Part shown: piece by piece, positions 1-64,000 of the stretch
Numbering within the stretch: the stretch's first letter is position 1
Layout of the letters: each line of letters starts with the position of its first letter
Assembly (NCBI RefSeq): GCF_018531375.1
Contig: NZ_JAHBOH010000001.1
Location: 868,001-932,000 of the forward strand
Origin: Cellulomonas fulva
GTDB lineage: Bacteria > Actinomycetota > Actinomycetes > Actinomycetales > Cellulomonadaceae
Reading direction: 5' to 3'
Length of the DNA: 64,000 bases
The notes under the pieces: model-generated
Told to the model about the DNA's origin: nothing
The model's database searches: none
Seen by the model: only the letters and a program-made list of their open reading frames with translations
Program-made: the position numbers and the translations under genes

Positions 1-2052
1 CGTCGAGGGGTAGGTGATCATGATCGCGGCCACCTGCGGGCCGTGCTGCGCGAGCTTCGCGCGCAGGTCGTCGAGCTGGATCTCGCCGTCCTCGGCGGTC
101 GCGACGACGACCACGCGCAGACCCGCGAGCGCCGCGCTGGCCGCGTTGGTGCCGTGCGCCGAGGCCGGGATGAGGCACACGTCGCGCTCCGCCTGCCCCC
201 GCGCGTGGTGGTAGGCCTTGATCGCGAGCAGGCCCGCGAACTCGCCCTGCGAGCCGCCGTTGGGCTGCACCGACACCGCGGCATAGCCCGTGATCTCCGC
301 CAGCCAGTCCTGCAGCTGCGTGACCAGCTCGGCGTAGCCCGTGGTCTGGTCGGCCGGGGCGTACGGGTGGACGTCGGCGAACTCGGGCCAGGAGATCGGC
401 TCCATCTCCGTGGCCGCGTTGAGCTTCATGGTGCAGGAGCCCAGCGGGATCATCGTGCGGTCCAGCGCCAGGTCCTTGTCCGAGAGACGGCGCAGGTAGC
501 GCAGCATCGCGGTCTCGGAGCGGTACAGGTGGAACACCGGGTGCGTCAGGTACGCGTCGGCCCGCGCGGTCCACCCCGGCAGCGGCGCGGAGAAGGACGA
601 CGACGGGCTGACGGCGAGGCTCCCGCCGCTGATCTGGAGGCTGCCGTCCGCCGACCGGTACTCCACGGGCTCGTCGGCGTCGACCGGAACGTCGGTGCTG
701 CCGCTCTCGACGAACGCCAGGAGCACCGCGATCACGTCGTCGGACGTGGTCGTCTCGTCGACGCTCGCCTGCACGTGGTCCGCGTCCGGCGCCCAGAGGT
801 TGACGCCGCGCTGCGCGGCGCGCTCGACGACCGCGTGGGCGTGGCCCGGGACGACCGCGCGCACCGTGTCGAAGACGACGTCGTGCTCCACGCGGACGCC
901 GACCGCGCGCAGCCGTCCCACGAGCTGCTGCGCGTGCCCGCGGACGCGCTCCGCGATCGCGCGCAGGCCGTCGGGCCCGTGGTAGACGGCGTACATCGAG
1001 GCGACGATCGCGAGCAGCGCCTGCGCGGTGCAGATGTTGCTGGTCGCCTTCTCGCGGCGGATGTGCTGCTCACGCGTCTGCAGCGCGAGTCGGTAGGCGG
1101 GCGCGCCGTCCGCGTCGACCGAGACGCCGACGAGCCGGCCCGGCAGCATGCGCTCGAGCCCCTCCCGGACCGCCATGAACGCCGCGTGCGGGCCGCCGCC
1201 GAACAGCGGGACGCCGAACCGCTGCGCCGAGCCGACCGCGACGTCCGCGCCGAGCGTCCCGGGCGACGTCAGCAGCGTGAGCGCCAGGAGGTCGGCCGCG
1301 ACCGTGACGAGCCCGCCGCGCTCCTTCGTCGCCGCGACCACGCCGCGCAGGTCCCGCACCTCGCCCGACGCCGCCACCTGCTGCACGACGAGCCCGAGCA
1401 GGTCGCCCTCGACCTCGGGCAGCCCCTGCGCCAGGTCGGCCACGACCACCGGCAGCCCGATCGCCTGCGCGCGGCCGACGGTCACGGCGAGCGACTGGCC
1501 GAACAGCTGGTCGTCGAGCACGACCACGCCGGGCTTGTTGCGCTGCGCGCGCCACATCAGCGCGACGGCCTCGGCGACCGCGGTCGCCTCGTCGAGCAGG
1601 CTCGCGTTCGCGATCGCCAGGCCGGTGAGGTCCTCGACCACCGTCTGGAAGTTGAGCAGCGCCTCGAGGCGGCCCTGGCTGATCTCCGGCTGGTACGGCG
1701 TGTAGGCGGTGTACCAGGCCGGCGACTCGAGCACGTTGCGGCGGATCACCGCGGGCGTGTGCGTGCCGTAGTAGCCCTGGCCGATCATCGGGCGCAGCAC
1801 CTGGTTGCGGTCCGCGATCGCGCGCAGCGCGGCCTGCACCTCCTGCTCCGAGCGGGCTCCGGGCAGGTCCAGCGGCCGCTCGCTGCGGATCGAGGCGGGG
1901 ACGGCCGCGTCGACCAGCTCGTCGAGCGAGCCGTAGCCGACCGCCGCGAGCATGCGCGCGGTGTCGTCGCCGCGCGGGCCGATGTGCCGGTCGGCGAAGT
2001 CGGGGGCCGCGGGCGCGTGGGTCTGCGCGCGGGTGGTGGGGGCGATCGACAC
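1..2052 (-). CDS. gcvP: Glycine dehydrogenase (P-protein), 5' part
   Basis: PLP-dependent P-protein of the glycine cleavage system; it decarboxylates glycine and passes the aminomethyl group to the lipoyl H-protein. Only about 684 codons lie in the window and the gene runs off the left edge. Seen in the reading: the family opening [17 protein letters not shown] near residue 20, [17 protein letters not shown] near residue 100, the CTMKLNA block around 535 and [10 protein letters not shown] near 627. The PLP-binding lysine lies further C-terminal, outside the window. The GTG start at 2052 has GGAG seven bases upstream and gives the normal N-terminus. A glycine riboswitch sits directly upstream, so expression is very likely induced by glycine. 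No other gcv gene is visible, so gcvP seems to be transcribed from its own promoter. Confidence 0.95.
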
Positions 2053-2097
2053 GGGCTGCTCCGGGGGTCGTCCGGCGCGGGCCGGGACGGGCGGTGG

Positions 2098-2312
2098 GCT
2101 CCCCGCTCTGTCATCCGTCGCAGCGCGACGACCTGAGAGTTTTGCCGGTCCGCCGTGGCTGTTCCCAGCCCGGGGCGCGCCGGCTTGCACCGTCGGTGGG
2201 CGGCCCGGGGGCCGCCGCTTTCCAGAGTTGCCTCGCCGGGGCGGTACAGGGGCCTGAGAGATTCCCGGGGAGGGTTGCTCCTTCGGCGCCCGCGTACGCG
2301 GGACTCTCCCGC
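2098..2312 (-). ncRNA. Tandem glycine riboswitch upstream of gcvP
   Basis: Read on the minus strand this segment shows the hallmarks of two consecutive glycine aptamers: GGGAGAGTCCC, then CGCCGAAGGAGCAA, then AATCTCTCAGGCCCC, followed by GGCGAGGCAACTCTGG, CACCGACGGTGCAAGCC and AAAACTCTCAGGT, ending in ATGACAGAGCGGGGAG. The paired GGAGCAA / CTCTCAGG and GGTGCAAGCC / CTCTCAGG signatures match the family known ahead of gcv genes. It ends about 45 bases before the gcvP GTG, which fits control of a downstream glycine-catabolic gene. The boundaries are approximate. Confidence 0.93.
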
Positions 2313-2421
2313 CTCGGTTCGAGCAGCGTGTTCGGTTGTGCCCCCAGCCTACCCGGCACCCCGCCGCCGGCGGCACCCGCAGCCGCACCCCGACGACGCG
2401 CCTGCGTGCGGCATCCCGAGC

Positions 2422-2487
2422 GGCGCACCCGTGGTCGCGTCCGGCGCGCCCGTACCGGTCGCGCCCGGTGCGACGAGGCGTGCGGCC
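2422..2487. repeat. Palindromic intergenic repeat, copy 1 of 3
   Basis: A 66-base imperfect palindrome that aligns without gaps to segments at 31544-31609 and 35813-35878. Conserved parts are the outer GCACC.GTGG and TGCGACCA arms and the inner GCGACCGT-like turn. It lies in the gap between the gcvP riboswitch and mogA. It could form a long hairpin and act as a terminator, or be a mobile palindromic element. This copy is the most diverged of the three. Confidence 0.6.
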
Positions 2488-2554
2488 ACCGGCGCCCGCC
2501 CGGGACGTGGGCTCGTCGTCGGGCGGCGGTTCCACCCGCGGATAGCCTGGGGGG

Positions 2555-3037
2555 ATGGACCAGGGGCAGCGGGCGGTGGTGGTGGTCGTGTCCGACCGCA
2601 GCGCGTCCGGTGCGCGCGAGGACCGGTCCGGGCCGGTGGCAGCCGACCTGCTCCGCGGTGCCGGGCTGGCGGTCGCCGATCCCGTCGTCGTGCCCGACGG
2701 TGCGGACTCGGTCGCTCGCGCGCTGCGCGCCGCGGTGGCGGACGGCGCGGCGCTCGTCGTGACGTCCGGGGGCACGGGCGTCGCTCCCCGCGACGAGACC
2801 CCCGAGGGCACGCGTCCCCTGCTGGCCAAGGAGCTCCCCGGCGTCGCGGAGCTGCTGCGGCGCTCGTCGGAGGTGCCGACGGCGGTGCTGAGCCGCGGGC
2901 TCGTCGGCGTGACCGGTGACGGCGTCGTCGTGGTGAACCTGCCCGGCTCGCCGGGCGGCGTGCGCGAGGGGCTCGACGTGCTGCTGCCGCTGCTGCCGCA
3001 CCTGCTGAGCCAGGTCGAGGGCGGTGACCACGCGTGA
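2555..3037 (+). CDS. mogA: Molybdopterin adenylyltransferase, MogA/MoaB type
   Basis: Activates molybdopterin by adenylylation before molybdate insertion. The 160-residue product is a single MogA/MoaB (MPT-binding) domain with [11 protein letters not shown] at the start, the [15 protein letters not shown] signature near residue 67 and [13 protein letters not shown] near residue 127. ATG at 2555 follows a TAGCCT -10 hexamer (2543-2548) by exactly six bases, so the transcript is probably leaderless. The gene opens a plus-strand run mogA-moaE-moaA, in which the GTG of moaE overlaps the mogA stop. MoaB-type and MogA-type proteins are hard to tell apart by eye; in actinobacteria this position is usually MogA/MoaB. 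Confidence 0.9.
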
Positions 3038-3447
3038 TCGCGACCGTCACGGACGCGCCCCTTGACCTGCTGTTTCACGTGGAACATGTCGGCAGCGCGC
3101 GGGCCGGAGCCGTCGCCACGTTCGTCGGGCTGGTCCGCGACCACGACCCGTCGGTGACCGGCGAGGTCGTCGGGCTGGACTACAGCGCCCATCCCGACGC
3201 GGAGGCGACGCTGCGCGGCATCGCGGAGCGGATCGCGGCCGAGGACGACGTGCTCGGGGTCGCGGTCAGCCACCGGACCGGGCGCCTGGGCGTGGGTGAG
3301 GCGGCGATCGTCGCGGCGGTCGCGGCGGCGCACCGGGCCGAGTCGTTCGACGCGTGCCGGCGGCTGGTCGAGACCGTGAAGGCCGAGCTGCCGGTCTGGA
3401 AGCGCGAGATCCTCGCGGACGGGACGCACCACTGGGTGGGGTTGTGA
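3034..3447 (+). CDS. moaE: Molybdopterin synthase catalytic subunit
   Basis: Large subunit of molybdopterin synthase, which adds sulfur carried on the MoaD C-terminus to precursor Z. At 137 residues it has the usual MoaE length. Seen: [14 protein letters not shown] near residue 27, [10 protein letters not shown] near 48, [11 protein letters not shown], and the catalytic [10 protein letters not shown] block near residue 118 with its conserved lysines. GTG 3034 overlaps the mogA stop (GTGA), and its own stop overlaps the moaA GTG, so the three genes are translationally coupled. Its partner MoaD is on the opposite strand of the same cluster at 4606-4839. Confidence 0.95.
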
Positions 3448-4472
3448 CGACGACTAGCGCACGCGGCACGCTGACGGACCGGTTCGGGCGGGCGCACCAC
3501 GACCTGCGCATCTCGCTGACCGACCGGTGCTCGCTGCGGTGCACCTACTGCATGCCGGCCGACGGCGTCCCGTGGCTCGCGCGCTCGACCATGCTCTCGA
3601 CCGACGAGATCGTGCGCGTCGCTCGCGTCGGCGTCGAGCTCGGCATCCGGGAGATCCGGCTGACCGGCGGCGAGCCGCTCCTGCGGGTCGACGTGGTGGA
3701 CGTCGTGCGGCGGCTGACGGCGCTCACCACGCCCGACGGCGCGCCCGTCGAAGTCTCGCTCACCACCAACGCGCTGCGGCTGCCCGCGCTCGCCGCGCCG
3801 CTGCGGGACGCCGGGCTCTCCCGCGTCAACATCAGCCTCGACACGCTCGACCGGGCGAAGTTCCTGGAGCTGACCCGGCGCGACAAGCTGGTCGAGACCC
3901 TCGCGGGCATCGCGGCCGCCGACGCCGCGGGCCTCCACCCGGTCAAGATCAACGCGGTCGCCATGCGCGGCGTCAACGACGACGAGGTCGTCGCGCTCAC
4001 CCGGTTCGCCGTGGACCGTGGTTACCAGATGCGGTTCATCGAGCAGATGCCGCTGGACGGCGGGCACACCTGGGACCGGCAGGTCATGGTCACCCAGGCC
4101 GAGATCCTCGAGCGTCTGACCTCGCAGTTCACGCTGACCGAGGTGCCCGGCCGCGGCGCCGCGCCCGCCGAGCTCTGGTACGTCGACGGCGGCCCGCACA
4201 CCGTCGGCGTCATCGCGTCGGTGACCGCGCCGTTCTGCGGGGCGTGCGACCGGCTGCGGCTCACGGCCGACGGCCAGCTCCGCGCGTGCCTGTTCTCCGA
4301 GGCGGAGGTCGACACCCGCGAGGCCCTGCGGTCCGACGAGCCCGCGGACGTCGTCGACGAGGGCGTCGCGGCGGCGTACCGGCGCTGCCTGGCCGGCAAG
4401 AAGGCCGGCCACGGCATCGACGACCCGAAGTTCCTCCAGCCGACCCGCCCCATGAGCGCGATCGGCGGCTGA
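3444..4472 (+). CDS. moaA: GTP 3',8-cyclase (radical SAM)
   Basis: Radical-SAM enzyme that carries out the first step of molybdenum-cofactor synthesis from GTP. The 342-residue product shows the N-terminal 4Fe-4S motif [10 protein letters not shown] (residues 30-40), the [12 protein letters not shown] segment, and the C-terminal cluster motif [14 protein letters not shown] followed by LRACLFS. It ends in a Gly-Gly tail (SAIGG) that MoaA needs for activity. The GTG at 3444 overlaps the moaE stop; an upstream in-frame ATG inside moaE would add an implausible extension. The next gene converges, with an inverted repeat between. Confidence 0.96.
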
Positions 4473-4527
4473 CCCGACCGACGGCGCACTCCCGCCGTCT
4501 GTTCCGCCCAGTGCGGACGTCGTCACC

Positions 4528-4576
4528 CGAGTGCGGCCGGTCACCGTCCGCGGTCGCGTGCGACCGTCCGCACTCG
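4528..4576. terminator. Bidirectional hairpin between moaA and moaD
   Basis: Arms 4528-4542 and 4562-4576 are complementary at 14 of 15 bases (CGAGTGCGGCCGGTC against GACCGTCCGCACTCG), with a 19-base loop. It lies between the convergent moaA and moaD genes, where a shared terminator is expected. There is no strong T-run, as is common in high-GC actinobacteria. Confidence 0.6.
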
Positions 4577-4605
4577 GCGGGGTGGGGTGTGAGGTGGGTG
4601 TGGTG

Positions 4606-4839
4606 TCAGCCGCCCGCGAACGGGGGGAGGACGTCGAGCGTCGCCCCCGCGGGCACGGGGTCGCCCGGCTCGACGCGACGGCCGTCGGCCAGGAGCGCGC
4701 AGCGGTCCAGGATCGGGCCGAGCGCCGGGTGGCGCGTCACCAGGTCGGCACGGAGCGCGGCGCCGTCGCCCGCGGGGACCTGCTCGGAGTCGACACCGGC
4801 CGCCTCGGCGGCGGCGGCGAAGTAGCGGACGGTGATCAC
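4606..4839 (-). CDS. moaD: Molybdopterin synthase sulfur carrier subunit
   Basis: Ubiquitin-like small subunit of molybdopterin synthase; its C-terminal glycine is adenylylated and thiocarboxylated. The 77-residue product starts VITVRYFAAAAEAAG and ends VLPPFAGG, the diagnostic Gly-Gly tail. The GTG start at 4839 overlaps the stop of the DUF6457 gene upstream, so it is the last gene of a coupled minus-strand run mobA-DUF6457-moaD. The expected activating enzyme is the MoeB/rhodanese protein at 7915-9096. Confidence 0.93.
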   Translation of the reverse strand: MITVRYFAAAAEAAGVDSEQVPAGDGAALRADLVTRHPALGPILDRCALLADGRRVEPGDPVPAGATLDVLPPFAGG

Positions 4840-5105
4840 GCGGGCTCGTCGTCCCAGGCGCGTGCGCTCGCCTCGACGTCCGCGAGCAGCACCGCGATCT
4901 CGTCGGGCGTGCGGCCCGCCGCCGCCAGCCCGGCGACGAACATCGTGACCGGCACCGCGGGACGCGCGACCGTGTGCGCGACCTCGCTCGACACGTTCAG
5001 CAGCCGGTCGACGTCGACCAGCGCGGGGTCGACGCCCAGGCGGTCGGTCACGTGCGCGACCCACTGCGGCAGGTCGGCGCCCGGGGCGCGGCGGGGATCG
5101 GTCAT
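4836..5105 (-). CDS. DUF6457 domain protein
   Basis: An 89-residue protein of the DUF6457 type (VAHVTDRLGVDPALVDVD, then NVSSEVAHTVARPAVPVT and FVAGLAAAG). The domain is known in actinobacteria beside or fused to MobA-like proteins, and its biochemical role is unknown. Here it is a separate gene: ATG 5105 overlaps the mobA stop (ATGA) and has GGAGG upstream, and its own stop overlaps the moaD GTG. The predicted all-helical fold and tight coupling suggest a partner for the nucleotidyltransferase; that is inference. Confidence 0.85.
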   Translation of the reverse strand: MTDPRRAPGADLPQWVAHVTDRLGVDPALVDVDRLLNVSSEVAHTVARPAVPVTMFVAGLAAAGRTPDEIAVLLADVEASARAWDDEPA

Positions 5106-5947
5106 GGCGTCCTCCGGTCGGAGTGTGCGTCGGGCTGCTCGTCTGCGTCGGGATGCTCGTGTGCGTCGGCCGGTGCGTCGGTCGGTGCGTCGGTCGGCGG
5201 CTCGGTCCGATCGTCCCACGACGCGGCCGCCCCGCGGTCGACGTCCCCGGCGAGCTCGGCGTCCAGGCGGCGGACGTCGTCCCAGGTGTCGGCGTCGTCG
5301 GCCGCGCCGCCCGGGTCGGGCACGTCCGCCAGGTCCAGGCCGTCGACCAGCGCGCGCACCGAGGCCCCGTGCGGGTCGCCGAGCCGGGCGAGCGCTCGCT
5401 CGAGCGCCGTCCGACGGTAGGCGGCGACCAGGTGCTGCGGCCGTCCCTCGCGGTCCACGAGCCGCGCACCCTCCACGCCCGGGCCACGCGCCGCGCCGAC
5501 GAGCTCCGCGACCACCGACCCGGCCCGCGGAACGTCGCACGCCAGCACCACGACCACCTGGCTCCAGACCTCGCCCTCGCCCCCGACCTCGCCCCCGACC
5601 TCGTTCGGTCCCACCGGGTTCGGTTCCACCGGGTTCGGTTCCACCGGGTTCGCTCTCCCCGGGTTCGCTCCCCCCGGGTTCACGGCGGTGCCGGCTCCGA
5701 GCGCCGCCAGACCCGCGGCCACACCCGAGACCGGACCGCCCAGCGGCGGGTCCTCGAGCGTCCGCGGCACCCCCGCGCGCGCCAGGTCCGGCGGCGCGAC
5801 CAGCACCACGCGGCGGGCGCCGGCGACCGCGGCCAGGGCACGGTCGACCAGCGCGACGCCCGCGACGCGGACCTCGGGCTTGACCGCACCGCCCAGCCGC
5901 CGCCCGGCCCCGCCGGCCAGCACGATCGCGTCGAAGTCCGTCGTCAC
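5102..5947 (-). CDS. mobA: MobA-like molybdenum cofactor guanylyltransferase
   Basis: Nucleotidyltransferase expected to couple GMP to molybdopterin. Seen: AIVLAGGAGRRLGG (residues 6-19) as the GTP-binding signature, a metal-binding LACDVP segment near 150, and a C-terminal WDDVRRLDAEL that matches the usual NTP-transferase end. Two parts are unusual. A Pro/Asn-rich loop (NPVEPNPVEPNPVGP, near residues 105-125) is encoded by 15-bp tandem repeats at about 5601-5684. The C-terminus carries an Asp/Pro/His-rich tail (PTDAPTDAPADAHEH). The second of two adjacent GTG codons (5947) is chosen because GGGAGG lies five bases upstream; 5950 is the alternative. The stop overlaps the DUF6457 start. Confidence 0.85.
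   Translation of the reverse strand: MTTDFDAIVLAGGAGRRLGGAVKPEVRVAGVALVDRALAAVAGARRVVLVAPPDLARAGVPRTLEDPPLGGPVSGVAAGLAALGAGTAVNPGGANPGRANPVEPNPVEPNPVGPNEVGGEVGGEGEVWSQVVVVLACDVPRAGSVVAELVGAARGPGVEGARLVDREGRPQHLVAAYRRTALERALARLGDPHGASVRALVDGLDLADVPDPGGAADDADTWDDVRRLDAELAGDVDRGAAASWDDRTEPPTDAPTDAPADAHEHPDADEQPDAHSDRRTP
5601..5684. repeat. 15-bp tandem repeat inside mobA
   Basis: Units of the form CCACCGGGTTCGGTT repeat about three times and then decay into CTCCCCGGGTTCGCT-like units, giving NPVEP, NPGRA and NPGGA in the protein. The repeats keep frame and lie in a surface-loop position before the LACDVP motif, so they probably lengthen a loop without destroying the enzyme. Confidence 0.75.
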
Positions 5948-5991
5948 CACCGCCTCCCGGTCACGGCTGCACACCCAGGCGCCGTCCGCGG

Positions 5992-6465
5992 CTACGCCGT
6001 GCGGTGCCAGTCGCCGGACTTGCCGCCGGTCTTGGCCTCGAGCCGCACGTCCGCGATGCGTACCGACTTGTCGAGCCCCTTGACCATGTCCACCACCGCG
6101 AGCGCGGCGACGCTCACGGCGGTGAGCGCCTCCATCTCGACGCCGGTGCGGTCGGCGGTGCGGACCGTCGCGGTGATGTGCACGCCCTCGTCGTGCACCG
6201 CCAGGTCGACGGCCGCGCCGTGCACGCCGATCACGTGCGCGAGCGGCAGCAGCTCGGGCGTGCGCTTGGCCGCGGCGATGCCGGCGACCCGAGCCACGGC
6301 CAGCACGTCGCCCTTGGGCACGGCGCCGTCACGCAGCGCCGCGACCACCGCGGGCCCGCAGGCGACCAGGCCGGACGCGGTCGCCGAGCGCACGGTCGGC
6401 TGCTTCTCCGTGACGTCGACCATGCGCGCGTGGCCCCGCGCGTCGAGGTGGGTGAAGTCGCTCAT
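5992..6465 (-). CDS. moaC: Cyclic pyranopterin monophosphate synthase
   Basis: Second enzyme of molybdenum-cofactor synthesis; it turns the MoaA product into precursor Z. The 157-residue product has the MoaC pattern: FTHLDARGHARMVDVTEKQ at the start, VPKGDVLAVARVAGIAAAK, PLAHVIGVHGAAVDL, GVEMEALTAVSVAAL and DMVKGLDKSVRI, with the conserved Glu-Met-Glu and Lys residues. ATG 6465 overlaps the moeA stop (ATGA). It lies directly upstream of mobA with a gap of about 45 bases. Confidence 0.96.
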   Translation of the reverse strand: MSDFTHLDARGHARMVDVTEKQPTVRSATASGLVACGPAVVAALRDGAVPKGDVLAVARVAGIAAAKRTPELLPLAHVIGVHGAAVDLAVHDEGVHITATVRTADRTGVEMEALTAVSVAALAVVDMVKGLDKSVRIADVRLEAKTGGKSGDWHRTA

Positions 6466-7784
6466 GTCCAGAAGACCTCCAGGCTGTCGCCGGGGCGGAC
6501 CTGCTCCACCCCGGCCGGGATCACCGCGAGCCCCTGCGCCACCGCGAGCCGGGCGACCAGGTGGGACCCGGAGCCGCGCGGGGTCGCGCGGCGCACGGCC
6601 ACGCGCCCGTCCCCCGAGCGGGCGGCCGCCGGGTCCGCTCCGTCCGACGCGAGGGCACCGGGGCGGGTACCGGAGTCGGCACCGGGATCGGCGCGGACGA
6701 CCGGCATGAGCTGGGCCCGGCCGACGGGCGTCGACCATGAGTCCGCGGCCACGGCGGGCACCCGCGGCCGCTCCACGTCCACCAGCCCGCGCATCCGCAG
6801 CAGCGCGGGCCGCACGAACACCTCGAACGACGTCGCCGAGCTCACCGGGTTGCCGGGCAGCGTCCAGACGGGCGTCCCGCCGGGGAGCCGGCCGAGGCCC
6901 TGCGGCTTGCCGGGCTGCACGGCGACGGGCACGAACGCCACGCCCGGCTCGTCGGCGAGCGCGGCCTTGACCACGTCGTACGCCCCGGCGCTCACGCCGC
7001 CGGAGGTGACGATCGCGTCGACCGCGCCGTGCTCTCCGGCGTCCAGCGCGCGCAGCAGCCGGTGCAACGCCGCGGGGTCGTCGCGCTCCGGCCCGAGGCG
7101 GAGCACGTCCGCGCCGGCCTCCCGTGCGGCGGCGGCCAGCAGCCAGGAGTTGGAGTCGGGGATCTGCCCCCGGCGCAGCGGCTCGCCCGGCGGCACCAGC
7201 TCGTCGCCCGTCGACACCACCGCGACCCGCGGCCGCCGGTGCACGACGAGCGTCGAGCGGCCGACCGACGCGGCCGCCGCCACGTGCGCCGGTCCGACGA
7301 GCGCGCCCGCGCGGAGCACCGTGTCGCCCGCGGCCGCGTCGTCGCCGGCGCATCGGACGTGCGCCCCCGTCGCCACGGGCTCACGGACCAGCACCGCGCC
7401 CTCGTCGGGCTCCCACGCGCCGCCCGTGACGGCCGTCGCGGTCAGCTCCACCGGGACCACGGCGTCCGCGCCGGGCGGGACGGGCGCACCGGTCATGATG
7501 CGGGCCGCGGCGCCGGGCGTGACCTCGGGCTCGTCGTCGGAGCCCGCGGCGAGGTCCGCCACCACCCGGAGCCGGACCGGCGCGTCCGGGCGCGCCGCGG
7601 CGACGTCGGCCGCGCGCACGGCGTACCCGTCCATCGCGGAGTTGTCCCACCGCGGCAGCGCCTCAGGGGTCGCGACGTCCTCGGCGAGGACCAGGCCGAG
7701 CGCGTCGAGCAGGTGGACCTCGACGGTCGGCAGGGGCGTCGCCAACGCGAGCGTCGCCGCCCGGTGCTCGTCGAGCCCCCGCAC
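6462..7784 (-). CDS. moeA: Molybdopterin molybdenumtransferase
   Basis: Inserts molybdate into adenylylated molybdopterin. Domains follow MoeA order: an N-terminal lid with PRWDNSAMDGYAVRAAD near residue 45, GAPVPPGADAVVPVE near 100, a MoCF-like domain with VVSTGDELVPPG and TSGGVSAGAYDVVK near 250, and a C-terminal beta domain after LPGNPVSSATSFEVF. The GTG at 7784 is preferred because GGGAGGGG stands six bases upstream and the protein then starts VRGLDEHRA as in relatives. A longer form from GTG 7844 (460 residues) is possible but its SD touches the start codon. The stop overlaps moaC. Confidence 0.93.
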   Translation of the reverse strand: MRGLDEHRAATLALATPLPTVEVHLLDALGLVLAEDVATPEALPRWDNSAMDGYAVRAADVAAARPDAPVRLRVVADLAAGSDDEPEVTPGAAARIMTGAPVPPGADAVVPVELTATAVTGGAWEPDEGAVLVREPVATGAHVRCAGDDAAAGDTVLRAGALVGPAHVAAAASVGRSTLVVHRRPRVAVVSTGDELVPPGEPLRRGQIPDSNSWLLAAAAREAGADVLRLGPERDDPAALHRLLRALDAGEHGAVDAIVTSGGVSAGAYDVVKAALADEPGVAFVPVAVQPGKPQGLGRLPGGTPVWTLPGNPVSSATSFEVFVRPALLRMRGLVDVERPRVPAVAADSWSTPVGRAQLMPVVRADPGADSGTRPGALASDGADPAAARSGDGRVAVRRATPRGSGSHLVARLAVAQGLAVIPAGVEQVRPGDSLEVFWT

Positions 7785-7863
7785 CCAGACCCCTCCCCTC
7801 ACCACGTACCCGGACCGGCCCCGATCGTCCCACGCCCCGCTCACCCTCCCGCCGAGCCCGCTA

Positions 7864-7896
7864 TTCCTCCGGCTCTGGCGTACCGGAGCCAGAGGA
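7864..7896 (-). terminator. Hairpin between moeB/rhodanese gene and moeA
   Basis: TTCCTCCGGCTCTGG and CCGGAGCCAGAGGAA form a 15-base stem with two mismatches and a CGTA loop. It sits just downstream of the minus-strand gene ending at 7915 and before moeA, so it probably separates the two transcripts. Confidence 0.65.
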
Positions 7897-7914
7897 ACGG
7901 CGGGGTGGATGGCT

Positions 7915-9096
7915 TCACGGGCGGGCGGACCAGGCGACGATGCCGCCCGTCAGGTTCGCGGCGTCCACGCCCGCCGCGCGCAGCACCTCGGCCGCCGCCT
8001 GCGAACGCCCGCCCGTGTGGCAGTGCACCACCACCGGTCCGACGAGGCCGCTCAGCGGCCCGGTGCGCAGCGCCGACCCGTCCAGGATCGACGCGAGCGG
8101 CACCGCGACCGAGCCGGGGATGGCGGCGGCCGCGATCTCGTGCGGCTCGCGGACGTCCACCAGCACGACGAGGTCGTCGGGGTCGGTCAGGCGCGCGGCC
8201 AGCTCGTCGGCGGTCACCTGCGGGATACCGGCGGTGGCCGGTGCGGCGCCTCGGGCACCACCGCGCGGGCTCGGCGCGCCCGCGCCGGCTCGACCCGCAC
8301 TCGGTGAGTGCTGACGGGGCCGACTGTGCGACGAGGCCGGGTGCAGGGGGATCTCGGACCAGCGGGCGCGCAGCGCGTCGAGCACCAGCACGCGGCCGAG
8401 CAGCGGCTCGCCCACGCCGCAGACCAGCTTCACCACCTCGGTCGCCATGACCGAGCCGACCTGCCCGCACAGCGCCCCGAGCACGCCGGCCTCGGCGCAC
8501 GACGGCACCTCGTCCGGCCCGGGCTCGCGCGGGAACAGGTCCCGCAGCGTGACCCCGCCGCCCGGCGCGGCGGACCAGAACACGCTCACCTGCGCGTCGA
8601 ACCGCAGCACCGACCCCCACACCACCGGGATGCCGAGCTCCGCCGCCGCGTCGGAGACCAGGTAGCGGGTCGGGAAGTTGTCGGTGCCGTCCACCACGAC
8701 GTCGTAGTCCGTCAGCAGCTCCCGCACGTTCTCGCCGGTCAGACGCGTGGCGTGGGTGACGACGACGATGCTCGGGTCCAGCTCGAGCACCGCGTCCCGG
8801 GCCGAGTCCACCTTGAGCCGGCCCACGTCCGACGAGCCGTGGACCACCTGGCGCTGGAGGTTGGACAGGTCCACCTCGTCGTCGTCGACGATCCCGATCG
8901 TGCCGACGCCCGCGGCCGCGAGGTACTGCAGCACCGGCGCACCCAGACCGCCGGCACCGAGCACGCACACGCGCGCGGCCCGCAGCCGCCGCTGCCCCAG
9001 CAGCCCGATGCCCGGGAGCAGCAGGTGCCGCGCGCCGCGGGCCACCTGCTCGTCGCTCAGCTCCCCGACGGCCTCGACGAGCGGTGCGGTCCCCAT
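7915..9096 (-). CDS. moeB: MoeB-type adenylyltransferase with C-terminal rhodanese domain
   Basis: E1-like enzyme that adenylylates the MoaD C-terminus; the rhodanese domain supplies sulfur, as in MoeZ/MoeBR proteins. The 393-residue product has the ATP-binding VLGAGGLGAPVLQYLAAAGVG (near residue 45), DNFPTRYLVSDAA near 140, the conserved cysteine in VPSCAEAGVLGALCG near 200, an Ala/Ser/Pro-rich linker around 255-285, and the rhodanese active loop CHTGGRSQ near 362. I see no paired CxxC zinc motif. ATG 9096 follows a TAGGTT -10 hexamer by six bases, indicating a leaderless transcript. Confidence 0.93.
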   Translation of the reverse strand: MGTAPLVEAVGELSDEQVARGARHLLLPGIGLLGQRRLRAARVCVLGAGGLGAPVLQYLAAAGVGTIGIVDDDEVDLSNLQRQVVHGSSDVGRLKVDSARDAVLELDPSIVVVTHATRLTGENVRELLTDYDVVVDGTDNFPTRYLVSDAAAELGIPVVWGSVLRFDAQVSVFWSAAPGGGVTLRDLFPREPGPDEVPSCAEAGVLGALCGQVGSVMATEVVKLVCGVGEPLLGRVLVLDALRARWSEIPLHPASSHSRPRQHSPSAGRAGAGAPSPRGGARGAAPATAGIPQVTADELAARLTDPDDLVVLVDVREPHEIAAAAIPGSVAVPLASILDGSALRTGPLSGLVGPVVVHCHTGGRSQAAAEVLRAAGVDAANLTGGIVAWSARP

Positions 9097-9188
9097 CCCC
9101 CCAACCTACGACGTCCGCGAGAACGCCATCGCTCGCGCTTGGCGGCCCCGGAGCCGGAGGGATGGCGTGGTCGGCGGGAGATGAGGGG

Positions 9189-9668
9189 TCAGTCGAAGTC
9201 GAGGAGGTCGCCCAGCCAGGACTCGCGCTTCTTCTTGCGGCGGTAGCGCGGGTCGCCGTACCTCGGGTCGCCGTACCTCGGGTCGGCCTGGCGCGGGTCG
9301 TACGACGAGTCCCGCGAGCGCTCGTCGTAGCGGCGGTCGGAGGAGCGCTCGTCGTACCGGTCGTACCCCGGGCGCGGGTCCGCGTAGCGGGGGTCCGGGT
9401 AGGCCGTGCGGGTGTCCGGCCGGACGTCGGCGGGCGGCGTCCCGTACGCCGGGGCGGGCGCGGGGGCGGGAGCTGCGGGAACGGCGGGAACGGCGGGAGC
9501 GCCCGGCACGCCCGGCTCGGTGGCGGGGGCCATCGCCGCCGCGCGGTCGAGGATCTTGTCCAGCTCGCCACGGTCCAGCCAGATCCCGCGGCACGTGGGG
9601 CAGTAGTCGATCTCGACGCCCTGACGCTCGGACATCACGAGGTCGACCTGGTCGACGGGGCACTTCAT
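9189..9668 (-). CDS. TFIIB-type zinc-ribbon protein with Pro/Ala and Asp/Arg/Tyr-rich tail
   Basis: A 159-residue protein of unknown function. Residues 1-45 form a zf-TFIIB-type ribbon (MKCPVDQVDLVM, then YCPTCRGIWLDRGELDKI). The middle is Ala/Pro-rich (PAVPAVPAAPAPAPAPAYG) and the end is built of repeated YGDPRYGDPRYRRKKK-like and YDERSSDRRYDERS-like units, then a hydrophobic cap WLGDLLDF. Proteins of this kind are common in actinobacteria and uncharacterised. ATG 9668 has GGAGG at good spacing. The repetitive tail is encoded by short direct repeats around 9250-9300. Confidence 0.85.
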   Translation of the reverse strand: MKCPVDQVDLVMSERQGVEIDYCPTCRGIWLDRGELDKILDRAAAMAPATEPGVPGAPAVPAVPAAPAPAPAPAYGTPPADVRPDTRTAYPDPRYADPRPGYDRYDERSSDRRYDERSRDSSYDPRQADPRYGDPRYGDPRYRRKKKRESWLGDLLDFD

Positions 9669-9751
9669 GAGCGGTCCTCCGGCTCGGGGATCGGTGTCCC
9701 TGACCGAACGAACGACGACGACGGGAGGTGCCCGCGGCCTCGTCGGACGGC

Positions 9752-10924
9752 TCAGGGCCGCAGCGTGCGCTGCCAGGCGACCACACGGTCGACCGCCTCG
9801 GCCACCACCTCGACCGACGACGCGAAGGACAGCCGCACGTACCGGTGCCCGTCGACGGGGTCGAAGTCGGTGCCGGGCGTGAGCGCGACGCCGGCCTCGT
9901 CCAGCAGCCGGGCGCACCACGTCACGGAGTCGAGCCCGGACGCGGACACGTCCCCGTAGAGGTAGAACGCGCCGTCGGCGGGGGCGACGTCGGTCCAGCC
10001 GAGCTCCGGGAGCCGCTCGAGCAGGAGCGCGCGGGCGGCCGCGTAGCGCTCGACGTTCTCCCGCGCGGCGGCCATGCCCTCCGACGAGAACGCGGCGAGC
10101 CCCGCGTGCTGCGCCAGCGCCGGCGGGCAGAGCGCCACGTTGCCGGCGAGCGCGTCCACGGGCCCGGCCAGGTCCTCCGGCAGCACCAGCCAGCCGAGCC
10201 GCCAGCCGGTCATGGCCCAGTACTTGGAGAACGAGTTGACGACGACGGCGCCCGAGCCGAGGTAGCGCGCGGCCGTCGCCACCTCCGCCGCCGTGTACGT
10301 GATGCCGTGGTAGATCTCGTCGCTGACCAGCCGGACGCCGTGCGCACCGCACCAGTCCGCGAGCGCGGCGAGCTCGGCGGCGTCGATCATCGTGCCCGTC
10401 GGGTTCGCGGGCGACGCGACGACGAGCCCCTCGAGCGGCGCCGCGGCGTGCGCCTCCTCGAGCATCGCGACGGTCGGCTGGAACCGCGTGCCCGGACCGG
10501 CCGCGAGCTCGACGACCTCGCACCCGAGCGCCGCGAGGATGTTGGTGTAGGCGGGGTAGCCGGGGCGGGCGAGCGCGACCCGGTCGCCCACGTCGAAGGC
10601 GGCGAGGAACGTGAGCACGAACCCGCCCGACGAGCCCGTGGTGACCGCGACGCGCGCGGGGTCCACCTCGACGCCGTACCACTCGCGGTAGTGCGCGGCG
10701 ATCGCCGCCCGCAGGCGGGGCGCCCCGAGCGCCTCGGTGTAGCCCAGGTCCCCGCTCGTCAGCAGCTCGGCCGCCCGCCGGCGCACCGCCTCCGACGCCC
10801 CCGTCGCGGGCTCCCCGGCGCACAGGTTCAGCACGCGCTCCCCCGCCGCGCGGCGGGCGTTGGCCGCGGCGAGGATCTCCATGACGGCGAACGGCGGCAC
10901 GTGCGCGCGAGCGGCGACCTTCAT
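9752..10924 (-). CDS. Class I/II PLP-dependent aminotransferase
   Basis: Fold-type I aminotransferase of 390 residues; the exact substrate is not readable from sequence. Seen: NLCAGEPATGASEAVR near residue 28, TTGSSGGFVLTFLAAF near 95, ASPANPTGTMIDAAEL near 165, DEIYHGITY near 200, the PLP-lysine segment NSFSKYWAMTGWRLGW near 225-240, and the C-terminal arginine in YVRLSFASS. The order matches aspartate/aromatic-type aminotransferases of the AspC group. Its ATG at 10924 follows CAGGAT by six bases, so the transcript may be leaderless. It is not clearly part of an operon. Confidence 0.88.
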   Translation of the reverse strand: MKVAARAHVPPFAVMEILAAANARRAAGERVLNLCAGEPATGASEAVRRRAAELLTSGDLGYTEALGAPRLRAAIAAHYREWYGVEVDPARVAVTTGSSGGFVLTFLAAFDVGDRVALARPGYPAYTNILAALGCEVVELAAGPGTRFQPTVAMLEEAHAAAPLEGLVVASPANPTGTMIDAAELAALADWCGAHGVRLVSDEIYHGITYTAAEVATAARYLGSGAVVVNSFSKYWAMTGWRLGWLVLPEDLAGPVDALAGNVALCPPALAQHAGLAAFSSEGMAAARENVERYAAARALLLERLPELGWTDVAPADGAFYLYGDVSASGLDSVTWCARLLDEAGVALTPGTDFDPVDGHRYVRLSFASSVEVVAEAVDRVVAWQRTLRP

Positions 10925-11005
10925 CCCCCCATCCTGCCCGGCGGCGCCGACGCGCGGCGGGTGCTCGGGAGAGTCTGTCCGGGTCAAGCCGGGGTCAGGC
11001 CGGGG

Positions 11006-11338
11006 TCAGGGCAAGCGGGTGCGGATGTGGGCCACCACCCCGTCGGCGGCCGCCTCGATCTGTGCCAGGGCCTGCTCGAAGTCGCGCATGCCGCCGTACC
11101 AGGGGTCGTCGATGTCGAGCACGTGCTCGGGCTCGCCGGGTGCCACGACGGGCGCGGCGGGGTCGAACCGGCGCAGCAGCACCACCGTGTCGACCGCGGC
11201 GTCGGGCGACCCGGCCGCGAGCCGGCGCAGCGCGCGGGCGTGCTGCGCCGTCATCGGCAGCACCAGGTCCCGCGCGGCGAGCTCCGACGCGGTGATCCGG
11301 TGCGCGCGGTGCCCGTGCGCGGACCCGCCGGGCCCCGT
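11006..11338 (-). pseudogene. Low-molecular-weight protein tyrosine phosphatase, 5'-truncated
   Basis: The reading carries the C-terminal two thirds of a LMW-PTP: SAHGHRAHRITASELAARD, LVLPMTAQHARALRRL, a VLLRRFDP segment and the general-acid loop HVLDIDDPWYGG, then FEQALAQIEAAADGVVAHI. The N-terminal P-loop (CxxxxCR with its nucleophilic cysteine), which should lie some 40-50 codons upstream, is absent in all three minus frames between 11338 and 11585. Upstream in frame there is only non-homologous sequence. The gene has therefore lost its catalytic start, probably by a rearrangement at about 11340 next to the GH81 gene. Expression of a truncated protein cannot be excluded. Confidence 0.7.
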
Positions 11339-11594
11339 TCGAGTTGACACCGGGTGAAACGGGCAGCACGCTGGGCAGACGCCTCGGTGACACGAGTCAA
11401 CGGATAATCCCCTCAGCGTCGAGGGCCGTGACACCGGCCGGCGTGGGGCGGCCTGCCGGGCCGCCGGCAGCACCGGCACGGCCGGCCGACACCACCCCGA
11501 CGTCGGCCTCCGTGCCGTACCCCCGGTGCCCGACGAGCGTCACCGACGACCCGCGTCGCGCACCCGTCCCCCCTGAGAGACGGAGATGAACCGC

Positions 11595-14534
11595 ATGTCT
11601 GCTCACGCAGAGCTCGCGCGGACCGGGCCGACGTCGCCCCGGCCCGCAGGAACCGGGCCGCACGACGGCCACCGCCTCGACCGCCGGGCCCTGGTGGCGC
11701 TCGTCGTGCTCGGCGCGCTGGTGCTGTACCTGGTGCAGGCCGTGCTGCTGCCCACGCCGCGCGCGGACGCGGTCGGCGTGGGCGCCGGCAGCTACGCGGA
11801 GGGCACGCCCGCCGGCGGCGCCGTGCCGACCGAGTGCGACAACCGCCCGGTCACCGACCCGCGCGCGCACGTCACCAGCAGCTTCCCGGCGGGCGCGATC
11901 CCGACGAACGACTGGTGGACGTCGCTGCTCTGGCGCAAGTTCGACTGCGCGTCGATCTCCGAGAACCTCATGGCGCACCCGCTGGCGTTCCACGCGTTCA
12001 CCAACGGCCTCGGCGTCAGCTACCCGACCACCCCGACGATCTCCGGCACCGCGACCGGCGTCGGCGAGTACCACTACTCCTACGCCGAGGACTTCCGGCT
12101 CGGCATCGCGGGCCTGACCGCGGACGGCAAGGTCGACGGCTACTCGGACTGGACCGTGAGCGAGCTGTGGAGCAACGGCTCGAGCAGCCTGCGCACCACG
12201 TTCGGCCACGGCCTGCCCTTCGTCTACGCGACGAAGACGGGCGGCAACGCGACGCTCACCACCACGGGCACGCCCCGCGTGTGGAGCACCGCGAACGGGG
12301 CGGTCGGCTTCACGGTCAACGGGCACGACTACGCCGCGTTCGGCCCGACGGGCTCGTCGTGGAGCACGTCGGGGACGACCATCTCGTCGTCGCTGAACGG
12401 CGGCTCCTACTTCTCCGTCGCCGTGCTGCCCACCGCCACCACCGACGCCGCGCGCGTCGCGGCGTTGAACGCCTACCTCCCGTACGCGCACAACCACGTG
12501 ACGGGTACCAAGGTCTCGTGGTCGTACGACGAGGCGAGCGCCCGGCTCACCGCGACGTACGCGTTCACGACCACGGCCAAGCAGGGGTCGGCGACGGGCA
12601 CGGTGTTCGCGCTCTACCCGCACCAGCGCGACCACCTGTCCGGGACCACGCTCAGCGCGTACTCGTACGTGTCCCCGCGCGGGCCCATGAAGGTCGCCAT
12701 CGGCGCGACGAGCTTCAAGACCGTGACCCCGTTCAACGGCGTCCTGCCGCAGCTCGCGAGCACCGGCTTCCCGGCGGGCTCGTCGGACGCGAACCAGCTG
12801 AACGGCTACGTGAACGACGTCGCGGCCACCGACCCGTTCGCGGGCTTCGGCGAGGACACCTACTGGACCGGCAAGGCGATCGGCCGCGCCACCCAGGTCA
12901 TCCAGATCGCGAACGCCACCGGCAACACCACCGCCCGGGACAAGCTCCTGGCCTCGGTGAAGACGCGGCTCACGGACTGGATGACCGCCTCACCCGGGGA
13001 GACGCAGCGCGCCTTCTTCTACAACAAGGCGTGGGGCACGCTCATCGGCTACCCGGCGTCCTACGGCTCGGACACCGACCTCAACGACCACCACTTCCAC
13101 TACGGGTACTACGTGGTGGGCGCGGCGACGGTCGCGCAGTTCGACCCGTCGTGGGCCGCGGACTCCGCGTACGGCGGCATGGTCGACACGGTCATCAAGG
13201 ACGCCGCGAACTGGGACCGTACCGACACCCGATTCCCGTTCCTGCGCGACTTCGACATCTACGCCGGCCACGACTGGGCCGCCGGTCACGGCGCGTTCGG
13301 GGCAGGCAACAACCAGGAGTCGTCGTCCGAGGGCATGAACTTCGCCAGCGGGCTGATCCAGTGGGGCCAGGCCACCGGCGACAAGACCATCCGCGACCTG
13401 GGCATCTACCTGTACACGACGCAGGCGTCGGCCATCGAGAACTACTGGTTCGACACCGACGACGAGGCGTTCCCCGCCGCGTTCGGCCACTCGACGGTCG
13501 GCATGGTGTGGGGCGACGGCGGTGCGTACTCGACCTGGTTCAGCGCCGACCCGGAGATGATCCAGGGCATCAACCTGCTGCCCTCCACGGCCGGCCACCT
13601 GTACCTCGGCTACGACCCGGCGTACATCACGCGCAACCTCGCCGAGCTGGAACGCAACAACGGCGGGCCCGCGACGGTGTGGAAGGACATCATCTGGGAG
13701 TTCCAGGCCCTGGCGGACGCCCCGACGGCGCTGGCGCAGTTCCGGTCGCAGGCCTCGTCGTACACCGTCGAGGAGGGCGAGTCCCGGGCGCACACGTTCT
13801 ACTGGCTGAAGAACCTGTCCGGGCTCGGGACGGTCGACCGCTCGGTCACCGCGAACACCCCGCTGCACGCGGTGTTCGTCAAGAACGGGGTCCGGACGTA
13901 CCAGGCCGCCAACATGGGCTCGTCGGCCGTGACCGTGCGGTTCTCGGACGGGAAGACGCTCAGCGTCCCGGCCCGGTCGGTCGCGAGCTCGGCGGGAGGC
14001 GGCGGCACCCCGGACCCGGACCCGACGCCGACCCCGACGCCTACGCCGACGCCTACGCCCACCCCGACGCCCACCCCCACCCCGACGCCCACGCCCACGC
14101 CCAACCCCACCGGCCCGACGACCGGGGTGGACGCGACCAGCCGCATCCAGGCGGAGTCGTTCAGCGGCGCCGCGGGTGTCGCGACGCAGGCGACGGAGGA
14201 CGTGGACGGCGGCGCGAACGTGGGCTGGATCGCCGACGGCGACCACCTGCGGTTCGACGGGGTCCGGTTCGGCAGCACGCCGCGCACGCAGTTCTCGGCA
14301 CGCGTGGCGTCGGGGGCCGCGGGCGGGGTCAGCGGCCTGGTCCAGGTGCGGCTGGACAGCCTGACGTCCGCCCCGATCGGCTCGTTCGCGATCGGCAGCA
14401 CGGGTGGCTGGCAGACGTGGCGCACGGTCCCCGCGAACATCACGGGGACCACCGGCACCCACACGGTGTACCTGACGTTCCAGTCCGGTCAGCCGGCGGA
14501 CTTCGTCAACCTCAACTGGTTCACGTTCCAGTGA
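11595..14534 (+). CDS. Secreted GH81 endo-beta-1,3-glucanase with CBM6
   Basis: Extracellular laminarinase-type enzyme. Order in the 979-residue product: a long N-terminus with one hydrophobic segment (about 31-53, VALVVLGALVLYLVQAVLL) ending at an Ala-Asp-Ala site; the GH81 catalytic module with PTNDWWTSLLW, MAHPLAFHAFTNGLG, DLNDHHFHYGYYVVGA near 495 and GAGNNQESSSEGMNF near 570, which contain the family's acidic catalytic residues; a (Pro-Thr)n linker at about 800-840; and a CBM6 (RIQAESFSGAAG to NLNWFTFQ). ATG 11595 has GGAG nine bases upstream; ATG 11586 directly abuts that SD and is less likely. The convergent LacI gene behind it may be its regulator. Confidence 0.93.
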   Translation: MSAHAELARTGPTSPRPAGTGPHDGHRLDRRALVALVVLGALVLYLVQAVLLPTPRADAVGVGAGSYAEGTPAGGAVPTECDNRPVTDPRAHVTSSFPAGAIPTNDWWTSLLWRKFDCASISENLMAHPLAFHAFTNGLGVSYPTTPTISGTATGVGEYHYSYAEDFRLGIAGLTADGKVDGYSDWTVSELWSNGSSSLRTTFGHGLPFVYATKTGGNATLTTTGTPRVWSTANGAVGFTVNGHDYAAFGPTGSSWSTSGTTISSSLNGGSYFSVAVLPTATTDAARVAALNAYLPYAHNHVTGTKVSWSYDEASARLTATYAFTTTAKQGSATGTVFALYPHQRDHLSGTTLSAYSYVSPRGPMKVAIGATSFKTVTPFNGVLPQLASTGFPAGSSDANQLNGYVNDVAATDPFAGFGEDTYWTGKAIGRATQVIQIANATGNTTARDKLLASVKTRLTDWMTASPGETQRAFFYNKAWGTLIGYPASYGSDTDLNDHHFHYGYYVVGAATVAQFDPSWAADSAYGGMVDTVIKDAANWDRTDTRFPFLRDFDIYAGHDWAAGHGAFGAGNNQESSSEGMNFASGLIQWGQATGDKTIRDLGIYLYTTQASAIENYWFDTDDEAFPAAFGHSTVGMVWGDGGAYSTWFSADPEMIQGINLLPSTAGHLYLGYDPAYITRNLAELERNNGGPATVWKDIIWEFQALADAPTALAQFRSQASSYTVEEGESRAHTFYWLKNLSGLGTVDRSVTANTPLHAVFVKNGVRTYQAANMGSSAVTVRFSDGKTLSVPARSVASSAGGGGTPDPDPTPTPTPTPTPTPTPTPTPTPTPTPTPNPTGPTTGVDATSRIQAESFSGAAGVATQATEDVDGGANVGWIADGDHLRFDGVRFGSTPRTQFSARVASGAAGGVSGLVQVRLDSLTSAPIGSFAIGSTGGWQTWRTVPANITGTTGTHTVYLTFQSGQPADFVNLNWFTFQ
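13990..14112. repeat. Pro-Thr linker repeat in GH81 gene
   Basis: Low-complexity run of CCGACG/CCTACG/CCCACC hexamers encoding a (Pro-Thr)n interdomain linker between the GH81 catalytic module and CBM6. Such linkers are typical of secreted actinobacterial glycosidases and the repeat is expected to be prone to length change. Confidence 0.85.
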
Positions 14535-14588
14535 CCCGGTAGCGACCTCGAGGCGTCCCGCCGGATCGCTCCCCGGCGGGGCGCCTCG

Positions 14589-15572
14589 TCAGGTCGACTC
14601 GCGCGCGACGACGTGGAACACGTCGTCGGTGCGCGCGGGCAGGGGCAGCGTGGCGTCGAGCGCCGCCCGCACCGACGCCACCAGGTGGTCCGCCTGCGCG
14701 TCGATGGCCTGCCACACGGTGGTGAGCGCGGGGGCGGCGAGCCGGGCGGCGGGGATGTCGTCGACGCCGATGACCGCGACGTCGTCGGGCACGCGCAGCC
14801 CCATGGCCCGCGCCCCGGCCAGGACGGCGAGCGCGACCTCGTCGTTGTACGCCGCGACGGCCGTCACCGGCTCGCCGGTGCGCCACTGCCGCACGGCGCG
14901 CGCGGCGTCCTCGACCGCCAGGTCGACGGCCGCGACCCGGGGCTCCGGCAGCCCCCGCCGCTCGCACTCGAGCCGCACCCCCGCGAGCCGCCGGTCGGCG
15001 AACGCGGACAGCCGCGGGTCCGCGGGCGCCGCGTAGGCGAGCACGCGGTGGCCGCGGTCGGCCAGGTGCTCGACCTGCAGGCGGCCGATGCTGATCTGCG
15101 GCACGGCGAACACGTCGGGGTGCGGGTCCTCGTCGAGCGCGGCGCCCACCACCGGGATGCCCGCGCGGCGCAAGGCCTCCCGGTCCGCGTCGGCGAACGG
15201 CGCGAGGCCCAGCACGACGCACGGCGTCACGGCCCGCCACAGCTCCTGCAGCGACTGCGTCCCGCGGCCGCTGTGCACCAGCACCGACAGCCCGTGCTCG
15301 GCCAGCGCGGTGGTGACGTGGTCGATCAGCCGGTCGATCACCGGGCCGAACGTCCAGTCCGGCAGCACGCAGAGCACCAGGTCGCTGCGCCCGGACCGCA
15401 GCGCGCGTGCGGCGGCCGACGGCGTGTAGCCCATGCGGGCGGCGGCGTCGAGGACGCGCTGGCGGGTGGCCTCGGTGATCACGACGCCCGACTTCGCGTT
15501 GAGCACGTAGCTCACCGTGGTGCGCGAGACCCCGCTCTCCCGTGCGACGTCCGCACTGGTCACCCGCGGCAC
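14589..15572 (-). CDS. LacI-family transcriptional regulator
   Basis: A 327-residue repressor with an N-terminal helix-turn-helix (VTSADVARESGVSRTTVSYV, then TRQRVLDAAARMGYTPSAAARAL) and a periplasmic-binding-like effector domain (DLVLCVLPDWTFGP onward, VIGVDDIPAARLAAP near residue 245). The GTG at 15572 has GAGGAGG at good spacing and gives the standard LacI start; a GTG at 15608 would add 12 residues without homology. It faces the GH81 glucanase and lies downstream of the phytase-like gene. In cellulolytic actinobacteria such adjacent LacI proteins often control glycosidases; the effector sugar is unknown. Confidence 0.9.
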   Translation of the reverse strand: MPRVTSADVARESGVSRTTVSYVLNAKSGVVITEATRQRVLDAAARMGYTPSAAARALRSGRSDLVLCVLPDWTFGPVIDRLIDHVTTALAEHGLSVLVHSGRGTQSLQELWRAVTPCVVLGLAPFADADREALRRAGIPVVGAALDEDPHPDVFAVPQISIGRLQVEHLADRGHRVLAYAAPADPRLSAFADRRLAGVRLECERRGLPEPRVAAVDLAVEDAARAVRQWRTGEPVTAVAAYNDEVALAVLAGARAMGLRVPDDVAVIGVDDIPAARLAAPALTTVWQAIDAQADHLVASVRAALDATLPLPARTDDVFHVVAREST

Positions 15573-15689
15573 CGTTGCCTCCTCGCCCTGTCCCTGCTGC
15601 TCGCCCACCCTAGTGCGCGGCCCCGGTCGCAGGGCCGGAACGACGAACGGGACGGCACTGGACGACGAGCGGGTACGGGCCGGGACGAC

Positions 15690-15756
15690 GAGCGCGGGAG
15701 ACGGGTCGCGAGCGCCGGTGCGGGACCGGGGCGCTCGGGACCTGTCTCCCGCGCTC
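15690..15756 (-). terminator. Long hairpin after the phytase-like gene
   Basis: GAGCGCGGGAGAC (15690-15702) and GTCTCCCGCGCTC (15744-15756) are perfectly complementary over 13 bases, with a nested GAGCGCC/GCGCTC pair inside. It begins 14 bases after the stop of the minus-strand gene ending at 15770 and very likely terminates it before the LacI gene. Confidence 0.7.
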
Positions 15757-15769
15757 GAGGCGGGACGGG

Positions 15770-18700
15770 TCAGCGCACCGTCAGGGTGCGGCTGGCGGTG
15801 ACCGGGACGTAGGACGTCGAGCCCGCGTAGCGGACCGTCACCTTGGCCGTGCGCGTGACCGGCGGGAGCGTCAGGACCACGCGGCCGCCGGACAGCTTCT
15901 TGGTGGCGACCTTCGTGGACCCCACCTTGACGGTCACGGTCCCGGCCGGCTTCGCCCCCGGGCCGGACACCACGACGACGAGCGTGGGCCGCGCCCCCTT
16001 CTTCACGGTCCAGGCCGAGGCGCCGAGGCTCACCGTGGGCGTCGCCCGGGTGACCTTGAGGACCGGCGACGACGACGAGCCCGCCAGCGTCGAGGTGCCC
16101 GCGTACACCGCGGTGAGGCGGTGCGTGCCCACGGCGAGCGTGGACGGCAGCGTCACCCTGGCGGTGCCGCGGTCACCCGAGACCAGCAGCGTGCCCGTGC
16201 CGAGCACCTTCGACCCCTCGCGCACCTGGACCCGGCCGGTCGGCGCCTGCCCGGCGCCGGTCACGGTCACGTCGACCCTGGCCGCGCGCCCGTAGGTGGT
16301 GGCCGTGACGCTCGCGCTCGTCGTGGTCGACACCTTGCCGAACACCGACGTGCGCGAGCCCAGGTCGAGCAGGACCGTCTCGCCCGTCGCGTCCGCGACA
16401 CCGTCGTTGTCCGTGATCGCCCACACCGTGCCGTCGCCCGCGACGGTGAGGCCCTCGAGCTTCTCCTGCGTCCAGCCGGCGGTCGCGCGCAGGTCCGGCA
16501 GCACGTCGCGCGCCAGGGTCTTGGTCAGTGCGCCGACCGTGCCCTCGGCGGGGTCCTCGGCCGGGACCTGCACCGTGTAGACCCGCTTGACCGCGGCGTC
16601 CTCGCCGTTGAGCTTGTCGCGCTCGATGACCGCGAGCGTGTCGTCGTCGACGGCCACGACCTCGGACAGGCCGATCCAGTCGCCCGCGACGCTCGTCGTC
16701 GACAGCGGGTACGCGAACCAGGTCCACGAGCCGTCGGCGACGTCGTACCGGCCCAGGCGGGCCGTGCCGCCGAGCCCGCCCGGGTCGCTCGTCAGCCCGC
16801 GCTGCAGCGCGACCCACACGTGCTCGCCCTCGTCGTCGACGACCGTGGTGACGCCCTCGACGCCCCACTTCGACAGGCCGGCGGCCACGTCGGACGGCAG
16901 ACCCACCCTCTCGACGATCGCGCCGTACGCGTTGGTCCGGACGATCTCGTTCGCCGCGCCCGTGGCACCCTCGACGCCGAGCCAGAAGCCGCCGGACGCG
17001 CGCGTCGCCACGCCCTCGACGTCGAGCGTGACGCCCACGCCGCCCTGGGTCACGCGCAGCTGCCGGTCGATGACCGCAGGGCTGGTGCCGACGTCGATCG
17101 ACAGCAGGCGGGTGTCCTTGTAGGCCGCGTCGGTCGCGGACCACAGGCGCTGGTCGTCGCGCGGGTCGGCCGCGAGCGCGCCGAGCGCGCCCCAGCCGAT
17201 CGGCGCACCGCCCGCGTCGGCGGAGACCACCGACGGGAAGGCCGGGGACCCCGCCTCGTCGGCGTACGCCTCGCCGAGCCCGTAGACGCTCACGGCCGAC
17301 CGGACGCCGGCGCCCGCCTCGTCCGTCTCCGACGAGACCAGCAGCAGGTCGCGGCCCGGCACCGGCAGGATGCCCTCGGGGCCGTTCGTGGTCGCGAGGA
17401 CCTGCGAGAACACCGGCTGGGCCGGGTCGGACACGTCGTACACCGCGACGAAGTTGGACCGCTCGGAGCCGACGAACGCGTACGGCGTGCCGTCCATGGT
17501 CGCGACCGCGAGGCCCTCGATCTCGACGCCCTTCTTGGCGGCGCGGTCCTCGGTGTGCAGGCCCGTGCGCACGGCCAGCCGCTCGAGCGACGCGCCGGCG
17601 TCCCACACGACCTCGCCCGTGGTCGTGTCGAACACCGACCAGCCGCGCGTGCCGCCCTTCCAGTCGCCCTCGTTCGCGGTGGCGACGTGGGTGGCGTCGA
17701 GCCAGCCGATCGCGTCGGGCTCGCGCGGCACGTCGGTGATCGCACCGGACTGGTCGATCACGCCGTCCTTCGTGGTGTCGATCCCGGAGACCGACGCGGT
17801 GCCCGCCGTGAACACCCGGTCGATCTCGCCGGACGCGACGTCGACCAGCACGATCCCGTTGTTCTCCTGCAGCGTCACCGCGACCGTCGAGCCCGTGGGG
17901 TCGATCGCCACGTACTCGGGCTCCGGGTCCTGCGGGGTGTCGATCCCGGCCGCGACGAACGCCGGCAGCGCCTGGTCACCGTCGGTGAACGCGACCGGCC
18001 GCAGCGCCCAGCCCGCGGGTGCGGTGGCGTCGGGCAGGTCGACGAGCACCAGCGAGCCGCCCGGGAGCTGCGGCAGGTCGCCCTCGTCGGCGCCCTCCGG
18101 GGTCGCGTCCTCGTCGCGCTGGTTCTCGATCGCGATCGCGGCGTGCTTCTTGTCCGGCGTGAGCGCGATCGAGTCGGGCTGGCCGCCCAGGTCGAGGGTG
18201 CGGACCACGGCGTGCGTCTCGAGGTCGACGACGACGAGCACGCCCGACGGAGCGGTGAACGACTCCGAGGTGTCGACGACGACGAGCACGTAGCCGCCGA
18301 CCACCGCGACCGACGTCGGCTCGGCGTGGGCACCCACGCCCAGGTCCGCCGCGAGGTCGAGGGTGCCCCGGCCCACCGGCTTCGCCGGGTCCGTGATGTC
18401 GACGAACCCGATGCGCCGCGCGAGCGCGTCGGTGTGGACGAACGTCTTCCCGTCCTCGGACACCGCGGAGATCTCCGCGACGGTCTCGGCGGCGGCGTCC
18501 GTGCCGGCCGGACGGTTGAGGTAGACGGGGTAGGTCGACAGCCGGTGGAACGTCGCCTCGGCGGCCGGGCCGGTCCAGCCGGCGTCCGACCACCCGGGGG
18601 CGGCGGGGGACGCCGCGGTGGCGGGCGCGCAGGTCAGCGCGGTGACGGCGAGAGCGGCGACGACGGCGGACGCCGCGGTGGCGGGCGCGCAGGTCAGCGC

Positions 18701-18784
18701 GGTGACGGCGAGAGCGGCGACGACGGCGGACGCCGTGACGGCGGCCGGTCGGGGAAGCGCACGGCGGGGGCGTGCAGGCAGCAT
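15770..18784 (-). CDS. Secreted esterase-like/phytase-like beta-propeller protein with Ig-like repeats
   Basis: A 1004-residue exported protein. It opens with a signal peptide whose hydrophobic core and Ala-X-Ala site are present twice (residues 19-38 and 39-58). Then comes a large propeller-like region with ISAVSEDGKTFVHTDA, LDLGGQPDSIALTPDKKHA, EPEYVAIDPTGSTVAVTLQ and VATANEGDWKGG, and an esterase-like phytase segment (WTQEKLEGLTVAGDGTVWAI, ITDNDGVADATGE). From about residue 825 two bacterial Ig-like (Big_3-type) repeats follow. ATG 18784 has GAGGAG five bases upstream. The substrate is unknown; phytase or phosphodiesterase activity is only suggested by the domain family. No anchor motif is visible at the C-terminus. 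Confidence 0.8.
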   Translation of the reverse strand: MLPARPRRALPRPAAVTASAVVAALAVTALTCAPATAASAVVAALAVTALTCAPATAASPAAPGWSDAGWTGPAAEATFHRLSTYPVYLNRPAGTDAAAETVAEISAVSEDGKTFVHTDALARRIGFVDITDPAKPVGRGTLDLAADLGVGAHAEPTSVAVVGGYVLVVVDTSESFTAPSGVLVVVDLETHAVVRTLDLGGQPDSIALTPDKKHAAIAIENQRDEDATPEGADEGDLPQLPGGSLVLVDLPDATAPAGWALRPVAFTDGDQALPAFVAAGIDTPQDPEPEYVAIDPTGSTVAVTLQENNGIVLVDVASGEIDRVFTAGTASVSGIDTTKDGVIDQSGAITDVPREPDAIGWLDATHVATANEGDWKGGTRGWSVFDTTTGEVVWDAGASLERLAVRTGLHTEDRAAKKGVEIEGLAVATMDGTPYAFVGSERSNFVAVYDVSDPAQPVFSQVLATTNGPEGILPVPGRDLLLVSSETDEAGAGVRSAVSVYGLGEAYADEAGSPAFPSVVSADAGGAPIGWGALGALAADPRDDQRLWSATDAAYKDTRLLSIDVGTSPAVIDRQLRVTQGGVGVTLDVEGVATRASGGFWLGVEGATGAANEIVRTNAYGAIVERVGLPSDVAAGLSKWGVEGVTTVVDDEGEHVWVALQRGLTSDPGGLGGTARLGRYDVADGSWTWFAYPLSTTSVAGDWIGLSEVVAVDDDTLAVIERDKLNGEDAAVKRVYTVQVPAEDPAEGTVGALTKTLARDVLPDLRATAGWTQEKLEGLTVAGDGTVWAITDNDGVADATGETVLLDLGSRTSVFGKVSTTTSASVTATTYGRAARVDVTVTGAGQAPTGRVQVREGSKVLGTGTLLVSGDRGTARVTLPSTLAVGTHRLTAVYAGTSTLAGSSSSPVLKVTRATPTVSLGASAWTVKKGARPTLVVVVSGPGAKPAGTVTVKVGSTKVATKKLSGGRVVLTLPPVTRTAKVTVRYAGSTSYVPVTASRTLTVR
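18611..18730. repeat. Perfect 60-bp tandem duplication in a signal peptide
   Basis: 18611-18670 and 18671-18730 are identical at all 60 positions and are followed by five more matching bases. The unit is exactly 20 codons (SAVVAALAVTALTCAPATAA), so the frame is kept and the signal-peptide core plus cleavage site are doubled. Perfect identity in coding sequence points to a very recent event. Confidence 0.97.
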
Positions 18785-19151
18785 CGGATCTCCTCGGTAC
18801 GGGGGTCGACCGAAGCGTCCTGGCAGCCGGTGACGGCTCGTCGAACCGCAGGTGAACGTCCTGCGGCGGGTACCCGACGAGTACGCACGCCGCCGCCCGC
18901 ATCGCGTCCGCGCCCTGCCCGGTCCCCGCCCGCTCACCGCCCCACGGGCCCGTCCGCGGCCGTGACCTGCACGTGACCTGCACGTGGGCACTCCCGCTGC
19001 GGGGCTTCGCCGTGTACGCTGAGGGCTGCGTTCATGTCGCGGGGCTGCCCCGCTGCGCTCTTCGGTCAGGCATCGAAGCAGGACCGCGAGCCAGGACGGC
19101 ACCCGTCGTCACCGATCCACCTCTCCGCGAGAGCTGCGGGGAGCGAGAGTA
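18785..19151. other. Divergent intergenic region upstream of the cold-shock locus
   Basis: This gap lies between the minus-strand phytase-like gene and the plus-strand cold-shock region. It contains a short direct repeat (ACGTGACCTGC twice at about 18960-18985). I find no protein-like frame with a usual start and no confident promoter hexamers. It probably holds both divergent promoters and part of a long cold-shock 5' leader. Confidence 0.4.
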
Positions 19152-19505
19152 GTCACCATCTTCTTCACCAGTCTTGACCCCCTGTCCCCGACAGGTCCCC
19201 GGCACGCGACGCCCCGCTGGCGCCAGGCCGACGAGGACCTCTGGGTCGCCACCGTCGACGACGAGTACGCGGGCCTCGCCCTGCGGACGTCGGACGGCCT
19301 CCACGTCAGCGACCGCTTCACGCGGCACGTCGGCATCGCCGCGACCTGGGCCGCAGCCACCGCGCTGCTCGACCCCGTCGCCGCCCGGGCGACCCGGCCC
19401 ACCCCGCGAGCTCGCCGAGCCCGCGCCCACAACCGTCCGCGCCCTCCCAGGCGCGGCGAGCGCAGTCGCGGCCGCGACTGCGCCCCTCGAACGAGAGAAG
19501 ACATC
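19152..19505 (+). other. Protein-like open frame without canonical start, in frame with the cold-shock gene
   Basis: From the GTC at 19152 the plus frame reads [18 protein letters not shown], then [40 protein letters not shown] and [19 protein letters not shown]. It then becomes an Arg/Pro-rich stretch and runs with no stop straight into the ATG of the cold-shock gene (118 codons upstream, same frame). The first part looks like a real small protein (three tryptophans, acidic patches). There is no ATG, GTG or TTG in frame after the TGA at 19020. A GGGGAG lies eight to nine bases before GTC 19152, where a GTG would be expected. It could be a gene that lost its start codon, a non-standard start, or a structured leader read by chance. 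Confidence 0.45.
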
Positions 19506-19709
19506 ATGGCCACCGGCACCGTCAAGTGGTTCAACGCTGAGAAGGGCTACGGCTTCATCGCCCCGTCCGACGGCTCGGCCGACGTGTTCGCGCACTACAG
19601 CGCGATCGCGACGAGCGGGTTCCGTACCCTCGAGGAGAACCAGCAGGTCGAGTTCGACGTCGCGAGCGGCCCCAAGGGCCCGCAGGCGGAGAACATCCGC
19701 CCGCTGTGA
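19506..19709 (+). CDS. cspA: Cold-shock protein (CspA family)
   Basis: A 67-residue single cold-shock domain that binds single-stranded nucleic acid. Seen: the RNP1 segment [10 protein letters not shown] (residues 14-23), RNP2 VFAHYSAI (27-34), and the family start [17 protein letters not shown] 19506 has only a weak AGAAG upstream. A long open frame reaches it from upstream without a stop, so an N-terminally extended form is formally possible. A perfect 12-bp hairpin follows the stop. Confidence 0.96.
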
Positions 19710-19717
19710 CGACGCGT

Positions 19718-19755
19718 CCACCGGTCGCCTAGCCGTCAGGCGCGGCGACCGGTGG
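19718..19755 (+). terminator. Hairpin after cspA
   Basis: CCACCGGTCGCC (19718-19729) pairs perfectly with GGCGACCGGTGG (19744-19755), starting nine bases after the cspA stop. A second stem, GGGGGCTGTGC / GCACGGCCCCC followed by TTCGTCGT, lies at 19767-19793 and may add to termination. Confidence 0.75.
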
Positions 19756-19842
19756 TCAATCCTCGAGGGGGGCTGTGCGTGAGCACGGCCCCCTTCGTCG
19801 TCCCCGGAGCCGTGCCGCAGCGCGCGGCTCCGGCACGAACCG

Positions 19843-19886
19843 CAGGAGCCCCCGGCCGGACCGTGAGGTCCGCCCGGGGGCTCCTG
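19843..19886 (-). terminator. Hairpin after the desaturase gene
   Basis: CAGGAGCCCCCGG and CCGGGGGCTCCTG form a perfect 13-bp stem, with inner GGAC/GTCC pairing, between the convergent cspA and desaturase genes and 17 bases beyond the desaturase stop. It may work in both directions. Confidence 0.7.
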
Positions 19887-19902
19887 GGTGTGGTCGTGGC
19901 CG

Positions 19903-20904
19903 TCAGACCCGGCGGAACCGGGACACGACGTGGCACTCGAACGGGTCGCGCGCCGCGAGGCCGACCTCGTTCAGGTACCGGACGACGATCGCGTAGGACC
20001 GGAACAGGCTGGTCTCCGTGTAGGGGACGTCGAGCGTGCGGCACTGCTCGCGCACCAGCAGGCGCGCCTTGGCGAGGTGCGGGCGCGGCATGCTCGGGAA
20101 CAGGTGGTGCTCCACCTGGTAGTTCAGGCCGCCCATGAGGGACGTGGCCCACCAGCCGCCCGCGACGTTGCGGGAGGTGCGGACCTGCTTGGAGAAGAAG
20201 TCGAGCTTGGCGTCCCGCGCGATCACCGGCATGCCCTTGTGGTTGGGCGCGAACGAGGCGCCCATGTAGACGCCGAACACCGCGAGCTGCACGCCCACGA
20301 ACGCGAACGCCATGCCGATCGGCAGGAACCAGAACACCGGGACCCAGAACGCCAGGAACCGCACCGCGATGAGCGTCAGCTCGGTCGCCCGGCCCTTGAC
20401 CTCGCCGCGGCCCAGCAGGTGCTGCAGGCCCAGGCGGTGCAGGTTGAGGCCCTCGAGCGTGAGGAGCGGGAAGAACAGCCAGCCCTGCCGGCGCGTGATG
20501 AGCGCGCGCAGACCGGTCGCGGACACCGCGTCCTCCTCGACGAAGGAGATGGTGTCCATGTCGATGTCCGGGTCCTTCCCCATCTTGTTGGGGTTGGCGT
20601 GGTGCCGGTTGTGCTTGGTGTTCCACCAGGACAGGCTCACGCCGACGACGCCGCAGGCCAGGATCCGGGCGAGCCGGTCGTTCGCCGGGCCGCCCGCGAG
20701 CACCTGCTTGTGCGCGGCCTCGTGCGTGATGAACGCGGTCTGCGTGAGCAGGATGCCCAGCGCGCCGGCGATCAGGAGCTGGAACCACGAGTGGCCCAGC
20801 AGGATGAAGCCCGCGAGCGCACCGGCGAAGCCGGCGAGGATCACGGCCCCGACACCCCCGTAGAACCCGTACGCGCGGCGCAGCAGCCCGCGGTCCCGGA
20901 CCAC
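19903..20904 (-). CDS. Membrane fatty acid desaturase
   Basis: Di-iron integral-membrane desaturase acting on acyl lipids. The three histidine clusters are present: THEAAHKQ, KHNRHHANP and QVEHHLFPSMP, with four hydrophobic segments between. Clear family similarity continues upstream of any ATG/GTG/TTG (FPHLTHAYTQVAAV), so the GTG at 20904 (333 residues) is the first canonical start but probably not the real N-terminus. The frame stays open through ATC 21024, which would give IASSSVSPSGTALREGFRP. From about 21205 down to 20904 there is no ATG, GTG or TTG in frame. Regiospecificity cannot be told. Confidence 0.85.
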   Translation of the reverse strand: MVRDRGLLRRAYGFYGGVGAVILAGFAGALAGFILLGHSWFQLLIAGALGILLTQTAFITHEAAHKQVLAGGPANDRLARILACGVVGVSLSWWNTKHNRHHANPNKMGKDPDIDMDTISFVEEDAVSATGLRALITRRQGWLFFPLLTLEGLNLHRLGLQHLLGRGEVKGRATELTLIAVRFLAFWVPVFWFLPIGMAFAFVGVQLAVFGVYMGASFAPNHKGMPVIARDAKLDFFSKQVRTSRNVAGGWWATSLMGGLNYQVEHHLFPSMPRPHLAKARLLVREQCRTLDVPYTETSLFRSYAIVVRYLNEVGLAARDPFECHVVSRFRRV

Positions 20905-21180
20905 GGCGGCGACCTGCGTGTACGCGTGGGTCAGGTGCGGGAAGGAGGAGCCGTCGCGCGGGACCGTGGGGCGGAAGCCTTCACGCAGTGCGGTCCCGGA
21001 CGGGGAGACGGAGGAAGAAGCGATGAGTACCTGCCCGGTCGAGGCCCACGCACCGGCGCGGGGCTGTCGTCTGCCAAAGGCGGGTCGCCGATCGCTCCGC
21101 CACAGTACCCCGCGGTCCGCCGGGACGGCAGGGCGTGGTAGGGGGGAGTTGTGTGGGAGTCGCACCCTAGGGTCGGAGGC

Positions 21181-22290
21181 GTGCAGCCCGCCGACGTCGT
21201 CCGCCACCGCCTGCGAGCGCAGCACCTGCGGGGAGGGCGCGCCGAGGGGCCGGCACAGGTGGTGCGGGAGCTCCTCGCGGTGCAGGCGCAGGAGCTGCCG
21301 GTCGCGCGGTGGTCCCTGGCCCAGCGGAGCACGGGCGACGACGAGGAGGTACGCCGGCTGCTCGACGAGGGCGCGGTGCTCCGCACGCACGCGCTGCGGC
21401 CCACGTGGCACCTGCTGGCGCCCGAGGACCTGCGCTGGGTCCTGCGCGCCACGTCGCCCCGCGTCCACCAGGCGTCCGTGACCGCGTGCCGGCGCGAGGG
21501 CCTGGACGCCGACGCGCTGCGCCGCACGGACTCCCTGCTCGCCGCGGCGGTCGGGGCCCGCGGCCACCTCACGCGCGAGGGGCTGCGGGAGGCGCTCGGC
21601 ACCGAGCGCTCGGCGATGTGGTGGACGCTCGCCGTGATGCACGCGGAGCTCGAGGGCGTGCTCGTCAGCGGGCGCGCGCAGGGCGTCCACCAGACCTACG
21701 CGCTGGCCGAGGAGCGCGCGCCCGCGGGCCGCGACCTCACGGGAGACGAGGCGCTCGTCGAGCTGGTCCGGCGCTTCCTCGTCGGGCACGGTCCCGCAGG
21801 CGTGCGGGACCTCGCGTGGTGGGCGAGCCTCACCCTCACCCAGGTGCGCCGCGCGCTGGCGGCGCTGGACGACGAGGTGGAGCGGCTCGACGTCGCGGGC
21901 ACGGAGCTGTGGTGGGTCCCCGCCGCGCTGCCGTCCGACGACGGTGGCGGCGCGGCGCGGGACGTCGTCGGGAACGGGACGGGGGACGGCCCCGTGGTCG
22001 ACCTCCTGCAGGCGTTCGACGAGGCCCACGGCTCGTTCCCCGCGACGCGCTCGCTCATGGACCCCGCCGGCCTGGCCGCGCACCGGCCGCAGGACAACGC
22101 CGCGATCCACGTCCTGCTGGTCGACGGGCTGGTGGCCGGGTGGTGGCGCCGGTACACGCGGCCGGGCCGCGTCGAGGTGACGGTCCGCCCGGCCCGGGAG
22201 CTCACCGCGGCCGAGCACGCGTCGGTGCTCGCGGCGTTCGCGGAGCACGAGCGCTTCGTCGGCCAGGAGGTCCGCGTCGAGTTCGGCTGA
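21181..22290 (+). CDS. Winged helix DNA-binding domain protein (HTH_42/YcaQ type)
   Basis: A 369-residue protein of the winged-helix family that includes YcaQ/AlkZ DNA glycosylases. Seen: LAVQAQELPVARWSLAQRS near residue 27, then RTHALRPTWHLLAPEDLRW near 65, and the C-terminal VTVRPARELTAAEHASV. The AlkZ members unhook interstrand cross-links or remove alkylated bases, but many homologs are uncharacterised, so the activity is only suggested. The GTG at 21181 lies seven bases after TAGGGT (21168-21173), which fits a leaderless transcript; GTG 21151 is an alternative. It diverges from the desaturase and is followed by an unusual repeat region. Confidence 0.82.
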   Translation: MQPADVVRHRLRAQHLRGGRAEGPAQVVRELLAVQAQELPVARWSLAQRSTGDDEEVRRLLDEGAVLRTHALRPTWHLLAPEDLRWVLRATSPRVHQASVTACRREGLDADALRRTDSLLAAAVGARGHLTREGLREALGTERSAMWWTLAVMHAELEGVLVSGRAQGVHQTYALAEERAPAGRDLTGDEALVELVRRFLVGHGPAGVRDLAWWASLTLTQVRRALAALDDEVERLDVAGTELWWVPAALPSDDGGGAARDVVGNGTGDGPVVDLLQAFDEAHGSFPATRSLMDPAGLAAHRPQDNAAIHVLLVDGLVAGWWRRYTRPGRVEVTVRPARELTAAEHASVLAAFAEHERFVGQEVRVEFG

Positions 22291-22341
22291 GCGACCTCGT
22301 CGTGCCGGCGACCTCGTCGTTCCGGCGACCTCGTCGTCCCG
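22291..22341. repeat. Three exact 17-bp direct repeats
   Basis: GCGACCTCGTCGTGCCG, GCGACCTCGTCGTTCCG and GCGACCTCGTCGTCCCG follow each other without a gap, differing only at the fourteenth base. An inverted partial copy (CGAAGGACGAGGTCGC) lies at 22400-22415. The array begins at the base after the stop of the winged-helix gene. Confidence 0.9.
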
Positions 22342-22352
22342 ACCCGTGCCGG

Positions 22353-22430
22353 GGCAGGGAACAGCCCGTGGGCCGGACCCCCGGTCGGGGGCCCTGCCGC
22401 GAAGGACGAGGTCGCGGCTCCCACGGGCTG
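22353..22430. other. Interleaved inverted repeats (possible structured RNA)
   Basis: GGCAGGG (22353-22359) pairs with CCCTGCC (22392-22398), and CAGCCCGTGGG (22362-22372) pairs with CCCACGGGCTG (22420-22430), in an a-b-a'-b' order. A CCCCCGGTCGGGGG stem lies between. The order allows either alternative hairpins or a pseudoknot. It sits between convergent transcripts and could be a terminator region or an RNA; direction is unknown. Confidence 0.45.
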
Positions 22431-22527
22431 CGGTGACTGCCGGTATTCGCTCGCCGCCCTGCCGGGACTCGGTGGTCCCTGCGGAGCCTGCGGGCGGACC
22501 TCGCAGTCCGTCCGAGTGCTCGGGCGG

Positions 22528-22566
22528 CTAGCGGACAGCCACCTCACGCGTCCTGAGATTCTTCAT
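22528..22566 (-). CDS. Putative 12-residue peptide MKNLRTREVAVR
   Basis: A tiny reading frame with an unusually strong ribosome-binding site: AAGGAGGTGG ends eight to nine bases before the ATG at 22566. It reads MKNLRTREVAVR and stops at TAG; right after the stop lies a 9-bp stem with one mismatch (CCGCCCGAG / CTCGGACGG). The layout of SD, short frame and hairpin looks like an independent micro-gene or a leader peptide, but no gene follows on the same strand. Nothing about its function can be said. Confidence 0.4.
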   Translation of the reverse strand: MKNLRTREVAVR

Positions 22567-22678
22567 GTCTCGGACCACCTCCTTCCGTGTGCCGCCGACG
22601 CTACGCCCGCGCCCGCGCGCCGCCACACGCTTTTTCCGACGCTCTCCCCGACTGGCTCCCCGGCTGTCTCCCCGACGG

Positions 22679-23038
22679 TCAGGAGTGGTCCACCACCGGC
22701 CGGATCTCGGCGTCCTCGAGCAGCACGTCGGCGACGAGCGCGACGAGGTCCTCGGGCTCGTCGGTCGCGACCAGGTAGAAGCCGCCGACCACCTCGGTGA
22801 GCTCGCCGAACGGCCCGTCGGTGACGCTCGGCGGCGCGCCCGCCGCTCGTCGTCGGACCACCTTCCCGACCGGTGCGGCGGCGAGCTCCTCGCTCGCGAC
22901 GAGCACGTGCCCGCGCTCGACCGCGAGCGCCCGGAAGCGCTCGTGCGCCGCGCCGTTCACCGTCTCCTCCTGCGGCGTGCGCGCGGCCCACGCGCGCTCG
23001 TCGCCCCACAGCAGCACCATGTGCGTCGCCTGTGTCAT
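22679..23038 (-). CDS. YCII-related domain protein
   Basis: A 119-residue single YCII-like domain (ferredoxin-like fold). Seen: HMVLLWGDERAWAARTPQEE, FRALAVERGHVLVASEEL and the family core SVTDGPFGELTEVVGGFYLV, ending DAEIRPVVDHS. Members often stand beside ECF sigma factors or in small-molecule pathways, and few have a known reaction. No such partner is adjacent here. ATG 23038 has GAGGAGG upstream; longer forms lack an SD. Confidence 0.88.
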   Translation of the reverse strand: MTQATHMVLLWGDERAWAARTPQEETVNGAAHERFRALAVERGHVLVASEELAAAPVGKVVRRRAAGAPPSVTDGPFGELTEVVGGFYLVATDEPEDLVALVADVLLEDAEIRPVVDHS

Positions 23039-23276
23039 GGCCCCTCCTCGCCTCCCCGGCGGCGGGTCCGTCCGTCCCGCCTCGTCGGGGTGACGCGGTC
23101 GGACTCCCGCGTTCGACACTAGGCCGCGGGCAAGCGGCTCTGCGCGAGCGCGGTGACCTCGGCGCCCCCGGTGTCCGGCCAGCACATGCGGCTCAGGTGG
23201 TCCAGACCACGTGGACGACGTGCACCTGGGTGACCGACGACGTCGTCGCCGGCCTCCGGGGTGGCAAGGTGGGGGC

Positions 23277-24041
23277 GTGATGCTGAAGAGTGCGGCGGAC
23301 ATCGCCGCGATGCGCCCGGCCGGGACGTTCGTCGCCGGGGTCCTGTCCTCGCTGCGGGATGTCGCGACGGTCGGGATGACGCTGCAGCAGCTCAATGACC
23401 ACGCCCACGGCATGATCCGGGACGCCGGCGCGCACTCCGTCTACCTCGGCTACCACCCGTCCTTCGGCGCGATGCCGTACCCGGGCGTGCTGTGCACCTC
23501 GGTGAACGACGCGGCGCTGCACGGGCTCCCCTCGTCGTACGTCCTGCAGGACGGGGACGTGCTCTCGATCGACTTCGCGGCGCAGGTGCAGGGATGGGTC
23601 GCGGACTCGGCGATCACGTTCCAGCTCGGCACGCCCACGCCGGAGGCGCAGCGCCTGATCGAGACCACGGAGCGCGCGCTCGCCGCCGGCATCGCCGCCG
23701 CCAGGGTCGGCGGGCGGATGGGGGACGTCTCGGCCGCGATCGGCGAGGTCGGCCACAAGGGCGGCTACGGCATCAACACCGACTTCGGCGGCCACGGCGT
23801 CGGCCGGACGATGCACGAGGACCCGCACGTCCCGAACGACGGCCGCCGGCGCAGCGGGCTCAAGCTCCAGGCCGGCCTGGTCGTGGCGATCGAGCCGTGG
23901 TTCATGGCGGGCGGCGACGAGTACGTGGTGGACCCCGACGGCTGGACCATCCGGTCCGCGGACGGGTCGCTCGCGGCGCACTTCGAGCACACCGTCGCCC
24001 TCACCAAGGACGGCCCTGTCGTCCTGACGGCGCGGGACTGA
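23277..24041 (+). CDS. map: Methionine aminopeptidase, type I
   Basis: Removes N-terminal methionine from new proteins. The 254-residue product has the peptidase M24A metal ligands: the aspartates in VLSIDFAAQVQGWVADSAI (near residues 97-108), the histidine in GGHGVGRTMHEDP (near 178) and the glutamates in VAIEPWF and HFEHTVAL. The family entry H is in GYHPSFGAMPYPG. The GTG at 23277 follows CAAGGT by six bases, in the leaderless style seen repeatedly here; the next codon is ATG (23280), an alternative start. A tandem repeat follows the stop. Confidence 0.94.
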   Translation: MMLKSAADIAAMRPAGTFVAGVLSSLRDVATVGMTLQQLNDHAHGMIRDAGAHSVYLGYHPSFGAMPYPGVLCTSVNDAALHGLPSSYVLQDGDVLSIDFAAQVQGWVADSAITFQLGTPTPEAQRLIETTERALAAGIAAARVGGRMGDVSAAIGEVGHKGGYGINTDFGGHGVGRTMHEDPHVPNDGRRRSGLKLQAGLVVAIEPWFMAGGDEYVVDPDGWTIRSADGSLAAHFEHTVALTKDGPVVLTARD

Positions 24042-24102
24042 CAGCGTGGGACTGACAGCGTGGGACTGACGACGTGGGACTGACGACGTGGGACCGACGG
24101 CA
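24031..24102. repeat. 14-15 bp tandem repeat after map
   Basis: About five imperfect copies of GCGTGGGACTGACGA-like units overlap the last codons of the methionine aminopeptidase gene and fill the gap to the next gene. The copies alternate ACAGC and ACGAC spacers. The first copy is the natural end of the gene (CGGGACTGA), so the array seems to have grown from the stop codon outward. Confidence 0.85.
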
Positions 24103-24123
24103 GGGGGACCCGGTGATCGTGCG

Positions 24124-24615
24124 ATGAGCGGCAACGACCGGTACGACTCCGGGGCACGGCCCTACGACCTGCCGGCTGAACCGGTCGCGTACGGCACGGC
24201 GCCGTACGGCACGGCGCCGTACGGTACGGCGCCCCCGGTCCACCCCGGGTACGACGACGTCCGCGACGGTGCCCCCGTCCCGTCGATCGCCTGGTCGACC
24301 GTCCGCAGCGACCAGGTGGTCCCGAGCGGCGTGACCGTCCTGGTGGCGTGGCTGCTGGTGCTCTTCACCGGCTTCTACCTGCTGCCGTGGGCGATCGCGG
24401 CGACGCGCGGCAAGGCGGACCGCTGGTCGATCTTCTGGGTCACGCTCCTGCTCGGGTGGACCGGCATCGGCTGGCTGATCTGCCTCGTCTGGAGCGTCCT
24501 GCCGCACCACATGGTGCGGATCGCGCCCCTGCCCGCGCCGGCCGGCTGGTACCCGCAGCCGGACGGCAGCCACGCGTTCTGGGACGGCGCGCGCTGGACG
24601 GGCCACCGCGCCTGA
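24124..24615 (+). CDS. Superinfection-immunity-like membrane domain plus DUF2510
   Basis: A 163-residue membrane protein. An N-terminal tail holds three YGTAP repeats (15-bp DNA repeats). Two hydrophobic segments follow (VTVLVAWLLVLFTGFYLLPW and FWVTLLLGWTGIGWLICLVW) in a pattern like the T4 superinfection-immunity family, and the end is a DUF2510 motif (PAGWYPQPDGSHAFWDGARW). Such combinations are common in actinobacteria without known function; the name does not prove a phage role here. The ATG at 24124 is the first plausible start. No phage gene is nearby. Confidence 0.78.
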   Translation: MSGNDRYDSGARPYDLPAEPVAYGTAPYGTAPYGTAPPVHPGYDDVRDGAPVPSIAWSTVRSDQVVPSGVTVLVAWLLVLFTGFYLLPWAIAATRGKADRWSIFWVTLLLGWTGIGWLICLVWSVLPHHMVRIAPLPAPAGWYPQPDGSHAFWDGARWTGHRA

Positions 24616-24640
24616 CCGCGCTGGTCCACACTGGTCCGCG

Positions 24641-25831
24641 ATGTCCTCCTCGATCCACGGCGCCCCCGAGCCCGTCCGCCCGCGCCCGTCCGTGCACGCG
24701 GAGCGGGAGCAGCGCGCGACGCCGCGGGCCGGGCAGCCCGGTGCCATCCCGGACTCGGAGCGGGCGTTCTTCGTCCAGGAGTTCCGCGGCGTCACGATCG
24801 TGCTCTCGCTGCCCGTCCTCGACGACGACGCGCTCGAGCCGCTGTCCCGCACCGTGCGCGGCTTCGACGAGGGCGACACCCGCCTGGTGCTCGTCGTCGC
24901 CGACCAGGGCGACGCGGCCCGGCTGCAGGCCCGGCTCCACCCGGCGCTCGGCGAGGCGGCGGTGCTCACCGCGCCCACGGTCTGGTCCGAGGACGCCCTC
25001 GCCGGCCTGTGGATCACGGCGACCGACGCCCGCGTGGTCGTCGTCGTGGCCGCCGACCCGCGGGCCGTGGCCGCCAGCGCGGGGTTCGTCGCCGCGGGGC
25101 TCGGCGCGTCCAAGGTGGTGCTCACGGACCCGGACGGCGGCTGGGGCGACCCGCCGCGGAGCTTCGTCGACCTCGAGCTGCACCGCGACGCGCTCGACTC
25201 GGCGCTGCGGGAGCGCGGGGACGGCAGCCTGCTGCACGCCGCGGAGACCGCGCTGCGCGGCGGCGCGTTCAGCGTCAACCTGTGCCGCGCGCAGGACATC
25301 GAGCTGGAGCTGTTCACGTTCGACGGCACCGGGACGCTCCTGACCCTCGGCGGCTACGTCCACCTGACCGAGCTGCGGGTCGACGACCTGCCGGCGGTCG
25401 AGCGGCTGGTGGCCCAGGGCGTCGCCGACGGCGTGCTCAAGCCGCGCAGCCGCGAGCAGGTGGCCCGGATGGCGGTCGGCGGGCTCGGCGCCCGCGTGCT
25501 GCGCACCGGCCACCTCGCCGGCATCGTCGGGCTCGAGACCGAGCCGTACGGACGGGACGGGCTCGGCGAGGTCTCCGCCCTCATCACCGTCAGCGAGTTC
25601 TCCGGCGCCGGCTCCGGCGGGCTGCTGGTCGACGGCCTGGTGGAGCGGGCGCGCGGGGCCGGGCTGCGGGCGCTGTTCGCGGTGACCGTGTCCGACGACG
25701 CCGCCGCCTTCTTCGTGCGACGAGGCTTCCGCGAGGTGCCGCAGGACGCGGTCCCCGCCTCGAAGTGGGACGGCTACGACCCCGAGCGCCTCGCGCACGC
25801 GCGCTGCTTCTGGTTCGACCTGCGTCCGTGA
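24641..25831 (+). CDS. N-acetylglutamate synthase-like protein (ArgA type)
   Basis: A 396-residue protein laid out like ArgA: an amino-acid-kinase-like region (about 45-240) followed by a GNAT acetyltransferase (about 245-390). The diagnostic join is visible as IELELFTFDGTGTLL, then GVLKPRSREQVARMA, ALFAVTVSDDAAAFFVRRGF and a KWDGYDPERLAHAR tail. ArgA acetylates glutamate in arginine synthesis. The N-terminal part lacks the clear kinase motifs of ArgB, as is normal for this group. The first 35 residues look non-conserved. ATG 24641 has no clear SD; CACACT eight bases upstream might be a -10. Confidence 0.72.
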   Translation: MSSSIHGAPEPVRPRPSVHAEREQRATPRAGQPGAIPDSERAFFVQEFRGVTIVLSLPVLDDDALEPLSRTVRGFDEGDTRLVLVVADQGDAARLQARLHPALGEAAVLTAPTVWSEDALAGLWITATDARVVVVVAADPRAVAASAGFVAAGLGASKVVLTDPDGGWGDPPRSFVDLELHRDALDSALRERGDGSLLHAAETALRGGAFSVNLCRAQDIELELFTFDGTGTLLTLGGYVHLTELRVDDLPAVERLVAQGVADGVLKPRSREQVARMAVGGLGARVLRTGHLAGIVGLETEPYGRDGLGEVSALITVSEFSGAGSGGLLVDGLVERARGAGLRALFAVTVSDDAAAFFVRRGFREVPQDAVPASKWDGYDPERLAHARCFWFDLRP

Positions 25832-25878
25832 CGCGGGCGTCCTGCGTCCCCGGCGCGGCGCCGACGAGCCGGCGAGCG

Positions 25879-26682
25879 TCAGCCCTGCGCGGCCTCGTCG
25901 GCCAGGGCCTCCGCCAACGTGACCCGACCGGTCGCGTGGTCCGGCGGCGCGAGGTGGTGCCCCGCGCGCACCGCGGCGAACGCCTTCCCGGGCAGCGGCA
26001 CGGACACGCTCCGCGGCCGCCGGCCCTGCGCCGCCGCGACGATCCGGTACGCCTCCCGGGCGCTCAGCACCTGCGGACCGGCCAGGTCCTCGACCCGTCC
26101 GGACGGACCCGCGGCCACCAGGTCGACGAGCCGCGCGGCCACCTCCCGCACCTCGACCGGCTGCACGCTCGTCCCGCCGGGCAGCACCGTCAGCCCCGCG
26201 ACGGTCATCCGGTCCAGGAGCCGCGGCACGAACTGGTGGAACTGCGTCGCGCGGAGCGTGGTCCACGGGACGCCGCCCGCCTCCACCAGTCCCTCGACCT
26301 CGAGCTTGGCGCGGTAGTAGGAGTACGGGATCGCGTCGACGCCGACGATCGAGATGAACACCAGGTGCGGCGTGCCGGCCGCCCGCGCGGCGATCAGCAG
26401 CCGTCCCGCGGCCTCGACGTCGCGCGCGGGCGTCCCCGGCTCGCTGGCGCAGTGGATCACCGCGGCCACGCCGGCCAGGGCCGTGTCCAGACCGGCGCCG
26501 GTCGTCAGGTCCCCCACCACGCGCCCGATCCCCGGCGCGTCGTCCGTGGCCGGCCGGCGGCTCAGCAGCCGCACCGCGCGACCGCGCCGCAGCAGCTCCG
26601 CCACCACCTCGCGGCCCAGCATGCCGGTGCCGCCGGTGACCAGCACCGGGGCGTCGTCGTCGCGTGCAGCGTCGTCGTCCAC
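25879..26682 (-). CDS. NAD(P)-binding SDR/NmrA-type protein
   Basis: Atypical short-chain dehydrogenase of 267 residues. The nucleotide-binding VLVTGGTGMLGREVVAELL (residues 12-30) and SRRPATD start the Rossmann fold; VIHCASEPGT and FISIVGVDAIPYSYYRAKLE carry the usual S..YxxxK-like region. It then resembles NmrA/YesF-like putative nucleotide-sugar epimerases (GLVEAGGVPWTTLRATQFH). Substrate unknown. GTG 26682 is six bases after CAGGAT; a longer form from 26730 would run into the tRNA promoter. Confidence 0.83.
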   Translation of the reverse strand: MDDDAARDDDAPVLVTGGTGMLGREVVAELLRRGRAVRLLSRRPATDDAPGIGRVVGDLTTGAGLDTALAGVAAVIHCASEPGTPARDVEAAGRLLIAARAAGTPHLVFISIVGVDAIPYSYYRAKLEVEGLVEAGGVPWTTLRATQFHQFVPRLLDRMTVAGLTVLPGGTSVQPVEVREVAARLVDLVAAGPSGRVEDLAGPQVLSAREAYRIVAAAQGRRPRSVSVPLPGKAFAAVRAGHHLAPPDHATGRVTLAEALADEAAQG

Positions 26683-26721
26683 CCCGCCATCCTGGCAGGC
26701 GCCGCCCTCCCTCACCTGGTC

Positions 26722-26749
26722 TTGGACCACCCTCCAGCCGTGCTAATCT
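26722..26749 (+). promoter_or_regulatory. Promoter of tRNA-Leu
   Basis: TTGGAC (26722-26727) and TAATCT (26744-26749) are spaced by 16 bases and end ten bases before the mature tRNA 5' end. This is close to the housekeeping sigma-70 consensus and is the clearest such promoter in the window. Confidence 0.7.
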
Positions 26750-26759
26750 TCTGCGGCGC

Positions 26760-26842
26760 GCGCGAGTGGCGGAACGGCAGACGCGCTGGCTTCAGGTGCC
26801 AGTGTCCGAAAGGGCGTGGGGGTTCAAATCCCCCCTCGCGCA
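26760..26842 (+). tRNA. tRNA-Leu (CAG)
   Basis: Acceptor stem GCGCGAG pairs with CTCGCGC. The anticodon stem CTGGC/GCCAG encloses loop TTCAGGT with anticodon CAG. A long variable arm (TGTCCGAAAGGGCGTG) marks a class II tRNA, and the T arm is GGGGGTTCAAATCCCCC. CCA is not encoded. It reads the frequent CTG codon of this GC-rich genome. Confidence 0.97.
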
Positions 26843-26850
26843 CACAGATC

Positions 26851-26884
26851 GAACGGCTCGGATCCCTCGGGATCCGGGCCGTTC
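26851..26884 (+). terminator. Terminator after tRNA-Leu
   Basis: GAACGGCTCGGATCC and GGATCCGGGCCGTTC form a nearly perfect stem with a CTCG-like loop, followed by GTCGTT, starting nine bases after the tRNA. The CDS-free stretch from here to 27045 shows nothing else that I can support. Confidence 0.8.
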
Positions 26885-27045
26885 GTCGTTCCGGCGTGGC
26901 CTCGAGACGCGGCGGACGATCCTGTACCGGCCCGCCGCGGAGGCGGCTCGCCCGATCCGGTGACATCTCAGCGAATCACCCCGGACGCCCCGCCTGTCCC
27001 TCACGCTCAGGGCACCGCCGGTCGGCGGTCGGGCGAGGGGGCGCG

Positions 27046-27492
27046 ATGAGGGCGACGCTGAGTGCGTGGTGCATGACGGGTGTCGCCGTCGTGGTGCTGA
27101 CGGGGTGCGGCGCCACTCCGGACCCCGCGCCGCCGTCGAGCGCGGGTGTCGGTCTCGAGGAGCACTGCGCGCTCGCGGTCGACATCGAAGAGGTCGTCGC
27201 CGAGCCGGACGGCGCGGACGTCGTCGTGACCTGGCGGGACACGCGCGAGCACCTGGCTGCCACCGAGTACCTCGTCGCCCGCCGGGCGCCCGACGCGTCC
27301 GTGTGGGAGGTCGTCGGCACCGTCGAGCTCGAGCCTGGCGCCGAGCGCCGGTTCGTGGACAGCCCGCCGACGGACGCGCTGCCCGCCGAGTACACCGTCG
27401 CGGCCGAGGGCAGCTGCGTGCGGTTCGCGTCCGACATCTGCGTCACCGAGGCGCCCTGCCCGGTCGCCACCGCCCTCACCACCGAGCCCTGA
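27046..27492 (+). CDS. Putative lipoprotein of unknown function
   Basis: A 148-residue exported protein. The signal peptide MRATLSAWCMTGVAVVVLTGC ends in a lipobox (LTGC at residues 18-21). The mature part is acidic and resembles a small fibronectin/Ig-like beta domain (DVVVTWRDTREHLAATEYLV, WEVVGTVELEPGAERRFVDS), followed by cysteines in EGSCVRFASDICVTEAPCP that may form disulfides. No family is recognised. ATG 27046 is preceded by GAGGGG. It stands alone between tRNA-Leu and a convergent DoxX-like gene. Confidence 0.75.
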   Translation: MRATLSAWCMTGVAVVVLTGCGATPDPAPPSSAGVGLEEHCALAVDIEEVVAEPDGADVVVTWRDTREHLAATEYLVARRAPDASVWEVVGTVELEPGAERRFVDSPPTDALPAEYTVAAEGSCVRFASDICVTEAPCPVATALTTEP

Positions 27493-27529
27493 GCGAGATC
27501 CCGAGGGTGTCGCCTCACGGCTCGGTGCG

Positions 27530-27934
27530 TCACGGCCGGCTGCGGGACGCCACGAGTCCGACACCGATCCCGAGCATCCAGACGTCCTTGCTGACGGCGA
27601 GGCCGTCCGGCGTCGGCCAGACGCTGCCGGGCTCGTGCATCCCCGGCGTGCGCAGGTACATGCCCAGCAGCCCGCCGGAGAACGCGGTCAGGCCGGTTCC
27701 CGCGAGCCGGTCGGGGACGAACGGGACCAGGAGCGCGGCGCCGAGGGTCACCTCGGCGATGCCGAGCAGGCGGAGGAACCTCGTCGGCGGCACGTGCTGG
27801 AGGAACGGGTAGGCGTCGGCGGCGGCTCCGTGCACGCCCTTCGCGCGCTCCTCGTCGCCCCGGAGCTTGCCCAGGCCCTCGTGCAGGATGAACGCGCCGG
27901 TCGCCAGGCGCGGGGGAAGGCTCGCGATGCGCAT
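27530..27934 (-). CDS. DoxX-like small membrane protein
   Basis: A 134-residue membrane protein with about four hydrophobic segments. GAFILHEGLGKLRGDEE near the start, then FLRLLGIAEVTLGAALLVPF and a Gly-rich GLTAFSGGLLGMYL, fit the DoxX family. DoxX-like proteins are linked to thiol/redox stress in mycobacteria, but most members are uncharacterised. No redox partner is adjacent. ATG 27934 gives the normal start. Confidence 0.75.
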   Translation of the reverse strand: MRIASLPPRLATGAFILHEGLGKLRGDEERAKGVHGAAADAYPFLQHVPPTRFLRLLGIAEVTLGAALLVPFVPDRLAGTGLTAFSGGLLGMYLRTPGMHEPGSVWPTPDGLAVSKDVWMLGIGVGLVASRSRP

Positions 27935-28041
27935 GTGACCAGTAGACGCGTGCGGGCGCGCGGCGGCACCTCGGGAGGCGGCGTCCTCCCGCGTCCCCGG
28001 CTCGACGAGCGGGCGCGCCCGGGCCGGGGCAGGATCACGGG

Positions 28042-28197
28042 ATGGCTCTCTGGCTCATCCTCATCATCATCGCCGTCGTCATGGTGGTCCTCGGCATCGC
28101 GATCGAGGCCGCGAAGATCATCCTCTGGATCGGCATCGCACTGCTCGTGATCAGCCTGATCGGCTGGCTCGTCGGCCGGATGCGCTCGCGCACCTGA
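28042..28197 (+). CDS. 51-residue two-helix membrane protein
   Basis: A short protein with two hydrophobic helices: MALWLILIIIAVVMVVLGIA, then a short EAAK turn, then ILWIGIALLVISLIGWLVG and a basic tail RMRSRT. The basic C-terminus suggests it stays on the inside. ATG 28042 lies six bases after CAGGAT, in the same leaderless arrangement as neighbouring genes. Small proteins of this shape are common in actinobacteria and have no known role. Confidence 0.75.
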   Translation: MALWLILIIIAVVMVVLGIAIEAAKIILWIGIALLVISLIGWLVGRMRSRT

Positions 28198-28243
28198 CGC
28201 GCCCGCGTCCCGCCGGGACGCGGGCGACCGGCAGGATGGGGGC

Positions 28244-29890
28244 ATGAGCGCGACCCTCCAGGCCCGCCGGGTGTCCGCGGCGTTCGGCGACCGTGAGCTG
28301 TTCGCCGGCCTCGACCTCGTGGTGGCTCCCGGCGACGTCGTCGGGCTCGTCGGACCGAACGGCGCGGGCAAGACCACCCTGCTGACCATCCTCGCGGGCA
28401 GCCGCGCGCCGGACGGCGGCACGGTGACGCTGTCGCCGCCGACCGCGCAGGTCGGGTACCTGCGGCAGGAGGTCGAGCGGCGGTCCGACGAGACCGTGCG
28501 CACCTTCCTCGAGCGGCGCACCGGCGTCCTCGACGCGCAGCGCGCCATGGACGCGGCGTCGGACGCGCTCGCGGCCGACGAGCCCGACGCCGGTGACGTG
28601 TTCACCTCCGCCCTGGAGACGTGGATGGCGCTCGGCGGCGCGGACCTGGACTCGCGGCTGGGCGTCGTGGCCGACGACCTCGGGCTCGCGGTGGACCTCG
28701 ACCTGCCCATGACCGCGCTCTCCGGCGGGCAGGCCGCACGCGTGGGGCTGGCGGCGCTGCTGCTGTCCCGGTTCGACCTGTACCTGCTCGACGAGCCGAC
28801 GAACGACCTGGACGCCGACGGCCTCGACCGGCTCGAGGAGTTCGTGCAGGAGGCGCAGGCGCCCGTCGTCGTCGTCTCCCACGACCGCGAGTTCCTGGCC
28901 CGGACCGTCACCACGGTCGTCGAGATCGACCGCAGCCTGCAGCGCGTGGCGACGTACGGCGGCTCGTACGACGCGTACCTCGAGGAGCGGTCGACGGCCC
29001 GGCGGCAGGCGCGCGAGGCGTACGAGGCCTACGCGGGCCGCCGTGATGCCCTCGCGGCGCGCGCCCGGATGCAGCGCGCCTGGATGGAGAAGGGCGTGCG
29101 CAACGCCCGGCGCAAGGCGACGGACCCCGACAAGCACGTGAAGCACCACCGCGGCGAGACCGCGGAGAAGCAGGCGGCCAAGGCGCGCCAGACGGACAAG
29201 ATGATCGAGCGCCTCGAGGTGGTCGAGGAGCCGCGCAAGGAGTGGCAGCTCCGGATGAGCATCGCGGCAGCACCGCGCTCGGGGGCGGTGGTCGCGACCG
29301 CGCGGGCCGCCGTGGTGCGGCGCGGTGGCTTCGTGCTCGGCCCCGTCGACCTGCAGCTCGACTGGCAGGACCGGGTCGCGGTGACCGGCCCCAACGGCTC
29401 CGGCAAGTCGACGCTGCTCGCGCTGCTGCTCGGCCGTCTGGCGCCCGACGAGGGCAGCGCGACGCTCGGCTCGGGCGTGCTCGTCGGGGAGGTCGACCAG
29501 GCGCGTGCCGCGTTCGAGGGCGACGAGCCCGTCGGCGACGCGTTCGCGCGCGAGGTGCCGGACTGGACCACCGCGGACGTGCGGACGCTGCTCGCGAAGT
29601 TCGGCCTCGCCGGGCACCAGGTCGGGCGGCCCGCCTCCTCGCTGTCACCCGGCGAGCGCACGCGCGCGACGCTCGCGCTGCTGCAGGCCCGCGGCGTCAA
29701 CCTGCTGGTGCTCGACGAGCCGACGAACCACCTCGACCTGCCCGCGATCGAGCAGCTCGAGCAGGCGATGGAGTCGTTCGAGGGGACGATCCTGCTGGTC
29801 ACGCACGACCGTCGGATGCTCGACACCGTCCGCCTGACGCGCCGGTGGCACGTGGACGACGGTCAGGTGCTCGAGGTGCCCCGGGACTGA
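28244..29890 (+). CDS. ABC-F family ATP-binding protein
   Basis: Cytosolic protein of 548 residues with two ABC ATPase domains and no membrane segment, so an ABC-F translation factor or resistance-type protein. Walker A motifs GPNGAGKTTL (near residue 38) and GPNGSGKST (near 385), signatures LSGGQAAR and LSPGERTR, and Walker B LLDEPTND and VLDEPTNH are all present. The interdomain linker with charged RRKATDPDKHVKHHRGET is typical. ABC-F proteins act on stalled ribosomes; whether this one protects from an antibiotic cannot be read. ATG 28244 follows CAGGAT by six bases. Confidence 0.92.
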   Translation: MSATLQARRVSAAFGDRELFAGLDLVVAPGDVVGLVGPNGAGKTTLLTILAGSRAPDGGTVTLSPPTAQVGYLRQEVERRSDETVRTFLERRTGVLDAQRAMDAASDALAADEPDAGDVFTSALETWMALGGADLDSRLGVVADDLGLAVDLDLPMTALSGGQAARVGLAALLLSRFDLYLLDEPTNDLDADGLDRLEEFVQEAQAPVVVVSHDREFLARTVTTVVEIDRSLQRVATYGGSYDAYLEERSTARRQAREAYEAYAGRRDALAARARMQRAWMEKGVRNARRKATDPDKHVKHHRGETAEKQAAKARQTDKMIERLEVVEEPRKEWQLRMSIAAAPRSGAVVATARAAVVRRGGFVLGPVDLQLDWQDRVAVTGPNGSGKSTLLALLLGRLAPDEGSATLGSGVLVGEVDQARAAFEGDEPVGDAFAREVPDWTTADVRTLLAKFGLAGHQVGRPASSLSPGERTRATLALLQARGVNLLVLDEPTNHLDLPAIEQLEQAMESFEGTILLVTHDRRMLDTVRLTRRWHVDDGQVLEVPRD

Positions 29891-29894
29891 CCGG

Positions 29895-30185
29895 TCACGC
29901 CGGCGGCGTGCTCAGCGAGGCGACGGCCGCGATCCGCAGCTCGACGCGCTCGTCGTGACGCAGGACCGTGAACAGGGTGCGCGTGCACCCGCGGCACCGC
30001 ACGATCGCCGCGCGCTCGTCGACCTCCACGACCGCCGTCGCCATCGGGGCGGAGGCGCCGCAGTGGGCGCACTCGACGACCACGACGGTCGCGTCCGTCT
30101 CGAGCAGCGCGCGCAGGCTGCCGGCGATCGCGTTGCCGTCGACGACCTCCGCGGGACCGCGCGGACCCTCCGGGTGCTGCCTCAT
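29895..30185 (-). CDS. DUF6510 zinc-ribbon protein
   Basis: A 96-residue protein with two CxxC pairs (VECAHCGASAPM and VRCRGCTRTLF) that should bind one zinc. It belongs to the DUF6510 group. Function unknown. Its ATG at 30185 overlaps the stop of the flavin reductase (TGATG), so it is the third gene of the coupled molybdopterin oxidoreductase operon. The constant company of a redox pair suggests an electron-transfer or maturation role; that is inference. Confidence 0.8.
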   Translation of the reverse strand: MRQHPEGPRGPAEVVDGNAIAGSLRALLETDATVVVVECAHCGASAPMATAVVEVDERAAIVRCRGCTRTLFTVLRHDERVELRIAAVASLSTPPA

Positions 30186-30907
30186 CACCGGCCTCCGAAT
30201 CTCTCGGTGCGGACCCGCAGCGGGTCATGACCCGCGGCGACGAGCGCGTCGGCCGCGGCCTCGACGAAGCCCGTGGGACCGCACACGTAGGTCAGCGGCT
30301 TCTGGTCCGGCGGCCACGTCGCGGCGGCGACCTCCGTCGGGCCCAGGCGCCCGACGCGCCCACCCCAGCCGTCCGGGGCCGCGCGCGTGTACGCCCAGGT
30401 CACCTCGATGTCGCCGGACGCCAGCGCGTCGATCTCGTCGCGGTACATCGCGTCGGCCGCGGAGCGCACCGAGTACAGCAGCCGGAACGGTCCGCCGACC
30501 CCACCGGCCACCCGGGCGCGCAGCATGGCGAGCAGCGGGACGATCCCGGACCCGCCCGCGACGAGCTGCACGGGGGACGGATCGCCCGCGTCCCACACGA
30601 AGTACGCGCCGAGCGGCCCCTTGACCTCCATCGCGTCACCGGGCTCGACGACGCGGACCAGGTAGTGCGAGACCTCGCCGTCCACGACCTCGTCGACCGC
30701 GAGCTCCACGAGCTCGCCGGGACCCGACGAGGCGATCGAGTAGGAGCGCTCGGCCTGGTAGCCGTCTTCGGCCGTGAGCCGGACGTCGAGGTGCTGACCG
30801 GGCAGGTTGCCGGGCCAGCCGGGCACCGCCAGCCGCAGGACGCGCGCGTGCGCCGTGCTCGGCACCGCCTCGGCCACCCGCGCCGGCATCCACCGGGGCG
30901 CGCTCAC
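30185..30907 (-). CDS. FAD/NAD(P)-binding ferredoxin-reductase-like protein
   Basis: Flavin reductase of 240 residues, expected to pass electrons from NAD(P)H. Seen: the FAD motif ERSYSIASSGP near residue 50, a pyrophosphate-binding VKGPLGAYFVWD, the nucleotide-binding VAGGSGIVPLLAML near 118 and the C-terminal YVCGPTGFVEAA. There is no 2Fe-2S domain. GTG 30907 overlaps the stop of the molybdopterin oxidoreductase gene, so this is probably its electron partner. Confidence 0.88.
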   Translation of the reverse strand: MSAPRWMPARVAEAVPSTAHARVLRLAVPGWPGNLPGQHLDVRLTAEDGYQAERSYSIASSGPGELVELAVDEVVDGEVSHYLVRVVEPGDAMEVKGPLGAYFVWDAGDPSPVQLVAGGSGIVPLLAMLRARVAGGVGGPFRLLYSVRSAADAMYRDEIDALASGDIEVTWAYTRAAPDGWGGRVGRLGPTEVAAATWPPDQKPLTYVCGPTGFVEAAADALVAAGHDPLRVRTERFGGR

Positions 30908-31497
30908 CAGTAGCGCTCCTCCGTCCACGGGTCGCCGTGCAGGTGGTAGCCGTTCTGCTCCCAGAAGCCGGGGTCGTCGCGCTCCTGCAGCTCGATCCCG
31001 CGCACCCACTTGGCGCTCTTCCAGAAGTACAGGTGCGGCACCAGCAGCCGCGCGGGACCGCCGTGCTCGGGGTCGAGCGGCTCGCCGTCGAACTCGAACG
31101 CGACCCAGGACCGCTCGTCGAGCAGGTCCTCGAGCGCGACGTTGGTGGTGTAGCCGCCGTAGGAGTGCACCATCGCGAAGTCCAACGACGTCTCGACATC
31201 GGCGAACAGCACGTCGAGCGAGACCCCGCGCCACGACGTGCCGAGCTTCGACCAGCGCGTCACGCAGTGGATGTCGGTGGTGACCTGCTCGGCCGGCAGG
31301 GCCATCAGCTCGGCCCAGCTCCAGGTGAGCCGCTCGCCGGTCTCCGTCGTGATGCTGAACGCCCACTCGTCGGTGGGGATCCGCGGCGTCGGCCCGGCGG
31401 ACAGCACCGGGAAGTCCTCCGTGAGGTACTGCCCCGGGGGCAGCCGCACGTCGGTGTCCCGGCGACGACCGCCGAACCCGCGGGAGAACTCGGCCAT
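30904..31497 (-). CDS. Sulfite oxidase-like molybdopterin oxidoreductase
   Basis: Cytoplasmic molybdenum enzyme of 197 residues with a single oxidoreductase molybdopterin-binding domain. The cysteine that should ligate Mo lies in DIHCVTRWSKLGTSWRGV near residue 73. Also seen are VHSYGGYTTNVALEDL, HGGPARLLVPHLYFWKSAKW and GIELQERDDPGFWEQNGYH, as in the sulfite-oxidase/YedY superfamily. No signal peptide or twin-arginine motif is visible. Substrate unknown. ATG 31497 has GGAGGAG upstream. It is first in an operon with a flavin reductase and DUF6510, and it would use the cofactor made by the cluster at 2555-9096. Confidence 0.87.
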   Translation of the reverse strand: MAEFSRGFGGRRRDTDVRLPPGQYLTEDFPVLSAGPTPRIPTDEWAFSITTETGERLTWSWAELMALPAEQVTTDIHCVTRWSKLGTSWRGVSLDVLFADVETSLDFAMVHSYGGYTTNVALEDLLDERSWVAFEFDGEPLDPEHGGPARLLVPHLYFWKSAKWVRGIELQERDDPGFWEQNGYHLHGDPWTEERYW

Positions 31498-31543
31498 CGC
31501 TCCTCCGTGTGTCTCGCGTGACGTCGCGAGCCTACTGCCGGTC

Positions 31544-31609
31544 GCCGCACCGGTGGCGGCATCGGAAGCGACCGTGAGGGTCGCTCCGGGTGCGACCACC
31601 GGTGCGGCG
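31544..31609. repeat. Palindromic intergenic repeat, copy 2 of 3
   Basis: Sixty-six bases that are nearly self-complementary (outer GCCGCACCGGTGG / CCACCGGTGCGGC, inner GCGACC / GGTCGC). By my count 53 of 66 positions are identical to copy 3 at 35813-35878. It lies between the MMPL transporter gene end and the molybdopterin oxidoreductase start. Confidence 0.8.
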
Positions 31610-31622
31610 AGGGCGCCCGCGG

Positions 31623-33797
31623 TCAGACGCGCGCGGGCGCCGGGGCGGGGACCGGGACGGCGGCGGGCTCCGGGTCGTGGCCCACGTCCACGTGCGGCAG
31701 GACGCGGTCCAGCCAGGCGGGCAGCCACCAGTTCGCGGTGCCGAGCAGCTTCATGGTCGCGGGGACCAGCACCAGCCGGACCAGGGTCGCGTCGACCAGG
31801 ATCGCGGTGGCCAGGCCGACGCCGAACATCTTGGTCGCGGCGTCCTCGCCCAGCACGAAGGCCAGGAAGACGCAGACCATGATCGCGGCGGCGGAGGTGA
31901 TGACCCGGCCGGTGCGCGCGATGCCGCGGACCACGGCCTCGTCGTTGGATCCCGTCTCCGCGTAGGACTCCCGGACGCGGGACAGGAGGAACACCTCGTA
32001 GTCCATGGACAGCCCGAACAGCAGCGCGAACATGAACATCGGGATGAAGGACACGATCGGCACGGTCGCCTCGAGCCCGATCAGGTCGGCGCCCCAGCCC
32101 CACTGGAAGACCATGACCATCACGCCGTAGGCGGCACCGATGCTCAGCAGGTTGAGCAGCACGGCCTTGAGCGGGACCAGCACCGAGCGGAACACCAGCA
32201 TGAGCAGCAGGAAGGACATCGCCAGGACGGCCCCGACGAAGACCGGCAGCCGGTCGTTCACGCGCTGGCCCACGTCGGCGAAGTTCGCGGTCTGCCCGCC
32301 GACGTGCGCGACGGCCGCGCTGTCCGCGAGCGCCGCGGGGAACACGTCGGCCCGCAGCCGCGCGATGGTGTCCGCGGTCGCCTCCTCCTGGGGACCGGTG
32401 GTGGCGTAGGCGACGATCGTCGCGAGGTCGCCGCGCACCACGGGCTCCTCGACGCCGGCGACACCGGGGTCGGCGGCCACCGCCGCGGCGACGGCGGACG
32501 CGGCAGCCGGGTCGCCGGCCAGCTCCACGGCCACGACGAGCGGCCCGTTGCGGCCCGGCCCGAAGCCCTCGGCCACCAGGTCGTAGGCCTGCCGCTCGGT
32601 CCGGCTGGGCGGCAGCGCACCGTCGTCGGGGATGCCGACCCGCAGTCCGACGACGGGCGCGGCCAGGGCCAGCAGGACCAGGCTCACGCCCACCGCGTAG
32701 ATGCCGGGGTGCCGGGTCACGTGCCGCGTCCAGCGCTCCCACCGCGGGCTCGTCGTCGCCAGGCGTCGCCGGCCCACCACACGGCGGCCCGCCACGGCGA
32801 GCAGCGCGGGCAGGAGCGTCGCGGACGCGACGACCATCACCAGCACGACGAGCGAGATCGCGATGCCGCCCGCGGTCATGAACGGCACGCCCGCGACGGC
32901 GAGCCCCAGGATCGAGACGACGACGATCCCGCCCGCGAACACCACGGGACGGCCCGCGGTCGCCAGGGCCCGCGCGATCGACTCGTCGGCCGGCACCAGC
33001 CGCGCGAGGTTCTCGCGGTGCCGCGTCACGACGAACAGCGCGTAGTCGATCCCGACGCCCAGGCCGACCATCGCGCCGAGCACCGGCGCGTAGCTCGGCA
33101 CCGTCATCACCGAGGCGAGCAGCGTCATCCCGCCGATGCCGACGGCCAGGCCCAGCACGGCCATCCCGACCGGCAGCAGCGCCGCGACGAACGAGCCGAA
33201 CGCGAGCAGCAGGATCACGAGCGCGGCGAGGATGCCGACGAGCTCGCCGAGGTTCTCCCCCGATCCCTCGTAGGCGAAGAACAGGTCCCCGCCCATCTCG
33301 ACGCGCAGCGCCGCGTCGTGCGGCACCGCCTTGAGCGCCTCGAGGTCGGCCGCGGACAGCTGGTCGAGCGTCGGGTACTGCACGCGCAGCAGCGCGACGC
33401 GGCCGTCGGACGAGACCACGCCGCTCGTCGCGGAGGCGTCGGTCGCCAGCGCCCCGGACGGGTCCGTGGTGCCGAGCACGTGCGGGAGCGCCGCGACGTC
33501 GGTCTGCAGCTGCGCGAGGGCCGTGCGCGCGGCCTCGTCGGACCGGAACGTGCCGTCCCCGGCGGGGGTGACAACCACCTGCGCGGTGATGCCGTCCTGG
33601 CCGCCGCCGGACGCGGCGATCAGGTCGTTGGCCTGCTGCGAGTCCAGGCCGGGCACGGTGAACCCGTCCTCGAGCTTGGCGCCGGACGCGCCGGCGGCGC
33701 CCGCGACGACGACCGCGAGGGCGAGCCACGCGCCGATCACCACCCACCGGCGGCGGGTGGTCCACCGGGCGAGCCGGTACAGGGTCTGGGACAGCAT
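31623..33797 (-). CDS. MMPL/RND family transporter
   Basis: A 724-residue membrane protein with the two-fold RND layout: one helix, a large external loop, five to six helices, then the same again. Seen: GAMVGLGVGIDYALFVVTRHR near residue 245, VGRRRLATTSPRWERWTRH in the central cytosolic loop, and FALLFGLSMDYEVFLLSRVRE near 590 with the charged residues that carry protons in MMPL proteins. Such proteins export lipids or drugs; no lipid-synthesis gene is adjacent. ATG 33797 has GGAGG at proper spacing. The C-terminus is Pro/Ala-rich. The two-component genes next door may regulate it. Confidence 0.9.
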   Translation of the reverse strand: MLSQTLYRLARWTTRRRWVVIGAWLALAVVVAGAAGASGAKLEDGFTVPGLDSQQANDLIAASGGGQDGITAQVVVTPAGDGTFRSDEAARTALAQLQTDVAALPHVLGTTDPSGALATDASATSGVVSSDGRVALLRVQYPTLDQLSAADLEALKAVPHDAALRVEMGGDLFFAYEGSGENLGELVGILAALVILLLAFGSFVAALLPVGMAVLGLAVGIGGMTLLASVMTVPSYAPVLGAMVGLGVGIDYALFVVTRHRENLARLVPADESIARALATAGRPVVFAGGIVVVSILGLAVAGVPFMTAGGIAISLVVLVMVVASATLLPALLAVAGRRVVGRRRLATTSPRWERWTRHVTRHPGIYAVGVSLVLLALAAPVVGLRVGIPDDGALPPSRTERQAYDLVAEGFGPGRNGPLVVAVELAGDPAAASAVAAAVAADPGVAGVEEPVVRGDLATIVAYATTGPQEEATADTIARLRADVFPAALADSAAVAHVGGQTANFADVGQRVNDRLPVFVGAVLAMSFLLLMLVFRSVLVPLKAVLLNLLSIGAAYGVMVMVFQWGWGADLIGLEATVPIVSFIPMFMFALLFGLSMDYEVFLLSRVRESYAETGSNDEAVVRGIARTGRVITSAAAIMVCVFLAFVLGEDAATKMFGVGLATAILVDATLVRLVLVPATMKLLGTANWWLPAWLDRVLPHVDVGHDPEPAAVPVPAPAPARV

Positions 33798-33968
33798 GGG
33801 GTCCTCCGGGGGTTCACGACGAGCGGCGGCTGGGGTCGCGTCGATCCTCGCGAGACGGGCCGGTGCGCCACATCGGCCGCGAGGTCCGCGCTCGACCCGC
33901 CGAACGGGCAGGTCAGGCCCGTCCTTTCGGCCGATCCGCGCGGCAGCCGCGGTCCCTACGCTGGGCGC

Positions 33969-35105
33969 GTGATCCCCGACGCCGCCCGACGCCTGTGGGC
34001 GCTGCCGCCCGTGCCGGACCCGCCCGTGCGCGTCTGGCGGGACTGGGCGCTCGTCGGGCTCGTCGTCGTCGGCGCGACGCTCGAGGTGACGCTGCGCAAG
34101 GACGTCGCGTGGCCGGTGGCCGCATGGGTGATGGCGCTCGTGCTCGCCGGGACGCTCCTGTGGCGGCGGACGCACCCGCTCACGACGGTCGTCGTCGCGT
34201 TCTCCACGGTGATCGTCGTCGACGCGGTGGCGCGGGCGACCGGCACGACGAAGGAGATCGGCCTGGGGTCGATGGCGTTCGTCCTGCTGCTCGGCTACGC
34301 GCTGTACCGGTGGGGCTCGGGCCGGCAGGTGGTGCTCGGCTCAGCGGTGCTGCTCACGGCCTTCACGCTCGGGATCGCGCGCGACTGGACGTCCGTCGTG
34401 GAGACGATCGCCGCGTTCTGCTTCATGGCGGCGCCCGCGGTCGTCGGGCTCGTCGTACGGCTGTCCGTCACGTCCCGCGCGCGCACGCTCGACGCGGTGC
34501 GGCTGCGCGAGCGCGAGCAGCTGGCGCGCGAGCTGCACGACACGGTGGCGCACCACGTGTCCGCGATCGTCGTGCGCGCGCAGGCCGGGCGCGTGGTCGC
34601 GGGGGCGGACCCCGCGGCCGCCGCGGAGGCGCTGGCCGTGATCGAGCAGGAGGGCGCGCGCACGCTCGCGGAGATGCGCACGCTCGTCGGCGCGCTGCGG
34701 GGGTCCGACGAGGCCGCCCTCGCGCCCACGCGCGACGCCGCCGACGTGCCCGGGCTGGCGGCGATCGACCCGCGCGTGGTGGTCGAGCGGACGGGCCGGC
34801 TCGACGACCTGGGCCCGGCCGTGGGCGGTGCGGTCTACCGGATCGCGCAGGAGTCGGTCACCAACGCGGTCCGGCACGCGCGGTCCGCGACGAGGATCGT
34901 CGTGCGGGTCGTCGGCGACGACGACGCGGTCCGCTGCACCGTGTCCGACGACGGCGAGGCGGCCGGTCCCGCGCGCGGGGGCGGCTACGGGATCGCCGGG
35001 ATGACCGAGCGGGCGTCGTTGCTGGGCGGCACGCTCGTCGCGGGCCCGACGGATCGTGGATGGCTGGTCACGGCCGAGCTCCCGCGCGAGAGGCTGCGCC
35101 CATGA
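33969..35105 (+). CDS. Two-component sensor histidine kinase (NarL-system type)
   Basis: Membrane histidine kinase of 378 residues. Residues 25-170 hold about five hydrophobic segments with little extracellular sequence. They are followed by a HisKA_3 dimer domain with the phospho-acceptor in ARELHDTVAHHVSAIVVRAQ (near residue 190) and an ATPase domain with AQESVTNAVRHARSAT and SDDGEAAGPARGGGYGIAGM. The GTG at 33969 lies six bases after TACGCT, so the mRNA is probably leaderless. The stop overlaps the response regulator ATG. The signal is unknown; the transporter next to it is a likely target. Confidence 0.92.
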   Translation: MIPDAARRLWALPPVPDPPVRVWRDWALVGLVVVGATLEVTLRKDVAWPVAAWVMALVLAGTLLWRRTHPLTTVVVAFSTVIVVDAVARATGTTKEIGLGSMAFVLLLGYALYRWGSGRQVVLGSAVLLTAFTLGIARDWTSVVETIAAFCFMAAPAVVGLVVRLSVTSRARTLDAVRLREREQLARELHDTVAHHVSAIVVRAQAGRVVAGADPAAAAEALAVIEQEGARTLAEMRTLVGALRGSDEAALAPTRDAADVPGLAAIDPRVVVERTGRLDDLGPAVGGAVYRIAQESVTNAVRHARSATRIVVRVVGDDDAVRCTVSDDGEAAGPARGGGYGIAGMTERASLLGGTLVAGPTDRGWLVTAELPRERLRP

Positions 35106-35755
35106 GCATCCGCGTGCTGGTGGCCGACGACCAGGAGATCGTGCGCACCGGCCTGCGGATGATCCTCGACGCGCAGCCCGGCATCGAGGTGGTGGCGGAG
35201 GCGGGCGACGGGCGCACCGCCGTCCGCCTGGCCCGGGAGCTGCGGCCGGACGTGTGCCTGCTCGACATCCGCATGCCGGAGCTGGACGGGCTCGCGGCGA
35301 CGCGGGAGCTGGCCGGACCCGACGTCGCCGAGCCGCTCGCGGTCGTCGTCATCACGACGTTCGACCTGGACGAGTACGTGCACGGCGCGCTGCGCGCGGG
35401 GGCCCGCGGGTTCCTGCTCAAGGACGCGGGACCCGAGCTGCTGGCGCAGGCGGTGCGGGCGGCGGCGTCCGGCGAGGCGCTCATCGCCCCGGCCGTGACC
35501 GTCCGGCTGCTCGCGGCGTTCGCCGAGGCCCGCCACGCCGTCCGTCGCGACCCGCTCGAGCCGCTGACCGGGCGCGAGGAGCAGGTGCTGGCGACCGTGG
35601 CCCGCGGCCTGACCAACGCGGAGATCGCGACCGAGCTCCACATCAGCCTGAGCACGGTCAAGACGCACCTGACCGGCCTGATGACGAAGCTGGGCGCGCG
35701 CAACCGCGTCGAGATCGCGATGTGGGCCTACGAGACGGGCCGCGTCCGCCCCTGA
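35102..35755 (+). CDS. NarL/LuxR-type response regulator
   Basis: A 217-residue response regulator paired with the kinase upstream (ATGA overlap). The receiver has VLVADDQEIVRTGLRMIL at the start, the phospho-aspartate in CLLDIRMPELDG near residue 55, and the ITTFDLDEYV and FLLKDAG switch segments. The C-terminal LuxR helix-turn-helix reads LTGREEQVLATVARGLTNAE to LSTVKTHLTGLMTKLGARNR. It probably regulates the adjacent MMPL exporter, as is usual for such pairs in actinobacteria; this is inference. Confidence 0.95.
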   Translation: MSIRVLVADDQEIVRTGLRMILDAQPGIEVVAEAGDGRTAVRLARELRPDVCLLDIRMPELDGLAATRELAGPDVAEPLAVVVITTFDLDEYVHGALRAGARGFLLKDAGPELLAQAVRAAASGEALIAPAVTVRLLAAFAEARHAVRRDPLEPLTGREEQVLATVARGLTNAEIATELHISLSTVKTHLTGLMTKLGARNRVEIAMWAYETGRVRP

Positions 35756-35812
35756 CGGCCGGCCCCCGCGTCTGTCCCCACCCCGTCACCCCCGCCCACC
35801 GCCCTGCTCGTC

Positions 35813-35878
35813 GCCGCACCGGTGGTGGCATCCGGAGCGACCGTCACGGGCGCTCTCGATGCGACCACCCGTGCGATC
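35813..35878. repeat. Palindromic intergenic repeat, copy 3 of 3
   Basis: Gap-free match to the copies at 2422-2487 and 31544-31609, with the same outer GCCGCACCGGTGG and TGCGACCACC arms. It lies between the convergent response-regulator and ohr genes, where it could serve as a terminator. The rest of 35756-35935 shows nothing I can name. Confidence 0.8.
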
Positions 35879-35935
35879 ACGGCTCGGTCGCGCCCGGGTC
35901 GGCGACGGTGGGGCCGGCGGGTGGGGCCGGGCTCG

Positions 35936-36358
35936 TCAGGCGGTCGTCGTCTCCAGGGTGACCGGGACGTTGCCGCGCGTCGCGTTGGAGTACGGGCAGA
36001 CCTGGTGCGCGGCCTCGACCAGCTCCTCCGCGGCGGCCTGGTCGATCCCGCCGAGCTCCACGCGCAGCGTGACCTCGAGCCCGAAGCCGCCCTCCGCACG
36101 CGGGCCGATGCCGACCTCGGCGGTGACCGCGGAGTCCACGTACGTCACCTTGCGCGAGCGGGCGACGCTCGCCAGCGCGCTGTGGAAGCACGCGGCGTAC
36201 CCGGCGGCGAACAGCTGCTCCGGGTTGGTCAGGCCGCCGGGGCCGCCCATCTCCTTCGGGATGGCGAGGTCCAGGTCGATCAGGCCGTCCGACGAGCGGG
36301 TGTGCCCCGAGCGGCCCTCTCCGGTGGCGGTGGCGACGGCGGTGTAGACGGCGGTCAT
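35936..36358 (-). CDS. ohr: Organic hydroperoxide resistance protein (Ohr, OsmC family)
   Basis: Thiol peroxidase that reduces organic hydroperoxides. The 140-residue product has both reactive cysteines in family context: GYAACFHSALASVAR near residue 58 and AAHQVCPYSNATRGNVPV near 122. TNPEQLFAAGYAACF is the OsmC/Ohr signature. ATG 36358 has AGAGGAG upstream. It diverges from a TetR gene across a 90-base gap with a clear palindrome, so it is probably repressed by that TetR rather than by an OhrR of the MarR type. Confidence 0.94.
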   Translation of the reverse strand: MTAVYTAVATATGEGRSGHTRSSDGLIDLDLAIPKEMGGPGGLTNPEQLFAAGYAACFHSALASVARSRKVTYVDSAVTAEVGIGPRAEGGFGLEVTLRVELGGIDQAAAEELVEAAHQVCPYSNATRGNVPVTLETTTA

Positions 36359-36394
36359 GACGCTCCTCTGGCGGTCCCGGCAGGGACTGTCGGT

Positions 36395-36416
36395 AGATAG
36401 AACGGTCGTTCTCTCT
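36395..36416. promoter_or_regulatory. TetR-type operator between ohr and tetR
   Basis: AGATAGAACGGTCGTTCTCTCT has a perfect AGAACG-GT-CGTTCT core. TATCTA on the minus strand (36394-36399) is a plausible ohr -10, and TAGGAT (36418-36423) a plausible tetR -10, so the palindrome covers both promoters. Binding by the adjacent TetR would repress both. Confidence 0.65.
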
Positions 36417-36447
36417 GTAGGATCCACTACAACCCCGAGGAGGGACG

Positions 36448-37059
36448 ATGTCAAGCCAGCCCGACTCCGCGTCCCCGGTCGCTAGCCCGGGTCGTCCGCC
36501 GTCCGCCGCGCGCGAGCGCCTGCTGCGGACCGCGGCCGCGTTGTTCTACCGCGACGGCGTGCGCGCGGTGGGCGTCGACCGCGTCGTCGCCGAGGCCGCC
36601 GTGACCCGCGCGACGTTCTACCGGCACTTCCCCGGCAAGGACGACCTCGTCGTGGCGTACCTGCGCGCCGCCGACGGGGCGGTGCGCGAGCACGCGGGCG
36701 AGCCCCCCGGCGGGGCCGACGAGGCCCGGGCGTGGCTCCGCGCGACGACGAGGGAGCTCGGCCGCACCGTGTGCGGCGCCGGGTTCCGCGGGTGCCCGTT
36801 CATCAACGCCGCCGCGGAGTACCCGGACCCGACGAGCGCGGTGCGCGTCGCCGTCCTGGAGCACCGCGCGTGGCTCGAGGGTGCGGTCCGCACCGCCTTT
36901 GCCCGGAGCGGCCACCCCGACGCGGCCGGCGCGGCACGGCACTGGATGGCGCTGCGCGACGGGGCGATGGTCGCGGCCTACCTCACCGACCCGCAGGTCG
37001 CCCGAGCCTCGCTCGAGCACGGCGTCGACGACCTCCTGGCCCAGGCGCCCGGCGGGTGA
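36448..37059 (+). CDS. TetR-family regulator, divergent from ohr
   Basis: A 203-residue repressor. The N-terminal helix-turn-helix is clear (AARERLLRTAAALFYRDGVR, then VGVDRVVAEAAVTRATFYRH with HFPGKDDLV). The ligand domain contains two cysteines in VCGAGFRGCPFINAAAEYP, a motif seen in TetR proteins beside Ohr/OsmC genes, which could be thiol sensors. ATG 36448 has GAGGAGGG upstream. Regulation of ohr is inferred from the divergent layout and the operator between the genes. Confidence 0.9.
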   Translation: MSSQPDSASPVASPGRPPSAARERLLRTAAALFYRDGVRAVGVDRVVAEAAVTRATFYRHFPGKDDLVVAYLRAADGAVREHAGEPPGGADEARAWLRATTRELGRTVCGAGFRGCPFINAAAEYPDPTSAVRVAVLEHRAWLEGAVRTAFARSGHPDAAGAARHWMALRDGAMVAAYLTDPQVARASLEHGVDDLLAQAPGG

Positions 37060-37120
37060 CGTGGCGACGGGCGCGGCGGCTCGAGGCCGGCCGCGCCCGT
37101 CGGCACCCGTCGTCAGTGCG

Positions 37121-38620
<1,500 letters not shown>

Positions 38621-38639
38621 TCAAGAGTCGGAGCGGGGT

Positions 38640-38705
38640 CAGATACTTTCGCACGCTGATTCGAAGCGTTTAGGTACACTTTCGGGTGACTTCACCGGTG
38701 TAATC
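38640..38705 (-). promoter_or_regulatory. Possible LacI operators upstream of the xylanase gene
   Basis: This AT-rich island in a GC-rich gap contains TCGAAGCGTTTAGG, whose AAGCGTTT core is close to the LacI-type AA.CG.TT pattern. Read on the minus strand it also contains two CGAAAGT elements (CGAAAGTGTACC and CGAAAGTATCTG). The adjacent LacI gene is the obvious candidate binder. Exact -35/-10 positions are not clear. The rest of 38546-38810 holds no gene. Confidence 0.45.
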
Positions 38706-38810
38706 CACGCTGGCCGGCGGTACGTTGGAGACGTCGCTCGTCTGTCACGAACCGGCGGCCCGTCCCCGGATCGCAAGTATCGGGTCGTGTGAGCCCGACG
38801 AGATGCTGCG

Positions 38811-39845
38811 TCAGGCCCGGCGCGGGGGCGTGCTGTCGCGCTCGACGAGCCGCAGCGCGGCCAGGTGACGCACGGGCGGCGTGCCCGTCAGGTGCGGCGT
38901 CTCCCGCTCGTCGAGCCGGCGGCGCAGCACGTCGACCGCGACCTGCGCGACCTCGCGTCGTCCCGGGTCGATCGTCGTCAACGACGGGACCGAGAACCGG
39001 GCGTCCTCGATGTCGTCGAACCCGACCACGGCGACGTCCCGCGGGATGGCGTGCCCGCGCACCTGCAGCTCGTGCATCGCGCCGATCGCGAGCGCATCGT
39101 TGAACGCCACGACGCCGTCCACCGCCACGCCCGAGTCGAGCACGGACGCCATCGCCCGCGCACCGTTCGCGCGGTGCCAGCCCTCGTCGGCCCGGCCCAG
39201 GAGCCGCTCGTCGACGCCGATCCCGCGCGCCGCGAGGGCCTCCCGGTAGCCCTGGAACCGCAGGCGCGACGCGCCCGCCGTCGGCGCACTCAGGATCCCG
39301 AGGGCCGCGATGTGCCGGCGGCCCGCGTCGAGCAGCAGGTCCGTCGCCGTGCGTGCGCCGTCGACGTTGTGCATCGTGACGTGGTCGACGCGCGGCGAGA
39401 AGATCTGCTCACCGAGGAGCACCAGGGGGTAGTCGAGCCCCTCGAGCACCGCCACGTCGCCCTGGTCGAGCGCGGCCGGGCTGAAGATCAGGCCGTCGAG
39501 CAGGCGCCGGCGCGGCACGCGGAGCGCGGCGAGCTCGTGCTCCCGCGCGAAGCCGGTCGGCTCGATCAGCACGTGCAGCCCGTGCCGACGGGCCGCCGCG
39601 AGCACCTCGTCGGCCAGCTCCCCGAAGTACGGCTGGCCGAGCTCGGGGACCGCCAACCCGATCAGGCCGCTGCGCCCGCGGCGCAGGATCCGCGCCGTCA
39701 CGTTGATCTCGTAGCCCAGGTCGTCCACCGCGCCGAGCACCCGCTCGCGCGTGGCGCCGCTGACCGGGACGTTGCCGCTCAGGACGTTCGAGACGGTCTT
39801 CGTGGAGACGCCCGCACGCCGCGCGACGTCGGCCATCGTGACCAC
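38811..39845 (-). CDS. LacI-family transcriptional regulator, xylanase-linked
   Basis: A 344-residue repressor: helix-turn-helix MADVARRAGVSTKTVSNVLS with SGATRERVLGAVDDLGYEIN, then a sugar-binding-protein-like domain (GLIGLAVPELGQPYFGEL, VVGFDDIEDARFSVPSLTTI). GTG 39845 has GAGGGGG six bases upstream; ATG 39836 is an alternative. It precedes the GH10 xylanase on the same strand with a 265-base gap holding LacI-like sites, so it may control the xylanase and itself. The effector is unknown, likely a xylo-oligosaccharide. Confidence 0.92.
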   Translation of the reverse strand: MVTMADVARRAGVSTKTVSNVLSGNVPVSGATRERVLGAVDDLGYEINVTARILRRGRSGLIGLAVPELGQPYFGELADEVLAAARRHGLHVLIEPTGFAREHELAALRVPRRRLLDGLIFSPAALDQGDVAVLEGLDYPLVLLGEQIFSPRVDHVTMHNVDGARTATDLLLDAGRRHIAALGILSAPTAGASRLRFQGYREALAARGIGVDERLLGRADEGWHRANGARAMASVLDSGVAVDGVVAFNDALAIGAMHELQVRGHAIPRDVAVVGFDDIEDARFSVPSLTTIDPGRREVAQVAVDVLRRRLDERETPHLTGTPPVRHLAALRLVERDSTPPRRA

Positions 39846-39991
39846 GGCCCACCCCCTCGCGTCGTCGCACGGCGCGCCCGTCCGTCCCGCGGCAGCCGCA
39901 ATCTATCCGACGCCGGACGCCGCCCACCGGTCCCGTGGCCGCGCCTCGTCACCGGCGACGCGCGGCCGAGCGCGGCACTCCTGGCCCGGTC

Positions 39992-41302
39992 TCACCGGGT
40001 GAGTGCGGGGGTGCGGCGGACCGCGGCCACCCGGGTCAGGATGTGGTCGAGCACCACCGCACGGTCGAACTGCAGCGCGTACTCGCGGGCACGCTGCGAC
40101 CAGGCGGCGCGCTCGTCGGACGGCATCGCCAGCACGCGGTCCAGCGCGGCGGCGATCGCGCCCGGGTCGGAGACGGGGACGACGAGCGCGGTGTCGCCGA
40201 CCGCCTCGCCGATCCCGCCCGTGACCGTGGTGATCACCGGGCCGCCGCCCGAGAGCATGCTCTCGACCAGCGCGATGCCGAACGTCTCGACGAACTCGGG
40301 GCGCGGCTTGGAGGGCAGCACGAACGCCGTGCAGCCGGCCATGAGGTGCCCCTTCTCGTCGTCCGGCACGTCGTCGAGGAACGTGATGAGGTCCGCGACC
40401 GGCGTGCCCGCGGCCTGCGCGCGCAGCTCGGCCGCCTGGGGACCGTTGCCCGCGACGACCAGCCGCTGCCCGGCCGCGGGCGCGCCCGAGCGCACGTAGC
40501 CGTCGATGAGGTCGTCGACGCCCTTGGCGTGGGCGAGGCGCGACAGGTACAGCACGTACCCACCGCGGGTCAGGCCCCGGGCGGCGAGCACCCCGTCGGT
40601 CTCGTCGTCGTCGCGGGCGAGGTACGCGCCCACGTCGACCGCCGGGTAGGACACCGCGACGCGCGCGGCGCACTGCTCGGCGAAACGCGTCCCGTGCCGC
40701 GCGTCCAGGGCGGCGGCCTCGGCGACGACGAGGTCGCGCGTGTACTGCGAGACCGCGAGGCACACGTCGTGCGCCAGGTACTGGGTCAGCACGTGCGCGG
40801 CGGCCCCGAAGCGGTCCTCCTCGACGCAGGCGCGCACCACGTTGGTCACGTCGGAGCCCACGGCCTCGGCGACCGTGACGACGTCCACCGGCAGGCCGGT
40901 CCGACGAGCCGCCGTGACCGCGTCGTCCACCGCGGTGGAGTGCGGGGACAGGTAGAGCGACAGCGCGACCGTGGGGACGCCGTCGGTGAACAGCTCGACG
41001 AGCCGCCCGGTCAGCCCCGCGAGGTACCGGCCGTCGGGCACCTTGTAGTCGCCGACGGGCCCGGGTCGCTCCACGACGATGCCTGGGCTGTACGGCAGCA
41101 CGCCGTCCAGCGGCTTGAGCGGCAGCCCGGCCTCCTGGAGCCGGTCGACCGGCCAGGTGACGATGCGGACGTCGTCGAACCCGCGGCGCAGCGCGGCCTC
41201 GGCCAGGTTCCGGGCCTCGCCCGAGTGGCCGCAGATGACGGGGTCGGCGCGCACGACGATGACGAGGCGGCGCTCCGGGCGGGTGGCGGTGACGGTGCTC
41301 AC
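39992..41302 (-). CDS. Glycosyltransferase family 4 (GT-B) protein
   Basis: A 436-residue GT-B type transferase. The donor-binding half is clear: GYVLYLSRLAHAKGVDDLI near residue 250, LVVAGNGPQAAELRAQ, then PRPEFVETFGIALVESMLSG with the conserved Glu-x7-Glu near residues 335-343. The acceptor half starts RLVIVVRADPVICGHSGEAR. The GTG at 41302 overlaps the stop of the GH92 gene and has GAGGA upstream. Donor and acceptor are unknown. Pairing with an alpha-mannosidase suggests a mannosyl or other alpha-linked glycan; that is inference. Confidence 0.85.
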   Translation of the reverse strand: MSTVTATRPERRLVIVVRADPVICGHSGEARNLAEAALRRGFDDVRIVTWPVDRLQEAGLPLKPLDGVLPYSPGIVVERPGPVGDYKVPDGRYLAGLTGRLVELFTDGVPTVALSLYLSPHSTAVDDAVTAARRTGLPVDVVTVAEAVGSDVTNVVRACVEEDRFGAAAHVLTQYLAHDVCLAVSQYTRDLVVAEAAALDARHGTRFAEQCAARVAVSYPAVDVGAYLARDDDETDGVLAARGLTRGGYVLYLSRLAHAKGVDDLIDGYVRSGAPAAGQRLVVAGNGPQAAELRAQAAGTPVADLITFLDDVPDDEKGHLMAGCTAFVLPSKPRPEFVETFGIALVESMLSGGGPVITTVTGGIGEAVGDTALVVPVSDPGAIAAALDRVLAMPSDERAAWSQRAREYALQFDRAVVLDHILTRVAAVRRTPALTR

Positions 41303-43554
41303 GGTGTCGTCCTCTCGAGCGGGGTCAGGTGGCCGGCGCGGCCGGGGCGGGTAGGCGGGGCGGGTGAGCTGGGTGGCCGGTGCGTGGTGCCCCAGCCGGA
41401 CGGTTCCGGCCCCAGGCCGATCAGGAGCCGGCCGCCGCGGTGCAGCTCGCCGCCGGTCAGGTACGGCCGGTCGAGCGGCTCGCCGTCGAGGTGGACGGAC
41501 TGCACGTGCTGCGGCGGCCCACCGGCCTCGGGCTCGACGAACCCGGTGGTCTCCACCGTGAGCGCGGCACCGCCGAGGTCCAGGCGCGCCTCCCGCCACG
41601 CGGGCGCGTTGAGCAGGAACAGGTTCTGGCCGGCGACCGGGAACAGGCCGAGCGACGCCCACACGTACCAGGAGGACAGCCCGCCGGAGTCGTCGTTGCC
41701 GGGCAGCCCGCCGCGGCCCGTGCCGAACTGCTGCTGCACCACGTCGTGCACCACCTGCGCGGTGCGGTCCGGCCGGCCCGCGTACATGTACGCCCAGGGC
41801 GCCTCCATGTCCGGCTCGTTGTTCAGCCCCTCGAACCGGTCCAGTGCGTAGCCCGCGGCCAGCTCGTCGAGCCCCGGGAGCAGGCCCGGCTGGCGCACCG
41901 GCGGCGCGCCGAACCCGAAGAACCGGTCGAGCATCCCGACGAACGCCTCGTCACCGCCGGCGAGCGCGACGCGCGACGCCATGTCGTGCAGCAGCCGGAA
42001 CGAGTAGTTCCACTTGCCGCCCTCGTACCAGGTGGAGTCGACGAGCAGTCCGGTGGCCGGGTCGAACGCGGTGGTCCAGCCCCCGGCGAGCGCGCTGAAC
42101 TGGTCGACGAGCGTGAGGTCGCCCGCACGGGCCGCCACGATCGCGGTGCACCAGTAGCCGAACGCCAGGTCCAGCGTGTGGCTCACCGGGTGGGTGATCC
42201 CGCGCTGCAGGTACTCCTCGCCGTAGGTGCGGCGCAGGTCGTCGTGCATGTGCACCAGCGCCCAGTCCCAGTCGACGCCCGGCAGCCCCAGCGCGCACAC
42301 GTCCGCCAGGAACGTGTGGGCGAGCGCGGAGCCCTGCCGCGAGAACCGGTCCGCGCCGCGTGCCATCCGGTACCCGATCGGCAGGTTGCCCTCCTCCTCC
42401 GCGATCTGGAGCAGCGCGTTGGCCAGCTCGACGGCCTTGTCCGGGACCAGCGCCGTCATCAGGGGCAGGTGCGTGCGGTAGATGTCCCACATCGTCGACA
42501 GGTCGAAGGCGAACGGACCGGGCGTGGGCCAGAACGGCGACTCGTCGGGTGCCAGGCACGGCTTGACGAGCGAGTGGTACAGCGCGGTCGCGAGCACGGT
42601 CTGCTTGTCCGACGAGGGCGTGTCCACCGCGACCTTGGCCAGCTGCTCGCGCCACGCGTCCTGCGTGGCGGCTCGTCGGACCTCGAAGGACGGGACCCCG
42701 GGACCGGGGCCGCACTCCCGGTGCAGCGACTCCCGGGCCTGCTCCGCGCCGCGCAGCGAGAACCCGAACCGCAGCTCCACCACCTGGCCCGGCTCGGCGG
42801 GGCCCGCCCACATGAGCCCGAAGGGCCGCAGCGTCGTCGGACGGATGCGGTCGAAGTCCAGGCGGGTGCCCCCGGGCATGAGCCGACGGTCGTACCAGAG
42901 CATCTGCCGCCACTGCGGGGCGTCGCACTCGACGCGCACCGCCAGCGGCGCCCCCTCGACGACCACCTCGCCCTCGGCACAGCCCGGCCCCACCGACGCG
43001 AGGTGCGCGCGCAGCGGCACCGTCCGCCCGTACGGGATGTCCAGGCCGCCGAGGGAGAAGTCGATGACCACCCGCGCGTCGTGGTGCGCGGGGAAGGTGT
43101 AGCGGTGCACCGCGGACTTGGGCCCCACCGTGATCTCCGCGCGGATCCCCGAGCTCAGCGTCGCCGCGTAGTACCCCGGCTCCGCGTGCTCCTCGACGAT
43201 GTCCCAGACCTGGCCCAGGTCGTCCAGCGGACGCAGCATCGGCGTCACGCGGAAGTAGTTGTAGTACTTGCGGATCGCGCCCGTTCCGGACTGCTGGAAG
43301 TGCGTGAACCCGCTCGCGACGAGCCCGTCGTGCAGCACCGGCGGGAGGCCCTCGGTCGACAGGTCGTAGCGTCCGTAGCCCGTCGGGTACGCGCCCGAGT
43401 ACGCGCACGCCGAGACCATCCCGAACGGGTACGTCGCGCCCGGGTGCGTGTTGCCGACCTGCGGCTTGGGCCACCACCAGCTGGCGGCCAGCCCGCTCTG
43501 CGGCGGCAGCGCGGTGACGTCCGTGCCGATGAACGGGTCGACGTGCTCGAACAC
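41299..43554 (-). CDS. GH92 alpha-mannosidase-like protein
   Basis: A 751-residue enzyme of the calcium-dependent GH92 exo-alpha-mannosidases. Seen: VDPFIGTDVTA at the start, GNTHPGATYPFGMVSACAYS near residue 35, SGFTHFQQSGTGAIRKYYNY near 85, MWDIYRTHLPLMTALVPDK near 358 and the catalytic-base region LPGNDDSGGLSSWYVWASLG near 617. No signal peptide is visible at the GTG start (43554), so it appears cytoplasmic, unlike many secreted GH92 enzymes. Its stop overlaps the start of the glycosyltransferase gene. It would act on imported or endogenous alpha-mannosides. Confidence 0.9.
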   Translation of the reverse strand: MFEHVDPFIGTDVTALPPQSGLAASWWWPKPQVGNTHPGATYPFGMVSACAYSGAYPTGYGRYDLSTEGLPPVLHDGLVASGFTHFQQSGTGAIRKYYNYFRVTPMLRPLDDLGQVWDIVEEHAEPGYYAATLSSGIRAEITVGPKSAVHRYTFPAHHDARVVIDFSLGGLDIPYGRTVPLRAHLASVGPGCAEGEVVVEGAPLAVRVECDAPQWRQMLWYDRRLMPGGTRLDFDRIRPTTLRPFGLMWAGPAEPGQVVELRFGFSLRGAEQARESLHRECGPGPGVPSFEVRRAATQDAWREQLAKVAVDTPSSDKQTVLATALYHSLVKPCLAPDESPFWPTPGPFAFDLSTMWDIYRTHLPLMTALVPDKAVELANALLQIAEEEGNLPIGYRMARGADRFSRQGSALAHTFLADVCALGLPGVDWDWALVHMHDDLRRTYGEEYLQRGITHPVSHTLDLAFGYWCTAIVAARAGDLTLVDQFSALAGGWTTAFDPATGLLVDSTWYEGGKWNYSFRLLHDMASRVALAGGDEAFVGMLDRFFGFGAPPVRQPGLLPGLDELAAGYALDRFEGLNNEPDMEAPWAYMYAGRPDRTAQVVHDVVQQQFGTGRGGLPGNDDSGGLSSWYVWASLGLFPVAGQNLFLLNAPAWREARLDLGGAALTVETTGFVEPEAGGPPQHVQSVHLDGEPLDRPYLTGGELHRGGRLLIGLGPEPSGWGTTHRPPSSPAPPTRPGRAGHLTPLERTTP

Positions 43555-43700
43555 CCCGGCGCTCCTCCCCGTCCGCGGGGTGGCGGCGGTGCGGTGCGAC
43601 CGCGCTGTCCTTGCCCCGTTGGCGCGACGGTACGAGCGTGGTGTGACGAGCGTGTTGCGCGCAGGTCACGGTCCGCCCGACGACACGCCGGACGCGGCCG

Positions 43701-44048
43701 TCACCCCAGTTCGAGTGCCGGCTCCACCGTGCTGACGGCCTTGCCGTGCGCGCGTGCGTACGCGATCTCGCGACGCGTCGCCGAGCCGACGTAGCCGCCC
43801 TCGCTCACCACGCGGACCTCGTCGGCCAGGTCGATGCGCCTGCGGTGGAGCTCGCTCAGCGCCGCGCGCCGGTCCGGCGTCACCTCGCCGTCGACCGGCT
43901 CGGGACCGAGCACGATCACGCCCAGCGACGTCAGGCGCCGCCGCTCGGCCTCGAACACGTGCGGGAACCGCAGCGAGCCGCAGAGGCACACCACCCGCGG
44001 ACGTGCGGCGGGATCGGGCTGACGCATCTCGTCCTGCTCGCTCGGCAC
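43701..44048 (-). CDS. Nucleoside 2-deoxyribosyltransferase-like / DUF4406-type protein
   Basis: A 115-residue Rossmann-like protein. VVCLCGSLRFPHVFEAERRR near residue 19, then RRRIDLADEVRVVSEGGYVG and SATRREIAYARAHGKAVSTV, match the group related to nucleoside 2-deoxyribosyltransferases. The reaction is unproven for short members. GTG 44048 lies seven bases after TATCGT, suggesting a leaderless transcript; ATG 44027 with AGGA upstream is an alternative. It diverges from purN, which fits a nucleotide-related role. Confidence 0.8.
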   Translation of the reverse strand: MPSEQDEMRQPDPAARPRVVCLCGSLRFPHVFEAERRRLTSLGVIVLGPEPVDGEVTPDRRAALSELHRRRIDLADEVRVVSEGGYVGSATRREIAYARAHGKAVSTVEPALELG

Positions 44049-44128
44049 GCCCGTGACGATAGCGGCGGGGTCCGCCCACGGCGGCCGTGCCGGGACGTGA
44101 CCGGGCGCCGGTTCCCTATGCTGACGCG

Positions 44129-44749
44129 GTGACCGCGAGCGCTGACCACCGTCCTGTCCGGATCGCGTTGCTCGCGTCGGGCACCGGCTCCACCGCCGCG
44201 GCGATCATGGACGCCGCGGGGCGGTCCCTGGCGGGCACGGTGTGCCTGGTGATCAGCAACAACAGCGGTTCGGGGGCGCTCGAGCACGCGCGCCGGCGCG
44301 GGGTGCCCACCCGGCACCTGAGCGGCGTGACGCACCTGGACCCCGACGAGCTGGACGCCGCGATGCTCGCCGCGCTCGAGGAGGCGGACGCCGACCTCGT
44401 CGTGCTGGCCGGCTACATGAAGAAGCTCGGACCGCGGACGCTCGCCCGGTGGGCGGGCGAGGTGGTGAACACGCACCCGGCGCTGCTGCCCGCGTACGGC
44501 GGCGTCGGCATGTACGGCGACCGCGTGCACGCGGCGGTCCTCGCGGACGGGGCACGGGAGACGGGCGCGTCCGTGCACGTCGTCACGGCCGAGTACGACG
44601 AGGGTCCCGTGCTGGCTCGCGCGGTGGTGCCGGTCGAGCCCGACGACGACGTCGCGAGCCTGCGCGCCCGCGTCCAGGCCGCCGAGAAGGCGCTCCTGCT
44701 CGGCTGGCTCGCCGAGCGCTGTGGCGGGACCGAGGGCCATTCGGCCTGA
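44129..44749 (+). CDS. purN: Phosphoribosylglycinamide formyltransferase-like protein
   Basis: Transfers a formyl group from 10-formyl-tetrahydrofolate to GAR in purine synthesis. The 206-residue product has LLASGTGSTAAAIMDA, VLAGYMKKLGP, the catalytic Asn/His pair in VVNTHPALLPAYGG near residue 112 and the Asp in AEYDEGPVLAR near 152. It is of the LPAYGGVGMYG type rather than the LPAFPG type, so an alternative formyl-acceptor is conceivable. GTG 44129 follows TATGCT by six bases: leaderless. No other pur gene is adjacent. Confidence 0.88.
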   Translation: MTASADHRPVRIALLASGTGSTAAAIMDAAGRSLAGTVCLVISNNSGSGALEHARRRGVPTRHLSGVTHLDPDELDAAMLAALEEADADLVVLAGYMKKLGPRTLARWAGEVVNTHPALLPAYGGVGMYGDRVHAAVLADGARETGASVHVVTAEYDEGPVLARAVVPVEPDDDVASLRARVQAAEKALLLGWLAERCGGTEGHSA

Positions 44750-44771
44750 CGAGGGTCCCGGACGGTCCCGG

Positions 44772-44780
44772 TTGTCCACA
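44772..44780 (+). other. Isolated DnaA-box-like nonamer
   Basis: TTGTCCACA matches the DnaA box preferred in high-GC actinobacteria. It stands alone in the 135-base gap after purN, so it is not an origin. A single box could regulate transcription or be chance. Confidence 0.3.
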
Positions 44781-44884
44781 GATGCTGCGCGCGGGTGGCC
44801 AACGGTCGCGCGACGCGTCAGAGTGCGGGTCTGACCTGTCCGGTCCGTCCGGGTCGCAGGTGCCGCCGACGACGTGGAGCCCGC

Positions 44885-45706
44885 ATGTCCCACCCGCACG
44901 GTGCCGTGCGCACCGCAGCCCTCGTTCCGGGCTCGCGAGCCCTGTCCCCGGACCTGCCCCCGGACCTGTCCCCGGACCTCGACGCCGTGGTTGCCGCGAC
45001 CCTGCGTCCCCTGCAGCACGTCAGGGCCGCGCTCCCTGCGGAGACCAGCGCCTGGGACCCCGAGCGCCTGGTGTGCGTGAGCGTCGACCCGCGGGGCGTG
45101 CCCGTCGGCATCCGTGTCATCGACGGCTGGCAGCACCGGGCCGCGCCGGCGGGGCTCGGTGAGGCCGTGACCTCCGCGGCCGGCGCCGCGGGCCGCGCCC
45201 TCGACGAGCGCGCGCGGCTCGCGTTCGAGCGCGCGGTCGGCACGGACGTCGCGGCGACCGGGCCGACCGGCGACGGACCGTGGGGGTCCGTGGCGCCGCC
45301 GGCCACGACGTCCGGGGGCGTGCGTCGTTCGCTGGACGAGGTGGCGGAGGACGCGATCGCCTCGCTCACGGCGGTCAACCAGGCACTGGCCCAGGGCGCC
45401 GACGTGCCCGCGGCGACCGGCGTCGGGGTCGCGCTCGACGGCGAGGTCGAGGTGCGGGTCGGCGCGGGCGGGCTCGTCGGCTGCACGCTGCGCGGGATGC
45501 GCGTGGCCGCGGCGAGCGGGCTCGCACTGTCCGCGCTGCTGACCGAGGCAGCCCGCGCCGCGCGCGCCGACCTCGAGCGGCGTCTCACGCTCGCGGCACC
45601 GCCGCAGGAGGCACAGGAGGCACTGCTGGCCGAGGTGTTCGCCTACCTGACGGCACCCGAGTCCGGGTCCGGCGCCGACCGCACCTCCCATGGGGGACCC
45701 GCATGA
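44885..45706 (+). CDS. Hypothetical protein (273 aa)
   Basis: Not recognised. The product is Ala-rich and acidic with no signal peptide or membrane segment. It has a YbaB-like alternation (WDPERLVCVSVDPRGVPVGI, RVIDGWQHRAAPAGLGEAV) and, near residue 175, GVALDGEVEVRVGAGGLVGC, which could be a repeat of the first half. Both halves look like small beta-plus-helix domains of nucleoid-protein or secretion-chaperone type, but I cannot assign a family. ATG 44885 has GGAG upstream. The stop overlaps the ATG of the next gene, so the two are coupled. Confidence 0.7.
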   Translation: MSHPHGAVRTAALVPGSRALSPDLPPDLSPDLDAVVAATLRPLQHVRAALPAETSAWDPERLVCVSVDPRGVPVGIRVIDGWQHRAAPAGLGEAVTSAAGAAGRALDERARLAFERAVGTDVAATGPTGDGPWGSVAPPATTSGGVRRSLDEVAEDAIASLTAVNQALAQGADVPAATGVGVALDGEVEVRVGAGGLVGCTLRGMRVAAASGLALSALLTEAARAARADLERRLTLAAPPQEAQEALLAEVFAYLTAPESGSGADRTSHGGPA

Positions 45707-46122
45707 CGACGCCGAGCCAGGACGCTCTCGACCAGGCCCGCCGTCGGGAGCGCCGGATGCGGCTGTGGACCACGCTGGCCCTCGCCGTGCTCGCCCTGGT
45801 GGTGAGCGCGGCGGCCGCGATCGCGATCGCACCCTGGTCGGGCGTGCTCACCGCGGTGGTTCTGCTCGGCGGCGTCGTGCTGGCTTCCGCGCTGCCGCGA
45901 AGGCCGCGGGGTCCGCAGTACCCGGCCGAGCGGCACGCGGCGTTCGAGGCGCTGGACCCGGCTCAGGTGCGGGCCCTCATCGCCTCGCACGGGGAGCTCG
46001 CGGCGGTGCGCGACGTGCGTCGCCAGGTCCCGTGGGCAACCCTCGCCGAGGTCGCCGCGTACGTCCGCAGCCAGCGCCCGTCCGCAGGACCGACGGGCCG
46101 GGCCCCCCGCGGCCCGGCCTGA
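45703..46122 (+). CDS. Hypothetical membrane protein (139 aa)
   Basis: Not recognised. A charged N-terminus (LDQARRRERRMRLW) leads to two hydrophobic helices (TTLALAVLALVVSAAAAIAI and WSGVLTAVVLLGGVVLASAL). They are followed by a soluble tail of helical character (FEALDPAQVRALIASHGELA, AVRDVRRQVPWATLAEVAAY). The ATG overlaps the stop of the upstream gene (ATGA). The last 160 bases overlap the 3' end of the minus-strand gene at 45963-46565. Confidence 0.7.
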   Translation: MTTPSQDALDQARRRERRMRLWTTLALAVLALVVSAAAAIAIAPWSGVLTAVVLLGGVVLASALPRRPRGPQYPAERHAAFEALDPAQVRALIASHGELAAVRDVRRQVPWATLAEVAAYVRSQRPSAGPTGRAPRGPA

Positions 46123-46565
46123 CGGACCACCACCAGGACGACGGCCGCGCACGCGAGGACCGCGACGATGTCGCTCGCGTCGGGCACGACGACGAGCGGC
46201 CGCGGGTAGGCCGCACCCGAGAGGACGGCGTCGACGGGGAACCGCACCCAGCCGACGAGCCCGACGAACGCCTCCCGCATCGGCGCGGCGAGCTTCACGG
46301 CCGCGAACCCGCCGGCGGTCACCACCGCTGCGACGCAGGCGGTCACCACTCCCGGTCGCCCGCGGCGTCGCAGCACGTCGGCGAGCGCGACGACCAGGAA
46401 CGGGAAGAACGCCAGGCCCGCGACGTCGGACAGCTTGCCGGTGACCCACCCCGGTGCCGCCGCCTTGAGCACGTGGTCGTTCAGCAGCAGCACGCCGAGC
46501 GACACGAGGGCGACCGGGTGCAGCACGAGGTCGCCACGGACCCGGCGCCCGGGTGACCCGCTCAC
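45963..46565 (-). CDS. Hypothetical multi-pass membrane protein
   Basis: Not recognised. Four hydrophobic segments are visible (LHPVALVSLGVLLLNDHVL, KLSDVAGLAFFPFLVVALAD, VVTACVAAVVTAGGFAAVKL and IVAVLACAAVVLVVV). The short KLSDVAGLAFFPF motif between helices is distinctive. The GTG at 46565 overlaps the stop of the gene upstream. Past residue 145 the frame continues 55 Arg/Ser/Ala-rich codons that lie opposite the plus-strand gene ending at 46122 and look non-coding in character, so the functional protein may be the first ~145 residues. Confidence 0.65.
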   Translation of the reverse strand: MSGSPGRRVRGDLVLHPVALVSLGVLLLNDHVLKAAAPGWVTGKLSDVAGLAFFPFLVVALADVLRRRGRPGVVTACVAAVVTAGGFAAVKLAAPMREAFVGLVGWVRFPVDAVLSGAAYPRPLVVVPDASDIVAVLACAAVVLVVVRQAGPRGARPVGPADGRWLRTYAATSARVAHGTWRRTSRTAASSPCEAMRART

Positions 46566-47191
46566 CGGAGCGCGCTCACGTCGGCACGGTCGCCCGGCAG
46601 GCGTCCCGACTCGGGGCTCGGGTCGGCGCGCAGACCGGGGTCCAGCGACAGGACGTCGTCCTCAGGGCCGCCGAGGTGGAGGACCACGGGACTCGCGATG
46701 TCGACGGGCAGGCCGAAGCTCACCGAGAGGGTCGCGGGGATCGCGGCCCGGCCATCCTGCGCCGGGCTGCCGGGGTAGGCGTGCACGTCACGCGCCGGCC
46801 ACGTGAGGCCGTCGCCGTCCGTGATCCGCATCCCCGCGCCGACGTCCTCGATGTCGCCCGGCCCCGAGGGCGCATCGCCCGCCGCCGCGTAGTCCATCGA
46901 CACCGAGACCTCCGCCGTGCTCCCGCTCGCGGCGACGCAGGACGGGACGCGGACCTGGGCATCCGCGACCGTGAACCCCGCAACGGCACCCGTGCTCGGA
47001 TCCGCAGCACGGGCGCGCGGGTCGTCGTACTCCTGGTCCCCGAAGAACGCGCTCGCCGTGACCTCGGACGTGGGCTCCGGGCACCGCTCGAGCGGAGCCG
47101 TGGTCGCGACCGTCGCGACGCCCCCGGCGACGAGCACGGCGGCGACGGCAGCCGCGCGCCAACGACCTGCTCGGTGCTCCACGGCCCGCAT
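46562..47191 (-). CDS. Hypothetical exported or membrane-anchored protein
   Basis: Not recognised. A 209-residue product with one N-terminal hydrophobic segment (WRAAAVAAVLVAGGVATVAT) and an extracellular acidic domain predicted as mostly beta (SVSMDYAAAGDAPSGPGD, LTWPARDVHAYPGSP, SFGLPVDIASPVVLHLGGPE). Two cysteines (ERCPEP and VPSCVAAS) could pair. ATG 47191 lies six bases after TAGCCT on the minus strand, indicating a leaderless transcript. The stop overlaps the next membrane protein gene. Confidence 0.7.
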   Translation of the reverse strand: MRAVEHRAGRWRAAAVAAVLVAGGVATVATTAPLERCPEPTSEVTASAFFGDQEYDDPRARAADPSTGAVAGFTVADAQVRVPSCVAASGSTAEVSVSMDYAAAGDAPSGPGDIEDVGAGMRITDGDGLTWPARDVHAYPGSPAQDGRAAIPATLSVSFGLPVDIASPVVLHLGGPEDDVLSLDPGLRADPSPESGRLPGDRADVSALR

Positions 47192-47275
47192 CCGTGCAGG
47201 CTAGGGCCCCGAGCGGGGCGCCGCGGCCGTGAAGCCGATCCGTCATCGTGTCGTGGCCGGATCGACGCATGCCGC

Positions 47276-49174
47276 TCAGCCGAACGTGAACGAGTAGACC
47301 TGCAGGCCCGGGTCCAGGGCGATCTCGAGCGTGCCCGCGCCCGGGCCGTCGTCCCGCACCAGGTCGCGGCCGTCCGGCGGGCCGGAGACGTCCACGGTGC
47401 GGCGGTCGACCACCGCACCCTCGTCGTCGCGGACCGTCACCCGCACCTGCCCCTCCCCGCCGACGACCATGCGGACGACGTCGCCGTGGTACCGCAGCCG
47501 CAGCGCTGCGTCCGGGCCGGCCGTCGCGCCCTGGTAGTCGGTGGTCCACGTCCCCCCGAGCGCCACGGTGTCCGCGGGCTGCTCGGCGGGCAGCCTGTAG
47601 GTCGACTCCCCCTCGCGGTACCCGCCCGCCAGGTTGTTCCGCTTGCCGATGCCGAGGAAGGTCTCCGGTGTCCGGGAGCCGAGCTCCGCCTCGGCGACGT
47701 CGGTCCGCTCCGGGAGCTCGACGCCCGGGTCCGCGGCCACGAGGAGCTCACGGATCAGGTCCTCGGTCTCGTCGTACCCGCCCTCCCCCTGGGACACCTG
47801 CCGGACCTGCCCGTCCGCGTCCACCAGGTAGCGCGCGGGCCAGTAGCGGTTCCGGTACGCGGTCCAGGTGGCGTAGGAGTTGTCCTGCGCCACCGGGTAG
47901 GTGATGCCGAACCGGCGCGCGCCCTCCTCGACGTTGCGCGTCTCGCGCTCGAAGGCGTACTCGGGCGTGTGCACGCCGATCACGACGAGGCCCGCGTCGC
48001 GGTACGCCTCGTCCCACGCGACCAGGTGCGGCGTGGACCGCTGGCAGTTGATGCAGGAGTACGCCCAGAAGTCGACCAGCACCACCCTGCCGCGCAGGTC
48101 CGCGAGCGCCAGCGGGTCGGAGTTGAGCCACGTGTCGATGCCGCGCAGCTCGGGTGCCGGGCCGCAGTCCTGCAGCTCCGGTGAGTCGTCCGTGCAGCGG
48201 CTCAGGCCCTCGTTCTCCTCGGTGACCAGGCCGCCGAGGTCGAGGCTGCGCTGGACCGTCTCGTTGGCGGCGATCCGGTCCTGCAGCTGCTCCGTATAGC
48301 CGGGCAGCGCGCGCTGCAGCGCGTCGGTCAGGTTGAGCGCGAGGGCCAGCGCGAGCACGAGCATCGTCGCGCCGCCGATCGCCCGGAACAGGCGCTGCCG
48401 CGTCCGGAAGGCCGCGATCCGCTCCGCCGCACGCCGGCCCGCGAGCGCCAGCAGCAGCAGCGGGATCGCCGCGCCGACGGCGAACGCGACCGTGAGGACC
48501 ACGGTCCCCAGGCCGACCTCGCCCGTCGCCCCCGCCACGGTGATCGCCGCGAGCACCGGGCCCGCGCACGGCACGTACACCGCCCCGAGCCCCAGGCCGA
48601 GCACGAACCCGCCGCGGCCCGCACCGGGCGCCCGGCGCGGCGCGAGCCGGGCGAACGGCCGCTCCACGATCTCCTCGAGACCCGGCACCAGGAGCGCGAG
48701 GCCCATCACGACGAGCACGGCGATGCCCGCCCACCGCAGCAGGTCCTGCGGCAGGTGCAGCGCGTTGAGCAGCAGCGTCCCGACGAGCGTCGCGAGCGTG
48801 AAGCTCGTGACCAGCCCGGCGACCACGAGGTAGGGGCGGCTCCCCGCGCCGCGCCGCGGTGCCGGCTCGTCGGACGCCGCGCCCCCGGCCGGCGGGTCGC
48901 CCGCAGGCGCGTCACCCGGGACGGGCAGCGTCGCGGTGCCCGCCGCGCGCCCCTGGGTGAGGAACGACGGCTGCGCCATCGCGCCCACCCGGGGGCCCGC
49001 GGACGTGCCGCCGCCGGCGGGTGCCGACGCGACCGTCACCCCACGCGGTCGGGACCGGGCGCCCTCGACGCCGCCGGAGAAGAAGACGACCGGCAGCACC
49101 GGCAGGATGCACGGCGAGATCCCCGTGACCAGGCCGCCGACCAGGCCGATGAGCGCGAGCGTGAGCAGGTCCAT
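47276..49174 (-). CDS. dipZ: DipZ-type protein: CcdA/DsbD membrane domain plus thioredoxin and C-terminal beta module
   Basis: A 632-residue membrane thiol-redox protein that should carry reducing power across the membrane. The CcdA-like part has [18 protein letters not shown] (near residue 18), a Gly/Pro-rich cytosolic insert (about 45-105), and [20 protein letters not shown] (near 195) with the paired cysteine. After six to seven helices comes an external TlpA-like thioredoxin with [11 protein letters not shown] near 375. Then follows a C-terminal beta-rich module ([30 protein letters not shown]) like that of mycobacterial DipZ. ATG 49174 starts seven bases after the GCGAAC -10 of a SigK-like promoter. 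It diverges from the fasciclin gene. Confidence 0.92.
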
Positions 49175-49181
49175 GCCACCG

Positions 49182-49208
49182 GTTCGCGGCCGGGACGGCG
49201 GCGGATGG
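49182..49208 (-). promoter_or_regulatory. SigK-like promoter of dipZ
   Basis: On the minus strand CCATCC (49208-49203) and GCGAAC (49187-49182) are separated by exactly 15 bases. The same motif and spacing precede the fasciclin gene and sigK itself. The -10 ends seven bases before the dipZ ATG, so the dipZ mRNA is probably leaderless. Confidence 0.75.
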
Positions 49209-49244
49209 GTGCGACGAGCCCCCGGAACCCGTCGCAGATCGGAC

Positions 49245-49271
49245 CCATCCGCCGCGCGCACCGCCCCGAAC
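49245..49271 (+). promoter_or_regulatory. SigK-like promoter of the fasciclin gene
   Basis: CCATCC (49245-49250) and CCGAAC (49266-49271) are separated by 15 bases. Together with the dipZ promoter it forms a divergent pair: the two -35 elements sit in an inverted repeat (GCGGATGGGT ... ACCCATCCGC) about 30 bases apart. The leader to the ATG at 49332 is about 55 bases and contains a CCCCGCCGGGGCG hairpin. Confidence 0.75.
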
Positions 49272-49331
49272 CCCTGCCATGACCGCCCCGCCGGGGCGCC
49301 GTCAGATGGATCGGAACGAGGGAGTGGACCC

Positions 49332-50066
49332 ATGCGCACCAGCACCAGGACCCGAACCACCCGCATCAGCGCCGCCGTGTTCGCGGGCGTCGTCGGCCTC
49401 ACGCTCACCGCGTGCTCGTCGGGCGACGACGACACCGCCGACGCGCCCATGCAGTCCGAGTCGGCCATGCCGGACGACGCCATGACCGACGACTCGATGA
49501 CCGACGACATGACGGACGACGCGATGACCGACGAGCCGACCGACGACTCGATGATGGCCGACCCGGCCGCGGACCTCGTCGGCCCCGGATGTGCGGCCTA
49601 CGCCGAGCAGGTGCCGGACGGTCCCGGCTCGGTCGAGGGCATGTCCACCGACCCCGTGGCCGTCGCCGCGTCGAACAACCCGATGCTGACCACCCTGACC
49701 GCCGCGGTCTCCGGCCAGCTCAACCCGAAGGTCGACCTGGTCGACACGCTCAACGGCGACGAGTTCACGGTGTTCGCGCCGGTCGACGACGCGTTCGCGA
49801 AGATCGACGGCAAGACGATCGACTCGCTGAAGACCGACGACAAGACCCTCACCACGATCCTCACGTACCACGTCGTGCCCGGGCAGCTCTCGCCGGACCA
49901 GGTCGTCGGTGACCACAAGACCGTGCAGGGCGAGACCGTGAAGGTCACCGGCTCGGGCGACGACCTCATGGTCGGCGACGCCAAGGTGGTCTGCGGCGGC
50001 GTGCACACCGCCAACGCCACGGTCTACCTCATCGACACGGTGCTGATGCCGCCGTCGACGATGTGA
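49332..50066 (+). CDS. Fasciclin-domain lipoprotein (MPT70/MPT83 type)
   Basis: Secreted, lipid-anchored fasciclin protein of 244 residues. The signal peptide ends in a lipobox (LTLTACSS near residue 28). A Met/Asp-rich spacer with MTDD repeats (about 45-75) is followed by one FAS1 domain: [38 protein letters not shown] (H1-type box) and [14 protein letters not shown], ending [12 protein letters not shown] (H2-type). The cysteines in GPGCAAY and KVVCGGVH match a disulfide of MPT70-like proteins. It is preceded by a SigK-like promoter, and the divergent gene is dipZ, as for mpt70/mpt83/dipZ in mycobacteria. Confidence 0.93.
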
Positions 50067-50078
50067 CCTCCTGACCCG

Positions 50079-50118
50079 GTCGGGCCGCCCGCCGCGCCCC
50101 CTGCGCGGGCGGCCCGAC
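50079..50118 (+). terminator. Perfect 14-bp hairpin after the fasciclin gene
   Basis: GTCGGGCCGCCCGC (50079-50092) pairs perfectly with GCGGGCGGCCCGAC (50105-50118), starting 13 bases after the stop. It should terminate the plus-strand transcript. Confidence 0.8.
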
Positions 50119-50150
50119 CTGCGGGTCGGTCGCTCCCCGACCGACCCCGC

Positions 50151-50183
50151 GCAGCCCCCTCGCCCGCCGGTCGAGGGGGCTGC
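50151..50183. terminator. Hairpin between fasciclin and rskA genes
   Basis: GCAGCCCCCTCG (50151-50162) pairs perfectly with CGAGGGGGCTGC (50172-50183). Placed 44 bases beyond the rskA stop, it probably ends the sigK-rskA transcript. A further stem, GGGTCGGTCG / CGACCGACCC, lies at 50124-50147. Confidence 0.7.
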
Positions 50184-50226
50184 GTCGTGCTTGGTGGCTG
50201 CGTCGGGCGGGCGACGGGCGTGGCCG

Positions 50227-50976
50227 TCAGGAGGCGAGGACGACGAGCGGGTCCGTCGTGGGCTGCGGCGAGCCCCCGGCCGGCTCGAGCGTCATCGCGA
50301 GCGCGGCGCCCTCGACGAAGTCGTCGACGACCATCGCGGTCTGCGAGCCGCCCTCGGCCATCATCCCCGCGGAGACGGGGTCGCCGGTCGCGACCACCCA
50401 CAGCTGGTAGACGTGACCGGGTGCCGGGTCCGGCAGGTCCTGCGTCATGAACACCGCGCCGTCGGTCGCGACGAGGGCCGAGGCCGTCCCGCCGCCCGCG
50501 ACGTCGGCGTGCATCATCTCCGCGTCGGGGTCCTTGAGCATCGCGGCCAGGTGCGCCTGCTCGGTCCGCATCGCGTCGAGCTCCCGGTGCTGCTGCACCG
50601 CCAGGCCGGCCGGGATCGCGGCGCCGATCGCGACCGCGGCCGCGATCGCCGCCCAGCGGGCGGGCGTCCGACGGCGCGGCGCGAGCGGCACGACGGCCGC
50701 GACCTCGCTCTCGTCCGCCGCGCGGACCTCGTCGACGCGCTGCGCGTCGCCCTGAGGGGTCGCCGCGGCGGCCGCGAGGACGCGTCCGCGCAGGTCGGCG
50801 GGGGGCTCGGCGGCGAGCGCCGTGGCCAGGTCGGCCGCGGCCGCGCGCAGCTCGGCGAGCTCGGCCGCCGCGTCGGGGTCGCGTGCGACGAGCGCGTCGA
50901 CGGCCCGCCGCTCGTCGTCGGAGACGGCGTCCAGGGCGTACGCGCCGAGCAGCTCGCGCGTCTCGTCGTCCCTCAT
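50227..50976 (-). CDS. rskA: Anti-sigma factor, RskA type
   Basis: Membrane-bound anti-sigma factor of 249 residues. The cytosolic N-terminus has the anti-sigma fold (ETRELLGAYALDAVSDDERR, VDALVARDPDAAAELAELRA). One membrane helix follows (RWAAIAAAVAIGAAIPAGLA, about residues 108-127) and then an extracellular RskA-type domain (HVYQLWVVATGDPVSAGMM, MTLEPAGGSPQPTTDPLVVL). It would hold SigK inactive until proteolysed. ATG 50976 overlaps the sigK stop (ATGA), so the two are co-made in balance. Confidence 0.94.
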   Translation of the reverse strand: MRDDETRELLGAYALDAVSDDERRAVDALVARDPDAAAELAELRAAAADLATALAAEPPADLRGRVLAAAAATPQGDAQRVDEVRAADESEVAAVVPLAPRRRTPARWAAIAAAVAIGAAIPAGLAVQQHRELDAMRTEQAHLAAMLKDPDAEMMHADVAGGGTASALVATDGAVFMTQDLPDPAPGHVYQLWVVATGDPVSAGMMAEGGSQTAMVVDDFVEGAALAMTLEPAGGSPQPTTDPLVVLAS

Positions 50977-51638
50977 GCGCTCACCCCCAGGCAGGTGCGC
51001 AGCCGCAGCAGACCGTCCCGGATCCGGGACTTCACCGTCGGCAGGGCGGCCCCGAGCTCGTCGGCGACCTCACGGTAGGTGCGGCCGCCGTAGTAGGCCA
51101 GCTCCACCGCGCGCCGCTGCGTGTCGGTGAGCGTCTCCAGGCAGTGCTGCACGCGCACGCGCTCGAGGGACGTCTCGACGCTCTCGGCGACCTCGTCGAA
51201 CGGGCGCGCGGGCTGCAGGTCGAGGTCGTGCTGGTCCCGGTCGCGCTGCGCCTGCACCGACCGGACCCGGTCGACCGCGCGGCGGTGCGCGGTCGTCAGC
51301 GTCCACGTCCGGGCGGTGCCGAGCTGCTCGTCGAACCGCGCCGCACCCCGCCACACCTCGAGCCAGACCTCCTGCGCCACCTCGGCCGCGTGGTCCGGGT
51401 CCCGCAGCACGCGCAGGCACACGCCGAAGACGGCCGAACCCAGCAGGTCGTACAGCCGCGCGAACGCGCCCTGGTCCCCGCGCGCGACGTCCTGGACGAG
51501 CGCGTCGGCGGCGCGGTCGGGCGCACGCACGGGCGGGTCGTCGGTCGGCACGCGGGTCAGTGTCTCCTGTCGGTGGCGCGGACGCGCGCCGGGCACCCGG
51601 AACGGTCCCGCGACGCGCACCGCGAGGGTCGTGGACAT
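50973..51638 (-). CDS. sigK: ECF RNA polymerase sigma factor, SigK type
   Basis: A 221-residue extracytoplasmic-function sigma factor. Region 2 is GDQGAFARLYDLLGSAVFGV, CLRVLRDPDHAAEVAQEVWL and EVWRGAARFD; region 4 is LTDTQRRAVELAYYGGRTYR, EVADELGAALPTVKSRIRDG, LLRLR. ATG 51638 has GGAGG seven bases upstream and lies downstream of a SigK-like promoter (CCATCC-N15-ACGAAC), so the gene probably drives its own synthesis. It is coupled to rskA. Likely targets dipZ and the fasciclin gene carry the same promoter motif within 3 kb. Confidence 0.94.
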   Translation of the reverse strand: MSTTLAVRVAGPFRVPGARPRHRQETLTRVPTDDPPVRAPDRAADALVQDVARGDQGAFARLYDLLGSAVFGVCLRVLRDPDHAAEVAQEVWLEVWRGAARFDEQLGTARTWTLTTAHRRAVDRVRSVQAQRDRDQHDLDLQPARPFDEVAESVETSLERVRVQHCLETLTDTQRRAVELAYYGGRTYREVADELGAALPTVKSRIRDGLLRLRTCLGVSA

Positions 51639-51664
51639 CGGTCGCCTCCGGTGGGTCGTCCGTG

Positions 51665-51691
51665 GTTCGTCACGACGAGGGGCGCGGATGG
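51665..51691 (-). promoter_or_regulatory. SigK-like autoregulatory promoter of sigK
   Basis: On the minus strand CCATCC (51691-51686) and ACGAAC (51670-51665) are 15 bases apart, the same spacing as in the dipZ and fasciclin promoters. The -10 ends 26 bases before the sigK ATG, leaving room for its SD. Confidence 0.75.
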
Positions 51692-51757
51692 GTCCGCGGC
51701 GGGTGACCCGCGCCACGCCGGGTGCATCTGGCGGGCGCGTGCCGGCTCCTGCTCGGC

Positions 51758-53140
51758 ATGGACCTCACCGACGAGTCCGCGGTCGACCTCGCCGTCGCCC
51801 GCGCGAAGGACTGGCTCAGCCGTGTCGCGGAACGTCCGATCGCCCCCGCGGCGGACGTGGCGACGGTGCAGGAGGCGCTCGGCGCCACGCTGCCCCCGGA
51901 CCCGCAGGCGGCGGTCGACGTCGTCGGCCGCCTGGTCGCCGCGGTCGAGCCCGCGCTGATCGGCAGCCAGTCGCCGCGCTTCTACGGGTGGGTGATCGGC
52001 GGCACGCACCCGGTCGCGCTCGCCGCCGACTGGCTGGTCACCGCGTGGGACCAGAACGCCGCGATGCGCACCACCATGCCGGGCACGGCCGCGGTCGAGG
52101 AGCTCGCGGGCACCTGGCTGCTCGACCTGCTGGGCCTGCCGGCGAGCGCGAGCGTCGGCTTCACCACGGGCGCGACCGCGGCGAACTTCGCGGCGCTCGC
52201 CGCGGCCCGGCACCGCGTGCTGGCCGACGCCGGGTGGGACGTGGAGCGCGACGGCCTGTCCGGGGCCCCGCACGTGCGGGTCCTGGCCGGCGCGGAGCGG
52301 CACGGCTCCGTGGACCTGGCGCTGCGCTACCTGGGCCTGGGGTCGGCCGAGCTGGCCCCCGCCGACGACCAGGGCCGGGTCGACGTCCCCGCGCTGGCCA
52401 CGGCGCTGGCGGACACCACCGGCCCGACGATCGTGGTCCTGCAGGCGGGCAACCTCCACTCGGGAGCGTTCGACGACGTCGGGTCGGCCGCGCGCGCCGC
52501 GCACGCCCACGGCGCGTGGGTGCACGTCGACGGCGCCTTCGGGCTGTGGGCGGCCGCCTCGCCGCGCCTGGCGCACCTCGCGGACGGCCTCGCGGACGCG
52601 GACTCGTGGGCCACCGACGCGCACAAGACCCTCAACACGCCGTACGACTGCGGGCTCGCGATCGTCTCGCGGCCGGCCGACGCCGTGGCGGCGCTCGGCG
52701 CCCAGGCGAGCTACCTGGTCGACACGGCAACCGGGCACGACCCGTGGACGCTCGTCCCCGAGATGTCCCGACGAGCCCGCGGCGTCCCGGTCTGGGCGAC
52801 GCTCGCGACCCTCGGCCGCTCCGGCGTGGTCGCGCTCGTCGACGGCCTGGTCGACGCGGCGCAGGACCTGGCCGCCGCGCTGCGCGACGTGCCGGGCGTC
52901 GCCGTGCTCAACGACGTCGTCTACACGCAGGTGTGCGTGACGTTCGGGGACGACGAGCGCACCGCGGCCGTCGCCGCGGCGCTGCGCGACGACGGGGAGG
53001 CGTACGCCTCGACCTCGCGGTGGCGGGGCGTGGAGGTGCTGCGCTTCTCCGTCAGCAACGCGTGGACGGACGCGGCCGAGGTGCGACGCACGGTCGACGC
53101 CGTCCGCCGCGCACTCGGGACGGTCGACCGCACCGCGTGA
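51758..53140 (+). CDS. PLP-dependent decarboxylase/aminotransferase-like protein (group II decarboxylase family)
   Basis: A 460-residue fold-type I PLP enzyme of the glutamate/aromatic amino acid decarboxylase family. Seen: SPRFYGWVIGGTHPVALAAD near residue 70, GFTTGATAANFAALAAAR near 133, HVDGAFGLWAAAS near 255 with the PLP aspartate, and the Schiff-base lysine in ATDAHKTLNTPYDCG near 290. The substrate is unknown; close relatives are annotated only as aspartate aminotransferase family. ATG 51758 gives MDLTDESAVDL; a GTG at 51722 would add 12 residues. It is divergent from sigK with a 119-base gap. Confidence 0.85.
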   Translation: MDLTDESAVDLAVARAKDWLSRVAERPIAPAADVATVQEALGATLPPDPQAAVDVVGRLVAAVEPALIGSQSPRFYGWVIGGTHPVALAADWLVTAWDQNAAMRTTMPGTAAVEELAGTWLLDLLGLPASASVGFTTGATAANFAALAAARHRVLADAGWDVERDGLSGAPHVRVLAGAERHGSVDLALRYLGLGSAELAPADDQGRVDVPALATALADTTGPTIVVLQAGNLHSGAFDDVGSAARAAHAHGAWVHVDGAFGLWAAASPRLAHLADGLADADSWATDAHKTLNTPYDCGLAIVSRPADAVAALGAQASYLVDTATGHDPWTLVPEMSRRARGVPVWATLATLGRSGVVALVDGLVDAAQDLAAALRDVPGVAVLNDVVYTQVCVTFGDDERTAAVAAALRDDGEAYASTSRWRGVEVLRFSVSNAWTDAAEVRRTVDAVRRALGTVDRTA

Positions 53141-53161
53141 GGGACCGGACCCGGGCGGCGC

Positions 53162-53728
53162 TCAGGCGACCGACGCGGTCCGGGCGCGGGTGACGCCCTC
53201 GATCGCGGCGGGCAGCCCCAGCCGGCCGGCGAGCCCGTCCACCTGCACGACCGCGGCCGGTCCGTGCGACCGGTACAGCTCGACGAGCGCCGCGAGCTCG
53301 CTGCGCCCGCCGTAGCGGCAGGTGACCTCGAGCAGGGTGCGCGCGCCCTCGTGGACCAGGTACGTCACCTCGCCCACGAAGTCCTCCGCGGGCGTGACCC
53401 GGAACCGGACGGCGCCGACCTCGACGACCGGCGGCAGCACGCGCCCGTGGACGTGCGCGAGCCGGAGCAGGGCCGCGATGCCCTCGCCCTCCTGCGCACC
53501 CAGCCCGGCGCACGCGTCCAGCGCGTCCATGTCCACCAGCACCACGCAGGACGGGTCCGGCTCGGACGAGCCGGGGTGCCACGCCGCGTCCAGCTCCAGG
53601 GTGAGGAAGCCGTCGTGCGCGCTCCACGCCGTGCGGACGCGCTCCAGCCGCTCGGCGAGCGTCATGCCGGCCAGGGGGTTGCGCCGCGAGGTCGCCGTGG
53701 CGCCGCAGGAGCAGGAGATCGTCACCAT
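53162..53728 (-). CDS. Hypothetical protein (188 aa)
   Basis: Not recognised. A cysteine-rich start (VTISCSCGATATSRRNP) could bind a metal, followed by a helix and an alpha/beta body with an acidic VVLVDMDALDACAGLGAQEG segment and an Arg/Glu-rich ARTLLEVTCRYGGRSELAAL segment. No signal peptide or membrane helix. ATG 53728 is chosen as the shortest start giving the CSCG motif near the N-terminus; its SD is weak. The gene converges with the PLP enzyme and is divergent from fhaA. Confidence 0.65.
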   Translation of the reverse strand: MVTISCSCGATATSRRNPLAGMTLAERLERVRTAWSAHDGFLTLELDAAWHPGSSEPDPSCVVLVDMDALDACAGLGAQEGEGIAALLRLAHVHGRVLPPVVEVGAVRFRVTPAEDFVGEVTYLVHEGARTLLEVTCRYGGRSELAALVELYRSHGPAAVVQVDGLAGRLGLPAAIEGVTRARTASVA

Positions 53729-53950
53729 GTCCCCAGGGTGCGCCCGACCACTGACACGGGGCGTCCCGGCGCGCCGGGACCGGGACGATCCCCCCGATCC
53801 CGCCCCCACCGGCGGCACCTCGCACGGGGCGCGCGGGCGGCGCGCGCCACCCCGGAGGCGCCTCGCGGATACCATCGAGACGGATCGACGGTGGCGGGAC
53901 GTGCCCGGCACCGTCCGCCGGACGTGCCGCGAGCGGGAAGGAGGTGGACG

Positions 53951-54658
53951 TTGGGCTTCCTCGACAAGTTCGAGAACGGGGTCGAGCGCGCCGTGAACAA
54001 CGCGTTCTCCCGCACGTTCCGCAGCGAGCTCAAGCCGGTCGAGATGGCGAGCCGCCTGCGCCGCGAGGTGGACCAGCGCGCCGCCGTGGTGGGCCGTGAC
54101 CGCACGGTCGTGCCCAACGACTTCACCATCGAGCTCTCCACCCCGGACTACGACCAGGTCGAGGCCTGGGGCGCGGAGGCGCTGGCCGACGAGTTCGCGG
54201 CGAACGTCACGGACTACGCCTCGAGCCAGCGCTACGCGTTCGTCGGGCCGGTCACCGTGAGCTTCACGGAGGACGTGGAGCTCGAGGCGGGCCGGTTCGA
54301 GGTGCACAGCGCGACCGTGCGCGGCGCCGTGGCGCCGGCCACCTCGACCGCCCCCAGCCCGCGCCACCCGCTCCTGGACATCGACGGCCAGCGCTACCTG
54401 CTCACCGGTCCCGTCACCGTGATCGGCCGCGGCTCGGAGGCGGACATCATCGTCGACGACCCGGGCGTCTCCCGCCGCCACCTCGAGATCCGCGTCAACC
54501 CGGACGGCGTCGTCGCCTCGGACATGGGCTCGACCAACGGCCTGTTCGTCGAGGGCCACAAGGTGCCGGCCGCGACGCTCCTGGACGGCAACACGCTGAC
54601 GATCGGGCGCACCCGGATCCTGTTCTGGACCGGCGGCGAGCCGGACCCGGACGAGTGA
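53951..54658 (+). CDS. fhaA: FHA domain protein with DUF3662 (FhaA)
   Basis: Phosphothreonine-binding scaffold of cell-wall regulation, 235 residues. DUF3662 covers about residues 1-115 (LDKFENGVERAVNNAFSRTF, RRLRREVDQ-like segment, VVPNDFTIELSTPDYDQ). The FHA domain at about 140-228 shows VIGRGSEADIIVDDPGVSRR, HLEIR and DMGSTNGLFVEGHKV, the phosphothreonine-binding signature. The start is TTG at 53951, supported by GGAAGGAGG at ideal spacing. A TACCAT hexamer near 53870 may be the -10 of the whole cluster, with no clear -35. It is first of seven collinear genes; PknA or PknB should phosphorylate partners. Confidence 0.93.
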   Translation: MGFLDKFENGVERAVNNAFSRTFRSELKPVEMASRLRREVDQRAAVVGRDRTVVPNDFTIELSTPDYDQVEAWGAEALADEFAANVTDYASSQRYAFVGPVTVSFTEDVELEAGRFEVHSATVRGAVAPATSTAPSPRHPLLDIDGQRYLLTGPVTVIGRGSEADIIVDDPGVSRRHLEIRVNPDGVVASDMGSTNGLFVEGHKVPAATLLDGNTLTIGRTRILFWTGGEPDPDE

Positions 54659-54680
54659 AGCGACCGGCGGCCCTGACGCG

Positions 54681-55214
54681 ATGAGCGAGCTGACGATCAC
54701 CCTGCTGCGGCTGGGCTACCTGGCCCTGCTGTGGATCCTGGTGCTCTCGTCGATCGCCGTGCTGCGCCGGGACCTGTACGGCACGCGGATCTCGCGCCGC
54801 CGCGCCCGGCCGCCGGCCGTCGCCGCCGCGGCCCCGGACGCTCCCGCCGCGGCACCGGCCGCCCCGCAGGCAGCACCCGCGCAGGCCGCGCAGCCGGTGC
54901 CCCGGTCCGCGCGCGGCACGGCCCGCACCGCGCGCCTCGTCGTGACCACCGGCCCGCTCGCGGGCACGACGATCCCGCTCACGCAGTCCGCGGTCGTCCT
55001 GGGCCGGGCGCCCGGCAGCACGCTGGTGCTGGACGACGACTACTCGAGCTCGCGGCACGCGCGCGTGTTCCCGCAGGGCGGCCAGTGGTACGTCGAGGAC
55101 CTCGGGTCCACCAACGGCACCTTCGTCGGCGAGCAGCGCATCAGCAGCCCGGTGCTCATGACGCCGGGGACCGCCGTGCGGGTCGGGCGCAACGTCATCG
55201 AGCTGCAGGGCTGA
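54681..55214 (+). CDS. fhaB: Membrane-anchored FHA domain protein (FhaB)
   Basis: A 177-residue FHA protein. One N-terminal membrane helix (LLRLGYLALLWILVLSSIAV) is followed by an Ala/Pro-rich spacer (about 45-75) and a C-terminal FHA domain with VVLGRAPGSTLVLDDDYSSS, RHARVFPQGG and EDLGSTNGTFVGEQR. In mycobacteria FhaB (FipA) links Ser/Thr kinases with division proteins. ATG 54681 lies 22 bases after fhaA. Confidence 0.95.
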   Translation: MSELTITLLRLGYLALLWILVLSSIAVLRRDLYGTRISRRRARPPAVAAAAPDAPAAAPAAPQAAPAQAAQPVPRSARGTARTARLVVTTGPLAGTTIPLTQSAVVLGRAPGSTLVLDDDYSSSRHARVFPQGGQWYVEDLGSTNGTFVGEQRISSPVLMTPGTAVRVGRNVIELQG

Positions 55215-55219
55215 CCCGG

Positions 55220-56707
55220 ATGGGGGTCGCCCTGCGGTACGCCGCACGCTCCGACGTGGGGCTCGTGCGCACCAACAACCAGGACTCGGCGTACGCCGGC
55301 CCGCACCTGCTCGTCGTCGCCGACGGCATGGGCGGCCACGCGGGCGGCGACGTCGCGTCCTCGCTCGCGATCGCGACGTTCGCGCCGCTCGACGACGAGG
55401 CGCTGGGCCCCGACGACGCGCTCGGGGAGCTCGAGCACGCCATCGAGGACGCACGCGACGACATCCGCGCCCGCAGCGCGGCCGAGCCGGACCTGGCCGG
55501 CATGGGCACCACGGTCACGGCGATCCTGCGCACGGGCAACAAGCTCGCGATGGTGCACCTGGGCGACTCGCGCGGGTACCTGATGCGCGACGGCGTGCTC
55601 GCGCAGGTCACCACCGACCACACCTTCGTGCAGCACCTGGTCGACATCGGCCGCATCACGCCCGAGGAGGCGGAGCACCACCCGCAGCGGTCGGTCGTGA
55701 TGCGCGTGCTGGGCGACTTCGAGACCGACCTGACGCCGGACATGTCGGTGCGCGAGGCACGGCCGGGCGACCGCTGGCTCCTGTGCTCCGACGGCCTCTC
55801 CGGCTTCGTGTCGGCCGAGACCATCGAGACCACCATGCGCGAGCTGACGGACGTCGACGCGTGCGCGGACCGGCTGGTCCAGCTGGCGCTGCGCGGCGGC
55901 GGCGGGGACAACGTGACGGTCGTGCTCGCAGACGTCGTCGAGCTCGACGAGCTGCCCGACGGCTCCGCGCCGGGGACGTCGCCGCAGGTCGTCGGGGCGG
56001 CCGCCACCACGCGGGACGACCCGACGGTCGCCGCGGACGGCCCGGCCGCGCGCGCCGCGGGCCTCGCGGCCGCGGCGGCCCGCGCCCAGCGCTCGGGCCT
56101 GGCGGGGTCCGCGGGCGACGAGCCCGCGCCGGAGCCGGGCACGGTTCCCGACGAGACCGCGGCACGGGCCCGCGACGGGGACGAGCGCGAGGACGACGAG
56201 CTCGAGGACGACGAGGAGGCCGGGACCCGGCGCAGCCGCGGTGCGCTGGTCGCGGTGCTGGTCGCCGTGCTGGCGGTCGCGCTCGTCGGCGGTGCCGCGG
56301 CCTGGACCCGCACGCAGTACTACGTGGGCATCGACGGCGACGAGGTCGCGATCTTCCAGGGCGTGCCGGGGACCATCGGCCCGCTCTCGCTGTCCACCGT
56401 CGTGGAGCGGACGGGCATCACGACCGACGAGATCGAGTCCCAGTACGTGCGCGACCGGCTCGGCCAGAGCATCCACGCCGACGACCGCGAGGCCGCGCGC
56501 CGGCTCGTCGACGAGCTCGTCGCGACCGACCCGACCGACGACCCGACCGACGACCCGACGCCCGAGCCCACGCTCGAGCCCACGGCGCCGGCGACCGGGC
56601 AGCCGACGGTGCGGCCGACCGTGCGGCCGACCGTCGACCCGACCACGCGCGCCACCACCCGCCCGACCCCGCGCACCACCCGGTCCGCCGCGGGCACGGA
56701 CGGTTGA
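55220..56707 (+). CDS. pstP: PP2C-type Ser/Thr protein phosphatase (PstP)
   Basis: Membrane phosphatase that reverses PknA/PknB phosphorylation, 495 residues. The PP2C domain (1-240) has RTNNQDSAYAG, VVADGMGGHAGGDVASSLAI with metal-binding aspartates, HLGDSRGYLMRDG, LLCSDGLSGFVSAE and GGGDNVTVVLADV. An acidic cytosolic linker leads to one helix (about 343-363, ALVAVLVAVLAVALVGGAAA). An extracellular tail follows with Asp/Pro/Thr repeats (PTDDPTDDPTPEP, PTVRPTVRPTVDP). The ATG at 55220 has a weak SD. It lies five bases after fhaB and its stop overlaps the rodA start region. Confidence 0.95.
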   Translation: MGVALRYAARSDVGLVRTNNQDSAYAGPHLLVVADGMGGHAGGDVASSLAIATFAPLDDEALGPDDALGELEHAIEDARDDIRARSAAEPDLAGMGTTVTAILRTGNKLAMVHLGDSRGYLMRDGVLAQVTTDHTFVQHLVDIGRITPEEAEHHPQRSVVMRVLGDFETDLTPDMSVREARPGDRWLLCSDGLSGFVSAETIETTMRELTDVDACADRLVQLALRGGGGDNVTVVLADVVELDELPDGSAPGTSPQVVGAAATTRDDPTVAADGPAARAAGLAAAAARAQRSGLAGSAGDEPAPEPGTVPDETAARARDGDEREDDELEDDEEAGTRRSRGALVAVLVAVLAVALVGGAAAWTRTQYYVGIDGDEVAIFQGVPGTIGPLSLSTVVERTGITTDEIESQYVRDRLGQSIHADDREAARRLVDELVATDPTDDPTDDPTPEPTLEPTAPATGQPTVRPTVRPTVDPTTRATTRPTPRTTRSAAGTDG

Positions 56708-56709
56708 GC

Positions 56710-58218
56710 GTGGCGACCGTCGAGCCGCACCAGGTCCGTCGCGGCCGGGGCGTCGAGCTCGGGCTGCTCGTGCTCGCGCTCGCGCTCGGCGTCGGCGCGT
56801 ACGCGCTCGTCGGGCTCGGCGTCGAGGGCGAGGTGCCGCCGGACGTGATCGGCTACGGCGCCGGCCTGGCGGGCCTCGCGGTCCTCATGCACCTGGTGCT
56901 GCGCTGGCGCGCGCCGTACGCGGACCCGGTGATCCTGCCGGTCACGGTCGCGCTCAACGGCATCGGGCTCGCCATGATCTACCGCCTGGACCTCGCGGAG
57001 AAGGGCAAGGGCGGCGACGACCTGTTCGCCGCCAAGCAGCTCCTCTGGACCACGATCGCGGTGGCCCTCGCGGCGCTGGTGCTCGTGCTGCTGAAGGACC
57101 ACCGGACGCTGCGCCGGTTCACGTACACCGCCATGGTCGCCGCGCTCGTCCTGCTGGCCCTCCCGCTGCTGCCCGTGATCGGCTCGTCGATCAACGGTGC
57201 GCGGATCTGGGTCTACTTCGGCCCGGTCGGGATGCAGCCCGCGGAGTTCGCCAAGATCGCGCTGGCCGTGTTCTTCGCGGGGTACCTCGTCACGCACCGC
57301 GACACGCTGGCGCTCGCCGGACCGCGGTTCCTGGGCCTGCAGCTGCCGCGCGCGCGGGACCTGGGGCCGATCCTCGTGGTGTGGGCCGGCTCGATCGCCG
57401 TCCTGGTCCTCGAGCGCGACCTCGGCACGTCCCTGCTGCTGTTCGGGCTGTTCGTGGCGATGCTCTACCTCGCCACCGAGCGGATCAGCTGGGTGGTCAT
57501 CGGCCTGATGATGTTCGTCGGCGGCGCCGTGCTCGCGGCGAGCGTGTTCGGCCACGTCGCCGCGCGGTTCGACGTGTGGCTCCACGCGCTCGACCCGGCG
57601 ATCTTCGACCGCGACCCGGGCGGCTCGGGCCAGCTGGTGCGCGGGCTGTTCGGCATGGCGAGCGGGGGGCTGTTCGGCACGGGCTGGGGCGAGGGCCGCC
57701 CGGACCTGGTGCCCTACGCCGAGTCCGACTTCATCGTCGCGTCGCTCGGCGAGGAGCTGGGCCTGACCGGCCTGCTCGCCATCCTCATGCTGTACGTCGT
57801 CCTCACCGAGCGCGGCATGCGCGCCGCGATCGGCGTGCGGGACGGCTTCGGCAAGCTGCTCGCCGGCGGCCTGGCGTTCGTCGTGGCGTGGCAGTGCTTC
57901 GTCGTCGTCGGTGGCGTCACCCGGCTCATCCCGCTCACCGGCCTGACCACGCCGTTCCTGGCCTACGGCGGGTCCAGCCTGCTCGCCAACTGGATGATCG
58001 TCGCGCTGCTGCTGCGCATCTCGCACGACGCGCGCCGGCCCGCGCCCGCGACGCCCGCCTTCGGGCTCGACGAGCCCATCCCGGCGGAGCTGCTCGGCGA
58101 TGCACCCTCCGTGCCGGCAGCGCCCTCTGCCCGTGTCGCCGGCGACGGCCTGACGGAGGGCGACGACCAGCCCACGCAGCGGATCGCCGGCCTGCCCGGC
58201 GAGCGGGAGGCCCGGTGA
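56710..58218 (+). CDS. rodA: FtsW/RodA/SpoVE-type peptidoglycan polymerase
   Basis: Membrane SEDS glycosyltransferase that polymerises lipid II, working with the PBP encoded next. About 12 helices are seen. Family marks are the GSSINGARIWVYFGPVGMQP region (near residue 157), LERDLGTSLLLFGLF near 236 with the catalytic Asp/Glu area, VPYAESDFIVASLGEELGL near 335 and TPFLAYGGSSLLANWMIVAL near 415. GTG 56710 is preferred; a TTG at 56704 overlapping the pstP stop is the alternative. The cytosolic tail is Pro/Ala-rich. The stop overlaps the pbpA GTG. Confidence 0.95.
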   Translation: MATVEPHQVRRGRGVELGLLVLALALGVGAYALVGLGVEGEVPPDVIGYGAGLAGLAVLMHLVLRWRAPYADPVILPVTVALNGIGLAMIYRLDLAEKGKGGDDLFAAKQLLWTTIAVALAALVLVLLKDHRTLRRFTYTAMVAALVLLALPLLPVIGSSINGARIWVYFGPVGMQPAEFAKIALAVFFAGYLVTHRDTLALAGPRFLGLQLPRARDLGPILVVWAGSIAVLVLERDLGTSLLLFGLFVAMLYLATERISWVVIGLMMFVGGAVLAASVFGHVAARFDVWLHALDPAIFDRDPGGSGQLVRGLFGMASGGLFGTGWGEGRPDLVPYAESDFIVASLGEELGLTGLLAILMLYVVLTERGMRAAIGVRDGFGKLLAGGLAFVVAWQCFVVVGGVTRLIPLTGLTTPFLAYGGSSLLANWMIVALLLRISHDARRPAPATPAFGLDEPIPAELLGDAPSVPAAPSARVAGDGLTEGDDQPTQRIAGLPGEREAR

Positions 58219-59666
58219 ACACGCCCCTGCGCCGGCTGGCGACCGTGATGCTCGTGATGTTCCTGGTCCTCATGGGCTCGGCGACGTCCGTGCAGTACCT
58301 GCAGGCCGAGTCGCTCAACACGGACTCGCGCAACGTGCGCACCCTCTACCGCGAGTACGGCAACGCGCGCGGCCCGATCGTCGTCGCGGACGACTCGGTG
58401 GCCCAGTCCGTGAAGGTCGACGACCCGTTCGGCTACCAGCGCGAGTACTCCGACGGCGACCTGTACTCCGCGGTGACCGGGTTCTACTCGATCGTGCACG
58501 GCAGCACGCAGCTCGAGCACGCGGCGAACGACCAGCTCACGGGCCGCAGCGACCAGCTCTTCTTCTCCCGCGTGCGAGACCTGATCACGGGCCGCAAGCC
58601 CGAGGGCGCTGCGGTGGAGACGACGATCCTGCCCGCGGCGCAGCAGGCGGCGCGGGACGGGCTCGGCGACCAGCAGGGCGCGGTCGTGGCGATCGAGCCG
58701 AGCACGGGCCGCATCCTCGCCCTGGTCTCCACCCCCGGCTTCGACCCCAACGACCTCGCGTCGCACACCTCGTCGGAGGCGAACGCGGCCTACGCGGAGC
58801 TCGCGGCGGCGGACGGCAACCCCCTGCGGAGCAACGCGACGCTCGAGACCTACCCCCCGGGCTCGACGTTCAAGCTGGTCACGGCGGCGGCCGCCCTGGA
58901 GAGCGGGCAGTACGACGAGGAGTCGGAGCTGCCCGCGCCCGTGCGGCTCGACCTGCCGCAGACCTCGGCGACGATCGGCAACTTCGGCGGCGGCGGCTGC
59001 GGCAGCGACCCGATCACGCTCGCGAACGCGCTGCGCGTCTCCTGCAACACCTCCTTCGCGCAGCTCGGCATGGACCTGGGCGACGACGCGCTGCGCGAGC
59101 AGGCCGAGCGGTTCGGGTTCGACGACGCGAGCCTCACCATCCCGATGGCCGTCGCCGAGAGCCGGTTCCCCGCGGACCCCAACGCGCCGCAGACCGCGCA
59201 GTCCGCGATCGGCCAGTTCGACGTGCAGGCCACGCCGCTCCAGATGGCCATGGTGTCCGCCGCGATCGCGAACGGCGGCAAGCTGATGCGCCCGTACGTG
59301 GTGGACAGCGTCCGCGCCGCGAACCTCTCGGTGGTCTCCGAGACCCAGCCCGAGCTGCTGTCCACCGCCGTCTCCCCGGGCACGGCCGCGCAGCTCACGG
59401 ACATGATGCTGGGCGTCGTGGAGTCGGGCTCCGGGACCGCCGCGCAGATCTCGGGCGTGCAGGTCGCCGGCAAGACCGGCACCGCGCAGACGAGCGACGG
59501 CGCCGCGCCGCACGCGTGGTTCACGTCCTTCGCGCCCGCGGACGACCCGCAGGTCGCGGTCGCGGTGATCGTGGAGCACGGCGGCGCGCTGGGCTCGGAG
59601 GCGACGGGCGGCCAGGTCGCCGCGCCCATCGCCCGGGCCGTGATCCAGGCGGTGCTGGGCTCGTGA
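58215..59666 (+). CDS. pbpA: Class B penicillin-binding protein (PbpA)
   Basis: Peptidoglycan transpeptidase partner of RodA, 483 residues. One N-terminal helix (LATVMLVMFLVLMGSATSV) anchors it. The N-terminal domain has NARGPIVVADD. The active-site motifs are present: SxxK in YPPGSTFKLVTAAAA near residue 217, SxN in RVSCNTSFAQLG near 276, and KTGTAQTSDG near 418. GTG 58215 overlaps the rodA stop and has GGGAGG upstream. The stop overlaps the pknA start. It lacks PASTA domains, as is usual for PbpA in this cluster. Confidence 0.96.
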   Translation: MNTPLRRLATVMLVMFLVLMGSATSVQYLQAESLNTDSRNVRTLYREYGNARGPIVVADDSVAQSVKVDDPFGYQREYSDGDLYSAVTGFYSIVHGSTQLEHAANDQLTGRSDQLFFSRVRDLITGRKPEGAAVETTILPAAQQAARDGLGDQQGAVVAIEPSTGRILALVSTPGFDPNDLASHTSSEANAAYAELAAADGNPLRSNATLETYPPGSTFKLVTAAAALESGQYDEESELPAPVRLDLPQTSATIGNFGGGGCGSDPITLANALRVSCNTSFAQLGMDLGDDALREQAERFGFDDASLTIPMAVAESRFPADPNAPQTAQSAIGQFDVQATPLQMAMVSAAIANGGKLMRPYVVDSVRAANLSVVSETQPELLSTAVSPGTAAQLTDMMLGVVESGSGTAAQISGVQVAGKTGTAQTSDGAAPHAWFTSFAPADDPQVAVAVIVEHGGALGSEATGGQVAAPIARAVIQAVLGS

Positions 59667-60991
59667 GGACCGCGCAGGGCGTCGCGCTCGGCGGCCGGTA
59701 CCGGCTGGTCCGCCAGATCGCCGTCGGCGGGATGGGCGAGGTGTGGGAGGCGTACGACGAGTCGCTCGCCCGCTCCGTGGCGGTCAAGGTGCTCAAGGCC
59801 GAGTTCGCGGGGGACGCCGGGTTCCTCGAGCGGTTCCGCACCGAGGCCCGGAACTCCGCCGCGCTCTCCCACGCCAACATCGCCCAGCTCTTCGACTACG
59901 GCGAGCAGGAGGGCTCCGGGTACCTGGTGATCGAGCTGGTCCCCGGCGAGCCGCTGTCCGACCTGCTCGAGCGCGAGCCGGTGCTGCCGGTGCGCCGGCT
60001 GCTGCCGATCCTGGCGCAGACCGCGCGCGGGCTGCACGCCGCCCACCGCGCGGGCGTGGTGCACCGCGACGTGAAGCCGGGCAACATCCTGCTGGGCCGC
60101 GGCAGCCGCGTGAAGATCACCGACTTCGGGGTCTCGCTGGCGCACAACCAGATGACCATGACCGCGACCGGGATGGTCATGGGGACCGCGCAGTACCTGT
60201 CCCCCGAGCAGGCGGTCGGCAAGCCGGCCACGCCGCTGTCCGACCTGTACTCGCTCGGGATCATCGCGTACGAGGCGCTCGTCGGGCATCGTCCCTTCAC
60301 CGGCCCGACCGCGGTGGACATCGCGGTCGCCCACGTGAACAACCCCGTGCCGCCGTTGCCCGCGGCCGTCGACCCCCGGCTCGCCGACCTCGTCGTGCGG
60401 CTGCTCTCGAAGGACCCGGCGGCCCGGCCCGCGTCCGGCGCAGAGCTCGCCGCCGAGCTCGACCGGCTGGTGCCCCGCACGCCGCCCGCGGGCGTCCCCG
60501 TCGTCGTGACCGTCCCCGACGAGCCGCCCGCCCGGCCGGTCCCCGCCCCCCCGTCGTCGTCCAGCCCGTCGTCGTCCAGCCCGTCGCCGTCCGGTCCGCC
60601 GGCCGTCCCGCCGCCGCCCGGTTCGGGGCCCAGCACGACGAGGCCGCCCTCCTACCCGCCGCGGCGCGACCTGCGGTCGGACGCCACGCCCTCGCGGCCG
60701 CCGCGGACGGCCAGCTCCGGCAGCCCGCTGCAGGGCTCCGGGCCGCGGCTCGGCCCCCTCGGGCGGATGTCCTGGCCGCTCGTCGCGCTGGTGCTCCTCC
60801 TGGTCGCGCTGCTGGGCGCCGCGCTGGCGGGGCAGCTCACCAAGGCGGACGGGTCCCCCGTCTCGCCACCTCTCGCCCGTATCGTGACCTGGACCTCCGG
60901 GTCTGGGGCGTTGCCAGATGCGATGATCGGCCAGGATGTACCCCGCGACCCGTCGGTCCTGGGGACGAGCACGGAAGTGAAGGACACCTAG
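59663..60991 (+). CDS. pknA: Ser/Thr protein kinase PknA type
   Basis: Eukaryotic-like Ser/Thr kinase, 442 residues. The glycine loop is VGGMGEVWEA, the lysine VAVKVLK (near 40), the catalytic loop VVHRDVKPGNILL (near 135) and the metal site ITDFGVSLAH (near 153). A Ser/Pro-rich region (PSSSSPSSSSPSPSG, about 290-370) precedes a single helix (WPLVALVLLLVALLGAALAG, near 372-391) and a short external tail of about 50 residues without PASTA. GTG 59663 overlaps the pbpA stop, and the TAG stop overlaps the pknB start by one base. Confidence 0.94.
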   Translation: MRTAQGVALGGRYRLVRQIAVGGMGEVWEAYDESLARSVAVKVLKAEFAGDAGFLERFRTEARNSAALSHANIAQLFDYGEQEGSGYLVIELVPGEPLSDLLEREPVLPVRRLLPILAQTARGLHAAHRAGVVHRDVKPGNILLGRGSRVKITDFGVSLAHNQMTMTATGMVMGTAQYLSPEQAVGKPATPLSDLYSLGIIAYEALVGHRPFTGPTAVDIAVAHVNNPVPPLPAAVDPRLADLVVRLLSKDPAARPASGAELAAELDRLVPRTPPAGVPVVVTVPDEPPARPVPAPPSSSSPSSSSPSPSGPPAVPPPPGSGPSTTRPPSYPPRRDLRSDATPSRPPRTASSGSPLQGSGPRLGPLGRMSWPLVALVLLLVALLGAALAGQLTKADGSPVSPPLARIVTWTSGSGALPDAMIGQDVPRDPSVLGTSTEVKDT

Positions 60992-63069
60992 TGGTGGACA
61001 GCGGACCCCGCATCCTCGCCGGCCGGTACGAGGTCGGCGAGCTCATCGGGCGCGGTGGCATGGCCGAGGTGCACATCGGCCACGACACGCGGCTCGGGCG
61101 CACGGTCGCCATCAAGATCCTGCGCTCCGACCTCGCGCGCGACCCGTCGTTCCAGAACCGGTTCCGGCGCGAGGCCCAGGCCGCCGCGGCCCTGAACCAC
61201 CCGGCGATCGTCGCGGTCTACGACACGGGCGAGGACGTCTTCACCGAGCCCACGGGCGTCGTCGCGCACGTGCCGTTCATCGTCATGGAGTACGTCGAGG
61301 GGCACACGGTCCGCGACATCCTGCGGGACGGCAACGCGGTCCCGATCGAGGAGGCCGTCGAGATCACCATCGGGGTGCTCTCGGCGCTCGAGTACTCGCA
61401 CCACGCCGGCATCGTGCACCGCGACATCAAGCCCGCGAACGTCATGCTCACGCCCACGGGCGCGGTCAAGGTCATGGACTTCGGCATCGCCCGCGCGGTC
61501 GCCGACTCCGCGGCGACCATGACCCAGACGCAGGCCGTGATCGGCACCGCGCAGTACCTCTCCCCCGAGCAGGCGCGCGGCGAGACGGTCGACGCGCGCT
61601 CCGACCTGTACTCCACCGGCTGCCTGCTGTTCGAGCTGCTCACCGGCCGGCCGCCGTTCACCGGCGACTCCCCCGTCTCGGTCGCCTACCAGCACGTGCG
61701 GGAGATCCCGCCGCTGCCCAGCTCCCTCGCGTCGGACGTCCCGGAGCAGCTCGACCGGATCACGATGAAGGCGCTCGCCAAGGAGCGCGACTCGCGCTAC
61801 TCCAACGCGGGCGAGTTCCGCTCCGACCTCGAGGCCGTGCTGCGCGGCGGGACCGTCGCCGCGCCGGCCGTCGGCGCGATCGTCCCCGCGGTGGCGGCGG
61901 CCGAGGCCACGCAGGTCATGGCGCCCGCGCCCACGCAGGCGATCCCGCCGGTCACGCCGTGGGGTGCGACGGGCGTCGCGGGCGCCGCGGTCGCGACCGT
62001 CCCGGACGACGACGAGGACGAGAACAAGCGGCCGTGGCTCATCTGGGTCCTGGTCGGCATCGCGATCCTGGCGGTCGCGGGCATCATCGCCCTCCTCCTG
62101 GCCCAGGGCAACGGCGAGAAGGAGCCCGAGCAGGTCCCGGTGCCCAAGCTCGTCGGGCTCACCGAGGACGCCGCCAAGCAGGCGATCACGGACGCGGACC
62201 TGATCCCCAAGCGGGAGGTCGCCGAGTCCGACGAGGTCGCCGAGGGCCTGGTCATCAGCACGGACCCGGCCGAGGGCACGCAGGTGGACCCCGAGTCGAC
62301 CGTCACGTACGTGGTCTCCACCGGCTCGGGCTCCGTCGAGGTGCCCGCCGTGCAGGGCATGACGGAGTCGCAGGCGCAGGACGCGCTGGAAGAGGCCAAG
62401 CTCGAGGTCGACCCGGTCCGCGAGGACGACAACAACCCCGACTTCGCCAAGGGCGAGGTCACCAAGACCGACCCGGAGGAGGGCGAGCTGGTCGACACCG
62501 GCACGTCCGTGAAGCTCTGGGTCTCCACGGGCAACGTCGACCTGCCGGACCTGGTGGGCAAGCAGCAGGACGAGGCGCTGGACACGCTCGCGGACCTCAA
62601 GCTGACCTCGACGGTCAAGGAGGTCACCACCACCGACCAGGAGCCGGGGACGGTCCTGTCCCAGGACCGTCAGGCCGGTCTGGTGCCCCAGGGCACCCGC
62701 GTGACGCTCGAGGTCGCCGTGGCGCCGGAGACCGCCACCGTGCCGGACAACCTGGTCGGCATGACGTACGAGGAGGCCGTGCAGGCCCTCGCGGCGGTCG
62801 GTCTGCAGGCGAGCCGCGTCGACCAGCCGTCCGACGAGGAGGCCGGGCGCGTGCTCTGGAGCGACCCCGACAAGGGGACCGAGCTGCCCAAGGGCGACAT
62901 GGTGGAGCTGCATGTCTCGCTGGGCCCGCAGCCCGACCCCGAGCCGACGACGGACGCCCCGGGCGACGGGAACGGCGACGGGAATGGGAACGGCAACGGG
63001 AACGGCGACGGCACGGGCGACGGCGGGTCGGTCCAGACCCAGCCCTGGCTCCGCCCCGAGGAGCTCTGA
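60991..63069 (+). CDS. pknB: Ser/Thr protein kinase PknB type with four PASTA domains
   Basis: Receptor-like kinase, 692 residues, that senses muropeptides or lipid II through its external PASTA domains. The kinase domain has IGRGGMAEVHIGHD, VAIKILR (near 40), IVHRDIKPANVML (near 145), VMDFGIARAV (near 163) and a GTAQYLSPEQARGE activation segment. A membrane helix (WLIWVLVGIAILAVAGIIAL) is near 350-370, followed by four PASTA repeats (about 380-645, e.g. VPKLVGLTEDAAKQAI, VPAVQGMTESQAQDAL) and a Gly/Asn/Asp-rich tail (GDGNGDGNGNGNGNG). GTG 60991 has AAGGA upstream; GTG 60994 is an alternative. Confidence 0.96.
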   Translation: MVDSGPRILAGRYEVGELIGRGGMAEVHIGHDTRLGRTVAIKILRSDLARDPSFQNRFRREAQAAAALNHPAIVAVYDTGEDVFTEPTGVVAHVPFIVMEYVEGHTVRDILRDGNAVPIEEAVEITIGVLSALEYSHHAGIVHRDIKPANVMLTPTGAVKVMDFGIARAVADSAATMTQTQAVIGTAQYLSPEQARGETVDARSDLYSTGCLLFELLTGRPPFTGDSPVSVAYQHVREIPPLPSSLASDVPEQLDRITMKALAKERDSRYSNAGEFRSDLEAVLRGGTVAAPAVGAIVPAVAAAEATQVMAPAPTQAIPPVTPWGATGVAGAAVATVPDDDEDENKRPWLIWVLVGIAILAVAGIIALLLAQGNGEKEPEQVPVPKLVGLTEDAAKQAITDADLIPKREVAESDEVAEGLVISTDPAEGTQVDPESTVTYVVSTGSGSVEVPAVQGMTESQAQDALEEAKLEVDPVREDDNNPDFAKGEVTKTDPEEGELVDTGTSVKLWVSTGNVDLPDLVGKQQDEALDTLADLKLTSTVKEVTTTDQEPGTVLSQDRQAGLVPQGTRVTLEVAVAPETATVPDNLVGMTYEEAVQALAAVGLQASRVDQPSDEEAGRVLWSDPDKGTELPKGDMVELHVSLGPQPDPEPTTDAPGDGNGDGNGNGNGNGDGTGDGGSVQTQPWLRPEEL

Positions 63070-63092
63070 CCTCACCGCTCGAGGGCGTGAGC

Positions 63093-63716
63093 TCAGAGGC
63101 GGACGAGCGGGTGCAGACCCGCCGAGCGCTCCACGGCCTGGTCGTCGCCGCACACCTGCAGCCAGTTCGCCAGGAGGCGGTGCCCACCCTCGGTGAGCAC
63201 CGACTCCGGGTGGAACTGCACGCCGTACAGCGGCAGCGTCCGGTGCTGCAGGCCCATGATGACGTCGCCGGTGTGCGCGGTGACCTCGAGCTCGTCGGAC
63301 ACCGTGCCGGACACGACCGCGAGCGAGTGGTACCGCGTCGCGGTGAACGGGCTCGCGAGGCCGGACAGCACGCCCTCACCCTCGTGCTCGACCTCGCTCG
63401 TCTTGCCGTGCATGAGCTCGGGCGCGTGGGTGACGGTGCCGCCGTACACCTCGCCGAGCGCCTGGTGGCCCAGGCACACGCCGAGCATCGGGGTGCCGGA
63501 CTCCGCGCAATCGCGGATGACCTGCATGCTCGCGCCCGCCTCGGCCGGCGTCCCCGGTCCCGGGGAGATGAGCACGCCGTCGAACCCGGCGCGCTCCGCG
63601 AGGGGCGGCACGGCGTCGTTGCGCACCACGACCGTCTCCGCGCCCAGCTGGTCGAGGTAGCCGACGATCGTGTAGACGAACGAGTCGTAGTTGTCGACGA
63701 CGAGGATCCGGGTCAT
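63093..63716 (-). CDS. trpG: Glutamine amidotransferase of anthranilate/aminodeoxychorismate synthase
   Basis: Class I glutamine amidotransferase of 207 residues that feeds ammonia to anthranilate or 4-amino-4-deoxychorismate synthase. The catalytic triad is visible: Cys in MLGVCLGHQALGEVYGG (near residue 80), His and Glu in GVQFHPESVLTEGG (near 173). ILVVDNYDSFVYT opens the protein and LISPGPGTPAEAG is the oxyanion loop. In this chromosomal context (beside pknB and a sortase) such genes are usually the shared TrpG/PabA. ATG 63716 overlaps the stop of the small membrane protein gene (TGATG). It converges with pknB. Confidence 0.93.
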   Translation of the reverse strand: MTRILVVDNYDSFVYTIVGYLDQLGAETVVVRNDAVPPLAERAGFDGVLISPGPGTPAEAGASMQVIRDCAESGTPMLGVCLGHQALGEVYGGTVTHAPELMHGKTSEVEHEGEGVLSGLASPFTATRYHSLAVVSGTVSDELEVTAHTGDVIMGLQHRTLPLYGVQFHPESVLTEGGHRLLANWLQVCGDDQAVERSAGLHPLVRL

Positions 63717-63874
63717 CACTCACCCACCGTGGTGTCGTTGAAGGGCATGAAGGGCGCGACGGCAGGGAAGACCCACACGAAGCAGACGACGAGCACCGCG
63801 GCGGCCAGGACCGCGAGCTGCAGGACGCGCACCGCGGCGGGGCCGGGCAGGTGCCGCCAGAGCCATCCGTACAT
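63716..63874 (-). CDS. 52-residue membrane protein between sortase and trpG
   Basis: Small protein with an amphipathic start (MYGWLWRHLPGPAAVRVLQL), one membrane helix (AVLAAAVLVVCFVWVFPAVA) and a short external end (PFMPFNDTTVGE). Homologous small proteins occupy this place in many actinobacteria without known function. ATG 63874 is five bases after GGGAGG; the preceding ATG (63877) is an alternative. The stop overlaps the trpG ATG, so the two are coupled. A 12-codon frame links it to the sortase gene upstream. Confidence 0.8.
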   Translation of the reverse strand: MYGWLWRHLPGPAAVRVLQLAVLAAAVLVVCFVWVFPAVAPFMPFNDTTVGE

Positions 63875-63908
63875 CATCGCCTCCCGCCGCGTGCTCGTCG
63901 GACCTCGT

Positions 63909-64000
63909 TCATGATGCGCCCTCGAGCAGCTCCGCGGGCGTGCCGTCCGCGACGGGGGCCCAGTAGTCGAGCACGCCGTGCACGACGTACCGCTCGCGCG
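63909..64000 (-). CDS. Class E-type sortase, C-terminal end (partial)
   Basis: Only the last 30 codons are in the window: RERYVVHGVLDYWAPVADGT, then PAELLEGAS and stop. This matches the C-terminal tail of the sortase found beside trpG and pknB in actinobacteria. The catalytic Cys/Arg motifs lie beyond the right edge, so the assignment rests on this tail and the gene order. Its stop overlaps the ATG of a 12-codon frame (63912-63874) that in turn overlaps the next small gene. Confidence 0.7.
   Translation of the reverse strand, partial: RERYVVHGVLDYWAPVADGTPAELLEGAS

Follow-up and report, generated by a model that had tools for sequence, protein, structure and literature searches.

Three putative SigK promoters at a Cellulomonas locus and a predicted leaderless dipZ transcript

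The sigK-rskA, fas and dipZ genes and their shared upstream element

In the window, the 64-kb stretch of Cellulomonas fulva DNA that we analysed, an ECF sigma factor gene, sigK, lies close to the genes for a probable membrane anti-sigma factor, a fasciclin lipoprotein and DipZ. The sigK gene (50973..51638, minus strand; ATG at 51638 with GGAGG upstream) encodes a protein that scored 253.2 bits with the SigK model NF007228/PRK09646, above the cut-off of 226, and it therefore belongs to the SigK family. Its best solved relative was SigK 4nqw, and its cysteines C166 and C216 align with two cysteines of that structure, 50 residues apart. An excerpt of PMC7509140 gives the mycobacterial SigK cysteines as C133 and C183 and describes them as not universal in ECF19. 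The rskA gene (50227..50976, minus strand) overlaps sigK by 4 bases, so co-transcription of the two is expected. Its product scored 90.4 bits with RskA_C, above the cut-off of 29.4, but 20.3 bits with RskA_N, below the cut-off of 27.

The neighboring fas gene (49332..50066, plus strand) encodes an MPT70/MPT83-like fasciclin (FAS1) lipoprotein that matched the MPT70 structure 1nyo with an E-value of 1.1e-66. A linker rich in methionine and aspartate (49413..49574, plus strand) contains 8 Met in 54 residues. The dipZ gene (47276..49174, minus strand) encodes a CcdA-like membrane part, a thioredoxin-like part and a C-terminal domain. DsbD_TM, AhpC-TSA and Thioredoxin_10 all scored over their cut-offs, which is the DipZ architecture, and the protein matched the solved DipZ structure 5cyy with an E-value of 8.7e-104.

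An element of two blocks, CCATCC and nCGAAC, stands before dipZ, fas and sigK. The putative dipZ promoter (49182..49208, minus strand) has its -35 block CCATCC at 49208-49203 and its -10 block GCGAAC at 49187-49182. Upstream of fas (49245..49271, plus strand) the blocks are CCATCC at 49245-49250 and CCGAAC at 49266-49271, and upstream of sigK-rskA (51665..51691, minus strand) they are CCATCC at 51691-51686 and ACGAAC at 51670-51665. An earlier note on this DNA had proposed these sites, and the positions, strands and 15-base spacers that it gave proved exact. The sigK-rskA pair thus adjoins a fasciclin lipoprotein gene with a SigK site, the arrangement expected of a SigK regulon.

The pattern CCATCC-N14..16-nCGAAC had 3 matches in the window, these sites alone, compared to 0.07 expected from shuffles. 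When the gap between CCATCC and CGAAC was widened to 10-20 bases, the same three were recovered (0.33 expected). The remaining 34 of the 37 CCATCC hexamers lack a CGAAC partner, as the note had observed for those that it scanned, and of the examples it quoted the position 46752 was right while the rest were one base off (correctly 9093, 10929, 26687 and 63863). Identity among the three sites extends further, to ACCCATCCG-N15-CGAACC, and no additional perfect copy of this longer pattern was found across the 3.74-Mb genome. A mismatch search with the longer pattern was not exhaustive (it missed the site at locus L008, discussed below, which has two mismatches). Its matches with one or two mismatches had a start codon at 7 nt in none of the cases read, and we regard them as chance.

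To score sites beyond the core we used a weight matrix trained on 59 promoters from other genomes; because these were picked by an exact match to the core, the matrix is invariant in the core columns by design. Outside the core the matrix prefers A at -36, C at -35, G at -28, GC at -16/-15, and C at -13 and -7. The window sites scored 37.3 (fas), 31.1 (sigK-rskA) and 28.0 (dipZ), whereas the next-best position in the window reached -3.9 and five shuffled windows gave at most 4.4. The lowest score among the training promoters was 21.4.

One possibility is that the trio arose by chance as three unrelated neighboring matches. Single matches do arise, for example N14 matches inside genes, and family genomes that lack SigK average 1.8 sites. 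On the other hand, none of 100 shuffles of the window yielded three matches and, as described below, the sites are kept in place across other genera; coincidence is thus the most improbable of the explanations that we considered.

Conservation of the motif and its association with SigK

A survey of 150 genomes of the family identified SigK in 87 at an E-value of 1e-20. We compared 41 SigK loci, the window and loci from 40 of the 86 other SigK-positive genomes. The motif was present upstream of fas in 22 of the 23 loci with this gene and was missing in L077. Upstream of dipZ, a script found it in 16 of 21 loci with the gene, the misses being L092, L093, L095, L108 and L109; L108 does carry the motif, with the ATG at 7 nt, and the script had misjudged its start. 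Directly upstream of sigK the script found the motif in 25 of 41 loci. For ten of the 16 misses (L072, L074, L078, L082, L098, L100, L103, L104, L105 and L106) a lipoprotein gene lies ahead of sigK and has the motif upstream of it. The sigK motif is also present in L096 and L099, where the script again misjudged the start, and in L102 the variant CCATCC-N15-GCGAAG precedes a lipopeptide gene beside sigK. No motif was found before sigK in L077, L092 and L109. Within the genus (40 genomes examined, that of C. fulva included), the exact motif stands 7 nt before the dipZ ATG in 10 of 11 genomes that bear dipZ, and in the remaining one (L320) CCATTC occupies that position.

To look beyond the family, we took the best 80 among 537 confirmed named loci, 924 kb in all. 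The N15 motif had 61 matches in these 80 loci (37 CGAAT and 24 CGAAC), compared to 6 over six other spacers and 2 for the reversed motif over seven spacers. The exact motif lay at most 350 nt upstream of sigK in 22 of the 80 and was absent from that interval in 58. In a phylum sample, 13 of 40 loci had at least one exact copy. The exact form of the SigK site is widespread yet not universal; in an excerpt of PMC7509140, SigK-binding sites are reported to be highly conserved between Actinobacteria.

The number of sites followed the presence of SigK. Family genomes had on average 4.63 N15 sites with SigK (n = 87) and 1.79 without (n = 63; p = 1.8e-14, a value that ignores kinship), while the reversed control gave 0.18 and 0.21, respectively. 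At least three sites occurred in 79 of 87 SigK-positive and 15 of 63 SigK-negative genomes. The 17 genus members among the 150 genomes did not overlap, with 4-9 sites in those with SigK and 0-2 in those without. Across the 40 genus genomes the median was 4 sites with SigK (n = 22) and 1 without (n = 18; p = 2.2e-5, ignoring kinship), with one SigK-negative exception, G446, which has 7 sites. The dipZ gene itself was found in 11 of 22 SigK-positive and 0 of 18 SigK-negative genus genomes (p = 3.2e-4, again ignoring kinship).

These counts bear on which sigma factor would read the sites. Promoter use can overlap between ECF factors, and the genome encodes a SigK-like paralogue (G000:C1:1045933-1046460) that scored 111.4 bits with the SigK model; it could be speculated that this or another ECF factor reads the sites, alone or together with SigK. 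However, paralogues of ~105-115 bits are present in the SigK-negative genomes G102, G115, G121, G127 and G144, which have only 0-2 sites, and SigK is accordingly favored as the reader over its paralogue. The motif also stands before sigK itself. We therefore regard a reader other than SigK as unlikely.

The most likely explanation, and in our judgement a highly probable one, is that the three sites are promoters of a single ECF factor, SigK, which would drive sigK-rskA, fas and dipZ. The proposal in the earlier note that the sigma factor drives itself and both neighbors is thus supported by the identity of SigK, by conservation in the family and by motif counts that follow the presence of SigK.

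Predicted transcription starts and leaderless dipZ mRNA

We compared 64 promoters from the 41 loci, three of them from the window. All 64 had a purine at position 8 after the -10 block, and 63 of the 64 had a pyrimidine at position 7. In all 16 dipZ promoters nucleotide 8 was the A of the ATG, and for this reason the dipZ mRNA is predicted to be leaderless. In the window, the conserved 7-nt offset places the predicted dipZ start at 49174 (minus strand), the A of the dipZ ATG, and the other predicted starts lie at 49279 (plus strand) for fas and at 51657 (minus strand) for sigK-rskA.

The same offset emerged from ATGs located 3-11 nt past CGAAY in the 150 genomes: 72 of 106 lay at exactly 7 nt in genomes with SigK and 0 of 12 in genomes without it, although some of the 72 are not start codons, for example that at 49279 in the window fas leader. 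Reading frames that begin with GTG or ATG at this 7-nt distance were also seen among the best 80 of 537 loci, in Nocardiopsis, Amycolatopsis, Actinomadura, Micromonospora and Rhodococcus. Across 114 genus sites, the pyrimidine-purine step at 7/8 occurred at 69 of 92 sites in SigK-positive and 10 of 22 in SigK-negative genomes (p = 0.010). We discarded a sorting of these 114 sites into upstream and inside-gene positions (48 and 44 for SigK-positive, 10 and 12 for SigK-negative genomes), because spurious long ORFs in this GC-rich DNA cover known dipZ and fas promoters. Many relatives have a strong 5' hairpin in the fasciclin leader, with a mean z of -1.43 over 35 leaders, 21 of them below -1. 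We do not claim it for the window leader, where z was +0.8.

Polymerase binding cannot be read from sequence alone, and the repeated element could be the binding site of a DNA-binding regulator rather than a promoter. Against this, the two blocks keep a constant spacing of 15 bases, and the element is always oriented toward the gene, has a pyrimidine-purine start step at a set distance, and is the site reported for SigK in an excerpt of PMC7509140. A regulator site is accordingly very unlikely, and we retain the SigK promoters as the preferred reading.

For these promoters we propose the following sequence of events. RskA, as the membrane anti-sigma factor, would sequester SigK until its release by an envelope signal. 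RNA polymerase carrying SigK would then read ACCCATCCG-N15-CGAAC and start 8 bases past the -10 block, at the purine of a pyrimidine-purine step. The result would be increased expression of sigK-rskA, an autoregulation coupled to the factor's own inhibitor, as well as of the fasciclin lipoprotein and of dipZ, whose mRNA would start with the ATG of the gene and be translated as a leaderless message. The sequences show the sites themselves, how rare and how conserved they are, and the constant offsets; from these we infer that SigK is the factor that reads them, where transcription begins, that dipZ is translated leaderless and that SigK is released from RskA.

If dipZ mRNA is indeed leaderless, DipZ could be made when leadered targets are not translated. 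The fixed 7-nt offset also means that leaderless SigK targets can be proposed from sequence. We found no report of leaderless SigK promoters in the literature, as judged from titles and the openings of abstracts.

Possible further targets, methionine-rich lipoproteins and known systems

The genome-wide search suggested in the earlier note, for CCATCC-N14-16-NCGAAC, gave 10 matches, five N15 and five N14. The note had expected such sites to favor positions before genes over coding regions. By eye, in this genome, this held for the N15 sites, all five of which lie before genes, and did not hold for the N14 sites, four of which lie inside genes and the fifth (L003) between genes. Two N15 sites are outside the window, one strong and one weak. 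The strong site (L008; G000:C1:2144171-2144197; matrix score 32.8) is followed after 7 nt by the ATG of a gene for a membrane-anchored molybdopterin oxidoreductase, likely a fourth target of SigK elsewhere in the genome. The weak site (L002) precedes an EspC-like gene. We rejected it as a fifth target: its score of 10.3 is under the lowest training score, and the gene has weak relatives alone, in 6 of 39 other genus genomes. The L002 site is probably due to chance.

The L008 enzyme, whose sequence is truncated where the locus ends, has sulfite oxidases/dehydrogenases as its closest relatives and fell below every equivalog cut-off (MsrP, 45.6 bits with a cut-off of 207; SorA, 94.9 with a cut-off of 600); these scores do not support an MsrP/YedY methionine sulfoxide reductase under the same factor. 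The motif also precedes tblastn-confirmed relatives of the oxidoreductase in L168 (7 nt, N16), L202 (76 nt) and L225 (67 nt). We rejected the enzyme as a core target of the genus. Among the 150 genomes, the gene is present in each of the 7 genus members that lack SigK, and the six other SigK-positive members that carry it (G041, G057, G083, G131, G136 and G148) have no exact site nearby. It is at best a lineage-specific SigK target.

In the loci that we examined, lipoproteins behind SigK motifs were rich in methionine. The 45 residues past the lipid cysteine contained 4.20 Met on average in proteins with the motif (n = 45) and 0.91 in the others (n = 56; p = 6.6e-15, which ignores relatedness). 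Fasciclin proteins had 4.23 Met per 45 residues with the motif (n = 31) and 1.61 without the exact motif (n = 18), both sets coming from genomes with SigK. A second family, of helical-repeat lipoproteins with invariant histidines and no Pfam or NCBIfam match over cut-off, had 3.92 with the motif (n = 13) and 1.00 without (n = 1), and other lipoproteins had 7 (n = 1) and 0.57 (n = 37), respectively. We detected no similarity between the fasciclin and helical families, yet both are Met-rich. In addition, stand-alone Met-rich lipopeptides of 94 residues (L108) and 104 residues (L102), with 13 Met each, are encoded beside sigK. Our literature search found no link between SigK and methionine-rich proteins.

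This cargo gives a hint that the SigK regulon may serve to buffer oxidants or metals in the envelope. More specifically, and as a tentative suggestion that we hold to be rather less probable than not, the regulon may buffer oxidants or copper at the envelope, with Met-rich sacrificial lipoproteins, outward reducing power from a leaderless DipZ and, in some lineages, a molybdoenzyme. The sponges would be the fasciclin proteins, the helical-repeat family and the stand-alone lipopeptides. If true, this would give the SigK regulon a function and a testable signal; an excerpt of PMC7509140 states that the trigger of the SigK cascade is unknown.

The promoter trio itself is of a known kind, as SigK sites have already been reported in Actinobacteria. 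The mpt83-sigK-rskA cassette and the SigK regulon (ECF18/ECF19) are attributed to Veyrier 2008 in an excerpt of PMC7509140. The window shares with that regulon the sigK-rskA operon, the MPT70/MPT83-like fasciclin lipoprotein, DipZ, SigK sites upstream of both sigK and fas, and the two conserved SigK cysteines 50 residues apart. In contrast, dipZ in the window has a separate putative promoter that diverges from that of fas, and its mRNA is predicted to be leaderless; the -10 block is CGAAC, while outside the family CGAAT is the more frequent form (37 of 61 matches in the best 80 of 537 loci); and the fasciclin linker is methionine-rich. What we did not find in the literature searched is the leaderless offset and the methionine-rich cargo. 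With all core parts inside 5 kb, this environmental Cellulomonas could serve as a safe model for the promoter, the start base and leaderless dipZ, and for the proposed role in methionine oxidation or copper.

A second comparison is with SigF/NrsF, which together with mrpX and yedYZ is described in an excerpt of PMC4623255 as a periplasmic methionine-cycling defence against hypochlorite; an excerpt of PMC10151825 describes a similar system with a methionine-rich peptide. As far as these excerpts go, the molybdoenzyme here differs in that it resembles sulfite dehydrogenases more closely and does not reach the MsrP cut-off, and the Met-rich stretch differs in being a lipoprotein linker, with a stand-alone lipopeptide in L108 and L102 only. 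On the other hand, both systems have an ECF/anti-sigma pair and a methionine-rich exported protein, the latter represented here by the window linker and its relatives under an ECF factor, and the likely targets in this genome include a molybdopterin enzyme from the same superfamily. We take the resemblance to the mrpX/yedYZ defence against hypochlorite as a lead.

Lipoproteins encoded near sigK

Lipoproteins encoded behind SigK motifs (CCATCC-N15-nCGAAC, the inferred promoter of the ECF sigma factor SigK) contain methionine-rich segments, as at window positions 49413-49574. Stand-alone methionine-rich lipopeptides, built of M(S/T)DD-like repeats, are encoded next to sigK in two relatives (loci L108:7693-7977 and L102:7671-7985).

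A separate lipoprotein family of 425-440 residues is encoded upstream of sigK in L072 (5996-7300) and 12 relatives (alignment A4). Its members comprise two helical repeats with invariant histidines; the family had no Pfam or NCBIfam match above cut-off, and fold comparison gave no clear match.

The fasciclin leader and other genome features

A putative GC-rich hairpin lies close to where the fasciclin mRNA is predicted to begin, both in the window (49280-49304) and in the fas leaders of L081, L084, L089, L097, and others. It is strong in many relatives; that of the window was no better than shuffled sequence.

The only tRNA detected within the window is a tRNA-Leu (cag) at 26760-26843. The genome that holds the window (G000) encodes a second ECF sigma factor (C1:1045933-1046460), which scored 111.4 bits with the SigK model, under the model's cut-off.

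Further genes behind SigK motifs in relatives

In three other Cellulomonas genomes, the SigK motif (L210:479-505, L211:459-485, and L212:2656-2682) precedes the gene for a small helix-turn-helix protein, which by eye appears LuxR-type. The ATG follows the motif by 7 nt, and the mRNA is therefore predicted to be leaderless.

The motif also lies upstream of genes for CHRD-like exported proteins and one protein that looks YcnI-like by eye (L107:11547-11573, L226:2751-2777, L227:368-394, and L228:354-380); the CHRD-like protein of L107 scored 24.0 bits against a cut-off of 24.1. Several genomes of the family (L214, L217, L223, L224, L229, L054, and L079) carry behind the motif a gene for a small membrane protein, which may be a DUF4383 protein.
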